In this document: piece by piece, positions 1-64,000 of the stretch
Position numbering within the stretch: position 1 is the stretch's first letter
How the letters are laid out: every line of letters starts with the position of its first letter
The notes under the pieces: generated by a model
Told to the model about the DNA's origin: nothing
Database searches by the model: none
Seen by the model: the letters and a program-made list of their open reading frames with translations, nothing else
Origin: Tetrahymena thermophila SB210
Taxonomy: Eukaryota; Ciliophora; Oligohymenophorea; Hymenostomatida; Tetrahymenidae
Length of the DNA: 64,000 bases
Reading direction: 5' to 3'
Assembly: GCF_000189635.1 (NCBI RefSeq)
Contig: NW_002476088.1
Span: 1 to 64,000 of the forward strand
Program-made: the position numbers and the translations under genes

Positions 1-213
1 CAACCCCAACCCCAACCCCAACCCCAACCCCAACCCCAACCCCAACCCCAACCCCAACCCCAACCCCAACCCCAACCCCAACCCCAACCCCAACCCCAAC
101 CCCAACCCCAACCCCAACCCCAACCCCAACCCCAACCCCAACCCCAACCCCAACCCCAACCCCAACCCCAACCCCAACCCCAACCCCAACCCCAACCCCA
201 ACCCCAACCCCAA
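1..213. repeat. Telomere, C-strand (CCCCAA)n
   Basis: After an initial CAA there are 35 uninterrupted CCCCAA units with no variant repeat, ending abruptly at AT-rich unique DNA. This is the C-rich strand running 5' to 3' into the chromosome, so base 1 lies at or near the left end of a macronuclear chromosome. The pure C4A2 type is the one known from Tetrahymena and relatives; Paramecium mixes C4A2 with C3A3. The length shown may be limited by assembly. Confidence 0.98.
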
Positions 214-803
214 TTTTTATTTTTATTTATTTTGTATTAATAATATTGAAAATAATTGAAATTTTATAAAAATTTATAATTAATAAGTTTAATTATTGCA
301 TTTCATATGTTGTAAGATAATTAGGGTGTGTCTTCATCGAAAAAAACTAGCCTTTTTTTTAAAATAAGTAAGTCTCTTAAGCTATTTAAAGCATAAGAGA
401 ATTAGGTATAAGGATGATAATTTCTTTAATATAAAATATTACTCATTTTTTTACAAGTCATAGAAACAAATAAATTTTATATCATTTTCTGTAATCAAAA
501 TACTCTACCAAGCAAATATGTGCAAATTAAATTCCAAATTTTTCCTCAAACTTACAATTTTTTATAGGAAATTTAAAATTAATAAACTAATTGGTTTTAA
601 ATAAATATATTATATATTTATTAATTAAAAAAATAATTTGAATTCTAATAATATTTGTAAAAAAATTCATTGAAAAAATTATAAAAGCTAAAATATTAGT
701 AAATAATTTTAATACAATTATAAATAAATATTAATAAAAATATATACATAATATAATAAAATAAATATCAAAATTTTTTTAATTGAATTAGATTGGTTAT
801 TGA
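214..803. other. Subtelomeric AT-rich spacer
   Basis: Very AT-rich unique DNA between the telomere and the 3' end of the first gene. I see no coding frame, RNA gene or subtelomeric repeat array in it. Confidence 0.6.
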
Positions 804-2342
804 TCAATTTATTGAAGTAGAAAGTTCTGTGCTTACAGAAATATTTGAGTTGTTAACTTTTATTACTTTTAGTTTTGCTTGAGACACAAATTATTTATAA
901 AATCTAGGTGGATACTACAAAATGTAAAAGAATGAAAGAAAAGATATGAATATTAAAAATATTCCTGCTCCAAATTGGTACTCTGCTATTATATCAACTA
1001 GATTAATAACTGTATATTACTAAATAATTCCAATTATTGAATATGTAAAAGAAAATACACCTAGAAAAGTTCCTTTGACTTTATAAGGACATCCATATAG
1101 AATGAGCAAGTAAGCAAATAAGAAACAATTACCAAGTCCTGAACCAATTAAAAAAGACAAAAATAAAACTAAGTAGAAGGGTGTATTGTAAATATCATTA
1201 ATATTTGGATAGTCTAAATTAAATACACTAGTGTGATTTATAAAATTTAAAAGAATAAATGATGTGCTCAATATTAACCCATTTATAAGCATTACATATT
1301 TTATTTCACGAAGACTTCTTCTTTTCTTATCTATGTATATTCCAGTTAATAGAGATACAAGTAGTCCTAATACGCTGACAATATAAATTATTGAAGATTG
1401 GTAAAATATTTGTTAATCATACTACTCATCTTATAGTGTTGGTATATAAGCTCCATTATATTAACTAGGATCATTAGAGTAGAAAAATTTGACACCAGCG
1501 TAAATTTGATCTTGACAGAATGCTATTTATAAGCTAAGAAATATGAATATAACCAGCACACGTTTACTTCCTCTATTAAAGAAAGTAGAAAGAACTGATT
1601 TCAGTGGTGCTCTACTATATGAGATTCTCCAAAGTCTATCATACTTTGGATCTTCTTCTCTTTCAATTTATTTACCATGTCTATAAATTTTAATTACTTT
1701 AGGAATTGTATAAATTAAGATCAAAAGCTATACAATTAAAATAGAGCATACAATAGCGTATCGATAACTCCATTTAATTTTTTAAATGATAAAGAAAACA
1801 ATCACCTTAGGAATTATAATGCAGCAAATTAAATTTATTGAAAGAGTAAAAAATAAATTTGATTGTTTGTAAGAGAATCTCATTAGGAGAGTCATCGAAT
1901 TGTCTTAGTAAATACCATTAGAGATACCGTACATATAGAGATTCATTATATAGTAGTGATAATTAGGATGCGTCAAAAAGATAAGCTTAAAAATATTCTA
2001 CATAATCATGATAACACCTCCAAAATAATAAGTAAATGCTTAGCTTAAAAAATCTCTCATATAACCTAAAGCAATTGAAATTAGCAAGCCCTATAAGAGA
2101 GAGGAGTATAGGGATACATTACTATCTATGTACACTTGTGCATTTTAATTTGCTAGCACAATTTATTCTGCATTACGCTTGAAAAACTAATTAAAAAATT
2201 CAAACTCTAAAGAAAACATTAAGTTGGATATTATGAGCAAAAATCTTAACTAATTTTGATATTTTTTCAAGTAGTCACATCCTTTTTATCCTCTTATTGG
2301 TGGATTTAAATTGAGTTTTGTTTTACGCTTTATTTTCTACAT
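804..2342 (-). CDS. Major facilitator superfamily-like transporter
   Basis: Single-exon gene of 512 codons, ATG at 2342 and TGA at 806-804. The protein has about ten to twelve hydrophobic segments separated by short basic loops, with a longer charged loop in the middle (about residues 225-270). Two loops carry MFS motif-A-like signatures: GYMRDF after the second segment and GIYIDKKRRS in the second half, the usual mirrored positions in this superfamily. The length fits the family. The substrate cannot be told from the sequence. It is the first gene from the telomere, transcribed towards it. Family assignment rests on topology and these two motifs; a different polytopic transporter is possible. 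Confidence 0.7.
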
Positions 2343-4149
2343 AAAGGAAATATTATTTAATTAATTTATTTTTACATATTAAATTGCCTGTAATCCAAAT
2401 CTATGAGATTCTATCAATAATACCTCAGTAACTCTAATTTTTGTTAGCTATTTTTTTGATAGATCAAACTTCTATCAATAATTCCTAATTCTGAGACATC
2501 AAAAATATCAAAAAGTAATTCTTTTAAATTCCTTTATAAAAAACATAATTCAGTTAAAAAAGTAAGAAAATGCATTATTTTTCAATAAAACAATGTTATT
2601 TATCTATATAGCTCATGAAATAGCAACCGTATTTTCAAAAGCTTATTTGTAAAATTAGAAGTAAAATTAATTGAATTTTTATTTGTACTTGAGCTTTAGT
2701 TTACAATTCAATTATTTCAGTAATTAATTAAATAGTAAAAGGAAGAAGAAAAATTATGATTTTCCCTATTTTATTCTAAATTTATGATATTATATTCTTT
2801 TTTTGGAATACTGTAAATCTAATATTTTAAAATCAAATTATTGTAAGATTATTTGAAAAACTTAGGTATATCAACCAAATAAAAAATTGTATCAAAAAAA
2901 GTATCTTCTGTTATTATAATCTATTATTTTTGTAAGCTTAACTTGGTTTTCTTGATTCATCTACTTAAGTAAGACCCTCTTTTTTAAGTAAAATAAAAGT
3001 TATTGTACCTTTTTTTAAAAGTATAATGTAAAAAGATAACCAAAGCAGAAAAAAAAAATTAATTTAATTTTCATAATCAGCTTAAATATTAATCAAGGTA
3101 TTTAAAATATTTCTTGAATGATTTAAATTTCATAAGAGAAAAATAAGCCAAATAATCTATCTATTTATTTAAAAAGCAAAAAATAATCTTAAAACACAGA
3201 TCTGGTGAAATAGTTAAATAAGTTGTGGGGGATAATAACTACTAATTAATAAAACTTAACCTTAATCAGCTCATTTTGAAAATTTAACTCATTTAAAGGC
3301 ATAAATAAATATTATAAAGTTATTATTATTATTATTATTATTATAACTTAAAGAAAAAATAGTTTTTCAACAACAAACAAACATTCTCATTTTTTTTATT
3401 TAACAAGTAAATAAATTTTTTAACTTTAAAATGTTAATCCTTATAAAGATATAATGTTTGAAAGTTTATTGAAATAATAAAGACAATATTATTAAGTTAA
3501 ATAAAAAATATTTAAAATGTTAAATTATTCAAAATATAAGATAAAATTTTAATTAAACTAAGTTAAAACATTATTTATTATTTATAATATGAATCTATCT
3601 ATTTGATATTAGATAATATAATTATAAAAAAAGTAAATAAAATCACATAAAAAATAATTTAAATAAAAATTCTTTTTATATTTTACCAGCACAAACTGTT
3701 CAAAAGTTTATTTTGTTACTTTTGCAGACACTAATTGTTAAGAATAAGGTTCTCAAAATTCTAAGATTTTATTTATTATAATTTGAGGGTTCTTCTATTT
3801 CTTGGGATTCAAATCTGATTAATCAAATTTTGGATATGAAATATATATTTCTTAATAATTTTAAGATAATTGTATAAAGCTATTTTTTGTATATTTTGTT
3901 TTTCTAAATTATAATATGAGTGCCTGATTATGCCTAAAAGAAAAACTGATACCTTATAATTATAATATATTAATTTCTCATTTGTTAAAATATGAATTTA
4001 TTTGCAATTATTTTGAAGTTAATTTGATGAAAATTTCATATTATAATAAAGTGAGATTAAATTTTATATTGAAAAAAGATTCTAAAATGGTGGAATTGCT
4101 TAGTCTGAAGATAATTTACTCAATACTTTAAAAGTGTATTTTAATAATG
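2343..4149. other. Long AT-rich intergenic region
   Basis: Upstream flank of the MFS-like gene. It is low complexity, with a TTA/ATT triplet run at about 3318-3344. I found no convincing coding frame. Confidence 0.5.
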
Positions 4150-5185
4150 TATTTAAAAATCAAATTATTTAATCTTATGATTTTATTTTATTAGAAATAA
4201 CAGGATAAAACGATTTGCATACAGTTTGTTAAAGGTAAATTTAGTATAAATATCTATGGATCTACTAATTTATTTGAAGGAATTGCATATACTTTTAATG
4301 CTAAATTTGAAGTACCAGTAATTTCTATATCAATAGAAATGTATATTTTGAAATAATTTTTTAAATAAGAAGAAAATTATTTAATTTAATTAATATCAAA
4401 GGTATAAAACATAAAATTCATGGTTTAATCAATATTAGCTTCTTCAATTCTCAAATCAGCTACAATATAATTTAATCTAATAAAAATAAGATATAGCTGA
4501 TTTATATATGAAGTTACAAATGTATTACAAATCTCTCGAAATACTCTATATCTTGAAGATTAATTTTTCAAGAGCTAATTGTTACTAAGTAACCATTCAA
4601 AAATTTTCAGCAATTTTTAATTCTTTATTAATCAGACTCAAAGTTAAAAGCACTTAGCTAAGGAAAAATAAATTCAAAATAACTTGCATGAGGAGGTAAG
4701 AGAGAGATTGTCGTATTTGAAATCTTATTTGTGTAATAAAGTTTATCTAATTTCAATTCTTATGATTAATATTATGTAGAAGTACCAAAGTAGAACTTTT
4801 TCTGAACAAATTAAGTGGTCATGAAACTTTTATAAGATTTAACAAAAAAATTTCAAAAGTAAAATTTACATATTTTAAGTATCTTTTTCCATAAATAACT
4901 AAACCTAGAGTAATCATAGTTGATGAAAATGAAGTTAGACGAGCTGAAATTATATTCAAACTAAAATTCTATGAATCTTAATATCTTTTGTAATTTTTCT
5001 TGGTATTAATATTTTGCATTGCCTATTTGAAAATAGTTTATGTCTTTCTATTTAGTTATTTAGATTTCTTCTCAATATTAATATCACCAAATCCAATGTA
5101 TATATTTTTAAAGGTTTCCTTTATCATTTATTATTTTTAATTTTCAAAAATTTTTGAAATTTTCTCATCAACAAACTTAGAATGA
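4150..5185 (+). pseudogene. Possible gene remnant or unresolved multi-exon gene
   Basis: Three plus-strand stretches are open under the ciliate code but lie in different frames: about 4196-4500, 4501-4816 and 4768-5185. They contain non-AT-trivial residue runs such as GKFSINIYGS, EEVRERLSYLKSYLC and RVIIVDENEVRRAE. The last is followed by strongly hydrophobic segments. I could not join them with GT-AG introns into one reading frame and no clear start was found. It is either a decayed subtelomeric gene or a gene whose introns I did not solve. Family unknown. Confidence 0.3.
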
Positions 5186-6067
5186 AAAAAATAATATTTA
5201 TTATTTCCAGAAAATTTTTAATTATTTATATATTTCATATATATATGTGAAGAAAAATATACAATAATACTTTTATAAATCTTTTAAATACTTAAATAGA
5301 CCTGTTCTCCTTCATCCTAATAATAGAATATTAAAATCTTCTCTTAAGTTTATATCTTTAACTGTATAATCATTATTTTTAAATTTACTTTACATTATAT
5401 AATATGAAGATTATTAATAAAATTAAAAAGTTAATTTAAAGATGTACATTTTTAACATATTACCTTATTGATCTCTCATAATAAGACACTTATTTATTTA
5501 AAATAAAAAAATAGAAAATAATATTATTATTACTATTAATTACTATTATTCAAATTTAAATTAATGATATTTTGCTATAGCATATAAATTAATATCTGAG
5601 AAAGTTTTAGAAAATTGCAAAAGTATTTTTTTTAAATATTTTTTTGGGAATCTAATTTATTTACTTAAAAATATCTTTTTTAAGAGTTGATTTTTATTTT
5701 TGATAAAAATATTTAATTATTAATTTATATAAATTGATTTTTTTTAATTATGATTTTTTAATATTATTTTCTTAGATACTTTTTTTAAATTTTAAATATT
5801 TTAATGATTTTTTTTTTAATGGTGATATTAATTAATTTTGTAGTGATCATATTTAAAATAAACTTACTAATCTAAAAATTAGTCTTTATTTTATTTTTAG
5901 ATGATGAATAGATGGAATTAAAAATAGATAGGGATTATTTATTATAAAAATATCAATTAAGTTTGAATTTTTTTTAATTTAAAATTATTCAAAGAACAAT
6001 ATTTGCAATATGTGTGAATATGAATGTACATTTAAATTAAATTATTTTAGTTTTGTGTTTATTAAAC
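5186..6067. other. AT-rich intergenic region
   Basis: Poly-T rich, low-complexity DNA at the 3' side of the GDT1-like gene. Nothing recognisable. Confidence 0.5.
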
Positions 6068-7078
6068 TCAAATTGTAAATACAGTAATGATGCCATAAAT
6101 AATAAATAATATTCCTCCTGCTAAAGTTAAAGTTCTTTCAGAGAATTTTTCAGCTAACATTTTACCTCCTGTAATTGCAAGGTAAGAACATGCTGCATGC
6201 CCTAAAGCACACCCAATAAATACCTAAATAAAGTTAAAGGAAGCACTCATAGCTATTGTTGAAATCTATGAACGATCACCCCACTCTCCCAAAAAATTCT
6301 ATGTAAACGTTTGTGCAGCTACAAGTGTATTTGGAATAACTTGAGCATTCTTTTTATTTTACTTTTCTTGTGATTTAAGCAAACTCTATTACAATTGTTA
6401 AGTTTCTAAATCATTTTATTTTTCTTAATTTTCTTCCTCATTTTACTTTTCTGTGTCATTGTTTTCATCCTTATTGATATGTGCCTTTTAGTTTATTTTT
6501 TCTTCAAGTTCTTTAATATCATGCTCTATTTCTTCCTCTTCATCTTCTATTTTGTTAGTAATTGCTTCATATACAGCTTTACCACCAAAGCCAAAGAATA
6601 AAGCAGCTGCTACAATCTTTATGTAGCTTTCGTCAATAAAAGACAGAGAAGCAGTTCCTATAACACATGAGATAAGAGTCATCAAGAAAAGAGCCCCAAA
6701 ACTACCTATAAATACCCACTTTTTATCATACTTAGTAGCTAATATTGCGGTAACAATAAAAGTCTTGTCTCCTATTTCAGTTACTAAAATAGAAAGGAAG
6801 GATCCAAACAAAGCACCATGATCTCTTAATAGCTATAAATCATCATCAACTTCATCATCTTTATCTTTAGGTTTTTACTCATCTAACTAAAGACCGCTTT
6901 CTTTTTTTTCCACTTAAAAATTTTTGTGTTCTTATTTATCACTAGTAGAATTTTCAATAATTTAAACATATTTTTCTTCTTTGCTAGGAGATTACTGGAT
7001 CTCTTAAGTAAGCGTCTAGGGTAAACTTGCTAAAAAGAAGAATGTTAAAACTAAAATTAGCTATCTAGAGTACTTCAT
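6068..7078 (-). CDS. GDT1: GDT1/TMEM165 (UPF0016) family cation transporter
   Basis: Intronless gene of 336 codons, ATG at 7078, TGA at 6070-6068. The N terminus is a signal peptide or anchor (hydrophobic about residues 7-19), followed by a Q/E/D-rich linker. Two homologous blocks of membrane segments each open with the family's signature acidic motif: EIGDKT in the first and EWGDRS in the second. They are separated by an acidic, Q-rich loop. In yeast and animals this family moves Ca2+ and Mn2+ in exchange for H+ at the Golgi, supporting glycosylation enzymes; the same role in the secretory pathway is inferred here. Total length and the two-repeat layout fit the family well. It shares an upstream region with the divergent gene at 8151. 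Confidence 0.93.
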
Positions 7079-8150
7079 GAAATCAGCTTATTTTATAACT
7101 TTTTATTTGATTGAATGTTTAGTGTAAAAAATTATTGTATTTTATAATTATTAACAGACGTATTTAATGTAAAAAAGCTTAGACAAATAACAATTTATTT
7201 GTAAAGTATAATCTTTATATATTGGATTATGAAACCAAAAATAAATTTATTGACTAGAAAAGCACATAAAGAGTAATTTTTAAGTAGAATTGATTAAATC
7301 TTCTAAAAAAGTATAAAGTGAGTTTTTCTTTAAAATATTTTATATTGACTTCACTCAAATATTTAGATATTTTCTTAAAAATTTTGTATAAGTTTGTTTT
7401 AAATTTACATTTAAAACAAATCACGATCTGATAAATTCTATTTGGTTATACTTGCAATTATTTGATATTAAATTTTTACCTGAAAAAAATTTTCTTAATA
7501 TAACTAAACTCCAAAATACTTCTATGCTTTTTCCTTATTTGTTTAAATTACCCACATTCTCATTATTTTAAATTTCAATTAAATATAAAATTTGTTTCTA
7601 AAGTAAATTATTATGTCATTTTTCATATTGTTTCTAAATTTTGAGATTATCAAAACCATTAAAATCAAGTAAATTTGATAAAATCTAGCAGTTTACAATT
7701 AGCTTTTAATTTATTGGAAAAAAACTTATGACTGATAAATATATGACGAACGAAAATACAGAGATAAAAATAGTAGAGAACCTAAAATTAATTCAATAAT
7801 TTATTAATTTTATTTTATTGAATAACTACTAATTAATATTTTCAACTGGAATGAAAAAATTTTTATTTTTTAAAAACTTTTGCATAAATTTAAAGCTGAA
7901 CATTTTATCTTTCTTATTTTTATAAATTCATAATTTAAAATATTTTTATTAAAAATTATTTTTAATAGAAGCTCTTTCTAATTTAAAATGCTATCTAAAC
8001 CAATCATAAATTGTTGATTGAACAAAATATCAAATTTATTATTAAAATCAAAATTTTTAAAGCTGTTTTAGATCCTTTAATTAAAAAACTCTTTGATTAT
8101 AAATAAGAACTTTTTAGATATCTTCTTTTATAAGACAGAATATTTCGAAG
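7079..8150. promoter_or_regulatory. Divergent intergenic region
   Basis: Head-to-head spacer between the minus-strand GDT1-like gene and the plus-strand cysteine-rich gene, so it should hold both promoters. AT-rich; no specific element recognised. Confidence 0.4.
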
Positions 8151-11100
8151 ATGTTTTTCGCTAAAAAATTAGAAAAATAAAAGATATTAGCTTTTCTCAT
8201 TATTTTGTTCTTAAATTTACGATGCTTTTTAGGTGAAGCATTTTTATTATTAAGCCTTTCTAAAACATATTTTTATCAATTATTATTGTCATCATCGCAT
8301 CATTAACTATGATATTTTATTTCATTTTTTTAAATCAATCGACATTTTTGTATGACTAATTTAACTTTAAATGATTAAAAGGCTAGTTGAGTGTTAATAT
8401 AGCTAATGAATTATAATATACGATTTGTTCATAGTCACTTAGTACAAACATAAACTCGATTTACTGGGTTGCTAATAATAAAAATACTAATACTGTATAG
8501 ACAATTAACAATTGTATTTAAAGTTGTCCATCACAAAATTTTTAAATATTGGGTCTTTTTGACAATACAATCACCTTGTAAAGAATCTTAGGCACTCCTG
8601 AACCTCATTATTCTATCCAATTAGAGGTAAATTAACAGTTTAACTAACCGTTAAAATTATGAATAATTTATTTATTTATTAAATATGTTTAATTAGATAT
8701 CACTTGTTAATTGTTAAGGATGGTAATTGAATAATTACTTTAGTGTTTATGTTGATAATTAAATGGTACTATAATGGAATGTTGATTTATTATAAGCGAC
8801 ATTTATATTGAATGTTCCTCATAGCTCAAATTCTGTCAATATCATGATTTCTCAGAACTTCTAAAACGGAGGTTCTTATTAAATTGTAGATATACAAATT
8901 TCAAATCTATTTTTAATAAAATAGCTCTATGGGGAATTAAATCTTTTGTGGCTATTATGCAAACATGCATTTATGATTTGTAAACTAAGTAGTGTTTATG
9001 TCCGTAAAATTATATATCTTTGAATGGAGAATGTGTGAGCTGTTCTACTTATCCAGGTTTGTCGATTAATCCATCTACTTCGCTTTGTTAGGAGTAGTGT
9101 GGAGATGGTAAAAGAATTACTAATTAAAAGGAATGTGATGATGGTAATACAATAAGTGGTGATGGATGCAGCTCTAGTTGCAAAATAGAAGATGGATGGA
9201 AATGCAGTGGTGGTTCAGCTACATCTCCTGGTAAAAAAAATAAATTCTACATATAATACAGCAAAAATTTTTAATTTCAATAGATATCTGCTAGAACATT
9301 GCACCAATTATTATGACTTTGTCTTCTTAAAATGTTGATAACGGACCTATAATTACCATAACATTCAACAAAAATATTAGGATAGCCACAAGCTGGGAAG
9401 GTAATTTAAGTTAAAATTCATTTATAAATTTGAATTTATTGTTGGTTTTATAGATTCAACTCAAATGTAAATTAATGGTGCTTCAGATTATAAATTAAAC
9501 TATCCTACTGATTTGCAAGGAACTTCTTTCAATGTAACAATTACTTCGGAAACAAATATACTCAATGCGCAATTTCAGATTACAATACTTAAATCATAAA
9601 ATATTGTTGATGATATATCACAAACAAAAATTTACACTAAGGTTTAAACCTTGAAACTGCAAGATTTTAGTTATATTCCTTTTGAACAGCGTAAGTTTGC
9701 TGAAAATATATCGGAAGCTGCACATGGAGTATCATTGTAAATATTATTTTGACTTTACTTTATGATTAGCATTTTAAATTATTTAAAATAAAGAACAGTT
9801 ATTGCCTCTTTTATTCCACTTTTGTTGAGTGGCAATTTCTTTCTACTAGTGAATACTATAGAAATAACTGAAATGATATTTCATTACTAATTTATAGATG
9901 TGCGTTATCCATTCAATGTTAATAAGTTTTTTGCTGTTTTTAACAATTTTGAATTGCCTATGATTCCGAATATATTTGAATTTTTCTATGATGAATCAAT
10001 TAATATGCACGCACCAGAACGTTTAAAAGAAGTTAAAGTAAAATTTTAAAAAACACAACACAGAAATACATATTCATTATGCTTTTATACAAAAGTTAGA
10101 TAGTTTCTTCATGAGAAACTCTGGATAAGCATTTACATTATTTTTGCTTCTTGTAATAGTTCATACACTTTTAAAAATGTTAAGCTCTAAATACAATAAA
10201 ATAAACTGTTTAAAGAAACTCTGCCACGAGCTAAAAGAAAATAAATTTAATTACTCATTTTACTTTGATGTAATGACAGTAACATATCTTAACTTGGCAG
10301 TGAGTTCATTTATGCAGTTTTATGATACTAATGCTGAAACAACAATTCTTCTCATAAATTAAATATTATCTTATCTTACATTCGTAATTGTTTTATTTTG
10401 GCCATTTTTCATGGCATACTACATTTACGTTAGAAGAGACATAATTGGAGATGAAGAAGTATAAGAAAGAATGAGTTCTCTTTTAGAAGGTAACTTTTAA
10501 AGCTATTAAAAGATGTTAAATAAATTTTTTAAATAGGACTTAAAACAGATACTCTATTTAAGGCTATGTTTTAAATCTTAGTGTTTTGCAGAAAGATCTA
10601 CTTAGCATTTATTGTTAATTTTATGATTGCTGCTCCTCATATGCAAATGAATTTCTTGGGAATTTATAACATATTTTTAATTTTACTAAGACTAAAGTAT
10701 AGGCCTTAAAAATTGGTTTTTTAGGAATTGGTTAACATAATAACAGAAGTACTCTTGTTTGTTATGTAAGTTTGCATTTAATAACTCAGAGATGATGTAA
10801 ATTAAACAGAATATTAGAGAGTACAATTTGGGTGGGTAATTATAGGCTGTTCTTCAGTAATTATAGCTTTTCATGCTATCTTTCTAACATATGAAGTTTT
10901 GCACACAATAAAAAAGTATGTCAAAAAATGTAAGGAAAAAAGAGCTAAAAAAAAAGTTGCCCCAGTTAAAGAAAGTCATTCTACAACTTCTAAATAAAAG
11001 CTAAAACAAAATAATAACTTAATAAGTATAGAAAATCTAAATGATGAAATTAAACCTTCAATCGAAACAAAAGAAAACTTAGATAATCCTCCAAAAAGTA

Positions 11101-11440
11101 AATAAAATAAATATCATCAAATATTTTAATTATATTTTTTTATTATTTAGATAAAGATATTCAAATGAATTTACTTTTATAATCTGTGGATGATTTTAAT
11201 TTATTTGGTAAAGCTAGCCTCAATACTAACAGATAAACTAATGATCTTGCTTCAAATACTAATCGTAATTTAATAAGTAAAAACACAAGCAATCTAGATT
11301 ATGAACTTTAATCACAAAACATAACCCAGATTAACCTAGGTTCGATGACAAATAGAAATAGAACTAGAGTAGGATCTACTGTTGCTTTTTCAAAGACTGG
11401 TTCTTAATAAGTTATCCCACTAAACGATGGTTAGAACTGA
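8151..11440 (+). CDS. Cysteine-rich multi-pass surface protein, copy 1 (DUF4215-type repeat)
   Basis: Ten exons, 911 codons. Introns are 8233-8381, 8627-8696, 8872-8924, 9231-9283, 9401-9453, 9737-9769, 10021-10063, 10490-10536 and 11098-11150. ATG at 8151 starts a signal peptide (hydrophobic about residues 13-26). An ectodomain follows with paired cysteines and an ALWGIKSF motif. It leads into a myxococcal-type disulfide repeat (DUF4215), with the core CDDGNTISGDGCSSSCKIED ahead of a further Trp/Cys pair. After a beta-rich stretch come about six or seven membrane segments (from about residue 420), then a charged N/Q-rich cytoplasmic tail. Ciliates have large families of this architecture with unknown ligands. 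The next gene is a paralogue in the same orientation. Exon edges were chosen by frame and similarity to that paralogue; the 33- and 43-bp introns are the least certain. Confidence 0.85.
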
Positions 11441-11756
11441 TTTAGAATTAAAATAAAAAATCTTGTTCTATTAATATTAGCCAGAAAAAATATAGAAGTA
11501 TTTTTGGCTTGTTAATATTCTTTTTTAGAATTTAAAAAATTAAATACACTTTTTACTGATTAAATCAATTAATGTTGTATTTTAATTAATTAATATATTT
11601 GCATAAATATTAAATTGTTAAATTATTTGTTAATATATTCAAAAAAACAAATAAGCAAACAAACTATCAATAAATTAATATCTTTTCTTATAATAGTTTT
11701 TTTAACATAAATTGCATAATAAAGTTTAATTAGAAAATAAATAATTTATTTTTAAA
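11441..11756. other. Spacer between the two paralogues
   Basis: AT-rich, 316 bp, in tandem orientation. It should hold the 3' end of copy 1 and the promoter of copy 2. Confidence 0.5.
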
Positions 11757-14700
11757 ATGAATCAATTTATGCTTGTAATACTTATATTCTTTAGGTGTGT
11801 AATATCTTAGAGTACTTTTAATATAACAGAATATATTGACTCCACGTTTAATTGTCAAATTCAAACTAATGTTAATATCAATTATGGTAAATGGACAATA
11901 TCTACAAAATCAGGATTTACTGACACTTTTAATTTGAATAAATGCACTTAAATGTGTTAAATATAAACAAATTATCAACTTGTGCTTGGCCCTATATCTA
12001 ATTCATTTATATTTGAGAGAATATTTTCTATTCCAGAGCCTCATTACTAAATAAAAATAATTGGTAATTAGAATTATTATTTATTTTTAAGCCAAAACAA
12101 ATGAAAATTATCTATTTTTTATATCTCATAACATTTTTATTTTAACCTGATTTGCATGAAAATATCATTTTATTTAACTAATATTTAAAGCTTCTAATAA
12201 TAATTTTATCCTCAATAGCTTTAAAGAAACGAATTTTAAATTTAATTAGGTTAGATAGATAAATGTGATGGTGGTCTGAATACAATAGATTATACTGGCG
12301 ATTAAATTATGTTAGTAGTTGATGGTGTTACTGTCATAACTCTATCATCAAATTAAAAAATAGAAAGCTTTGGATTCGTAATTCCTCACTCAAAAAACTA
12401 AATGCATTTATAAATAATTCCTAACATTAAAAGCAATCAAGGGTTTAAGTTAATAGGTTTATAAAATATATAAATTACTGTATTTAGCAATGCATTTATT
12501 TTGGCTAGTAGTAAATGTATATGTCCACCATATTATCTGCCAATAAGCAATGAATGCATTTTATGTAATTAAATAACAGGTATTAATAATTGTGAAAAAC
12601 AAGTATTTATAAACTAAGTTTAATTATAATTAGGTATGAATTATAACTCCTAAACATAGTAGTGTAGTGAGAAATGTGGAATAGGATAGATAATCAGTAG
12701 TTCAAAATAATGTGATGATGGGAATTAAGTAGATGGTGATGGCTGTAGCTCTTACTGCGCTATAGAATAGAATTATATTTGTAAAAAGCTAAATAATTAG
12801 TAATATGATACATGCTATTTGAGTACTCCTATTACTTTTAATATTCAAGAAGGAGAAGATTTTGATTCAGCAAACCCTAAATATTTAATAGTATTTAATA
12901 GGTAAATTTAAACTATCTTTTACTATTAATTTGACAAATAAATGATATTTAATAATCAAAAAATATTATTTTAACTAAAAATTTAATTGCAGAAATAATT
13001 TTGATATTTTTATAAAGTTAAAATAATATAAAAATTTAAACAAAAATGATTTATTTTTTAATTTTTGTTATTTTTTTCTTAATAATTGAAAACAATTCTC
13101 AAATATTTAGCAAAGCTTGTAATAAAAATTATTTAAATGAATATAGAGCTATATAAGATATAACAAGCCAATTAAATGTGATATTTTAGGTTTAAGTGTA
13201 AGATATTTAATCTAACTAATACAGCTACTCATGGGCAAAAGTATCTCCAAATATTTATTCTCTAACTCTGAAGTGGTAAACATCAATTGTAAACAAGGTT
13301 TTATAAGTTTCCATAGAATAACCTAGTTTGATAAAAGATTCTAACTCAATTTCTATCCTTGATACAATGCATACAATAGGCATTTAAAATTTTTATTTTG
13401 TTTCTTCTAATGATATGGACTTAGCTTAGATACTATAGATATTAAGTAGGGTTATTTAAGTTTTATAAATTTCTACTATACCTATATTTTTAATAACTAA
13501 TAAATACCATGCTGTTATGAATGCTGTAGATATGAATTAAATAGTAACATATCTTCCTTTAATCAATATAAGATATCCTGGAAATGTCAAAATTTTTTTC
13601 AATGCCTTCTAAGATTTTGATTTTAACTTCTTCCCTAATCTTTTTTATTATTTGATTCCATCAGACTTATCAAGTTATAGTTTTTCATATGAACAATTCA
13701 TTGAAAATGATATCCCTACAGCTTATTTTCTCAAAAATGCTGGATCAAACTTAAGCATCTGGATTATTTTTTTGATAATTTATTGCATATTTAAAATTGG
13801 TACATTGCCAATAATGACTCATAAAAAAATTAGATTATTTTGCATAAATATTGTTGAAAAAAGATTTTAGTGGCTTTGGTTCATAGATATGATGTGGTTG
13901 CTGGGAATGAATATAATGATAAGTTGCTTTCTTTAATTTTCTTCAATAACTGTTTCTAAGTAAAATCCTTTAATTTATTCATTATTTAAAAAATTTTATA
14001 TAAAAGTGCTCTGGAAGTCATCAACATAATCATAACCTTTGCTTGCTTTATATCTTTTTTTTTAGCTTTTCCTCTGAGGTGCTATCAGATTCTTATAAGA
14101 AATTCTTACTTGTAAGACTAAGTGTAATACATACATCTGTGGAGTGGTCTCAAGCAAAATGAATATAAAAGCTGCTTTTTTCATTTAGTTTATTACATCA
14201 GAAAAATGGTTTTTGCTTGCACTATTATTACCCTTTATAACTAAACCCAAGTCTAAATAAATATGCTCAACTTCTTTTCAATATTTACTCTTTTATTTTT
14301 ATTGATTAAAAATCCTTTTAAAAAATATAAGCATAATATAAAAGTAAATTTTTACATTTTTAAATCTAAATTTAGATAGTTTCTTATAAAAAGGTATTCT
14401 TATCAGAATTATTACTTTTCATAGCCTAGATAGAAATGATAGAACTTAAAAATAATATTGATAGTCCTGAATCATCTAGAATAAAAACAGGTTGGGTGAT
14501 AGTGTTTGCATTCTTAGGAGTTTTAATACTTTAAGCGATGTTCACTATTTATTAAGCTTATATAGTAATTAATAACCTTTATTAATATAAAATATATTAA
14601 AAATTTTTTATTTGCTTAAAAATTTTAATTAAAGGCAATTAGAAAATGGTGGAGAAAGCTTAAAGAGAAAGACAATCTAGATAAAAATAAGCCTCTAGAA

Positions 14701-15048
14701 AAAGTGAAAAGCCCAAGAATAACAAAAGAAATAGAAATATAAACTTCAAATGATAAAGCTAATATATAAAATGACAAAAATAATGAAGACGATATAAATT
14801 ACTTTGAATATGGAAATGTTTCAAGAAAATCTAAATTTAATTATAATAATAATAATAACAAATTTAACTTTAACTTTAAAGAGTAAGATAATGTTGAAGA
14901 AGATAGCAACTCAAGTATATCTCTCCCTGAATTCGAAAGGAATATAAGAAAATCAAGTCGCCAAATTCCTCCACCTTTCTCTAGTAGGAGAACAATATTT
15001 ATTTATAAAAATTAAGAAAACATAGATGAAAATACAATCAATGTTTGA
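11757..15048 (+). CDS. Cysteine-rich multi-pass surface protein, copy 2 (DUF4215-type repeat)
   Basis: Seven exons, 880 codons. Introns are 12064-12249, 12580-12633, 12902-13146, 14017-14078, 14344-14375 and 14565-14634. It starts with a signal peptide (residues 1-18). The order matches copy 1: ectodomain with an EPHYQIKI segment (PEPHYSIQLE in copy 1), paired cysteines CICPPYYL and CILC, one DUF4215-type repeat (CDDGNQVDGDGCSSYCAIE), a beta-rich block, about six membrane segments from about residue 520, and a basic then acidic N-rich tail. Sequence identity to copy 1 looks low outside these landmarks, so the duplication is old. The 245-bp intron is placed so that IVFNR joins AIQDIT, as the paralogue requires. 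The intron at 14017 is chosen on phase alone. Confidence 0.8.
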
Positions 15049-15344
15049 ATAAAGTTATTTAATCTTCATTTATTCTTTGATTAGTTGTAAATTAATTAAA
15101 TTATTTATTTATTTGTTTGTATTTTTTGGGATTACAATTCTTTTGATGTTTAAAATCTTAACTTTTAATTAATCAATTAATTAACTATTTTACAATTCTT
15201 TTTACACAGTGTTTCAGAATTAATTGCTTCTTTTTTGTGTTACAAAATCGAAAATATTTTATTTGGATATTTTTAGTAAAAATTAAGTTTTTAAGAACTT
15301 TAAACAATATGTAAATCATATAAATAAATTAATAATTTCATTTT

Positions 15345-17610
15345 TCAGTTGGTTTTTAAGAGTTCACGACCGATCAACCATCTTCTAATTTCGTTAGTGC
15401 CTGCACCGATTTCGTATAATTTGGCATCTCTCATAATTCTATTAACAGGGTAGTCATGAGTATATCCATTACCACCGAGTGATTGAATAGCTTCTAAACC
15501 TACTTCGGTAGCGCAAGTACTGGTGTATAAAATTAAAGCAGCGCAATCCTATCATTTAAGAAATTTTTAATTTTAAACATTTGGAAAAATCAAATTTAAA
15601 AAATTTTAAGCTAAAAATATAAAGATATGTTTTTACTGTGTTAGAATATTTTCCATTGTCGCAAGCTCTTGAGCAACCGTAAAGCATAGCACGAGAAGAT
15701 TATAACTTAACATACATGTCAGCAAGTTTACCTTACATTAATTAGAAAGCACCAATAGGTTAGCCGAATTGTTTTCTTTCTTTCAAATAGGGAGTGACAT
15801 AGTCAACTGCAGCTTGCATCAAACTATTTCATATAAATAAATAAATTTAATTAATAATTAAAAAACAGAAAATTTCATAAGCAAATATAAATTAAATTGA
15901 TTGATTGATTGATCACTTTCTATCAAAATTAATTAAAATAAACTATTTGACTTTTTTTATAAAAATTTAGTTTTGGAATCGAATTTTTTTTTTGGGAAAA
16001 GCCTACTCAATTGATTTAAAATAGAATAATATTTATGATGATTTATTAATCTCTCATCTTATTGAGCATTATTATATTTTCTTTTTTCTTTTTTAAATTT
16101 CTGCTTTATTTTAAACAACTGTTATTAACTTTATAATTCCTTAAAAATGCTCTTTTTCTTTAAAGTAAGCTAATAATTTATTAAGTTTTAACCATAAACT
16201 TTAAAATAAAAAATAATTAGTTTTTTTTACCCAACAGGTCCAGCTGCAAGAACCAAACGTTCATAGTCAAGACCATCCATAAGTACATAAACACCTTTAT
16301 TGTAGCCTCCAAGAATATTTTCTTCAGGAACTTCAACATTATCGAAAATTAACTCACAAGTATTAGAACCTCTCATACCAAGCTTATCTAATTTCTATTT
16401 ATTTACATTAAAATTTGTTTACATATCTTATCATTAATATGTGTAAAATTTACTTAGGCAGTGGAGAAACCCTTATATCCTTTTTCAATAATAAATGCAG
16501 TGATACCTTTTTATTTTAATTCAGGTTCAGTTTTAGCATAAACAACCAAAACATCAGCATCTGGTCCATTAGTAATCCACATCTATTTATATTTTAATTA
16601 TTTGTTTTACAAACATCTAATTATTATTATTATGAAGGTTACCTTATTGCCATTAAGTACGTATTTATTTCCTCTCTTTTCAGCTTTAAGTTTCATAGAA
16701 ACAACATCTGAACCAGCACCTGGTTCACTCATAGCCAAAGCACCAATGTGTTCACCACTACATAACTTTTTAATTAATAATTAAGATATTTTTACAATTT
16801 CATAAAAGAATTACTTTAGGCAAATATTTCTTCTTTTATTCTTCAGTACCATTTCTTTCAATCTTTTATTTTAAGGGAAAAAGGTTATAAATTTATCCAT
16901 ATTTGATATGTAGAATTAGTAGGAAATTTTTTTTTTAATTTAAAATAAAGCAATTTTATTATTTTTAAATTATAATTTACCTAACCAACACAGAGAGCAG
17001 TATGAGCACCATAGCTTAAGCCAATAGAACCGCTTGCTCTTGAAATTTCTTCCATAATCATGCAATGAGCGCTATAATTCAAACCACTACCACCATATTC
17101 AACTATTATTTTAGCAAAAAAAATTTGCTATATTTGAACGATACAAATTGACTTTTTTAATAGCATTTTTATAAAAGTATACCTGGTACAGTAGCTCCTA
17201 AAAGTCCAAGGTTACCGAATTCTTTCCATAATTGATTAGGGAAGGAATTCTTTTTATCAGTTTCTTCTGCTAAAGGAGCAACAGTTTCATCAGCAAACTT
17301 CTTAACAGTTTCTCTGAGCTTTTGAAATAGTAAAATATAATTAAATTAAAAGATTTAAACCAAATATCATGTTTAACAATTAAATAAGGAGTAAAATTCC
17401 ATTTTTTTTTTGAATAAAGGTTTAAATTAGTAAGAATAGGAATAAACTATCTTATATAGTTAATCAATTATGACGAATTCTAAATAAAAGCATTACTTAT
17501 TCGATATCTTCATCTAAGTTAGAGATGAAATTATAATTTAAGACACTAAATTACTTCTTTTAGCCACAGATTAATTGTCTAGTGACCTTGGATGCGATTC
17601 TGCTAATCAT
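15345..17610 (-). CDS. IVD: Isovaleryl-CoA dehydrogenase, mitochondrial
   Basis: Nine exons, 408 codons; introns 15549-15636, 15824-16230, 16395-16453, 16583-16642, 16766-16814, 16863-16980, 17103-17182 and 17319-17496. It oxidises isovaleryl-CoA to 3-methylcrotonyl-CoA in leucine breakdown, passing electrons from FAD to ETF. The N terminus ([13 protein letters not shown]) is a typical mitochondrial presequence. Acyl-CoA dehydrogenase landmarks run throughout: [49 protein letters not shown] and the ending [19 protein letters not shown]. The catalytic Glu is in GLDYERLVL, the position special to isovaleryl-CoA dehydrogenases, which separates it from medium- or short-chain enzymes. Length matches the animal enzyme. 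It is convergent with the preceding gene, with 296 bp between them. Confidence 0.96.
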
Positions 17611-19377
17611 CTTCTTCGTAAAGTTATGAGTAAAAGATAAATTAAAGTTTTGTAGTTTTCCTACTTTCTGAATTATTTATGAATTTTCTTTTTTATTTTT
17701 TTTTTATTGCTTAATTTGAACTGATGATTACTTATATTCAAAGTTGATTTTTGCTTGCAAAGCTATACTTACATTATTTTTTGAGGTTAATTTAATTATT
17801 CATGGATGAAATTTATTCCTAAAAGATACATTCTCTGCATCATTTTTAATCAAAAGTAGGAGCTTTTCGTCATGATATTTTTACTTTTCATTAAATTTCT
17901 TTGTTATAGTCATTTTTTAACAATCAATCTCAAACAAATAAATCTAATTTTATAACTATAAAATATTCATTATAAATTATAATCTCAATTATTGCAAAGA
18001 TATTTTTTATAAACAGTCATTATAAATATTTAATTTTAAAATATATTGATTAAATTTAAGCATTTCGATTTGCTATGAATAGGTTATCTTAAGATTTTTT
18101 TTGAGTCTTTAAATTCGAATTCATATATCAATTATATTTTTTTAAGGTTGTTATAATACCTTCAATTGAACTATTTTTAGAATGTTTTAGAATCATTCAA
18201 TTTGTATAAGAAAATTTGTTTGTGTAATTAAATATGAACATTTTTAGTATAAAAATTTGAATCTTTACAGTATTAAAATTTAATAATATTAGTTAAAATT
18301 TTCTTTTAATTAAAGAATAATATATTAAATATATATTTAGTTATAAAAATAAATTAACAATTTTACAATTAAGTTTTTATGTATTATTTCTCACTATTTA
18401 TTTAAAACAATTATTCTAAAAATTTAGTTAATTTAATTAAATAGTAAAATATGTTAATAATAATTTAATTCATCTAGATATTTTTCTCTCTTGTTTTCTT
18501 GTTAAAAATGTCAACAAACAAAACAAATAAAATTTAAAAATATTTGATCTTAAATTAGAATATTACAAATTAATTTATTTTTTCCAAAAAGAGTTTAGAA
18601 TTAGTAAATAAATGTGTATCATCCAGTTCTTGGTTAAAAATTTATAAGTTCTAGCTATTCCAAAGCTCTGTAAATCTTTAACTAAAAAACTTTTAGCTAG
18701 AGCTCATACGTTTTTACTTTTGAATGCTTTTTTTAAATATTATTAGTAAATTTGAAAAAAAGACTTTTTAAAATCATCAAATTAAATTCATACAATATTC
18801 AATTTAACCATATTTTTTAAAATTAGTTAAAAATTAAATAAAATCTTATTTTTTTTATCTTTTATCTAAAAGTCTTGTATTTTTATTTACTTTATAAAAT
18901 AATAAAATCATTTCTTTTATTAAATGTGTTGCTAGTGTTAATAATAGCAATAGTAAAAAAAAAAATTTTTTTTTCTTCATTTTCAAAAAGACAAGAATGA
19001 TTGTATTTTTAAATATTTTTTATAAATGTATATTTAAGGTAATAGCTCAAGCTAAGCATAGCTGATAAAATTTCTTTGTTACAAGCTTTGGATCTAAATA
19101 TATTTTCATTATTGAGACATGTTCTCAACATATTAAAATATAAGTAAAAGTTTTAAATAAAAATGAATATTAAATATTTCGTTTTATAAGTTTAGAATGA
19201 TTGAATATATTCAATTTTTTCGAGGGTTTGAAATAATTTCATAATAAATATTTACAAAATATATACTTTAATACTTTTTTTACAGTTTATTATATCAGAT
19301 GTTTGTTTTTTTGTTTATAGTAATTTAATTTTGCTTAAATCAAATATAGGTATTTTTTATTTTATAATTTAAAGATA
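17611..19377. other. AT-rich intergenic region
   Basis: 1.8 kb of low-complexity DNA upstream of the IVD gene and downstream of the next minus-strand gene. No coding frame or RNA gene seen. Confidence 0.5.
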
Positions 19378-22300
19378 TCAGAATTATCCTATTCTTTCTA
19401 CTTTTAACTAACTTGTGCAAACAGGGCATTTTATACATTATTATCCAGAGTTTTTTACTTATTTTGTGCATCCATAATTCTAGCCATATGTGTATCTTCT
19501 TGATCCACTAAAATCGCTACTTCTTGGTGGACTTTTGTCATGACAACATTTAGAAATATTAAATCCCATGTCATTTTTTCCTTTGTTTATACTAGGAAGT
19601 CTTCTAGATGGGTACAATATGGGCTTTTGGATTGTACTTCTTTAAGAAAAGTCACTATCGATTCTTGAATTATTTAAACTATTTATTTAACTATGATTAT
19701 TCTTTTTATCAATAAGTGCAAAATCATCCATTTATGGTTCTAAAAAGTGCCTTTTAGGATCTTTTTTTTAACTTAATTCGCTAGGATTTTCTAGTTGTTT
19801 AAATATTTTTTCTTTTGTACTTTCTCTTGGTGTCATATTTACAGACTAAGTTTTTAAATCATTATTTTTACGAGGAATACGAGCACTTTGCATCTCTAAT
19901 GGAGCATCTTAGTTGTTATTATTTGATAAATTGCTTAAATCTAAATTTGTGTTAGGTGTTTTTTTGACAGACTAAGACAATAAGTTTCTTGGATAGACAC
20001 CTCCTTAAGTATCGATTCTTGTCCTTAAATGCAATCCGGTTTCGTCTAAATTTCTGCTATTAGCTTTTTCTAGAGGATTAGAAGGGTTAGGATAATTGAC
20101 AAAGTTATCCATTTGTTTCGAGTATACTTTTGAAGAAGGGCGTGGTTATGAGCTATATCTTTAATTTGGTTACTAGATATTCCTAGTAGAGCTAGGCATT
20201 CTAGGAGCATAATCATTATTGTTAATATTGTTAGTATTGATAGGGTTTCCATAAAAGTCTCTTCTTTATGAATTTCTATTTTAAAAAATATTATTAAATA
20301 AACAAAAATTAAAACAAAATTAACTACCTTGTTGATAAAGGTATTTCAGCTATGTAAGCTTAGCTAGGCTATTTAGTGGAGTATCCTCTCTATAAATTTT
20401 AAACTTTGTCAATATCTAATTCTGTTTAGCTTGGATTATATTTTCCGTTTGAATTGAATTCGATAGGAGTTCCTCTTACACTGCCGGTTTTTGAAAGCAA
20501 TCCTTTTGGAGTAGCTCTTGGAGTTTCCTAATCTAAATCAGCCTTATCTTTAAGACTAAAGTTGTCATCATCTGTGGAAGGAGTTAGTCTTTTTCTTATT
20601 GTGGACTTTAATGCTTCTTTTTATTTTTTATAGTCCTTAATAGATTAACCGACATTATATGTAGATGAAAGTTTATTAATTAAATCTCTCTCACCAAGTG
20701 GCTCTTATTTATTGTTATTTAAGTAATGCATTTGCATTTAAGTTTCATTTGTTTTAAAATTGTATGTTAATTCCGAATTCTTTCTGCTTTTAGGTTCATC
20801 TTAAAGCTTACTTTTAAGTAGAATATCTTTTCTTTGTTGGGCTTCATTCATATTTTTCATTTAAGGAAGTAAATCTTCGTCTTCTGTTTCATTATGTCTT
20901 CTAGGTCTTAATTAATCTAATTAATTCAATTCCTATTCCTCTTCTAAAGGAATATTTTTAGGGACGTTTCTTGGAGCAAATAGTTCTTTATTTTATCTTT
21001 CTAAATATATGTCTTTATAACTGGCAAGGGTAATTTGTCTAGGGCTGCTCTTTTCTTAAAACTGCTTATAGCTTTCAGGATAGACTAAATGGTCATATTA
21101 CTATACTTGATCATCATCATCTTTATAAGGATATTCATTTCTAACATTTGATTTATGAGGATAATGGTCTAATGCATGGTTGTTATGATTTAGAACTTAA
21201 TCAGGACTATTATAGTCTAATTTATTTTTTTAATTTTTATTTTCAAGGCTATCATCGCTTATTCCACTATCATTTCTAATTGGATTTATAGGTTTTTTTT
21301 TCTTTGTTTAGCTAGAAATTGGGTTTTCGCTTTCTTCAGGTGCTGCAGGATAATCATATTTGCTGCTGTATGGCTCATCTAAGTATTTAGTTTAATATTT
21401 ATTTAAGAATTCCTACTTTTCTCTATCAATATCTCTTTAAATTCTATCAATCATATTCCTTTCTTCTAAATTATTAGTAACTGCTTCATCTAAAGTTTTA
21501 TCCTCTCTATCATTATTTGGATAAAATGGCTTGCTCGTGTCATAGAAATTTTTTTTGACTCTCTATTTAAATTTATTATAAATTTAGTTAAATAAAGAAT
21601 GAATTTACTGATTTGGTGTGGCTGAATATTGATTATAAAGGGAAAGTGCAATAAAAAATGATAATAAAATAATAATTTGATGGTGAATGGATACAGTTCA
21701 CAATTAACAAATTAATTAATTAATTAATTAATTGTATTTTTCATTAAAATAAATTCAATTAAATAAAATTAAATTAACCCCATTCTTTATAAATATTATA
21801 CATCAAATCAATTAATAACATCTCCCTTTATATTTACATGAAAAAAGTAACAATCAATCTATCTATCTATATATCAACCAATTACTAAAAAGTAAAAAAG
21901 AAAAGAATAAATAAGTGTACTTTATAGTTATTTGGAGTGCGAACAGGTTTCTCCTCAGGAGTGTGTAAATTGTGTCTCAAATTATTATTTTCTTCTAAAA
22001 ATTTATCACGAAAAGTGTGGTATTAAAGAGTGTCGTTTGGTTTGGAAGAATAAAATTTATTATTATTGGTTACAAATTCATTTTATTTTTTCAAACGTTA
22101 TAAACTACTTTGTGTTTTTCTTAATTCTTATTGCAACTCATCTTCTCCGTTTTTATTTTATTTTCTATCCTTTTCATTAAAACTATTATCATCAATGTCA
22201 TTTATCTGACTTTTATGAGCAGGGAAATTTTCACTTGGCTTTACATATTTTTTTGCTACAGGTTTCAGCATTTATGATCCTACTTGATTATCTTCCTCAT

Positions 22301-22499
22301 TCCTATTCTAATTATTTGGTTCAAGATAATTGTACTTTGCCTGAGGGTATCTAGGGCTTTAATGGTTAGGTTGATTATTTGATCCATTTCTTGGATGATG
22401 CACTATAGAATTATTGTTCATATGAGTAATTGTTTCCTCTGTTTCATTGTCTGCTTCATGAACAATTTTAAGATTATCATCTTAAGGATTGCTAAACAT
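19378..22499 (-). CDS. Unknown charged, N/Q-rich protein with C-terminal CxxC motifs
   Basis: Three exons, 903 codons; introns 20276-20327 and 21563-21920. ATG at 22499 is the first in frame. Nearly the whole protein is hydrophilic and low complexity, rich in Asn, Asp, Lys, Glu and Pro, with several SP/TP dipeptides that could be phosphorylated. There is no signal peptide or membrane segment. The only ordered-looking part is the last 60 or so residues, with a CCHD motif, then CTKQ and a closing CIKCPVCTSQLKVERIGQF. The spacing could bind one zinc ion. I do not recognise the family. The long first intron holds TAAT and ATCT microsatellites (about 21714-21870). Confidence 0.85.
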
Positions 22500-24103
22500 T
22501 TTATCAACCAGCTTTTATATATGTATGTATGAATATAATTAATTATATATCCTAATTATGTGTAATATTTAGTAAATATATTTAATACTTATTATTCCTT
22601 AAATCCTTGATTAATTGAACTTTGACATCTCAAACAGAAACGATAATGCAAAATCAAATAAATATATTAATTAATCGAGTGGTAATTATTTGTGTTTCTT
22701 AATACTCATCATTTGTAATAAATTTATTAATTTCTCCACAATATGTAATATTTTATAGGTTGAATCAATACTAAAAAACTTAAATCCATCCTAAACCAAT
22801 CAATTTAAATTGCTTTAATTAAATGTTTATTTTTAATATAAAATTCTCAAAATATAAATACATATTAAATCCATTATTAAAATAATTTTATAATACTTTT
22901 TCGATTTTTAATAAATTTATTAATTTTTCATAAACAGTTTCGTATTTCATTTGTTAAATCAATATTAAAATTTAAATTCATTTTAAATAAATAAAGTTAC
23001 ACTACTTTAATTAATTAAATTAAGTACTCTAAAAAAAAATAAATTAAAGTAAAATAAATTTTAAATTAAAAAGAGTGAATATATTTTTTCTAAAATTTTT
23101 AATATTTATTCATTTTAATTTTTCAATTTAAAGTATTTAAAATAAAATATCATTAAACACAGTAAAAAAAAAAAATTTAATTTTAAAAACAAAAAATGAA
23201 TTGTTTTTCCTATTATTTTATAATATTTTAATATTCTTGATTAAAAAATCAAACTAGATTAATTATAAACCTATCAATTTAAATGACTCTATCTAATATC
23301 ATTCAATTATTGAAATTAAAATAAATTTTAAATTTAAAAGAGTGAATATATTTTTTCTAAAATTTATAATATTTATTCATCTTAAATTTATCAATTTAAA
23401 GTATTTAAAATAAAATATCATTAAACTCACAAAATAAAAATAAATTTTAAATTTAAAATAAGTGAATTGTATTTTCATAAATAATATTTTATTGATTTAC
23501 TTAGCATTTTTAACATTAAAATCTAAATAAACTATAAATAGTCAAATTAAAAATTAATTTTTATGTACTAAATTCTAAAAAATATAATACCTTTTAGATT
23601 GATTCAAAATCTTTGAATGATTTTCTGCAATATTTTAGCATTTAATGAATTGATTTAAAACCAAAAAGTTAAAAATGATTTATATTTATTCATCCTTAAT
23701 CAATAAATTTAAATTAGTTTACTATGAATTTTTCAGAACAGAAATAGTTTTTAAGTAAATGAATTACATCTTATATAATACATAACTTTTATTTATTATT
23801 GTGAAAATAGTAAATACTTAAAAAATAAATTAATTCTCAACCAGTCAATTTAAATAAATTAAATATACTTTTTTAGTTTCAAATTATCAAAATAAAAACA
23901 TAATTAAATTATAAAATTAAAATTTTTTTAGGAATAATGCTGTTTTAATTTTTGAAAAGTAATAAACAAAATATAAATTATTTATTTGCAAAAAATACAC
24001 AAAAACTTTTATAATTAATTTAATTTTAATTAAAAATAATTTTTTTAATCAATTTATATTGCATTAAATATGAATCATATTTTTCGTGCAATTTATAGTG
24101 AAC
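22500..24103. repeat. AT-rich spacer with diverged dispersed repeats
   Basis: Upstream of the 903-codon gene. Bases about 23038-23160 and 23320-23432 are imperfect direct copies sharing AAAGAGTGAATATATTTTTT and later AAAGTATTTAAAATAAAATA. Weaker copies of the same words occur around 22720-22740, 22900-22935 and 23440-23480. No coding frame seen. Confidence 0.55.
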
Positions 24104-25210
24104 TCATTTTAATGAAATCAATAATTTTTGTATAGATTCGTTATCTATATTAATGAATTTGATTAGAGTTGCAATAAATTACATCTTTTTTTTATTATTA
24201 TCTACCTACATTTAATAGCCTTATAACTCTTTATTACATTTCATTTCATTCTAATCATTTATTTATTCTTATCGTATTATTTTTTGTTATAGTTTTTAGT
24301 CCTGTCTATCTCCGAATAAGTCATTATCATCTAATATTTGTTAAAAATTATTTAATACACCTTCAATTTCGGATATTTAAGATTCCAAGCTGCTATTTGC
24401 ATTTTAAATAAGCTCTTTTTAACTATTTAAATTTTTTAACATTATTGCCTTAGATTATTTTAAGTAAAGCTATTCAGATTTATTATTTGTTTATAGATTT
24501 TTCAATATATAAACAACCTTTCTGATAACCTAAGTATCAAATTATAAGAGTACTCTTTAAAATGCCTCACTCATAAGTCTAATAGGATCATCTTTGGCCA
24601 TACTTTATTATAAGGTAACAAAGTCAGTCAATAACTATTTAAATTATGGTGACTAATATTGCTATTCCATAATTTTAAGCATAATTTATATTAACTATTA
24701 TAGATTTTTGGATGCTTTGTCATTTTATTTTAATTTATACCACATTATTGCTTCTAATTCTTCAATTTCTTCTTCTATTTCGCTTATTAATTTTAAGTTT
24801 TGCTGGATTGTCTCTTTATATTATAGCATATTCTACTTCATCTCATGTTCGATCTACTTTCCTGAGCATACTTAAACATTTTTTTTTTCATCCTATAGGT
24901 TTATCATTTCTATAATTTATTAGTCTTCTATTTTTTAGTTTTCACATTTTTTCTAAATTTCACTCTCTAGTTTTTCAAGACTATTTCCTACTTTTGTAAA
25001 ATTTTCATTTAGATTTTCTAAAGTTTATATAGCCTCAACAGATTAACTATTTAAATCAAATTTTTTAATTTCTTGCAAAATATTCTTAGTAATTGGATTA
25101 TCCCAAGCTGTCCTGATATCTTTAAGATCATAGCTACTTAATCTTGCATTAATATAGTTTAATAGTAAACTAAATAATACGATTTTAATAAATGCTAAAA
25201 ATTTTTTCAT
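24104..25210 (-). CDS. Secreted coiled-coil protein, possibly a mucocyst granule-lattice (Grl-like) protein
   Basis: Intronless, 368 codons. The N terminus MKKFLAFIKIVLFSLLLNYI is a clear signal peptide ending near NA. The rest is almost entirely charged and Q-rich with long heptad-like helices (about residues 45-160 and 205-330), few prolines and no membrane segment. Mucocyst and trichocyst core proteins of Tetrahymena and Paramecium (Grl and tmp families) have this form: signal peptide, 300-400 acidic coiled-coil residues, processed and packed as a lattice in secretory granules. Assignment is by architecture, since I could not compare sequences; a general secreted coiled-coil protein is the alternative. 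Confidence 0.6.
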
Positions 25211-26568
25211 ATAAATGAACTCTAAGTGATTTATTGCAATTTCTTGTTTTAAATAAATTAATATATGATCAAATTCTTTTAGTTTTAAATTTTATAAATA
25301 ATATGATCAAAAAAGTTGAAAGCTTTTAAATTAGATATTTTATATTTTAAAAACGCAATATCTTTCTTTCAAGTTCATTTCGTTTTTTTTTTTTTGACTC
25401 AAAAAGTAAAAACAATTAAGTTTGGATTAAAAATAAGTTTAAACATTTTTGAATGAATATTACTTTCATTAGTAAAAGCTTAAAAAAATGCAAGTAACTC
25501 TACATAAACAAAAATTAATTTACATAATATTTATTCATTTTCACTATCAAACATGTATTATTATTTTGTGGCTAAATATTATTTAGAGTTAAAAAAAGAA
25601 ATCTAAATAAGAAAAAATCTAATAAAAAAAAGAAATTATTTTTGTAAGTAAAACTAAAAAAAATAGATTTAAAATGAAGAATTTAATTCTTATAAATAAA
25701 TAATAAATAATTAAATCAAGTAATTAATAGTTTTTTTTGTTTAAATAAGAATTTCTTTTTTCAAATATCGAAAATTTAGTTATTAAATAAATAAAAATAT
25801 CAAATTAAGATAACGATTTTTATAAAATTCTAATAAAGTATATTTATATTTCTATATTGTTAAAAGAAAAAAATCACATTTTTAATTACTAATTTTATAT
25901 TTATCAATAATTGGATTTTTCAATTTTTTGGATGTATCTAATATTCATTAAATTAATTTCTATTAAATCCTATTTTGATTAATAATATTTTGATAAAGGT
26001 CATATTATAAGCTAAAGTAGTTTAATTATTAAATAGTTATTTAATAAGTACTTTTTTTATACCTTAAAGTTAAATAATACAAATAATTTTCTTCTTTAAG
26101 AATTTTAGAATATAAATTTTTACTAAGAATTTAAAAATTAATTATTAAAAATTTTTTTTTGTTGATAAAGACTGTTATTTAATTATAAACTAGGAAATTT
26201 AAATACATTAAAAAAAAATATATGTTTACAATTTCATAATTTAATATTTAGTAAAATCTATTAATATTTATCATAAATTATGTAAAATTTAGATTATTTT
26301 TTTGCTGAAATCTAATGAATTTTTTATTACAAAATGTTTGATTATTTAATTTAATTGATTATATATTTAATCTATATATTAATAAATAATCATGAATCCT
26401 AAAATATCTATATTTGATCTTACAATAGATTTATTCAGTAAGTCTGATAAAAAAATTGGCTGAAAGAAAATCAAAATAATCTAATACTGGCATTAAAATT
26501 AATATTAATTATCACAGTGAAAAACATTGATTAAAATTTGATAGTTAAAATTTATTAAAACTGGAAAA
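25211..26568. promoter_or_regulatory. Divergent intergenic region
   Basis: Head-to-head spacer between the secreted coiled-coil gene (minus) and the 692-codon gene (plus). AT-rich with poly-A and poly-T tracts; no element recognised. Confidence 0.4.
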
Positions 26569-28647
26569 ATGAATGGGAATGTAAAATAGTATCAATAATT
26601 AAATAAAAGCATTTAGTAAATATTTTCTTCTACAAAGAGATTAGAACCTCTATCAAAATAACTAAGCAAACATGCTAATGATTATTTGAAGTCAACTTTA
26701 GAGTAAGAAGATAATACTCTTAATATGTAAGAGAGTTAATTGTATGTGTAAAAAATGGATTAAAATTTAATGAATGAGAGATCAGGATTCTAAAATTTTA
26801 AAATGAATATAAAAGATTAAGCTAAAGCAGAAAGACTTTTTAGTGATGAAAGTGCAAGTGACTGTTCTCCTGTTTTGAAACCTTCTTTACCACAAACACC
26901 AACATAAAATAATTAAAATAACTAATTGAAGAACAAAGGCATATCATTTTCAAATCTCAGCAAAACTTATACAAATACAAATGCAAGCTTATCCCCAAAA
27001 ACAACCACTTCAATACCTTAAACTCCTTAAAAATAGAAGCTTGATAAAACACTTCAAAATTATCATACAATTGGTGAAGAAAAAAACATTTATACATAAG
27101 ACAAAAAAAAATATTTCTCACATTTTAGGAATTTTTCCAATCCTTGTATCCTAAACACTAGTTAGTAGGAGTTTGTGGATCAAAATTGTAGAGAAGAATC
27201 TTGCAAGACTAAAAGTTAATTGAAGTAAAATCAAAATTTTTAATCAAATGAAAATTAAAGTGATACAGAAAAAAAAGAATAACTTTAAATAAAATTTACT
27301 AATCCTATGATATAATCCAAGTTTGCTTCTCTGCAATCAACTCCTAAAAATAATTAATAAGATACTAAAAACTAATAGAATCAATAAAATAAAGCAATTA
27401 TTTTGACAAAATCAGAAAATGCATATGGAATACATTTATTTCATAATAGAAATTAACAGAAAAAATAGATGCTTAAGCAATTCTCTATCCAAGAATCATA
27501 AAAAAAAATGAATAAAACAATTTTTAACTTAAATGACATTATACCGAATCTTTATTATATAAATTCTTCATACAAAAATGAAAAAGATTTGTTATAGCTT
27601 ATTGAAAAAAAACAATAACAAATTAAAATGAGTTAAACCGCTAAAGATACCCCTATAAGTATACAGTCCTAATAATTTATTAATATTAAGCAATCTTAAC
27701 CTTCAACAAAAAATTAATTTTAGCATATCTAAAGATAGATTAGATAGAATCGCTCCCCTTAAAATATTTAGAAATAAAATAAAGTAGTTTTCAGTAGTTT
27801 GCTATCTTAAACATTTAATAATAATTTTGAATAATATGATGTGATCGAATCAGGTATAACAAGAAAACTAAAATAAAACATTAGATAAAAAAGCGCTGTT
27901 AGCTAATCTCTTAATAATAGTTAAATTAATACTAAAAACTTCAATTAACAAGTCAGCTTTGAAGATGATTTATAAGAATTAATTTAAAATTATCAGAGCC
28001 CAGGTTGTGATAGCATACTAGGAAATCAAAATTTGTAGAAAAAGCAAGAATAGAAGGGTTAAATCTATTTAATAGATAATAATTAATCAAAAACACCAAA
28101 CCAAAATTTTTTGTATAAAAGCTTGTATCCAACAAAATCTAGCTTAAATAAAAACTATTAGAGTAGTATTCAAAATATATTTTTCAAAGAGTAATCTAAA
28201 AAAATGGAACCTGATGACAGTAATAATGTAAATAAATCAAACAATAGAGCTTCTTCTAATTTAAAAAATATATAAAGTAATTAAATTAATATGAATCCTA
28301 ATTAAAATATGAAGCCAAACGATGAAAAAAATACTAAGTACGTAAAGCTTCTGCTTAAAATGGAAAAGAATTAGCAAATTGAATAATTTAAAATGATGAA
28401 TAAAAATTAATCTTTTGCAATGAAAAATAAAGAAGACTAAGTAGAAAAGTTATATAACTTTTCCAAAAATTAAATAAATAAAAATCATTAAGATACATAG
28501 AGTTAAAAAATATTAGTTAAGCAAAATAATCCTTTCTAATTGCTTTCATCACCAACTCAAGCTTAGCATTAATATAATTATATATTAAAAAAAGACTTAC
28601 TTTTTAATAAATTTCTGGAGCAAGAAAAACTAAAATTAAAATAATGA
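26569..28647 (+). CDS. Unknown Q/N/S-rich protein
   Basis: Intronless, 692 codons, open from ATG 26569 to TGA 28645-28647 only with the ciliate code. About a third of residues are Gln, Asn or Lys. Many Gln are written TAA or TAG. No signal peptide, membrane segment or known domain is visible. Short SP/TP motifs occur in the first 150 residues (for example LPQTPT and SLSPKTT). The C-terminal third (about residues 585-692) has charged helix-forming stretches. The following gene has the same orientation and similar composition, so the two could be distant relatives, though I saw no clear shared segment. Confidence 0.75.
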
Positions 28648-29851
28648 GTTTTTGAAATTAACACCATAATTTTAAAACTAATCAAAAAAAGTTTTTAAAT
28701 TATTATTCTATAAATTTTCCATAATATTATCTTTAAAAACAAATAAATAAGTTTATCTAATAAACATATTTTTTTACAATTATTTCAAAATCAAGCATTA
28801 TATTTATCTAAATGTTGTCGAAATAATTTTTATTTTAAAGCTGAATGATAAAATCATTTCTTTCATATTTTGAAAATTAAACCTATCTTATAAAAATAAA
28901 CATTAAATAGATATTTTTAAAATGTCTACTTCTTCATGTTCGTGAATATAAGTATATTTATTATAAATTTTCAAATCTTATAAATTAAAAATACTTGGAA
29001 ATTGCTTTAGAATAATGTAATTTTTATTAATTAATAAATAAATTTAATTAATCCTTTAATACTTAGAAATTAACTCTAAAGATTATTAATTATATTTTAA
29101 ATTTATATATTCAGAAATCGTTTTGTTCATATTTTGAAAATTAAATTTATCTAATAAAAATTGTGGTAATTGGGTTTATATTTTAAAAATTTTTAATTCT
29201 TCATTTTTATTCTTAGATTTTTGTTTAATTACTTGTTTTTTTGTGAAATATTAGAATATTTATAATTATTTTCAAATTTTATAAATTACAATACTAGATA
29301 ATATTTTTAAATCATTGATTAATTATGAAATGATAAATCTAATTGAGCTTTTAATCTTTTTAAACTACTTCTAAAGCAGATTCATTATTTAATAAAATAA
29401 ATTTCGAATAAAATTTTTAGGTTTTTCTTTATTGATAGATTAATTAAGAAAATAGATTTTTTTTAAATTGAAATTTAAAAATTTTGATTGAAATATTTAA
29501 AGATTTGTATTACTCTTTAATTAAATTTGTTAAACTCAAAAAAAATTGATTGATTGATTCAGAAAAAATATTTGAGTAAAATTACATAATGAATGGTAAA
29601 TTGAATTATTAGGAATATTCAATATCTTTTGTTAAATATAGAACTAATTTTTCAAATATATTTATGTTACTGATCATAATCTATTTAACAAATAATTCTT
29701 GATATGAACAAGCATCACTAAAATAAAATATTCAAAGTTATTATATTTATTAAAAATTATTATTTTAAATATTATAAGTTAGTGATAATTTTTGAGTTAG
29801 AAATAGTACAAGTGAATTCTTAAATTAATTTTTTGAACATAAATTTTGATT
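28648..29851. other. AT-rich intergenic region
   Basis: 1.2 kb between two same-strand genes, low complexity, no feature recognised. Confidence 0.5.
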
Positions 29852-31186
29852 ATGATTGATTCTTAAAGTGAAGTAGAATATGCTGAAATAGGATTTCAAA
29901 CTGATGAAAACAGTATTGATCAATATGATTAACTCGAATCTTACTTTAATCCTACTTATTACTTAAACTAAGAGTTTCTTTTAAATGAGCTATTTTCAGA
30001 TTCTAATGAAGTAAACGAAACAAAAAATAACCCTAAGATTCACTCTCATAGCTTGGGAAATTTAGAAGATTTTTAATCAATTTAAGTGCAAGGCCGTCCA
30101 TAAACTTTTAATTTTTAAATGCTTGATAAGTACGCAGAAGTAAACTAACAAGCTAAAAAACAAACAATGAATATAGGGTAGTTATATATGCAATAGTTGG
30201 AAAAATAAGCTTAGACATTAAAAAAAATAGAATTAAAATTTGCTGTAAATAATGATGAGAGTTAATTTAATCTAAAAAAAGGTTAAAGCATGGGGAAAAT
30301 ACCTATAAAAACAAGTTTGCTAGAATTAGATACTTCTTCTTAACCACAAGCTAACTAGGAATTGAAAAGAGCAAGTTGCTAAAATTATTTTTTAGACTAT
30401 AAAAGCAATAGTAGTATAAGATTTTATGGTAGAAATGATGAAAATATGAGCTAAAAATACAATTCTTAATAACTTTGTTAAACTAATACATTTAATGAAC
30501 ATGCATATATTAAATAGAAATATAAAGGGATAAGCTAACATTCTGCTAATAATTTAGCTTATTAAGAAGAAAATACTACTAAATCTCCAAACAAGAAACA
30601 AATAGTGATTTCGAAAAATATAAGAGCAATGTCTTCTAATTAATAATTTAGATAAAGCTTTCATTATATTAAGTAAGAAGATACAAATAGTCTATAATAA
30701 AACACCAATAATTAACTTAGTATGCTCAAAAGCATGTTTTCAGATTTTCAATAAGAAATTAAATAAAGAGAAATAAATACAGCCATTGATTTAAATAATT
30801 TGCAAGAACAAAAGGCAGAACAGCCAAACAAACCTATTAATCTAACAAATATATTAAATTTGCAAAATTAATTAAAATAAAATCAAAAATCGATTACTGT
30901 TTCTCGGATACCAATCTAATAGTAATAAAAATAGAAGGAGATAGTTAGATAAAGACAAATTCATTCTTCTAAAAAATAATCTTTTGGAAAGTTAATTTAA
31001 TAATAAATTGATAGCAAATTTTAACAAAATCTGACATCTAATTAATCTGAAAATAACATATAGAATTAATATAATTAATAATAAAGCTAGTTATAGAAGT
31101 ATTAAAATTCTCAAAATCTAGGTATTTAGAATTAAAAGCTATTAAGCAATCACAACAAAAATAACTCTGTATCATGCTTAAATTGA
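29852..31186 (+). CDS. Unknown Q/N-rich protein
   Basis: Intronless, 444 codons. The first 70 residues are acidic (Glu/Asp-rich, with QTDENSIDQYDQ), the rest is basic and extremely Q/N-rich with no hydrophobic segments. A short possible amphipathic segment QLSMLKSMFSDFQQEIKQRE lies at about residues 290-310. No family recognised. It ends 99 bp before the left arm of the perfect inverted repeat at 31286. Confidence 0.72.
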
Positions 31187-31632
31187 AATAAAAACTTTTA
31201 TAATATAATATAATTAAAAAATAAAATGCTTAGTTAATATAATATTGTATAAACTATAATTTAAATATTTGCTATTAATTACCATTATATAGTAGATAAG
31301 GGGAATTATTGCCGGTCAACCAATATAAAGAACCATAAAACCAAAAATTTAACGTAAGTTAAATTTTTGGTTTTATGGTTCTTTATATTGGTTGACCGGC
31401 AATAATTCCCCTTATCTACTATATACCATTAAATCAAGTAATTATAAACAAATCAATTTTCAAACTTAAATTTTATTAAAAATTAAACAAATTTTTTACT
31501 AATAATAAACAACAAAGAATTTAAGGCAAATAATTTGCCTAAAATAATAAATTAAAAATATTAATAATAAGGTAAATATTTATTTTAGATAATAAACTCA
31601 TTTACGACATAATTCTATTTGGTTGATATATG
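31187..31632. other. Convergent intergenic region
   Basis: Tail-to-tail spacer between a plus-strand and a minus-strand gene. Besides the hairpin at 31286-31425 it is plain AT-rich DNA. Confidence 0.6.
31286..31425. repeat. Perfect 68-bp inverted repeat with 4-nt loop
   Basis: Left arm 31286-31353, loop GTAA 31354-31357, right arm 31358-31425; the arms are exactly complementary over all 68 positions. The arms are less AT-rich than the surroundings and include TTGCCGGTCAACC. The word TACCATTA occurs at both outer edges (31280-31287 and 31424-31431), which could be a target-site duplication. RNA read from either strand would fold into a long duplex. Confidence 0.97.
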
Positions 31633-33279
31633 TCATTAAAAATGAAGATGCTCAGTAAAATCTTAGCACATGTTGCAATAATATATCAAAGAATCATAGT
31701 CTTCATAAATATATCTGTTAAGAAATTTGCAAGCCTTACAATAATATCCTGACTCTTATTTATTGTTAATTTGCTTTTATTATAATTTTTAGGTATCTTT
31801 ATCAATCTATATTTATTTATTAAAAGGTTCGATTTGTTACTAAGTATTAATATATTATTTAAGATTTATTTCATTCAATATTTCTTATTTTTCATCAAGT
31901 TACTCTTATAATTTTTTAATAATTTTGCTATTTTCTAAAATTATCTTTTCTAATTTTTCAATTTTATTTAGCTGTTCTTTAAATTTATTTTCCATGATTT
32001 CAAATTACTTTAAAGGTTTTTTTTATTAGCATTTTATATATTTTTCAAATTCTTCTTCTTCTTTGATAATGGGAAAGTATTTGTCTTGAGCTATTTAAGT
32101 CCACAATATTTAAAAACACTGCAAATCCTTGAGGCTATCTAAATGAAGGTACTTTTCTTCTAAGTATGTTTCATTAAATAAGCTTTCTAAATTTAACTCA
32201 ACATCTAAAATCCCTTTAAATCTTAAGAGTATTTCATACAAATCTATAAATTAAGTTTGTTCAGGAACCATGAATTATTTAATAGTTTATTGAAAAAAAT
32301 CTTTGTAAGCAAATTAATCTGATTAGCTCATAATTTTAATTATTTCTTCTTAATCATTTTCTTCTTTGAAAGTATTTTAGCTAGATATTAAATTACAAAA
32401 TAGCTTCCCTAAGCTCATACATTATTTTGTATAACCTTATTTAATTTTTGGATTTACAAGTGCTTTATTTAATATCTTCTATAAAATATCTTAATTTTCT
32501 TAATTGTATACAAAACTTAGTTTTTATAAATCATCAAGAAGTCCTTAATTTTCTTAGATGATATCTTTTTATTCCTTAGTTTCATTTTTTAGATAAATAT
32601 TTGGTTTTTCATTATATTCTAAAAACATATTTTCTAGTTTATTCATGCCTGTTTCATTTTCTATCTAGAAAATACAAATTTTAGCATTATTATTATAGTC
32701 TAAAAATATATTTTCTAATTTGATATTTGGTAAGAATATTCCCAGTTTGTTAGCTTAAACTACTCCTTCAAGAATGTCTTTTAAATACTTTATAATAGAA
32801 TTTTCAGTTAATTTTTCTTTGTTTATTAGACATAAAATATTTTCTTAGATCCCAGTTATGCTTATATAATGGTATTAGTATCCTTCAAAGTCGTCGAGGT
32901 ATGAGCAATTATAGAATGAACCAACAAGTTTTTTATAAAGATATATCAGCTTTTAACAGTAAGTTTTTTTATTTTCTAAGAGATTTCCAATTTGATCTTT
33001 GATTCTTATAGCTAAAATAGTATATATGATATCACTCTTCTTTGAGTTTAAAATAAAATCCTCCTACTAATCAGCACTTAATATTTTAAATTAAGTAAAT
33101 TCAAGCTCTTAAAGTTCATTTTAAATAATATCAAAGTTTAATTAATTTTTTAAAAATTAATTTTTATCAGTCTAGAAAGTAGGCCTAATAATTTAAATGT
33201 TATTTTTCAAAATAAATTGCTTATTTTTATTTTTGCTTTCTAAATGGTTCAAAAGCCAGTCATATTAGGAATTTGACAT
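31633..33279 (-). CDS. Pseudokinase-like protein with C-terminal coiled coil and CxxC pair
   Basis: Intronless, 548 codons. The middle (about residues 150-230) aligns by eye with the C-lobe of protein kinases: a helix KYLKDILEGVVQANKLGI, then LPNIKLENIFLDYNNNAKI where active kinases have HRDxKxxNhLh. Here the catalytic HRD is LPN, and the DFG that should follow is FQIE, so phosphotransfer is unlikely. Residues about 425-485 are a coiled coil (EQLNKIEKLEKIILE). The last 40 residues have CKAC and CNMC pairs that could hold a zinc ion. There is no membrane segment. Many ciliate proteins pair kinase-like folds with coiled coils, but this combination is not one I can name. It is head-to-head with the gene at 34679. 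Confidence 0.7.
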
Positions 33280-33706
33280 TTATTTAACTTAAAAATTTAA
33301 ATTTATTTTTTTTAATTACAAAATATAATTATCATTTCATAGATACCAACATTTCTTTTTAAAGAATCGAAATCGAACTCATCAGTAAAAAATTGAATCA
33401 GAATAATCTTTTGAATTAATTATTTTTTCTGAGTAGATTTTATTAATATTTTCTTATCTATCAAATTTATGAAATAGAGGTTTTTGATAAATAAAATTTT
33501 CAATTCTTTTCTAGAAACAAAAAACAAATTATTTAAGATAATAAATAAAATAATACATTTTATTTCATTAAATTGTTTTTTTAAATAAGTCTGATAATAA
33601 TAAAAATTTTAAACTTAAAAATAAGAAAAATATTAAAAATTTATAATTTAAAATGAAGAATCTATTAAAATTTATTTTATTTCATTTAATAGATATATTT
33701 AAATAT

Positions 33707-33737
<31 letters not shown>

Positions 33738-34678
33738 TAGAGATATTTATGAAGTAGAACATTTATGTAAAATATGTGAGATATTAATGAAATTGAATCG
33801 AAAATTAAATTTTTAATTTAATTATAAAACACTTTTAAGCCAATCTATAATAATAAAATATTCTTAAAATATGCAATATTAAAAATTAGAAGCAAGTTCC
33901 ATTATTTAATTATTATCAAATAAGTATTTATAAATACAGCTTATAATGATTTGAAGATTGAATTATTTAAAAAATTAATTTTTATTCTATTAAAAATATA
34001 AAATCTTATCTTTATATAAAAAAATAGATATTTTAAGTAGAAAATTTATGTAAATTAGAAGCATTAAAAGTTGTTTCAAAAATTAAATTTTAAATTCAAA
34101 TTAATTGTCAAATGATTTTAATATTTTATTAAGCACATACCAATCTATTTCAATTATTTAATCTTAAGAAAAGTGAAAATTAAAAATTACGAGCAAATTA
34201 TTTAATTGCAATCAAAGTAATTATTAATAAATGCAGTTTAAAGTAATGATTTGATTTTGAAATTTATTTTAATATTTACTTAAATTTAAAATAAAAAATC
34301 CTACTCAATTTAAATTATTTAGAATTTATACTTTTATAATTGACAAGCAAAATATTTTTTTATTTATGGGACTAACTGTATTTTTTAGTATTTAATTCAA
34401 TAATTAAAAGAAAGATTAAAATCTATTTCAGAGAAATACTGATTGATCAAAATTTAAGATATAATTAATTGATGGTTTAAAATAGAAGAAATTATCTACA
34501 ATATAGATATTTGTATTTTTTTTTTCATGCTTTTAATTTAAAAAAAGGCATATGTAATTAGGATTTTAACATTAATGTAAATTTTAAGAGTAATAATTAT
34601 GATTTGCAAATATTAATTTAATTTAATTTAAACAATATATTAATTAAAAAAATCAGTAATTATTATTAATAGTAAGTA
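33280..34678. promoter_or_regulatory. Divergent intergenic region with a GATA-type microsatellite
   Basis: Head-to-head spacer. It contains a TAGA tetranucleotide run at about 33710-33740 and is otherwise AT-rich low-complexity DNA. Confidence 0.5.
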
Positions 34679-37067
34679 ATGAGTTAGATTGATAAGTATT
34701 TGTTTGCTAATACAAGTAAAGTTTCAAGTAAAAAGGAAAATGAAAGCTATAAGCTTTCTAAGTCAAGCAATTAATCTCCTATTAATATGAGTAGAAAAAC
34801 GTCTATAACTCCTACTAAAACTCGCGAAACTTCTCCTTTTTCAGTAATTAGAATATCATTCAATTAAAAATATATTTAACAAACATTTTTAATTAGAATA
34901 AATTTTACAACAGAACATATGAAAGAGATGAAATAAAACGATTAAGGGAAGAAAATGTAAAATAATTTTCTAAATTTTTTACATTTATTTATAATTTAAT
35001 TAAATAATAGGAAATGAAACATATTAATGATCTCTCTTAAACCAAAAAATTGAGCCAAAATTCATACAGGATTCTATGTAAATAGCTTGAAGAGAAATTA
35101 GCTCTTGAGATATAAAAATTGGATATGCAGGAAACGAAAAAGCTAAGTTTTGAGCAAATAGGCAGACTTTTGACAGTATTTGAAGTATTTGATGCAATTT
35201 AATATAATGAATAATCAGAATGTAATATTTAAGTAAACAAAATTTGAATTTTTTAAAAGCATTATTATAAATTATTAAGTGATGAATTAAGAAATATTTT
35301 ACAGTCAGGAAAGCCATATTGTTAGCAGAAGAGATGAAGAAGTAATATATTTAACTTATTTGTTTATTTTATTTATTTTGTATCATTTAAAGAATATAAT
35401 TTATAGTTTAGCTTATTTTAAGAATAGCAATTTAAAAATTTTTTAAATTTAAATTTAATGAAAATATAGATGGAATTTCACGAATAAATTTGGATGATAC
35501 TTAGCAACTATGAAAAAGATGGATAATATGTTTAAGCAGATTTTGTATTTGCTATTTTAAGATTGTTGTTTGACCCAGCATAGCTAAAAGTAGACTAACA
35601 AGAAACATTATTTACCCACTACATTTTAAAGTAGTTCCCTAATACAAACGACAAAAAATAGAAGTTTATAAAAGAGATTCAGGGTCAATAGTACATGCCT
35701 TGGAGTACTAAATAATTTATCCACAAATATCGTAAGTTGATTATGACAAGAGTTTCAAAAGTCTAATTAGGATAAATGAGAGAAAAAGCTCACTAAGAAT
35801 TGCTAAACTCTACATAGTATTCTTATAAGCCTCAAATAAATGAAAAATCTAAAATTTTAGACGAGTTAAACAGGTCTAAGCTATAATTAGACCATTTATT
35901 ATTTAGTAAAGGTAAAATTATTCAAATATAAATAAAAAATTATTTATTTTTTTTCATTCTATAAAAGACGGTGAAAACAAATAGAAAGGAACAAGCAGAT
36001 CTCCAACACCAGACAGAATAGTTCTCCTACACTAAAAAAATGAAATAAAAAACAATAAAATAAAACAGCAATAAGAAATTATAAAATAAAATGTATATTT
36101 ACAAAAATAATTAGAAACAAAATGTATTTATTTATTTTTTATAATTTTCAAGGAGTTAAAGTAGTGCACTTTTCACCCATAAACAAATCATAATAGTATT
36201 AATGCTAGCAGAGCACACTCTAAGTCTCCTAACCGCTCTTAGTCATAAAAATCATTTGACACAGAAAATACTGATAGAGTCTTTGAAAGATTATATTCTT
36301 AGAGAAGCATTTTACCAGATAAAAATGAAGTTGAATAGAGAAGAAAATAATTAGAAGAATAAAAAGAGCAAGAATAGCTCAGATAATGTACATTCTAACC
36401 ATAGTTAACTACTTACTCTCCTAACAACAGAAGTAAAAGTCCTAATGGATTTGATAGAACAGTAGGAAGACTTCGTTTGGGACATTAAAAGCATGTTGAA
36501 CACTAGCAAAAACTGGAATTGTAATTTCTTTATCTTAATTGTATATTTTTGAAAGCTAATAAATATATTAATTAAATAGCAAACCTGCTGGGGAAGGCTA
36601 TGAGTAAAAGTAAAAATAAAAATTTAATCCTCCTGAAATGCTTGGGAGAAATGAAGCCAAATATAAACCTTTTATTGTACTAGACATAAATGTTAGACCT
36701 GGCAAGTAAAAAATAATTACTTCTGAAAACAAATTTTAATTTTTAAATTTAAAAAAGAAATGGTAGAATAGGTATCTGCGAAGGAGATAATCCAGTAACT
36801 TTAGCAAAAAATTTTTCTAAGGCTTATGACTTGGATTAAGATATGGAAGAAACTGTTTTGGAGATCATTTAGCAATAAATATAAAATTATTACAGTAAGA
36901 AGCAATTAAAATCAGTTAAATCCTCATCATAAATCTAGAATAGCCAATAAATATACTAAAATAAAACAACTTATACACAACGTGATGAAAATTATTACAA
37001 TGATAATGATGACAGTAATTCTTAATATTATAGCTAAACTCATCACAGTTATGCTTCATATTCATGA
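34679..37067 (+). CDS. Probable cilium/basal-body associated protein
   Basis: Nine exons, 622 codons; introns 34844-34896, 34957-35010, 35222-35279, 35342-35469, 35912-35967, 36093-36152, 36521-36579 and 36706-36757. Ordered parts: a Ser/Thr-rich head; coiled coil (about 60-130); a helical EF-hand-like region (about 155-250) ending in PWSTKQFIHKYRKLI; three TFxPQ/YKPQ-type motifs (YKPQINEKS, CTFHPQTNHNS, CTFQPQLTTYS); and a conserved C-terminal module FIVLDINVRPGKNGRIGI followed by EGD. Repeated xFxPQIN motifs are common in flagellar and centriolar proteins of protists, which is why I place it there. No enzyme motif. It is convergent with the LC4-like gene, itself a likely axonemal component. 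Confidence 0.72.
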
Positions 37068-37890
37068 TCAAAAACACTTAAATAATTTTATTTACGTAAG
37101 TAAAACTGCATTCAATCAAAAAACTATTAAAAAACTAAATATGACTTCAATCAAATAACAGAAATATAAAATTGTATTAAACAAGAATCATTTCTGTAAT
37201 CATAAATGAATATGAATTAATAAATAAATAAATAATAATTAATCAACTCTTCAAAAATCAGATAATAAAAAATATAAAATATATAACTAAACTAAATATT
37301 TTAACTAATAATATATTTCATAATTCTACTTTAATTCTAATTTATTAAATTTGTGTGCTTTAATCTATCCATTAATTATATTTCTCTAAATATTTCTTGC
37401 CAGCTGCCATCTTATATATAAAAATCATATTAATAAAATATCATATTTCTCTTCATTTAAAGAATGAAAATATACCACTTAAAAATATAGATACATTCAT
37501 CATAGTTATACCTCCCACTCATGATGAAAGAACACTCAAAGTTTATTTTAAAAATTAAAGCAATTGAAGTACTGAATATGACTTCAAAGATAAATGATAA
37601 ATTACAAAATTGTATTTAAAAGTAGCATTTCTGTAAAAATGAATAAAAAATAAGTGTATAAATAAATAAAATATAATTTATCAACTCTTAAAAATCAGAT
37701 AATAAAAATATAAATAACTAAACTATAAATTTTAACTAATATATTTCATAATTCTACTTTAATTATAACTTATTAAATTTTTATGTTTTAATCTGCCCAT
37801 TAGTTACATTTCTTAAAATAATATTTCTAGTTAACTACCAGCATAACTATACAAAAAAAAATCCAAAGAATTGAAATTATCTATTCCCCT
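37068..37890. repeat. Convergent spacer containing a duplicated segment
   Basis: Bases about 37138-37405 and 37575-37845 are imperfect copies (shared words include AATATGACTTCAA, AATTGTATT, AAATCAGATAATAAAA and TTTCATAATTCTACTTTAAT). The second copy directly precedes the 3' end of the LC4-like gene. Sequence between the copies (about 37430-37500) resembles the last exon end of that gene on the minus strand (TCTTCATTTAAAGAATGAAA against CCTTCATTTAGAGAGTAAAG), but it no longer codes. Confidence 0.7.
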
Positions 37891-38569
37891 TCATTTAGAG
37901 AGTAAAGCTTTAAATTCATCAAAAGATATTTTACCACTCTTATCATGATCTATTTCATGTATTAATCTTTCGATATCTATAGTCATATTAAATTCATCTC
38001 TTACAATTTATATCAATTTAGCAGTATCAACGTTTCCTGATTTGTCAACTGAACCTCCCATTGCAACAAAAGCTTCCACTGTTATTAATTTTTTAGAATA
38101 ACACTAATGATAACTATATTTAAAACAATTAAATTTTACATGTATCATCGTTTTCTGATTCTTTTTCAAGCATTTTATAATATGCTATTGCTCTCATAAA
38201 GTCATTGAATTCTATTATCATAAATTTATTAAACTTTATATAAATACTTTTTTCAATACCTATATATCCTTTATTAGTTTTATCTACTTCACTTATCATT
38301 TTGTATAATTCCTCCTTAGTAGGTTTTTCACCTAGTTCTATATATATAAAATATCATCATTACATTTTAACATTTTTAAAAATTGTAATTAATAAATAGA
38401 AATTTTTTACAGATTTTTAGTTTAATCAATTAGCATTACCTTCTAATACTTTTTAAAGTTCTTCTACTTCTAAAGTTCCATATCCTAATTTATCATACGC
38501 ATCAAATGATTCTTTGCAAGCTTTTTTTTCTTCTTCGCTTAAAATCTTTTCAGGATTTATTTTATCCAT
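37891..38569 (-). CDS. Calmodulin-family EF-hand protein, dynein outer-arm LC4-like
   Basis: Four exons, 155 codons; introns 38079-38139, 38212-38259 and 38338-38439. Four EF-hand positions are laid out as in calmodulin. The first loop (DAYDKLGYGTLE) and the third (GGSVDKSGNVDT) are degenerate, the second (EVDKTNKGYIEF) is partial, and the fourth (DHDKSGKISFDE) is a full Ca2+ loop. A single competent C-terminal loop, this length and an N terminus of PEKILSEEEKKA suit the Ca2+-sensing light chain LC4 of outer-arm dynein (about 156 residues in Chlamydomonas) better than true calmodulin. Centrin-like or other calmodulin relatives cannot be excluded. Confidence 0.85.
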
Positions 38570-38960
38570 TTGTTTGATTTTTTTTGACTGTGCCTTGAAA
38601 ATAAAAAGAATATTTACTTTGCGAAATTAATTATAAAATTTATCACCGCTAATTATTTTTCATACAATTACTGACTAAGAATAGTAGAAAAACTAATTGG
38701 TATTAATAATTTTAATTATTCTTAAGCAAAAAGAAAGAAAAAACGCTTTTTTATTGTAAAACATTCTTTTTTGAAGTATGAAATTTAGTCAAAGTTTATT
38801 TATATTTTAGGTGTATTGATAGATAAATAAGATAAGAGTAAATTTTTTGCTCATTAAAAGTAAAATTTGTGTATATCATATGTGAATTTAGTTAAATTAA
38901 TTTATTAAACAGGAAAGATAAATAATATATAAGATTAAAATTTGATAAGCTTAAGTATAA
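38570..38960. other. AT-rich spacer
   Basis: 391 bp between two minus-strand genes. It should contain the LC4-like promoter; nothing specific recognised. Confidence 0.5.
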
Positions 38961-39868
38961 TCAAAGATTTTTGTCAATAACGATGTCGTATAAAAGCACT
39001 ACTATTGCTGCATTTATGCCTATTAAAAGTAATGCAACGAACATCCATCTTATGAACCTTCCTTTTACTTTAAGGAAAGAAGTATAATTTTCGTAAAATC
39101 TAATATCATATACCATAAATTCTACAATAGAATCTTTAATTCTATCCTTAATATATTTCATAGTATCAAAATTAAATGAGAAGTTATTCATTTCTATGTA
39201 GCATATTTAAAAATAATATTAATATAATGTTTTTTTTTGTCAAAATTATTTTCAAGATAAAAACAATTAAGAATAAATATATTAAAAGTGTTTAATTCAG
39301 TCTAAATTAAAATTATAAATTAGAAATTACCTTCGACATTTAGTTTAAAATAGTACCAGCTCACATTCAATTATTCACACATTTCTTCACAATAAATCAT
39401 TTTCAAAAAAGGATCAGGAATTTTAGATTCATTTTTAGAATGGATACTGTAATTTGATAAATAGATACAAAAAGTAACTAAAAACAATAAGAAAAGCAAT
39501 ACATTTAGTCCACTTGCAACCAAGAAAAATATAGCAATAATCCATCTTGAAGAAGGTTTTGTAAAGATTTTATTAAACCATCCAACTAAGAATGAATCTT
39601 TCAGTTTCTGCAAAGTAATTCCATCAATTTAATTTATTTCATTATTGTATTCATTTATCACTTTATTGTATCTTTCAATTGGGTTTTCGTAGTTCAATAC
39701 CTTACTTTTAGTCAAAGAAGAGATGTTACTTTCTGCAATTGATTCAACACTTTACTTTAATTGCTGATTCTCAATATCACCTTTTGTGTAGTTTATTGAA
39801 GGAATATTCTCTGAAGAACTCTAACGATTCTTCTCAAGTAATGGCATAGTCGACATACTATCAGACAT
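38961..39868 (-). CDS. Two-pass membrane protein of unknown function
   Basis: Two exons, 256 codons; intron 39194-39330. An 85-residue hydrophilic head has a coiled-coil-prone part (ENPIERYNKVINEYNNEI). Then SSRWIIAIFFLVASGL and the following hydrophobic residues form one membrane segment (about 106-140), and RWMFVALLLIGINAA starts the second near the C terminus (about 224-246). Both are preceded by an Arg-Trp pair after a basic stretch, so the two halves may be an internal repeat with the same topology. There are two cysteines (YCEEMC) in the loop between them. No family recognised. Confidence 0.8.
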
Positions 39869-40929
39869 TCTGTATTTTTTATTTTACGTTTAACTATTTA
39901 ATCCTTTATGAGGCTCTATAATTAGGTCTTTGAGTTTTCAGATCAAAATTCTTTTTTGCTTGTTTGATGATTAAAATTTCAGTTGATGAATTCTTTTATT
40001 TAATAAAAAAGATTAGCATCCTTATGTAATCTAAATCAAATTTTTTGCATAAAACTCAATTAAATAAAGAATTTATTTGTATTTTTTCATTCAATTATAA
40101 ATGAAAATAGAAACCATTGACTTTATATTCTTATCTATTTCATGTATCATTCATTTACTATATTAATTATCAATCAGCCATTATATCTGTTCTCTGATTT
40201 ATTCATTTATCAATCAATCCCCTTATAATTTTTGAATGTATTAGAATTTTTTTAAACTACAACATTTTTTATAATAAAAAGACAAATTTTAATGCATTTT
40301 TAACAAAAACTTTACATTAAAAATTCAAATTAAATAGAAAATCAAAAATTTTAAATATAAAAAAATCTTTTTCTTTAATAAATAGATTATTTCTTTTATT
40401 TTTATAATTTAAGATGAGTATTTTAAAAGTTTTATCCTCTTGTTTATTTTATAATTTATCATTTGTTACAAATATTAATAAGAGAAAATATCCATTATAT
40501 ATAGAATGCTAATTTAATTTATTAATCCATCTACATTAAAAACATATTTCGTCATACTTACTAATAAAATAAAATATCAGTCTTAATTTTGTTCTTAAAT
40601 CTAATTTATTAATGCAAAGAATGAATATAATTTTACTTTATTGTTATTTTAATTGATTATCTTACAAAAAATCTTAGTGATTTTATTTGATAATTATAAA
40701 TTAATCAAATTGGAAATATTACAAATTCTAACTTTTTATTTGATATTATTTAAGTTTAATTTTAACTCTTTTATTTTTTACTGAAATTTAAGAAGATAAA
40801 AATATAAAAATTAATAAAATAAATTTCTTTAATTAATTAATAAATTTAATTCTTTGATACATTTGAAGAGGCCAACTAAATAAAATCAAATTATATATTT
40901 ATATTTACTATATATTATATTTTTATTAA
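39869..40929. other. AT-rich intergenic region
   Basis: 1.06 kb between two minus-strand genes, very AT-rich, no feature recognised. Confidence 0.5.
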
Positions 40930-43436
40930 TCATACTTATTTTACTTTTTGTTTGTCTTACAAGATACCTTTTATAGCTTCACTGTTGCTTTATGTTTACT
41001 ACTATCCTTTTTATGGAGAGTTATTTTATTATTATTACTTATCGAGTTATGTGATAGTTGCTTACTAAGATTTTTTTTCACCACTAATTTAGTTTGGCAT
41101 TTGCTTAGAAATTAAAAAATTTTAGAGCAACTAGCCTTGTGATGATAAATTTTTTTTAGCAAGCAAATTATTAATTTTATTTTTTTCATTTCCATTATAT
41201 TCCTTGTCAAAGTATTTAGCTTTAATTTTCTATTTATTTTGAAGCATAATAAATAATTTAACCTTTTAGCTTCCAGAAGAAGATCTTTTTACTTTAGTTA
41301 TTTGATCTTGCTAATCTAGCTGAGATGAGTCTATAATAGTGTTACTTTCTATGTTTTTAGTTGAATCGTCTTATTTGGATTCTTAAGTATTTATTCTTGC
41401 AAATGAAGAGCTTTTTAACATTTTGACAGGACTCCTCTTTTCTCTTTTTTCCTTCTAAGAATGAATAGGTTGTGTAGAATTTAAATCATAAGATTAATAT
41501 TTTCTTCTTTAAGGAGATGGCTGAGTTTCTAGCTTTTCTGATTACACTGAATTTCTAAAATTGACTGCACTTTGCTAAAACTTTGAAATACCAATGATTG
41601 TTTTTTAACCAAAATATTTTTTGTCAGGCTCTGTTAATTTAAAATATTAGCTTATCTTAGAGTTTTTAAAAAAGTTAATGCTTTTTTATATTTCTTCATT
41701 TTATTTTGCTATTTCATCACTGTTAATTTCGCTTTATTAGTATTTCTTTAAGATAGCACTAGTAAATGAAGAAGATGAAGTTTATGATTTAGCTTTAGAA
41801 GCTTCTCCTCCATTGCTTTCTTTTACTTCATCAGAAACTTCATTTTTTACTTTTTTAGTGTTTGGAGAGTTATCTTTTTTAATAGTATTATCAAAGCTAT
41901 CAATCTACCCACTTGTAGTCAGCTTTTTGAATTTTCCTATCAGATAATTTTAAAGAGCTTCTTCTTAACAAATTTCATTCCTGTTTTTTTTGAAGTGAAA
42001 ATTTAGTTTAGATTCTTGACTCTGAGGTCTTTAGATTGAGAGTCTTTATTGATTTTAAAAACCTAATGACTTAATTATTAACTTCTCATTCTCAATATCA
42101 ATATCAGAAATAAATTTATTTAATAAGTCACTTTTAATACTCTCTTTTGAAAGACTATATTCTTCGATGCTTTCCAGGCTATCATTTTTAGAATTTTTTG
42201 AATCTCCTGAGACATCTGCATGATCCTTTTCAAGAATAGCATCAAATAAAAATAACTACTACGCTTCACTCATATATCTGATTAGAATTTTCAAAAAATA
42301 ATTTTTTTCAAGCGTTTTAATAAAATACTTCTTTTTAGTACCTCCTTCAATATTTACTCTTCCTCTGACAATAACTTAATTCATTGCCTTTAATATTTCT
42401 AAATTAAATTCTGTTTATTATATTTCCCTGTTTTTTTCAAAAATTTTTTGAACAGAAGAGCTGTTACCCTTTTTATCTTTGGGAGTATTTTCATTAGTTT
42501 TATCTAAAAATATTGCATCCGAAAGCCTATCGAGATAAATTTTTTACTTAGATTCTTCTAAGTTTTATAATAATATCCTGTTCTCCTATTTACTTCTATG
42601 TCCTTGTAAAATGCTATCGTTCGAGCACTTTTTAGGTCTTTAAGTGAGGGATGTTGAATTAGGCTTACATTTAAAAAAATACATAATTAAAGAAATGGAA
42701 ATAATTTAAATAAGTCATAGTAATAAAAAAACTAAATAAGTTAAAATTTTGTGATAAATATTTACTCAAAATTATTATTAATCTTAATTTGATTTCAGTA
42801 ATCAAGATATGAGAAAAATTTCCAATTTCATCATTATAAAATTAAATTATTGTGTAATTATAAAGGATAAACTGTAATCATTAAATTACTCTAAATTGAT
42901 TAAGCTATATATGGTTCATGTTCTATTGTGTGCTGAGAAGTCTATTTTGATTTAGAATAATTATATACATTTTTATTTGCTAGCTAAGCTATTGGGTTAA
43001 TTGTATTATTTTACCTAGGAATAATTTGGTTGTTTTAACAAGAATCAAAAAGATCATCTTATTCTTATTCAAATAAATCCTCTTATGTTTTTGTTCTTTT
43101 CATAATATATGATGTATCAGGTCTAAAATCTTCTTTTGACCCATAAAAGCTAGCGGTTTTCATTCTAATATGGCTATTCAGCCTGTTTTTTTGTGATAAC
43201 TTTAAAAAATTTGAATATTTTATGTAATCCTAGGTGTTTTTGTGGAAGTTTATTGACGATTCTGACTACTGTATTCTCTTAGTCATTTATGCATTTTATT
43301 TATCAATTTCATCAACCTTTTTAATTCTTTCTGAAATCGCTTGCATCATCTTTCGATGCTTAATGTCTTTTAATAATAAATTATAAATCATATATTTTTA
43401 AGTTTATGATTATTATTTTACCTTGCTAGAGTTCAT
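40930..43436 (-). CDS. Unknown charged protein with tiny first exon
   Basis: Three exons, 744 codons; introns 42664-42872 and 43359-43421. The first exon codes for only MNSSK; the second starts HRKMMQAISERIKKVDEIDK, which predicts a coiled coil. The rest is hydrophilic, rich in Ser, Lys, Asn and Glu. One more ordered segment lies at about residues 235-320 (RVNIEGGTKKKYFIKTLEKN and IRYMSEAQQLFLFDAI). The tail is Q-rich. There is no membrane segment or zinc motif. I do not recognise the family. The start is the only one that gives a continuous frame, but a five-codon exon is easy to misplace, and translation could instead begin at an ATG inside exon 2. Confidence 0.72.
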
Positions 43437-44338
43437 TGTATACCGAGGAGTTTTTTTACTTCATCTAGAACAAAAATTTTAGCTATTAAAAGTACTATTT
43501 TGATATTTGATTATTAAAATATTCTTTTAATAAATTATGAATAATTATGATAGTGAAGAATATAAGATACTTATTTACAAGTATTATACCTCAATAATCT
43601 TAGTTTATTGAAGATTATACTTGAGTAATAATAATTTACTTATATTCGATTAAAATACTGCTGGATTTTCTTTACATATATGTCCGTCCTTAATATTTAT
43701 TAAAAATGCAAAATAAATTAATTACATTTTTCACTATTAATTTATAAGCCTTAAAATTTAAAATGAAAAGAATATTTTAGTCGATCATATTGTATATATT
43801 GAAGTATTTTAGGTTTTAATATATAATTAATATAACTGCTCAATATTTGAAAAGAATGAATAATCTTCTAATTAAATTTGGTAAAATTAATTAAAAATTT
43901 CTTTTATTAAATATTTTAATTTGTTTCAATCAAATACAGTAAAACCATAAACAAATAATTAATTAAATCAATTTTTTAATATGATTAATGGTAAAAAATA
44001 TAACATTTTTAATAATATTCCTTTTTATATAAAATGGATACATTTTTTAATTTCTAATTAATATTTATTTTTAGAGTTTTAGGATAGCTAAAAATAAATA
44101 TTAAATCACAAAATAATGATTTATTGATTGATTGATGATAAAAGCCATCTCTATTATAAGTTTTATTAAATTATTTTCAAATTTAAAACACTTAATTTAA
44201 TTAAGTTTTAAACTCTTGAAAAAATCATTGAAATCAAAAGAAGATCTAGAAAGAAAATAAAAATCTAAAAATTTGAATGAAAAATATATTTTTGAAAACA
44301 AAAAAATGAAAATTTTATACACAAAATTATTTTTTTAA
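43437..44338. other. AT-rich intergenic region
   Basis: Low complexity, includes a GATT run near 44120-44136. No gene recognised. Confidence 0.5.
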
Positions 44339-45792
44339 TCAATTTTGAACTTAATAACGACTCTGTATTTAATAAATAGTTTATTTAGGACTAACGTTTT
44401 GTAAATTGCTGTGTACTTAATTACCAACATTTGTTTAGCTTTGAGTATTATTCAAAAGATTAATAATCAGAGATGATTAGTATTCTTAAAAGAAGCTGTT
44501 ATTGTTATTTTATGTTATATTTAATGGGTTGTTACTTTAATTTGCATTGTTTTATTAATTTACAAAGCTTTTATTACTTTATTAATTGATAAAACTTTAA
44601 TTTAATTATTAATTGTTCAAACTTTAGTTATTTTAATTTAATTAATCTTAATTCTATTCATAGGATTGCTAGTTTTATTATTTATTTTCATCACTTTTAA
44701 TAGATACGCCCTAATCTTTTAGGTTTGCCTGCAGATCTTTTGTTTCTAATGTAATTTGCTTCTAAAATGAATTCTTGTTCCAAGCCACACCATCACCATA
44801 AGGTCTTCCAGACTCCCCAAAAACTGGTAGCAGCCATAAAATAGGATTTTGGCCAAATACTTAATAAAAATTTTTCCTTTTTCCAAGATCATAGACATTT
44901 TAATTGCTCTCTACGTTGTCTAAAACAGATAGTTTATCTTTTTAGTTTCCATTATCTAGCTATTCTTTTATTTTTTCAAGCTATTCTATAGTAGTAACAT
45001 TGCTTAGCATAAGCTTAATATGGAAATAAAAGAAATGGCCAATAACTGGACAAAAAACACAAAGGCAGACGAAACTAAGTAACTTTACTATAAAATTTGA
45101 TTGAAAGAAGCTGCTTTCATTTACATAAATTTCTATTACTTGCTCAATTAAGGGTTGCACCATAGTTAAAAAACAGAATAAGCTTATGATGCAAATATAA
45201 AGCAACATAAGCATAAAAAATTTTCTATTATTGAAGCCTACACAATTGTTAATCCATGGGCAATGATGATCCATATTCAATACACATCTAACACATGTAC
45301 TGCAGTGATGACACCTTAGAAAATAATTTGAATAAATTAAATTAGTAAATTTGAAAATTTAAACAAATCTAATTTTAATTTATTATATGTTTTAACAATT
45401 ATTAACGGATTCTAAAAAATAAAACATCAAATTTTATAGAAACGTCTTAAACATGATAATTAAAAAAATGAACAAACATACCTTTCTGGCTTAAATACAT
45501 GGCAAATTAAGCAATATCTTCTTTTTTTAGATTCAGGATCATCTAAAAATAGACCCCAATAAACAGGAACTCTTCCAGGATCAGTGATTACAGATCTTAT
45601 AAACGACCACATCATTAAAAAGAAAGAAATATGAAAAAATATCAGCTTAAAAGAAACAGAATTGACCCTCTTGTAATACTACTCTTATAAGTAATGAAAC
45701 ACATATGCGTAGTAAATAAAGAAGATAAATGCTAAAGCCATAAGAGTGAATCTGAAGCCTAGAATATTCATTTACTTTGATGAGCGAAGCAT
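44339..45792 (-). CDS. DHHC-type protein S-acyltransferase
   Basis: Two exons, 428 codons; intron 45315-45481. It attaches palmitate to cysteines of membrane-associated proteins. Two membrane segments flank a short loop (about 13-30 and 50-65), followed by the cysteine-rich domain [20 protein letters not shown] and the catalytic DHHC in [20 protein letters not shown] (active Cys about 145). Two further membrane segments follow, then the family's TTxE motif as TTIE. The intron splits the cysteine-rich domain just before RCHHC. The C-terminal 120 residues are a long Asn/Gln repeat tail (QNQQ, NNQQLNQ), unusual for the family outside ciliates and probably disordered. Substrate and compartment cannot be read from the sequence. 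Confidence 0.95.
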
Positions 45793-46146
45793 TTTTATAT
45801 CTTGTTTTGCAAAAAAGAGATTTGTATTAATTAATTAAATGATATTTTTTTAGTTCTTATTAATTTAGTAGAAATATTTTGTTTATTCTACTTTGGCAGT
45901 TTAATTTTAAATAATAAAAGGCGAAATTGCTTGTCTGCTTATAGTTATTATATTTTTAGATAGCTAATTAATTATTTAATTAATTGAGTTATTCTTTGTT
46001 TAACGATTGTAGTATTAAAAGCAGTTTTAAAAATAAAACATATTTAAAATTAAAAATAGTTAATTATTTTATTATACACACATACAATATTGTTTACAAT
46101 AATTTTTTTTATTATAATTTATTTGTTTATTTTTTATTCGTTTATA
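45793..46146. other. AT-rich spacer
   Basis: 354 bp between two minus-strand genes, with nothing recognisable. It should include the acyltransferase promoter. Confidence 0.5.
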
Positions 46147-47929
46147 TCAGAAACTTTTTTTAAGTAAAATTCTTTCTCCTTGCTCTTCGTATTCCTTTTT
46201 TATTTAAATCAAATAAAAATTACATATCAAAAATTAGTTATTAATATTTCTTACTGCTTTAGTAATCCACATATTCTTAAATGATGCTAAATTACTTAAA
46301 ATAGAACCACCAATCCAACACAAGTCTTCTCTGTTTTCTGGAGAATAAGCTCTAAGCTTTATTTTCAAAAATATAAGTTTTAATAAAAATTATTTATATT
46401 ATTTAAAAACATTTTTAATGATGCAAAATTGGAAAGTTTTTCATTTACTTTTTCTAGATTTTAATTATTTTTAAATTTAATATTTAATTACCTTTTGGGC
46501 TTTAGGAATACTCTTTTTAACTTCATTTACAAATCTATTGGGGAAATCTTTAAGCTTTGTGCAACCACCTGAAATAACTAATTCCTAATAGAGAGTGTTT
46601 CTCAAATCAATATCAACTTTTTAAATAGATCTGATGAGTAGTTCAGAAATTGCTTGTTTTAACAAAGTTAAATTAATGATTTCTTTATTTAGTATTAATT
46701 TTTACAAGGATATTCTAAACCAATTATGGAAGGGTTGAAAAGTATTTCAGCAGCTCTTGATTTTTCGAAAGTAAGAGAAATTTAGTTTCCATCAGGGAGA
46801 CTAACTTAATCAGTGATTTTTCTTTCTTCAAATATTTTATCATCAGTTTAGCTAACTAAACTTACGAAGCATTTCTTTTCTTTAATTTTTTTAATGATTT
46901 CCATCTCAGCCTAGTGTTTAATTGCAAAATTTATCATTAAATACAATAAAAATAAAATATTTATATTGATTACTGAGGTATGGAAAAAGTAGCCTGAACG
47001 ACGGAGCAACAAATTAAGGTGTTCAGTTATATCGCGGCCACCTAAATCTATTCTTTGTTATGCATATTAAAGGGAATAACCATCAAAAACGGGAACTATT
47101 TAACTCACACCATCTCCTATTTCAACTACAACACCAGTAGTTTTTCCACTTGCAAATCTATTTATTTAGAAAATTATTTAATAGTATCTTTTAAGCTTTT
47201 AAGAGTGTAGAATTACAAAGAAAGGACACCCTAAACAGCAATAAATAAAGCAGGAGCATTAAAATTTTCGAAGAATTATTGAGCTACTCTAAATTTATGA
47301 TTGATTGGGTTTATAGCAGGCTCAGTGAGAAGAACAGGATACTAGTTTGATTAGTTTAAAAAATTATAAATTCATTTATCACAGAAAACGGACAAATTTT
47401 AAAATTTAAATTGGATTTAAATGAATTTTAAAGCTACCTCTTTTGCTGATACTTTTAGTTCAGAGTAGCAGTATTTCCATATAAGATCCATATCATTCCA
47501 ATTTTAAATGATACCATGGTTGATTGGATACTGCAATTTAAGTAACCCACGTTATTCATCACTAATATTACCTAAATAATAATCTGATTGAGTGTTAGTT
47601 GGCAATACCATTTTATACTTGGGTCTACCAATGCTATTATAATTTAAAATAATATTCTTAAGGTCTTAAATATTTTATTTTTATTTTTGTAAAATCTCTT
47701 AAAAATTGAAGACTAATTTTAAATGAATTTGTAATTGATCATAATTACTATGAATCAAATTAAAGTTTAGCTTTATCTTCTCCTGCGATACCAGCTCTAA
47801 TAATGCCAGAACCCTAAATTTATTATAGAATATTATTTTCATCTTAAATATGATAAATTATTCTATATTTTTGTTTACATTATCAATAACAACAGGGTTT
47901 TTAGTCAAAAAATCGCCAAATGTATCCAT
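46147..47929 (-). CDS. ARP1: Actin-related protein, Arp1/centractin-like
   Basis: Nine exons, 378 codons; introns 46195-46254, 46357-46491, 46653-46705, 46911-46973, 47158-47216, 47342-47437, 47634-47748 and 47814-47878. Arp1 forms the short filament of dynactin, the cofactor of cytoplasmic dynein. Actin-fold motifs are complete: phosphate loop VVIDNGSGIIRAGIAGE, IGRPK, LTEPAINP, a second phosphate region VVVEIGDGVSQIVPVFDG, adenine loop VISGGCT and WIGGSILSNLASFKNMWIT. The ending AEYEEQGERILLKKSF matches the Arp1 terminus (EYEEEG) better than actin (EYDE.GP). Length is nearly identical to animal Arp1. It is more diverged in subdomain 3, so another divergent actin relative is possible but less likely. 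Confidence 0.9.
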
Positions 47930-49067
47930 TTTTCTACTTAAACAAACTTTTTTATATACTAATTTCTGAACAAAATTTTTATTAATAAATACTAATATAA
48001 TATCTTAGATAAATTTTCTTTTTTTATTTAATTCAAACTTTTTTATTTAAATATATTAATACAATTAACTAATTATTCATTTAGAGTTTCGATTCCTCAA
48101 GAACTCATTTTTTATTTTGCTCGTTTGTTTGCTGAATTATTAGGATTTGACTATCTCTTTTAAAATATTTTCTTTAATATTAATTTATTTTATTTCTTTA
48201 AAAGAATGAATAATTTTATCAAAAATATCAAAATTACTTAAGAAAAAGGATATGTTAAGTATTTGTGCGAATTATTAAAAACTTTCTGAAAAGAGAAAAA
48301 ATGAAATAAAATATTCTTTTTTTATTAATAAATAAAAGGAAAATTTTTTATTCTTAAATATAATTAAAAAAATAATTTTTATTTTCTCATTCTTTTATTT
48401 TTTAAACAAATAATTTAATTTTTATTAATTAAAGAATAAAATTTTATTTAAAAACTTTTAATATTTTTTGTGAGTTCTCAAGTAATAAATGAATATTAAA
48501 AGAAATTTAGATTATTTTGTAAATAATAAAATTTTTTAAATTTTAAATAATGAAATAAAAAAAATAAAATGTTCTTTTTTTATTAAAAAGTAAAAGGAAA
48601 GTAAGTATATTTTTTATTCCCTAATGATTCTATGGAAAAAAAATTGAACAAAATATTTTTATTTTCTTTTGGTTTTAAATAAATATATTTTTATATCTAA
48701 ATGATTCTATAAAGAAATAACTCAAGCAAATAATTTTTATTTTCTCTTTGTTTTATTTCTGAAATAAACATTTTATGATTTTAATTACAAAAAAATATGG
48801 CGTTTAAAAACTATTTACATTTTTATACACTCCAAAAAAATAAATAAATATTAAAAGACATTTAGATTATTACATAAATGATAATAATAATTGTTAATAT
48901 GTTTATAAATGAAAATTTATTACTGTTTTTTAATATTTGTAAACTTTTGTTAAAGTAGATTCTTTTATTTGTGTTACTTGAATAAAGAAATAAAAAATTA
49001 GGTAAATATTAAACACAAAATAATTATTAAAATAACTACTTTTATTTTCATTGCAATTTAACACCTT
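47930..49067. promoter_or_regulatory. Divergent intergenic region
   Basis: Head-to-head spacer between the Arp1-like gene and the coiled-coil gene. It has several loosely similar AT-rich words around TTTTTTATTAA (48318, 48574) but no clear element. Confidence 0.4.
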
Positions 49068-51151
49068 ATGAGCGATATAAATCAATAAACAAATTTAAAA
49101 TGTGAAAACCAAGATTTAGGGAGTAGTATTTAGTATAGATATGATGATGAAATGTTGCCAGTAATTTACTTCTACAATTATCTTACTTAAATTAAAATAT
49201 ATTCATAAATATTAATTAGGAATAAGAATTAGAATTGAGGAATTTGTACTTTGAAGAAGCACTCAAATAAATATAAAATTAGAAAAGCTAAAAAGTAAGC
49301 AATAAGTTATTTAATTCTAAATCTTTTAGCACTTATGTATTTTATTTGAATATCATATTATATTTGTTTTTAGTAAGCAAAGCAGATTTGTGGAGATGTA
49401 GTAGAATCAGTATGTAGGCGAATCTATAAAAGTTCTATAGCTTTTGGAAAAGATGTAAAGAAATATATAAATAAATAAATTCTTTTGGTATTTATGAAAA
49501 TAAAATAAAATTTATAAATTAGCATAATGATATTATATTAGATTAATCTTAATCTATTTACATTCATCCTAATGAGAAAATCGAAAATAATATCTAGAAG
49601 CAAAAATTGAAAGAATAGCTAAGGGTTAAGTAGGTTTTAATGGAAAAAATTTAATTTGTAGATCAGGATATAAATAGAATTATATCTGATATTGAAACAC
49701 CAAAATTAAGTAAAATATTTTATAATAGATGGCGATAATATTTTATGATCAATTTTGATTAAGGAAATAATAAAAAATAAGTAAAGGAATTAACTGAAGA
49801 AGAAAAGAAAGAAAAAATGGAGTTTCTAAAATTAAAAATAAAGGAAAGAAACGAAAGAGAAAAGTAGAGGTAGAAGAGATATTAAGAAGAGGAGGAGTTG
49901 ATTTTGCTTGAAGAGCAATAAAAAAAGTAATAAGAGGAAAATGAAAAAAAATAAAGAGGAACTATAAAGAGAAAAGAGATTTAAGAAAGATTAGAGCATC
50001 TAAAAATATAATCATTAGAACGTGAAGAAAAATTTAAATAGGAAAATGAATTGATTAAAAAAGTAAAATCTGAGCTACCTCTATATGAAAAGCTTTAAAA
50101 AAAAGCTTCATTAATAGAGATCGAAAATTTATAGGAGAAGAAAAAAAGGCTTGCAGAAATAAGAGATTTCCATAAACCTATTAACCCAGATGAATTAAAA
50201 GAACATGAGAAAAGATTTTATGAAAATTTAAGAGCTTTGTCTGAAAAGTCTCAATCTCAAAAGATAAAAACTAATAATGATTATAAAGTTTCATACATTA
50301 GTGGAGTTTATAAAAAGATTAAAGAAGAAAGAAAACAGTATTTAGAAATACTCAAACACCCAGAAGAATTAGAAAAAAATAAAGGACCTAATTTATTAGA
50401 AAGGATACAAGAATATTCAAAAACAAGCATTAAAAAACCTAAGATTGATCTTTCAAAGCAGTAAGAAATGAATTAGCTTGTAGAAAGTTTAAAGCACAAG
50501 CCTAACTATAAGTGGTTCGTTGAAAAAAAGAGAGACAAATCTACATCAGTTCCATCTAATAAAACTGAGGCAATAGAATAAGAAAATTCTTAATCAAAGA
50601 CATAAAATTTAAGCGATATATCTCCTAGAAAGCTAGGAAAAGATTATTTAAGTAAGCTAAAAGAGAGAAGACTTAGAAATGTATCAGATATAAGTCACAA
50701 GTAGGGGGCTGATAATCTAGAAAACGATAATCCATATTAGTAGAAATTTAAAACATCTATGACCTCAAAAGAAAAAAAAATATCATAAATGTAATCTCAT
50801 TAGAAAAAAGAAAATCCTTTTTAGAATTAATCATACACAAATTCTACTTTTGCAACCTCAAAAATTGATTATCTAAAAGAGTTAAAAGTTATAAATAAAG
50901 ATGCAAAATAAATATCAGAAGTACAAAGAATCATACAAAACAACACATTAAATAGAGAATAAAAAGCTCAGTAACTTTTACTGCATGCTGAAAAGCTTGA
51001 AAAATAGGCTATTAGGAAAGAAAAGTTATTAAGAGCATAAGGAAATAATATCTCTGATTTAAATGTCGAATCTAGCTTAGATAATTAAATTGTAGACACT
51101 TACATTAATGCTATAAGAACAAAATTTGCTCTTTTAGAAAATCCTTCTTGA
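49068..51151 (+). CDS. Coiled-coil protein of unknown function
   Basis: Four exons, 625 codons; introns 49161-49219, 49295-49373 and 49455-49522. It is strongly charged. A nearly continuous coiled coil runs from about residue 150 to 320, very rich in Lys, Glu and Gln. It is followed by a more ordered segment (about 320-420) with DYKVSYISGVYKKIKEER, LLERIQEYSKTSIKKPKID and KPNYKWFVEKK. A Ser-rich linker comes next, then a final coiled coil (from about 540). There is no membrane segment. The look is that of a structural protein of the microtubule cytoskeleton or cilium, but this is only inference from composition; the family is not recognised. It is convergent with COQ9. Confidence 0.8.
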
Positions 51152-51985
51152 TTATAAAGAATTAACTAATTTATTTAACAAATTTTGTTTGTTGTATAAA
51201 TTAAAATTAAATTTTTAAAGCATTAACTAATTATTATAAACTTAAATGAAATTATTTAATTAGATTTTTTTTATTTTTAAGATCAATTGTTAAAAGGGTA
51301 AATAATATTTATTTTAAGTCATTTAAAAAAAACCAAAACAGAATTATTATTTTTGAATCATCTAAAAATTAAAAAATAATCAGTAATGAATTTTGTTGTT
51401 TGTTTTTAATACTTTATGAGTATTTTTAAATAAATAAATATTTTATTTTTAAACAATAATTTATTCTTTCAGATTAGATTTAGGAATTTAATAACAAATA
51501 TATATATTTTATATTTGATAGCAATTTTAAAAAAATAAATTATTATTTTAATTCGAATAAAAAATTAATATTAAAAAATAATCAGTAATGAATTTTGTTG
51601 TTTGTTTTTAATACTTTATGAGTATTTTTAAATAAATATTTTATTTTAAAAAAATAATTTATTATTTCAGATTAGATTTAGGAATTTAATAACAAATATA
51701 TATATTTTATATTTGATAGCAATTTTTAAAAAAATAAATTATTATTTTAATTCCAATAAAAAATTATTCATATATATCTAGTTATGTTTAACAATATTGA
51801 GATAACTCTTTTAAAAACTAATAATTAATTAAATTTTAGCTAATTTATTGATTTTAATTTAATATTTTTTTAATCTAATGATATAATTATTTTTATTAAG
51901 AATAAATTCAAATATTTATTTTACTTTAAAATATTTTAGATGAAATATACATTAAAATAAATTATGAAGTAAGCTTACAAATATT
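51152..51985. repeat. Convergent spacer with a 202-bp tandem duplication
   Basis: Bases about 51368-51569 and 51570-51767 are adjacent direct copies, nearly identical apart from a 4-base indel (AAATAAATAAATATT against AAATAAATATT) and a few substitutions. Both contain TAATGAATTTTGTTGTTTGT and AGATTTAGGAATTTAATAAC. They are noncoding, in the tail-to-tail spacer between the coiled-coil gene and COQ9. Confidence 0.9.
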
Positions 51986-52747
51986 TCATTTTTAGTTATT
52001 ATTTTAATTATTTTCACTAAACTATCTTTTAATTTCTGTAATATCATTTTCTACTTTTTCTGGAAATCCTTTAAGCATAGTTGACATATCAAGCAAACCC
52101 TTTCCAGCAGCAAACACCAAATTTTTTATATTATGAATGCTCTATCCTGCTGTAAGAACTTCATCTATTCTTCTATCCAAGAATTTCCATGTCTCTGAAA
52201 AATCTTTAGATTTGTCAGTAAGCATGAATAATTCTGTAGAGGCATAAACACCCAATAAAAGAGTTCTTTTAGTATAATAATTGTAATCATAAGATCTATC
52301 TCCTGATAAAAACCAAATATCATCTGCTATTTTCCATAAATTACTTGTTGTAGTAGAAACATTTTTTGGTAAAACACCAAGAGCCATAGCTTCATTCCAT
52401 GTATTTATGTAAGGAATTTACTACATTAATCTAAATTTAATACCTAAATAAATTCTGTCTCTAACTTTCATAGCTTCTAAGTCTGTTTCACGCAATTAAA
52501 TTAAAGTTTTTCTATTCCATTCTCTCATCATATAATCTACTAAATCATAAGCTCCATTTTGTAAAATCCCATGAGATGCGCTGCTTAAGTTCAAATCATT
52601 ACAACCAGCTTAAATAGCTTTTTAATTCCAACCAAATTTATTAACATGAAGTAAAGAAGCTTTAATCATAGCTTATTTTAAATCTTCATGAGAACTTTGT
52701 TAAGCTTTCATTTAACAAAATCCTCTCCTTAAAACTCTACTTAACAT
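51986..52747 (-). CDS. COQ9: Ubiquinone biosynthesis protein COQ9
   Basis: Intronless, 253 codons. COQ9 is a lipid-binding TetR-fold protein of the inner mitochondrial membrane that presents ubiquinone precursors to COQ7. The N terminus MLSRVLRRGFCQMK is a short basic presequence. Family landmarks follow: GWNQKAIQAGCNDLNLS in the helix-turn-helix-like part, KVRDRIYLGIKFRLM, PYINTWNEAMALGVLPKN, DDIWFLSGDRSYDYNYYTKR and GVYASTELFML with TWKFLDRRIDEVL. These correspond block by block to animal COQ9. The total is a little shorter than the human protein, mainly at the N terminus. The next gene upstream on the same strand is a UbiB-family kinase, another family tied to ubiquinone and mitochondrial lipid homeostasis. 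Confidence 0.96.
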
Positions 52748-53798
52748 CTTATTTAAAAATTGAAAGACTTTTTTAAATTTTGAAAAATTCTAATTTTTAA
52801 GACAAATAAATATCTTTGGAATAATTAAAATTTATATTTACCAAACAATTAATTTAATTATATTGTTTACTTGATCTAATAATATTTTTATTACTTTCAA
52901 AACTTTTTGCTAGAAAGCACTGTTATTTTTGATAACTTTTCGAGAACCATCTATTTAATCTAATACAATTTAAAATTTACACATATATATTTTAGTTTAT
53001 GTAATTTGTTTTGTTTACCTTATTTTTTTTAAGAAGGTTTACAGATATGGTCATTTATGGAGGTATTAATTCTTTATTTTATCAACAAAATTTTTATTTT
53101 AAACAAGACATCTTCATAATATTTGGTAGAGCTAAATCAAACAACTGATTTAAAATTTGAATCGTAGTTGATTATAAATTTAGAAATCAAATCTAAAATT
53201 TGTTTCTCTTTTTTTTTAATAATTAATTCATTTATTCAATATAGTCTGTTTGTTTTATTACATAAATAATTTCTTACTTATTTTATAATTTAAAGATAAT
53301 CTTAAAATATTTCCCTACATAACAAAGAGTAAATTAAATATAATATTTATTTGACTAAATTTTCAAACTCTGAAAAAGTTTGAATTAAGAATAAGTGATA
53401 TTTTGAGTATTAATTTAATTACTAACTTTGTTAAAATTAATTAATTTATTTATTTTATGATTATTGGATATTTAAATAAGCTAAATAAAATAATTTGGTT
53501 ATTGCTTTTCAAAAAGTAAGTGATTAAAATATTTATTAAATTAAAATATCTTTAAATTGCTATATACAAAAATTTTTATTTCAGTGATTTTATATATGAA
53601 AATAAGTATCAATTTAATTAAGGTTAAGGTAATAATTATTTATAAATAAATAATTTAATCTTAGCCATTATTTTTTCAAATCTAAAGAGTAAAAATAGCC
53701 AAAAAGAATTATTGAATTCGAATTTTTCTATTTCATTAAAGCAATAGTCAAGCTGTTATTCATAAAAATGTTTTATTTTAAATTATTATGATTAAAAA
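52748..53798. other. AT-rich intergenic region
   Basis: 1.05 kb between COQ9 and the ADCK1-like gene. A 33-codon open frame at about 53047 on the plus strand is not convincing. No other feature. Confidence 0.5.
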
Positions 53799-55563
53799 TC
53801 AATAAATTACTGTTATTTCAAAGGTATTTACTGGGCTTCCTAATTTGTTGTCTATAGTCCTTAAGAAATCAGTTGTTTTTAATAAGAGTAGCAGAGATCT
53901 TTTTAAATAAAAATTATTTTTAACTTGTTTATAGATTCAACTTTACCTGTTCATTTGGTGTAATATTTAAATAATCTATCTATGGTATTTGGCTGCATTT
54001 ATTGCTATTTTATCTCTTTCTTCTTAGTTTTAAGGACTTCTTAAACGCTCTTTTACAGATTTTTTATCATCCATCAAATCTTCGTATGTTCTGCTAGTAA
54101 TCATAGAGGCAAAGAGAGGGTATTAATCTTCTTTAACACCTAACTCGATTGAAGACTTTTAGATAAGTTCTTCGTTTTGAGTTATTATACCTTTCCAAAG
54201 TTTGCTATAACTCAATCTAAACTATGGAGATAGATTTTTATATAACCCATGATCCAAAAGAACAACTTGGTCTATGGTTTTGTGAGGGTTTTTAGGATCT
54301 TTTACTTTCCTTAATAAAAGATTTCCTTAATGAGGATCGCTATGAACAAATCCATTTTAAAATATCATTTAAGAAAATGTATCACTTATTGTATAGGCAA
54401 TTTTTTTCATGTCAAATTTTTCTCTCTTCAGAGTTGGCACATCCATAATTGGGAATCCATCAATAAATTCCATAGTAATTATTTTACTATTGCAAAGGCC
54501 AAAGTGGTTTATAGGAACATAAATGTTAGGTTTATCTTTCAATATTTATCTGGCTCTCTCACTGTTTTTAACTTCATCCAAGAAGTTTAATTCTTGAGGT
54601 AGAATTTAATCTATTTTAATTAAAATATTAATCAGTTTAACTAGAATTTACAATATACCAATTGGATAATTATAAGAAAGAAATGTCCAGCTTTTCATTT
54701 GAAATATAAAGAAATGTTTTATTTATATAATAAAAATACTTAATTCTTCTGAAAACCACTTGAATTTAAATTCTGGAAATAATAATTCTCCTATATCAAC
54801 AAATAGACCTATTACTTTTAAATCTCCTTTACTAGATTCTTACAACCAGTCATGCATCACCTTAACAGCAACTCTCTCACCTGTTTCTTTTAAAACGGCC
54901 TCATGAACTTAAGCAATAGATGCCGATTTTAGTGGCTTTGGATTAAACTCTATAAATAAAATAACATTGAATATTTCTATTCGATATATTTTTAGCTTTT
55001 ACCTGAAAATACCTCATCTATTGGTTTTCTTAATGAGCTTTCTATTGAATGTTTTACATTTTAAAAACTATTTTCTGGACACTCATGACACAATGGTTCA
55101 AAATTTCTTCTATATTCTTCTGGTACAACAACATCGAGCTTTTTAATTATAAATAATTAAATGGAAAAAAAATATTTTATCATATCTCTCTTGCAAAAGA
55201 TAAAATTACTGATGATAGTAATTATGCAAATTTTAAGTATAGTCCAGCATTTTTTACAAAAGCATCTTTTAAAATCAATGAGGCTTCATTGTGTTTTGTC
55301 TCGATGCTTCGATTATCATCCTAGCAAATAAATAAAATTATTTTAACTTAATATTTTGATGATATTCATACTTTCATATATATATTTGCCATTCTTGCTC
55401 CTGCTATAGCTACTCTACCTGTACGTATTAAAGCTTTAATCATTTAACTTTAATTATGTCTTAATTCTGGAAAATAATAAAAGCCTGCACCATAAACTAA
55501 TGCGAAAGGAGAGATTAGTGCAGTACCTAAAATTTTAAACTTATTTCTCCTAATAAAATTCAT
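53799..55563 (-). CDS. UbiB/ABC1-family atypical kinase, ADCK1-like, mitochondrial
   Basis: Six exons, 470 codons; introns 53899-53946, 54611-54739, 54950-55002, 55139-55209 and 55321-55371. ADCK1 relatives (yeast MCP2) act in mitochondrial lipid homeostasis; COQ8-type relatives support ubiquinone synthesis. Family motifs: SASIAQVHEAVL in the Ala-rich nucleotide loop, the invariant Lys in RVAVKVMHDWLQ, LPQELNFLDEVKNSERARQI, the catalytic NGFVHSDPHQGNLLLRK and metal-binding VVLLDHGLYKNLSP. The sequences around FRLSYSKLWKGI and YPLFASMITSRTYEDLM match ADCK1 more than COQ8. The diagnostic KxGQ motif reads KFAQ: its Gly is Ala. The N terminus has one hydrophobic stretch (about 16-30), suiting an inner-membrane anchor. 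Confidence 0.93.
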
Positions 55564-56458
55564 GCTTGACTTTAAAAAAGTTTGATTTAAAGGAATTGAT
55601 ATCAGTCTTAATATATCTTTATTAATATTGTATTGTATACTATTAATTAAATGAAATTAAGTTAAAAATAAATTTTTTGTATTATCAAAATCTAAAGATA
55701 TCGATTAGAAATATATTGATTGATTGGATATTGTTCATATTTTTAATTTCTAGAATTCCTTATGAATTTTCTATCTAAAAGAAATTACATTAATACATTT
55801 TGATATATGTAAATTAAGTTTATTAAAAATATCTGCAATAAAGTTGTTTAATCCTATTTAATTAAGTAAAAATAAATTTTGTCAATTACATTTATTAAAA
55901 ATACTAATAAATAAAAGCTTATTTAATCCTAGATAATTAAGATAAAATAAATTTTATAAATTATATTTATTAAAAATACTTTTATATTGAAGACCTTTTA
56001 ATTCTGGTAATTAAAATAAAACAAATTTATTAAATTATTAAAATTTTTTCATTGGACTTTTTAGAAATTATTAAATAAAAAAATGATAATAATTAATATT
56101 GTTAATTATCATCTTTTATTAAAATCTTGAATAAAAATATTTTTAATCAATTTCTTTTTACTAAAATATCTCAAAAAGTCAGAAATCAGATATTATACTT
56201 TCTCTTACTATTAAATTAAGTTTTTAATTTTATATTTAATTTGAAAGAATAAATTTATAAAGTAAACACTTATGACGTAAAATTTGTTGATTTTTAATGA
56301 GTTCAGTCAGTGATGCTGCATATATAAAATAAGTAAATAAAACAAATAACAAAAAAATTTGCAGATTTTAAAAATGAAAACATAGCTTAACCAATATATA
56401 AAGTAGTAATCTTTGAATTTAATAAATTGAATGAAGGTTATTATTTTTTGAGATAGTC
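55564..56458. promoter_or_regulatory. Divergent intergenic region
   Basis: Head-to-head spacer between the ADCK1-like gene and the RING gene. It contains a loosely repeated motif of the type TAAGTAAAAATAAATTTT (near 55864 and 55934). Otherwise featureless. Confidence 0.4.
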
Positions 56459-59400
56459 ATGAAGGAAAAATTATATATTGAAGAATTAAAAAATGTATAA
56501 AATAAATATTTTAAATTATTCTAAGCTTATAGTAGTGATAGAGAGGAGAAGTAAATACATCCTAGAAATAATTCTATGAACGCATATACAAATTAAGGTT
56601 CTATCTAAAAATTTTAAGAAAAAAAGCATTTTGAAGGTGTTAGCATAGAGAAGAGTTATTAACTATTAATTAAAAAAGAAATCAATTTAAATTAAATAAA
56701 TTGAAAATAATAAAAAAATATAATTTAAGGTCCATATAAATATTAAATAAATAATAAACAGAAAGTAGAAAACTCACTTTCTAAATTTCTTAGTAAATTT
56801 ATAAATAAATCAACCAAATAGCAAAAATTAGATAGATAAAATGATTCAAGAATAAGTTTAAGTAAACCAGGAACAAGCTCCTTAAGAAAATTAACAACAG
56901 TAATAGAAAAAAGACCTAATAGAGAAACTATCAAAAAATTGCTCCGATATAGTTAAAAATATTAACATGAACAGTGCTTACTTTAACATATTTCTAATTT
57001 TAGTACTCTTAATTTAAGCAGCAGATCTTTCATATATTGTTGTATTATGTTTTCTATGGGTATTCGATATATAGGAGTTTTAGAATTAAATTAAGTATTA
57101 TAGATCTATTCAGCATATAGATAACGCTTTTGAGGCATAGTAATTTTAGTTACATTACTTCACTTTGAAATTAAAAAATCATTTTACTATAAATCTACTA
57201 CAATTTCTATGATTTTCATGCTCTAATTTTTAACTTAAAATAGCAAATAGAGAATAAAGAGATAAATTAAAATAGAAATATTGGACTGCATAGTTGGGTT
57301 TCTATTTAAATTAAGCATATTGCTCTATTTTTAAGGTTATATTAGCTCCCTCTCATAGCCTTCGATTGCAGCAATTGGATATTATTTCTTGAGAGTAGTT
57401 TTTAATCTACTTTGTAGATCCTACAAAAAGGAGGATTTTGATGCAGAAGTAGAGCTAAGTGATGGTTATTAATTGATTCAAGCTGAAAAACAATCTAACT
57501 CATTCTATTTTATTATTGTAATGCAAAAAAATTATTTTTCAAAATACTTTCCTTTATTTATCACATGTCATTCATACATTTTTACTAATTTATTAAGTTA
57601 TTAAGCAAAGAATTAAGTTCTTTACAATAACAAAACGAATTAAAAACTATTAACAAAATTATCAATGGTTTTTTTACTCAAAAATTTTAAATAAACTGAA
57701 CTAACAAATATTAATTTCCCTAAACAGAATTACTGGATTTTTCGCGTTTACATCATCTCATAGGCAATTTTCTTTAGCTTGAAATTAGAAAATTATATTG
57801 ACTGGAGTTGGAGTGAAGTATTTTGGATTTATTGGGTATTTTTTTGCATCATAATTGGTATTACCTTGATTATTTTTCTATTACTTGTGGTAAAAATATG
57901 CGATTTTTGTGGAGGAGCAAAAACTGAATTGATAGAAAGTAATTTAAATTTATTTTTATTAAATCATAAAAAACTACAACTTTTAAATGGCAATTTGCAT
58001 CGATGAAAAAAGCCAACTTTCAAGAAAGAAAAAAAAGTATCAACGAATTATATAAAAGAAATATTTTAATAAAATTTACACTGATATTTCATCTTTCTTG
58101 CTTGTAGACCTTTTCCCCAATAAAAATTACTATTCTATTTGATTTATCTATCTAACTAATTAATTGTCAAATAAATAAAAAAGTACAAGGGCTATTTTGG
58201 TTTTTCTTGATTATGGGATTTATTTCAGCTAATTCGAGCTATTCCGTTTTAACTTACACTGATGTTTTAACTGATTTAGACCGTGCAAATAATACTATTG
58301 GTAAAACTACAGAGCAAATGTATGAAGATCAATTAAATCTAAAAAATACTTAGAAGAGTTTAGTACCAATTATTTTTCAAGTTGTTGGGGGATTTTGTGG
58401 ATAAATCTTATACTTTTTACTACTTAGACACCAAATTTCGTAATTTATAATAAAATTTTTTTTTATATTATTCTCTATTTGTATTTTTTAAATTAATTCA
58501 TATTTTACATTAAATTTAATTTAACTTATTAAAGAGCTTTCGTGAGATTAATAATGTTTGAGTATGGAGATTAGTAAGAAGAAGAAGATTTGGAGCATTA
58601 GCATTAATAAGAAGTAAACGAATAATAAAATTAAGCTAACAATATCAGAGATTAAAGAGCTCCTCCTAAAAAAGTGAGGATGGCATGTAATTTTGATAAT
58701 ATTTTTATTCATTTTTATTAAAAAAAGGTTTTTATATTTTTGTATTAATTTTATTAAGTTTAATTAAGCAAGCTATTTTTATTTAATAAAATGAAAATTA
58801 CAATTACTAAAGATTCTTAAAATATTTAATTCAGATAAGTCCAAATTAGTGCTAGAAGAAAAAGAGGTAGCTCCTACGATGAATTTACCTCAGTTTGTTT
58901 CAAAAGTTTCTTCTACTTATTTTAAGTTCTTAATGAATAAAAAAGATGCCTAGAATGAAATTAAGTAGAAATAAAAGTCTAAACCAAAAAAATAAAAACC
59001 TTAGTAGGTTTAAGTTAACTCTCCTTAGAATGCAACTGACGAGAGAAGCATGAAAGGAAAAAGCTATTCGAAAAGAAGTACAAAAATAATTAAATCAAAT
59101 TGATTTAGAATTATAATAATATTAATGTTTTTTTTTGAATCAAGGTTTAAATAGAAGTGCTACAGCAACTGTAACTATTAATACACAAGGTAATGTCAAC
59201 ACATAGGCTGATATGCTACATTCTTCTAGATTAAATACATAAGACAAATAATTTGCTGAGAATGATTTCGAAGATGTTTTCAAAGAAGGAAGTTCTGGAA
59301 GTCAAGACAAAAAGGATTTAAGAGGAGAAAACAATTTAAAAAAGAATAAAAAGGCCCTTATTAAATAAAAGTTTAATGAAATTCCTAATTTTATATCTCC

Positions 59401-60664
59401 AAAAGAAAAAAATTCAATAAAAATTTAGCTCTAATAAAATGCTTTTGATAATAATTAAGATGATGATTAGCATGAACCAAATTAAAATCAAAGAAGATAA
59501 ATCAGTATGGCAAATCCTAATAATCATATGAATGCAATATCAATTGGTAAAGGGCAAAAAGATCTAAATATGACTGCTCCCTTTGTTGTTCATGGTGCAC
59601 ATGATCATATTAAAGAGGAAGAAGATGAACATGAAAGCTATTTCTAAGATAGAAAAAATAATTAAGAGATGCACAATAAAGAAGGGATCAGTCAAAATGA
59701 ATGTGTTATCCAGTTTGATGAAGAAAGCTAGGTGCAAACAAAAAATGGTTTGGATTCATCAAGAATTTAAAGTTAATAACAATCTGTTTCTACATGTTTG
59801 GTATGCTTTGATGCTACCCCTGATTCTATTTTCAATCCATGTGGCCATGGAGGTAAATTCAATATTTGCAGAAATTAATTTATCTATGAAACAAATTTTT
59901 AGTAGAATTGTGCGAATATTTGGCTTTTAAAATATTAACATCTATTGATACAAATTTTAATTTTTTTTTGGGTAAATAAAATCTAAATTTTCTATTTATT
60001 GATCCTCAAAATTCTGAAATTAAAATATTTTTGTGTATTTATATTAAAATATAAAAAATAAAACAACTCTTATTTTTAGTTATTTTTATTTTACGATTAT
60101 TTTACACAATAAAAAATGTATTTAAATATCTAGGTTTGTGTTACGAATGTGCCATAGATTTAATGAAAAAAACTGGTGAGTGTTATCTCTGTAGACAAGT
60201 AAAAATTTATTTTAGTTTTTCATGATGATGATAATTTTAATTTCTCCATTAATAAAAAGAAAATTGAGGAAATATTGAAGATTGATATAGAAAGCAGAAA
60301 TCAAGGAATAATGAAAATAATTACAACAACAAAATTAGTAAAAGTTAGAGAAAAGATAGAAATAAGTGAATAAGAATACCAGTATTATTCTGCTTTAAGA
60401 AGGAATCGTAGATAATAGCAACAGTAATAAGGTATCCCTGAATAGCAATCTTCGAATGGCCAAAACTAAATTTAACATCCATAAAATTAATAAATCTAAT
60501 AATAATTGTAATAAGCTATTTAACAAAGAGAGTAATAATATTAATCTAATGATCATTAGCATTAAAATATAAATTAGATCTTGAGTTAAGAAAATATGGA
60601 TGTTAATAATTAATGTTAAATCTAACAAAATCTAGTAAATTAAAATGAAGACAATGTAGATTGA
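56459..60664 (+). CDS. Multi-pass membrane protein with C-terminal RING finger (probable E3 ubiquitin ligase)
   Basis: Nine exons, 1103 codons; introns 56637-56729, 57060-57134, 57939-58012, 58440-58534, 58687-58834, 59078-59144, 59853-60133 and 60199-60259. A 170-residue Q/N-rich head is followed by six to eight membrane segments (about 170-600), then a long disordered acidic and basic region. A C3HC4 RING follows at about 885-930: CLVC, NPCGHGGLCYEC and GECYLC. The tail is poly-Gln-rich. RING fingers of this form recruit E2 enzymes to ubiquitinate targets, here presumably membrane proteins. The 281-bp intron cuts the finger between its fourth and fifth zinc ligands. Introns in the membrane part were fitted by phase and are the less certain ones; the start could lie in an unseen upstream exon. 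Confidence 0.82.
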
Positions 60665-61663
60665 AACATTAAAGAATTTGTTTCAATTACTGATAAGCAA
60701 TGATTGAGGTCAAAAGAAAATATAACTATTTTAATTAAAACACATTTTAACTATTCTATAAAGACACATAAATATTACTTTTATAACAAAAAAGTTAAAA
60801 ATAAACTTTTTCAAAAAATCATCGAATATGAAAAAATTTTTATGCAATTAAAAGAGAAAGTGTTTTGAAAAATTATTTTATCTATCCTAATAGATAGTTA
60901 AATAAGGTATTAAAAAACGCATTTAGTAATTTTATAACTTACATAATAATATTTGTTTGATGATTTAATTTTAAATCATTGTAGTTACTTTCAATTATTG
61001 TTTGTTGTAATTTTACTTGATTAGATTATTTTTTACAAATCCACAAAAAAATGAAAATTAAGTTAAATTAATTTTAGTTAATTCATATTTTACATTCAAA
61101 TTAATTTTAAATTTGATAAGAGCCTAAATTTAATTTTGATAAAAACTCAAAAGATTTAAATTTTTTAAATTATTTATTTTAATAACTTATTTATATTTAT
61201 AAATTAATAAATGAATTTAGTAATTTTATTTATGCTTTAAATGCATGGTTTAGCAATAAATAATACAAATTTTCATATTATTTAATGTTTTTTTTGTTGT
61301 TGTTGTTGTTTAAAATTGTTTTGCTAGTTTTGTTTAAAAATTTTTTAAAATGAGAAGAATAGAGAGTTTTGCTTTTAAAAATTATAAAAAAAATAAATTT
61401 TATCAAGCTTTTAAAAAAATGAATTAGAGTTGAGTTGAAATTTTTAAATTTGAACTGAAAATATAAGTCATATAATTAGTAAGTAACATAAATTATATTG
61501 TGCAATTGTTTATTATAATATAATTATAATTATAAATCCAAATCTTAGTCCAAAGAGCAAAACCTTTAAATTTTAAATTTGCTTTATTAGTTTTTATATT
61601 TATTTATTTATTTATTTATTGATTGATTGAATTTTTATTAGGATAATAATTGTATAACAAATT
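60665..61663. other. Convergent AT-rich spacer
   Basis: Tail-to-tail spacer between the RING gene and the PB1 gene. Microsatellites: TTG run at about 61297-61311, TTTA then TTGA runs at about 61598-61630. No gene seen. Confidence 0.5.
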
Positions 61664-63697
61664 TCATTTTTCTTAGTATCTCTCCATCACGTTAGTAGTA
61701 TAAATCTAATCTATTAAATCATTTACAGTTAAATTTTTATAATCTAATACGTATTGGAGATAGATATTTGGGTTTTCTTAAGTTAATGAAGCTATTTGTT
61801 TAGCTTTATTTACTATTTCTTCAGGATAGTCTTTATGAAGATTTTGTATTATTTCTTAATTAAGCTGCAAGGCTTAATTTTCTTTCTCCTTCAGAATCTT
61901 TTTAATATTTTCTTCTTCTAGCTATTTTTCTTTACGGATTTTCTCTTATTATTATTTCAAGCGCTCTTCAACTACACAATCATCTTCGTACCTAGAATCC
62001 TTCTTCACCATTACCAATTTACTAGAATCGACTTTTTCATCTTATTATTTCTTTTGATTGCTGGGATTAGATATTTCTTTGCTCTCTTCTTCAATGTCTT
62101 CTTCAATATTTATTTATTGTTACTTAATTTACGACTTAGCAATCATTTCATCGCTGATATTAGAACTATGATTTTTTTGGTTTACTTAGCTTTAAATTAA
62201 TTCTTTCAGTTACATGTCTCTAGCAATTTCTAATTTTTGAATTAGGGTGGTTGTTAATTCATCATATGAAGTGTTTAACAAGTTGGAATCAGTGATTAAT
62301 GCAAGGTTATTAAATTTAGGTATTAATTCTTGGAATATTCTGTCGAAGCGAGATATCTTTTCTTAACGACGGAAGTTTTCCCAGTTAGCTCTTGAGTATT
62401 CTGGTAGTAATTCATTGACTCTATTATCTACAAATTACTTGATTTTCTCTTCAACATTTTCATTTATCAAATTTTATTGTAAATTTTAGATCTAAGATTC
62501 AAACTACTATGATTATTTCTCCAAAACCTTCAGTAATTATGCTTAGTTTTCTTCTAACTATTTGATTCTTTCAAGGTAAGGCATAAAAGATTAAATTTCA
62601 GATTTTTAGTTGTGTTGCTCTTGTTTAAGGGATTCAACTTGAATTTCTGGCTAGCTAGATAAGCTTTTGTTTTGATTAGAGCAAGCTTATTGTTAGAAAT
62701 CTTCCATATTAATCAAGTCAGCTTGAATTTAATTATCACATTAATCTATCTTTGCTTGAGTTTTTTTGTCTTATAAATCAACTCTGACAGTTTAAAAGGA
62801 GTTATCTATTAATTCCACATTTGCTTGAGACTATGTATCTTTAGACTCTACTTGAATTTATGTTGAATTATCTACACAAACCGCAGAAAGAGTTTAATCT
62901 TAGGCATCACTTTAATTAATCTGTGCCTAATAAGATTTATCGCAATGCACAGTATAAATCTACTATTCTTAATCTTTTAAAGTGACTCCAGCTTAATTTT
63001 ATTAATCTTAAGTTTCAATATTCTTTGAATCAAAGTTACATTAAACAGATTAATCGTTTTCTAATCTTGTCTAACTTCTTGAAGAACCCTAGTCAACACC
63101 ATTTTAGGATTTGTCTTAGTTTTTTTGTTCTTCGGCTTCTTCAACTTCATCGTCATCACTGAATTCATCATTAAATGAAGAATTGTTAATTGCTTCATCA
63201 TCTTTCACATCTTAATCATTTTAGATTTATTCTCTTTTTTAAGAGTTTCCACCATCTTACACCATATTCTCTTATGCTTTATCTAATGATTTGCTAATTT
63301 CAATTTTATTATCATTTTAGTTTAAACTTTTTTATTAAGCAACTTTAGCCCTTTCTTCTCCAGAATCCGAATCACAACATGAGCTTTCTTCATCTTCTTC
63401 TTCCTCTTCAGCTTCTTCATCGTCAAAATCTTCATTATCTGTGGCATCTGAATCTGAGTAGGGTTTAATATTAATCACAATATCCTTTTCTTCAGATTAA
63501 AATGATTGCAAGTCTTCATCACAACTTATAGTAATTTCATCATTATCAGAATCCACATAATAAATTCTAATCTTATCTGGAAGAGAATCAAACTTTAGTT
63601 TGATGACTTTTTTCAGATCTTCAAACGTCTTCACGCTTTCTTCCAATTTAATTAGCTTATCTTAAAATTTTATACTGATTTTTTTACTCGAATTCAT
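61664..63697 (-). CDS. PB1-domain protein with coiled coils
   Basis: Intronless, 677 codons. Residues 1-85 form a PB1 domain: a lysine start KKISIKFQDK (basic cluster), TFEDLKKVIKLKF and the OPCA acidic motif YYVDSDNDEITISCDEDLQ. With both a basic and an acidic face it could self-assemble or pair with other PB1 proteins. An extremely acidic Ser/Asp/Glu region follows (90-200). Next are several imperfect units of the pattern (I/V)QV(E/D)xxDxQ(T/S)QA (about 285-360), then coiled coils (about 385-640) and a short ordered end. PB1 proteins act as scaffolds in signalling and selective autophagy (p62 type), but no ZZ or UBA domain is seen here. Start: see the open frame upstream. Confidence 0.85.
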
Positions 63698-64000
63698 TAA
63701 GCTTTTTTTTTTGATTTCACTTCTTTTCTATATTTAAAAATTCTATTCTGAATATAATTTTTGTAATAATTTAAAAGTGTTTATCCTTAAATTAAAGCCA
63801 GTTTGCACCAAGCAAATAAGAATTTCTTTAACTTTAATAGAAGAATTTTAAAAAGAGAGGCTTTTGATCTATATTATCAATAACTCCTTCAGAATCGTAT
63901 TATTAATTTCTTTCTGATATTCTTAATCAGAATTATCTTGTCTGTCTACATGAACTATTATTCTAATATTTCTTTCTATAAATTTTAAGGGCTTTTCATT
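63698..64000 (-). other. In-frame open stretch upstream of the PB1 gene, cut by the window edge
   Basis: The reading frame of the PB1 gene stays open (no TGA) for all 101 codons to the right edge of the window, with segments such as IERNIRIIVHVDRQDNSDQE that look coding. Either the PB1 protein has a longer N terminus continuing beyond 64000, or this is part of a separate minus-strand gene, or it is chance. PB1 domains usually sit at the very N terminus, which favours the start at 63697. Confidence 0.3.

Follow-up and report, generated by a model that had tools for sequence, protein, structure and literature searches.

Perfect palindromes in the macronuclear genome of Tetrahymena thermophila as probable somatic scars of eliminated transposons

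Boundary signals of internal eliminated sequences (IESs) in Tetrahymena have been described at characteristic distances from the deleted DNA. At the M IES, a G tract lies 45-50 bp away with its G part proximal (Carle et al. 2016 PMC4780704), and elsewhere G-rich repeats have been reported at a mean of 51 bp and TATA repeats at about 65 bp, the latter at 2700 IESs (Lin et al. 2019 PMC6547420). Tpb2 is reported to leave 4-base 5′ overhangs (PMC3861120). IES ends are described as mostly varying by some bases and Tpb2 IESs as nearly absent from exons (PMC5182062), and for some elements the macronucleus (MAC) appears biased toward keeping the terminal parts of transposons (Hamilton et al. 2016 PMC5182062). 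A transposon origin of the boundary regulators and of their sites has also been suspected in two papers, and it is an open question why the same inverted signals lie at the same distance on both sides of thousands of unrelated eliminated segments. Here we describe a family of palindromes as a concrete example: the positions of the signal, the mobile-element tip, the target-site duplication (TSD) and the proposed cut are each defined at single-base resolution.

The window, by which we mean the whole analysed stretch of 64,000 nucleotides, is read as the end of a T. thermophila MAC chromosome, with telomeric CCCCAA repeats (positions 1-213) where the contig, and with it the chromosome, begins. 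The host named in the first-pass annotation, Tetrahymena, is supported by a TERT exon of the same genome, whose matching core shows 0 mismatches to the telomerase structure PDB 6d6v, a T. thermophila entry. Two open frames (code 6) converge at the locus, in agreement with the first-pass annotation, which had placed it between two convergent genes. The frame on the forward strand (29837-31186) stops about 95 bp before the duplication described below and has no Pfam family at E 0.001, and the frame on the reverse strand (31633-33336) has a weak kinase-like match under the Pfam cut-off. A PDB search with two window proteins and a tRNA scan gave no result, and an Rfam search returned sub-threshold matches only. 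Elsewhere in the window, a 198-bp unit is tandemly duplicated (51368-51766; 2 copies, 95% alike).

Between the two frames, arms at 31286-31353 and 31358-31425 pair at 68/68 positions around a 4-nt centre, GTAA (31354-31357), which confirms the perfect inverted repeat and small loop noticed at first sight; CCGG and GGTCAACC, said to occur within the arms, were both found there. The palindrome was the longest and the only perfect pair among the 25 longest of 91 inverted-repeat pairs in the window, the runner-up among these 25 being 42 nt long and 71% alike. The word TACCATTA, proposed as a possible target-site duplication, is indeed present at the outer edges (31280-31287 and 31424-31431), but as a duplication several copies favour 6 bp, namely ACCATT at 31281-31286 and 31425-31430. 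A TSD of 8 bp was given up; with a symmetric tip it is exact only in the window's copy. The element between the TSDs is thus 138 bp long (31287-31424) with tips ATATARTAG, and has a left arm of 67 nt on the forward strand (31287-31353; tip ATATAGTAG, inner end TTTAAC) and a right arm of 67 nt on the reverse strand (31358-31424), which is its exact complement. In the left arm an AAGGGG tract (31298-31303, forward strand) has its last G 50 bases from the centre and its G side facing the centre, the geometry of Lia3-type boundary signals, and its mirror copy CCCCTT lies in the right arm (31408-31413, reverse strand). On one strand, the centre and the next two bases read GTAAGT (31354-31359), a good 5′ splice site, and the same holds for the centres of the other copies.

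We searched the MAC assembly (101 Mb, 445 contigs; C-numbers below denote its contigs, C362 being that of the window) for relatives, and all copy counts are lower bounds. With the 140 bp as query, 11 places were found: five full palindromes (C362, C426, C418, C236 and C206), five single arms (C71, C17, C125, C148 and C189, the solo arms of family I) and one cut copy, C161, which ends at a contig end within an arm. A 22-base core, searched with 3 mismatches allowed, gave 15 exact matches in the genome against 1 for the reversed control, and the exact core pattern had 0 matches in viral and prokaryote collections. The tip pattern ATARTAGATAAGGGG had 21 exact matches in the genome, 16 of them within the places already found with the 140 bp, and newly pointed to C75, C156, C300, C308 and C309; the last of these was dropped as a relative, being judged by eye a chance tip match. 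Arm queries brought in C297 and C94, then C265, C60, C422 and C221, and then C134. In total, the family comprises six two-armed copies, 15 solo arms in four sequence subfamilies and two cut copies (C161, and C193, which is cut by a gap). In C300, the sixth two-armed relative, the centre is replaced by an N gap. Nowhere in the MAC assembly did we find two arms enclosing a body.

The first-pass annotation had envisaged a multicopy family with similar flanks. The multicopy family was recovered, as five sequenced palindromes, the gapped relative and the solo arms; the flanks proved unrelated between copies. It had also named an assembly artefact as an alternative, that is, a chimeric or mirrored contig. 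The assembly is indeed scaffolded with N gaps, one of which takes up the centre of C300, and C161 stops at a contig end inside an arm. However, copies elsewhere stand in unrelated flanks, and unique, differing flanks with matching TSDs on both sides of copies make an artefact very unlikely.

With the tip taken as ATATARTAG, exact 6-bp TSDs were found at a single offset in C362 (ACCATT), C426 (ATTACT), C418 (GAGATT), C206 (CACGAC) and C300 (TGAACT, on either side and across the N gap), hence in 5/6 two-armed copies and 4/5 sequenced palindromes. In C236 the direct repeat is CACAGCA, off by one base. With a few bases of freedom in the placement of the tip, 5/5 sequenced full copies had direct repeats of 7-8 bp, the chance of a repeat of at least 7 bp being 2.3% per random site pair.

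The two arms of a copy showed 0 differences in 65 columns in 5/5 full copies, and the copies differ from each other at 0 to 5 positions; each change therefore sits on both arms. The copies in C418 and C236 are identical over 139 bp and have different flanks. For ends that stay alike, the mechanisms usually suggested are conversion of one end by the other and template switching. Among 15 main-family arms, 6 of 65 columns are variable, four of these being in columns 32-42, and judged by sequence the constant outer and inner blocks of the arm are as expected of either binding sites or young copies. Perfect arms, with all differences between the five full copies present on both arms, and a location in the 3′ region of two genes might also be looked for in a gene for a hairpin RNA or in a source of siRNAs, with selection acting on the fold and arms that would form a Dicer substrate. 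To this explanation we give only a slim chance, as solo arms without a partner are equally well conserved in the main family, no Rfam family was found above threshold, and a rough coding scan places the copies at differing positions with respect to open frames.

We consider it likely instead that the centre of the palindrome is an IES excision junction and that its arms are retained transposon ends, the whole being a scar that a germline DNA transposon has left in the somatic genome. The family, the TSDs, the common somatic length, the common inner end and the distances on which this reading draws were observed in the analysis itself. In the micronucleus (MIC), a body would lie between two ends of 67 nt each, with a TSD on the outer side of either end, and the left arm in the window would represent the left end. 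In the developing macronucleus, this germline body would be eliminated as an IES, presumably with Lia3 and Tpb2 as the agents, and both cuts would fall about 67-70 bp inward of the element tips because the boundary signals are located in the ends, the inverted G tract at 50 bp and the TATA tip at about 65 bp from the cut. Joining of the ends, with one 4-nt overhang (GTAA) kept, would then produce a perfect palindrome if they are inverted repeats, as they are in the window, while loci with a single arm would represent eliminations whose other boundary lay outside the element. If one Tpb2-type overhang is kept, a centre of 4 nt would result, which fits an excision junction. Inverted signals at the published distances, the G tract at 50 bp and TATA at about 65 bp, lie on both sides of the centre in the palindromes; most solo junctions are without such a pair. 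Gaps or a contig end lie inside or beside the copies at C300, C193 and C161, so that scars are probably under-counted.

The 15 solo arms of the four subfamilies run from the tip to about 67-76 nt in, as judged by comparison within subfamilies, and so end near the position of the loop. Beyond nt 78, 24/26 within-subfamily pairs showed no likeness at p 0.05 (dinucleotide shuffles); the two pairs that remain alike past the inner end, C156-C60 (p 0.01) and C60-C422 (p 0.0075), count against the scar reading. A shortened arm was found in 0/15 solos, although very short remnants would escape the searches. In the five solo arms of family I, the distance from G tract to junction is 50 bp, as in the window, and a mirror C tract across the junction was present in 1/5. 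TATA was found 55-75 bp beyond the junction at 6/15 solo loci, against a null expectation of 3.8 (p about 0.13). A peak of TATA at 60-75 bp was discarded, as it came from repeated TATAs in a few loci and was gone when counted per locus. The mirror signal that the scar reading would lead one to expect across solo junctions is accordingly weak. Most arms of subfamily III have kept a similar inner end with a G tract that is lost or degenerate, so that the G tract cannot be the sole ruler; this, too, counts against the scar reading. Solo inner ends vary by several bases, whereas the centres of full copies are identical in 5/5.

TSDs were also sought at the solo arms. Beside the inner end of the five family-I solo arms there was no direct repeat of at least 6 bp. 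Farther out, at 80-300 nt from the tip, 5/15 flanks had a six-base match to the left flank (C125, C148, C308, C422 and C134); these matches are AT-rich, and none is preceded by a matching tip except for a low-complexity TATATA at C422.

Elements of other sequence share both the tip and the somatic length. The pattern ATATARTAG..CTAYTATAT with a total length of 124-152 occurred at 13 places in the genome, of which five belong to the palindrome family, against 2 for the reversed control. At 153-182, the other of the two bins that the length comparison covers, it occurred at 2 places against 6 in the control, and neither of the two has a TSD or similar arms. Among the eight further places of the first bin, C22 (C22:850144) is 141 bp long with the exact TSD CTTATT, C195 is 136 bp long with the exact TSD ATTTTA, C71b is 137 bp long with the repeat GATAAT off by one and unlike ends, and C194 is 136 bp long with similar arms and without a TSD. 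C1 and C417 (137 bp each), C200 (129 bp) and C295 (125 bp) lack both a TSD and similar arms and may be chance matches. Together with the palindromes, a TSD of fixed length is thus found at C362, C426, C418, C206, C300, C22 and C195, shifted by one base at C236 and C71b, and is lacking at C194. Terminal inverted repeats include the common tip ATATARTAG, with arms that are identical in five copies and similar in C195 and C194; in C71b the inverted repeat extends little, if at all, beyond the tip. The whole C71b element, used as a genome query, returned no homologue except itself. Since these elements differ beyond the tip, their common length of 136-141 bp is more readily attributed to the cutting machinery than to the make-up of one family.

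Inward-facing G tracts were searched for as well. AAGGGG N90-118 CCCCTT pairs occurred at 21 places, where the reversed control gave 5; 6/21 are the palindrome family, C300 included, and the others may be ordinary Lia3-type junctions. Of 16 further G-tract pairs that were checked, two are gapped (C193 and C300, the latter a family relative), and the other 14 contained no clear long palindrome, with C22:474924, C33 and C366 barely above the best mismatched control.

The right end of C71b is related past the tip to the solo arm C134, with a score of 48, the highest among 2000 shuffles being 39, and 0 of 1000 dinucleotide shuffles reached the score. Past the inner end, the two show no clear likeness (p 0.12). 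The inner end GGATTA lies 70 nt from the tip in C71b, 72 nt in C134 and 71 nt in C308, which is close to C134 (0 of 1000 shuffles) and shows a weak direct likeness to C71b (p 0.02). Because the ends of C71b are unlike, this element cannot fold as a long palindrome, and breakage at a hairpin tip would not yield C134. A tip-like word (7 of 9) lies 73 bp beyond the junction of C134, which on its sequence could be a worn two-ended copy; in that case the argument from hairpin breakage would not hold, and this too counts against the scar reading.

These observations bear on the possibility that the palindrome is a MITE composed of two fused terminal repeats, which would have inserted ready-made in MAC-destined germline DNA, with the solos as later deletions, for example by cleavage of the hairpin tip. 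In other genomes, elements that are short and non-autonomous and have long inverted repeats are common. An insertion of this kind would account for the TSDs at full copies, the same centre in 5/5, the identical 139-bp copies in the different flanks of C418 and C236, and the copy inside the open frame of C426. It is harder to reconcile with 15 solos that end near the midpoint, with no shortened arm among them, with the solo C134, which hairpin breakage leaves unexplained as its two-ended relative C71b is no palindrome, and with a length of 136-141 bp that is common to elements of other sequence. We therefore regard a ready-made MITE as unlikely, although it is the chief rival of the scar reading. 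Of the foldback element or MITE with a target-site duplication that the first-pass annotation had suggested, the mobile origin and the TSD are retained. A plain foldback element or MITE with a selected hairpin is not preferred as the main reading because of the 15 solos ending near the centre, the common midpoint of C71b and C134, and the equal length of elements of other sequence.

The scar reading itself meets two further difficulties. IES ends usually vary, yet 5/5 sequenced palindromes have an identical centre, read as GTAA or, on the complement, TTAC. Likewise, exonic IESs are reported as nearly absent, yet the C426 copy, which may be exonic, lies in a frame of 995 codons, and with 144 bp it stays in frame. 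Both count against an excision junction.

The copy in C426 (C426:55226-64900, ORF 2942-5929 on the minus strand) adds its 144 bp as 138 bp and the 6-bp duplication, and the scar may be translated. The 995-codon frame has two weak TPR matches, both under the Pfam cut-offs. GTAAGT lies on the sense strand of this copy; an intron from the loop GTAAGT to TATATAG (73 nt) was considered and rejected, as it loses the frame.

In the literature searched, with most subscription papers outside the search, we found no account of macronuclear palindromes as fused transposon ends. Retained transposon termini and the suspected transposon origin of boundary regulators and sites are already in print. If the scar reading is right, it hints that signals for cut sites can come from transposons themselves. 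A more general idea, which we put forward only tentatively and think doubtful, is that the TATA inverted repeats about 65 bp outside deleted DNA (2700 IESs, Lin et al.), the commonest class of boundary signal, are DNA-transposon tips bordered by 6-bp TSDs or derive from such tips. Transposons would then bring their own elimination boundaries, and each elimination would leave a somatic scar of about 137 bp, which would be perfectly palindromic as long as the ends are young. The family also predicts germline loci worth examining, and it cautions that perfect palindromes in a ciliate somatic genome are not necessarily foldback elements or RNA hairpins.

Among described systems, the IESs of the M element and Lia3 class and of the TATA and TACCNT groups (PMC6547420, PMC4780704) resemble the palindrome in that the G tract is inverted, lies at 50 bp and has its G part proximal, in their TATA at about 65 bp and in their mirror symmetry about a somatic junction, which in the palindrome is the proposed one. 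The signals published for them are described as short motifs in flanking DNA, whereas those of the palindrome are part of the termini of a mobile element that has 6-bp TSDs, in a family known here from MAC sequence. The retained transposon termini of the MAC (PMC5182062) are alike in that ends are kept and the body is removed, as proposed for the palindrome; what is described there is a general bias, and fused ends, palindromes, a fixed retained length and a link to boundary signals are, relative to that description, particular to the present family. The IESs of coding regions that depend on Tpb1/Tpb6 (PMC5182062, PMC5666084) share transposon-like ends and a precise junction, but are described as bounded by TTAA, where the palindrome has GTAA at its centre. 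In Blepharisma, MITE-bearing IESs (PMC9942856) are likewise reported as germline elements of a ciliate that are removed in development. Outside the ciliates, human MADE1 is reportedly a palindromic MITE. Elements of this type share with the palindrome two inverted arms, a tiny centre and TSDs, and to these features the present family adds solo arms with a common inner end and relatives of the same length with unlike ends.
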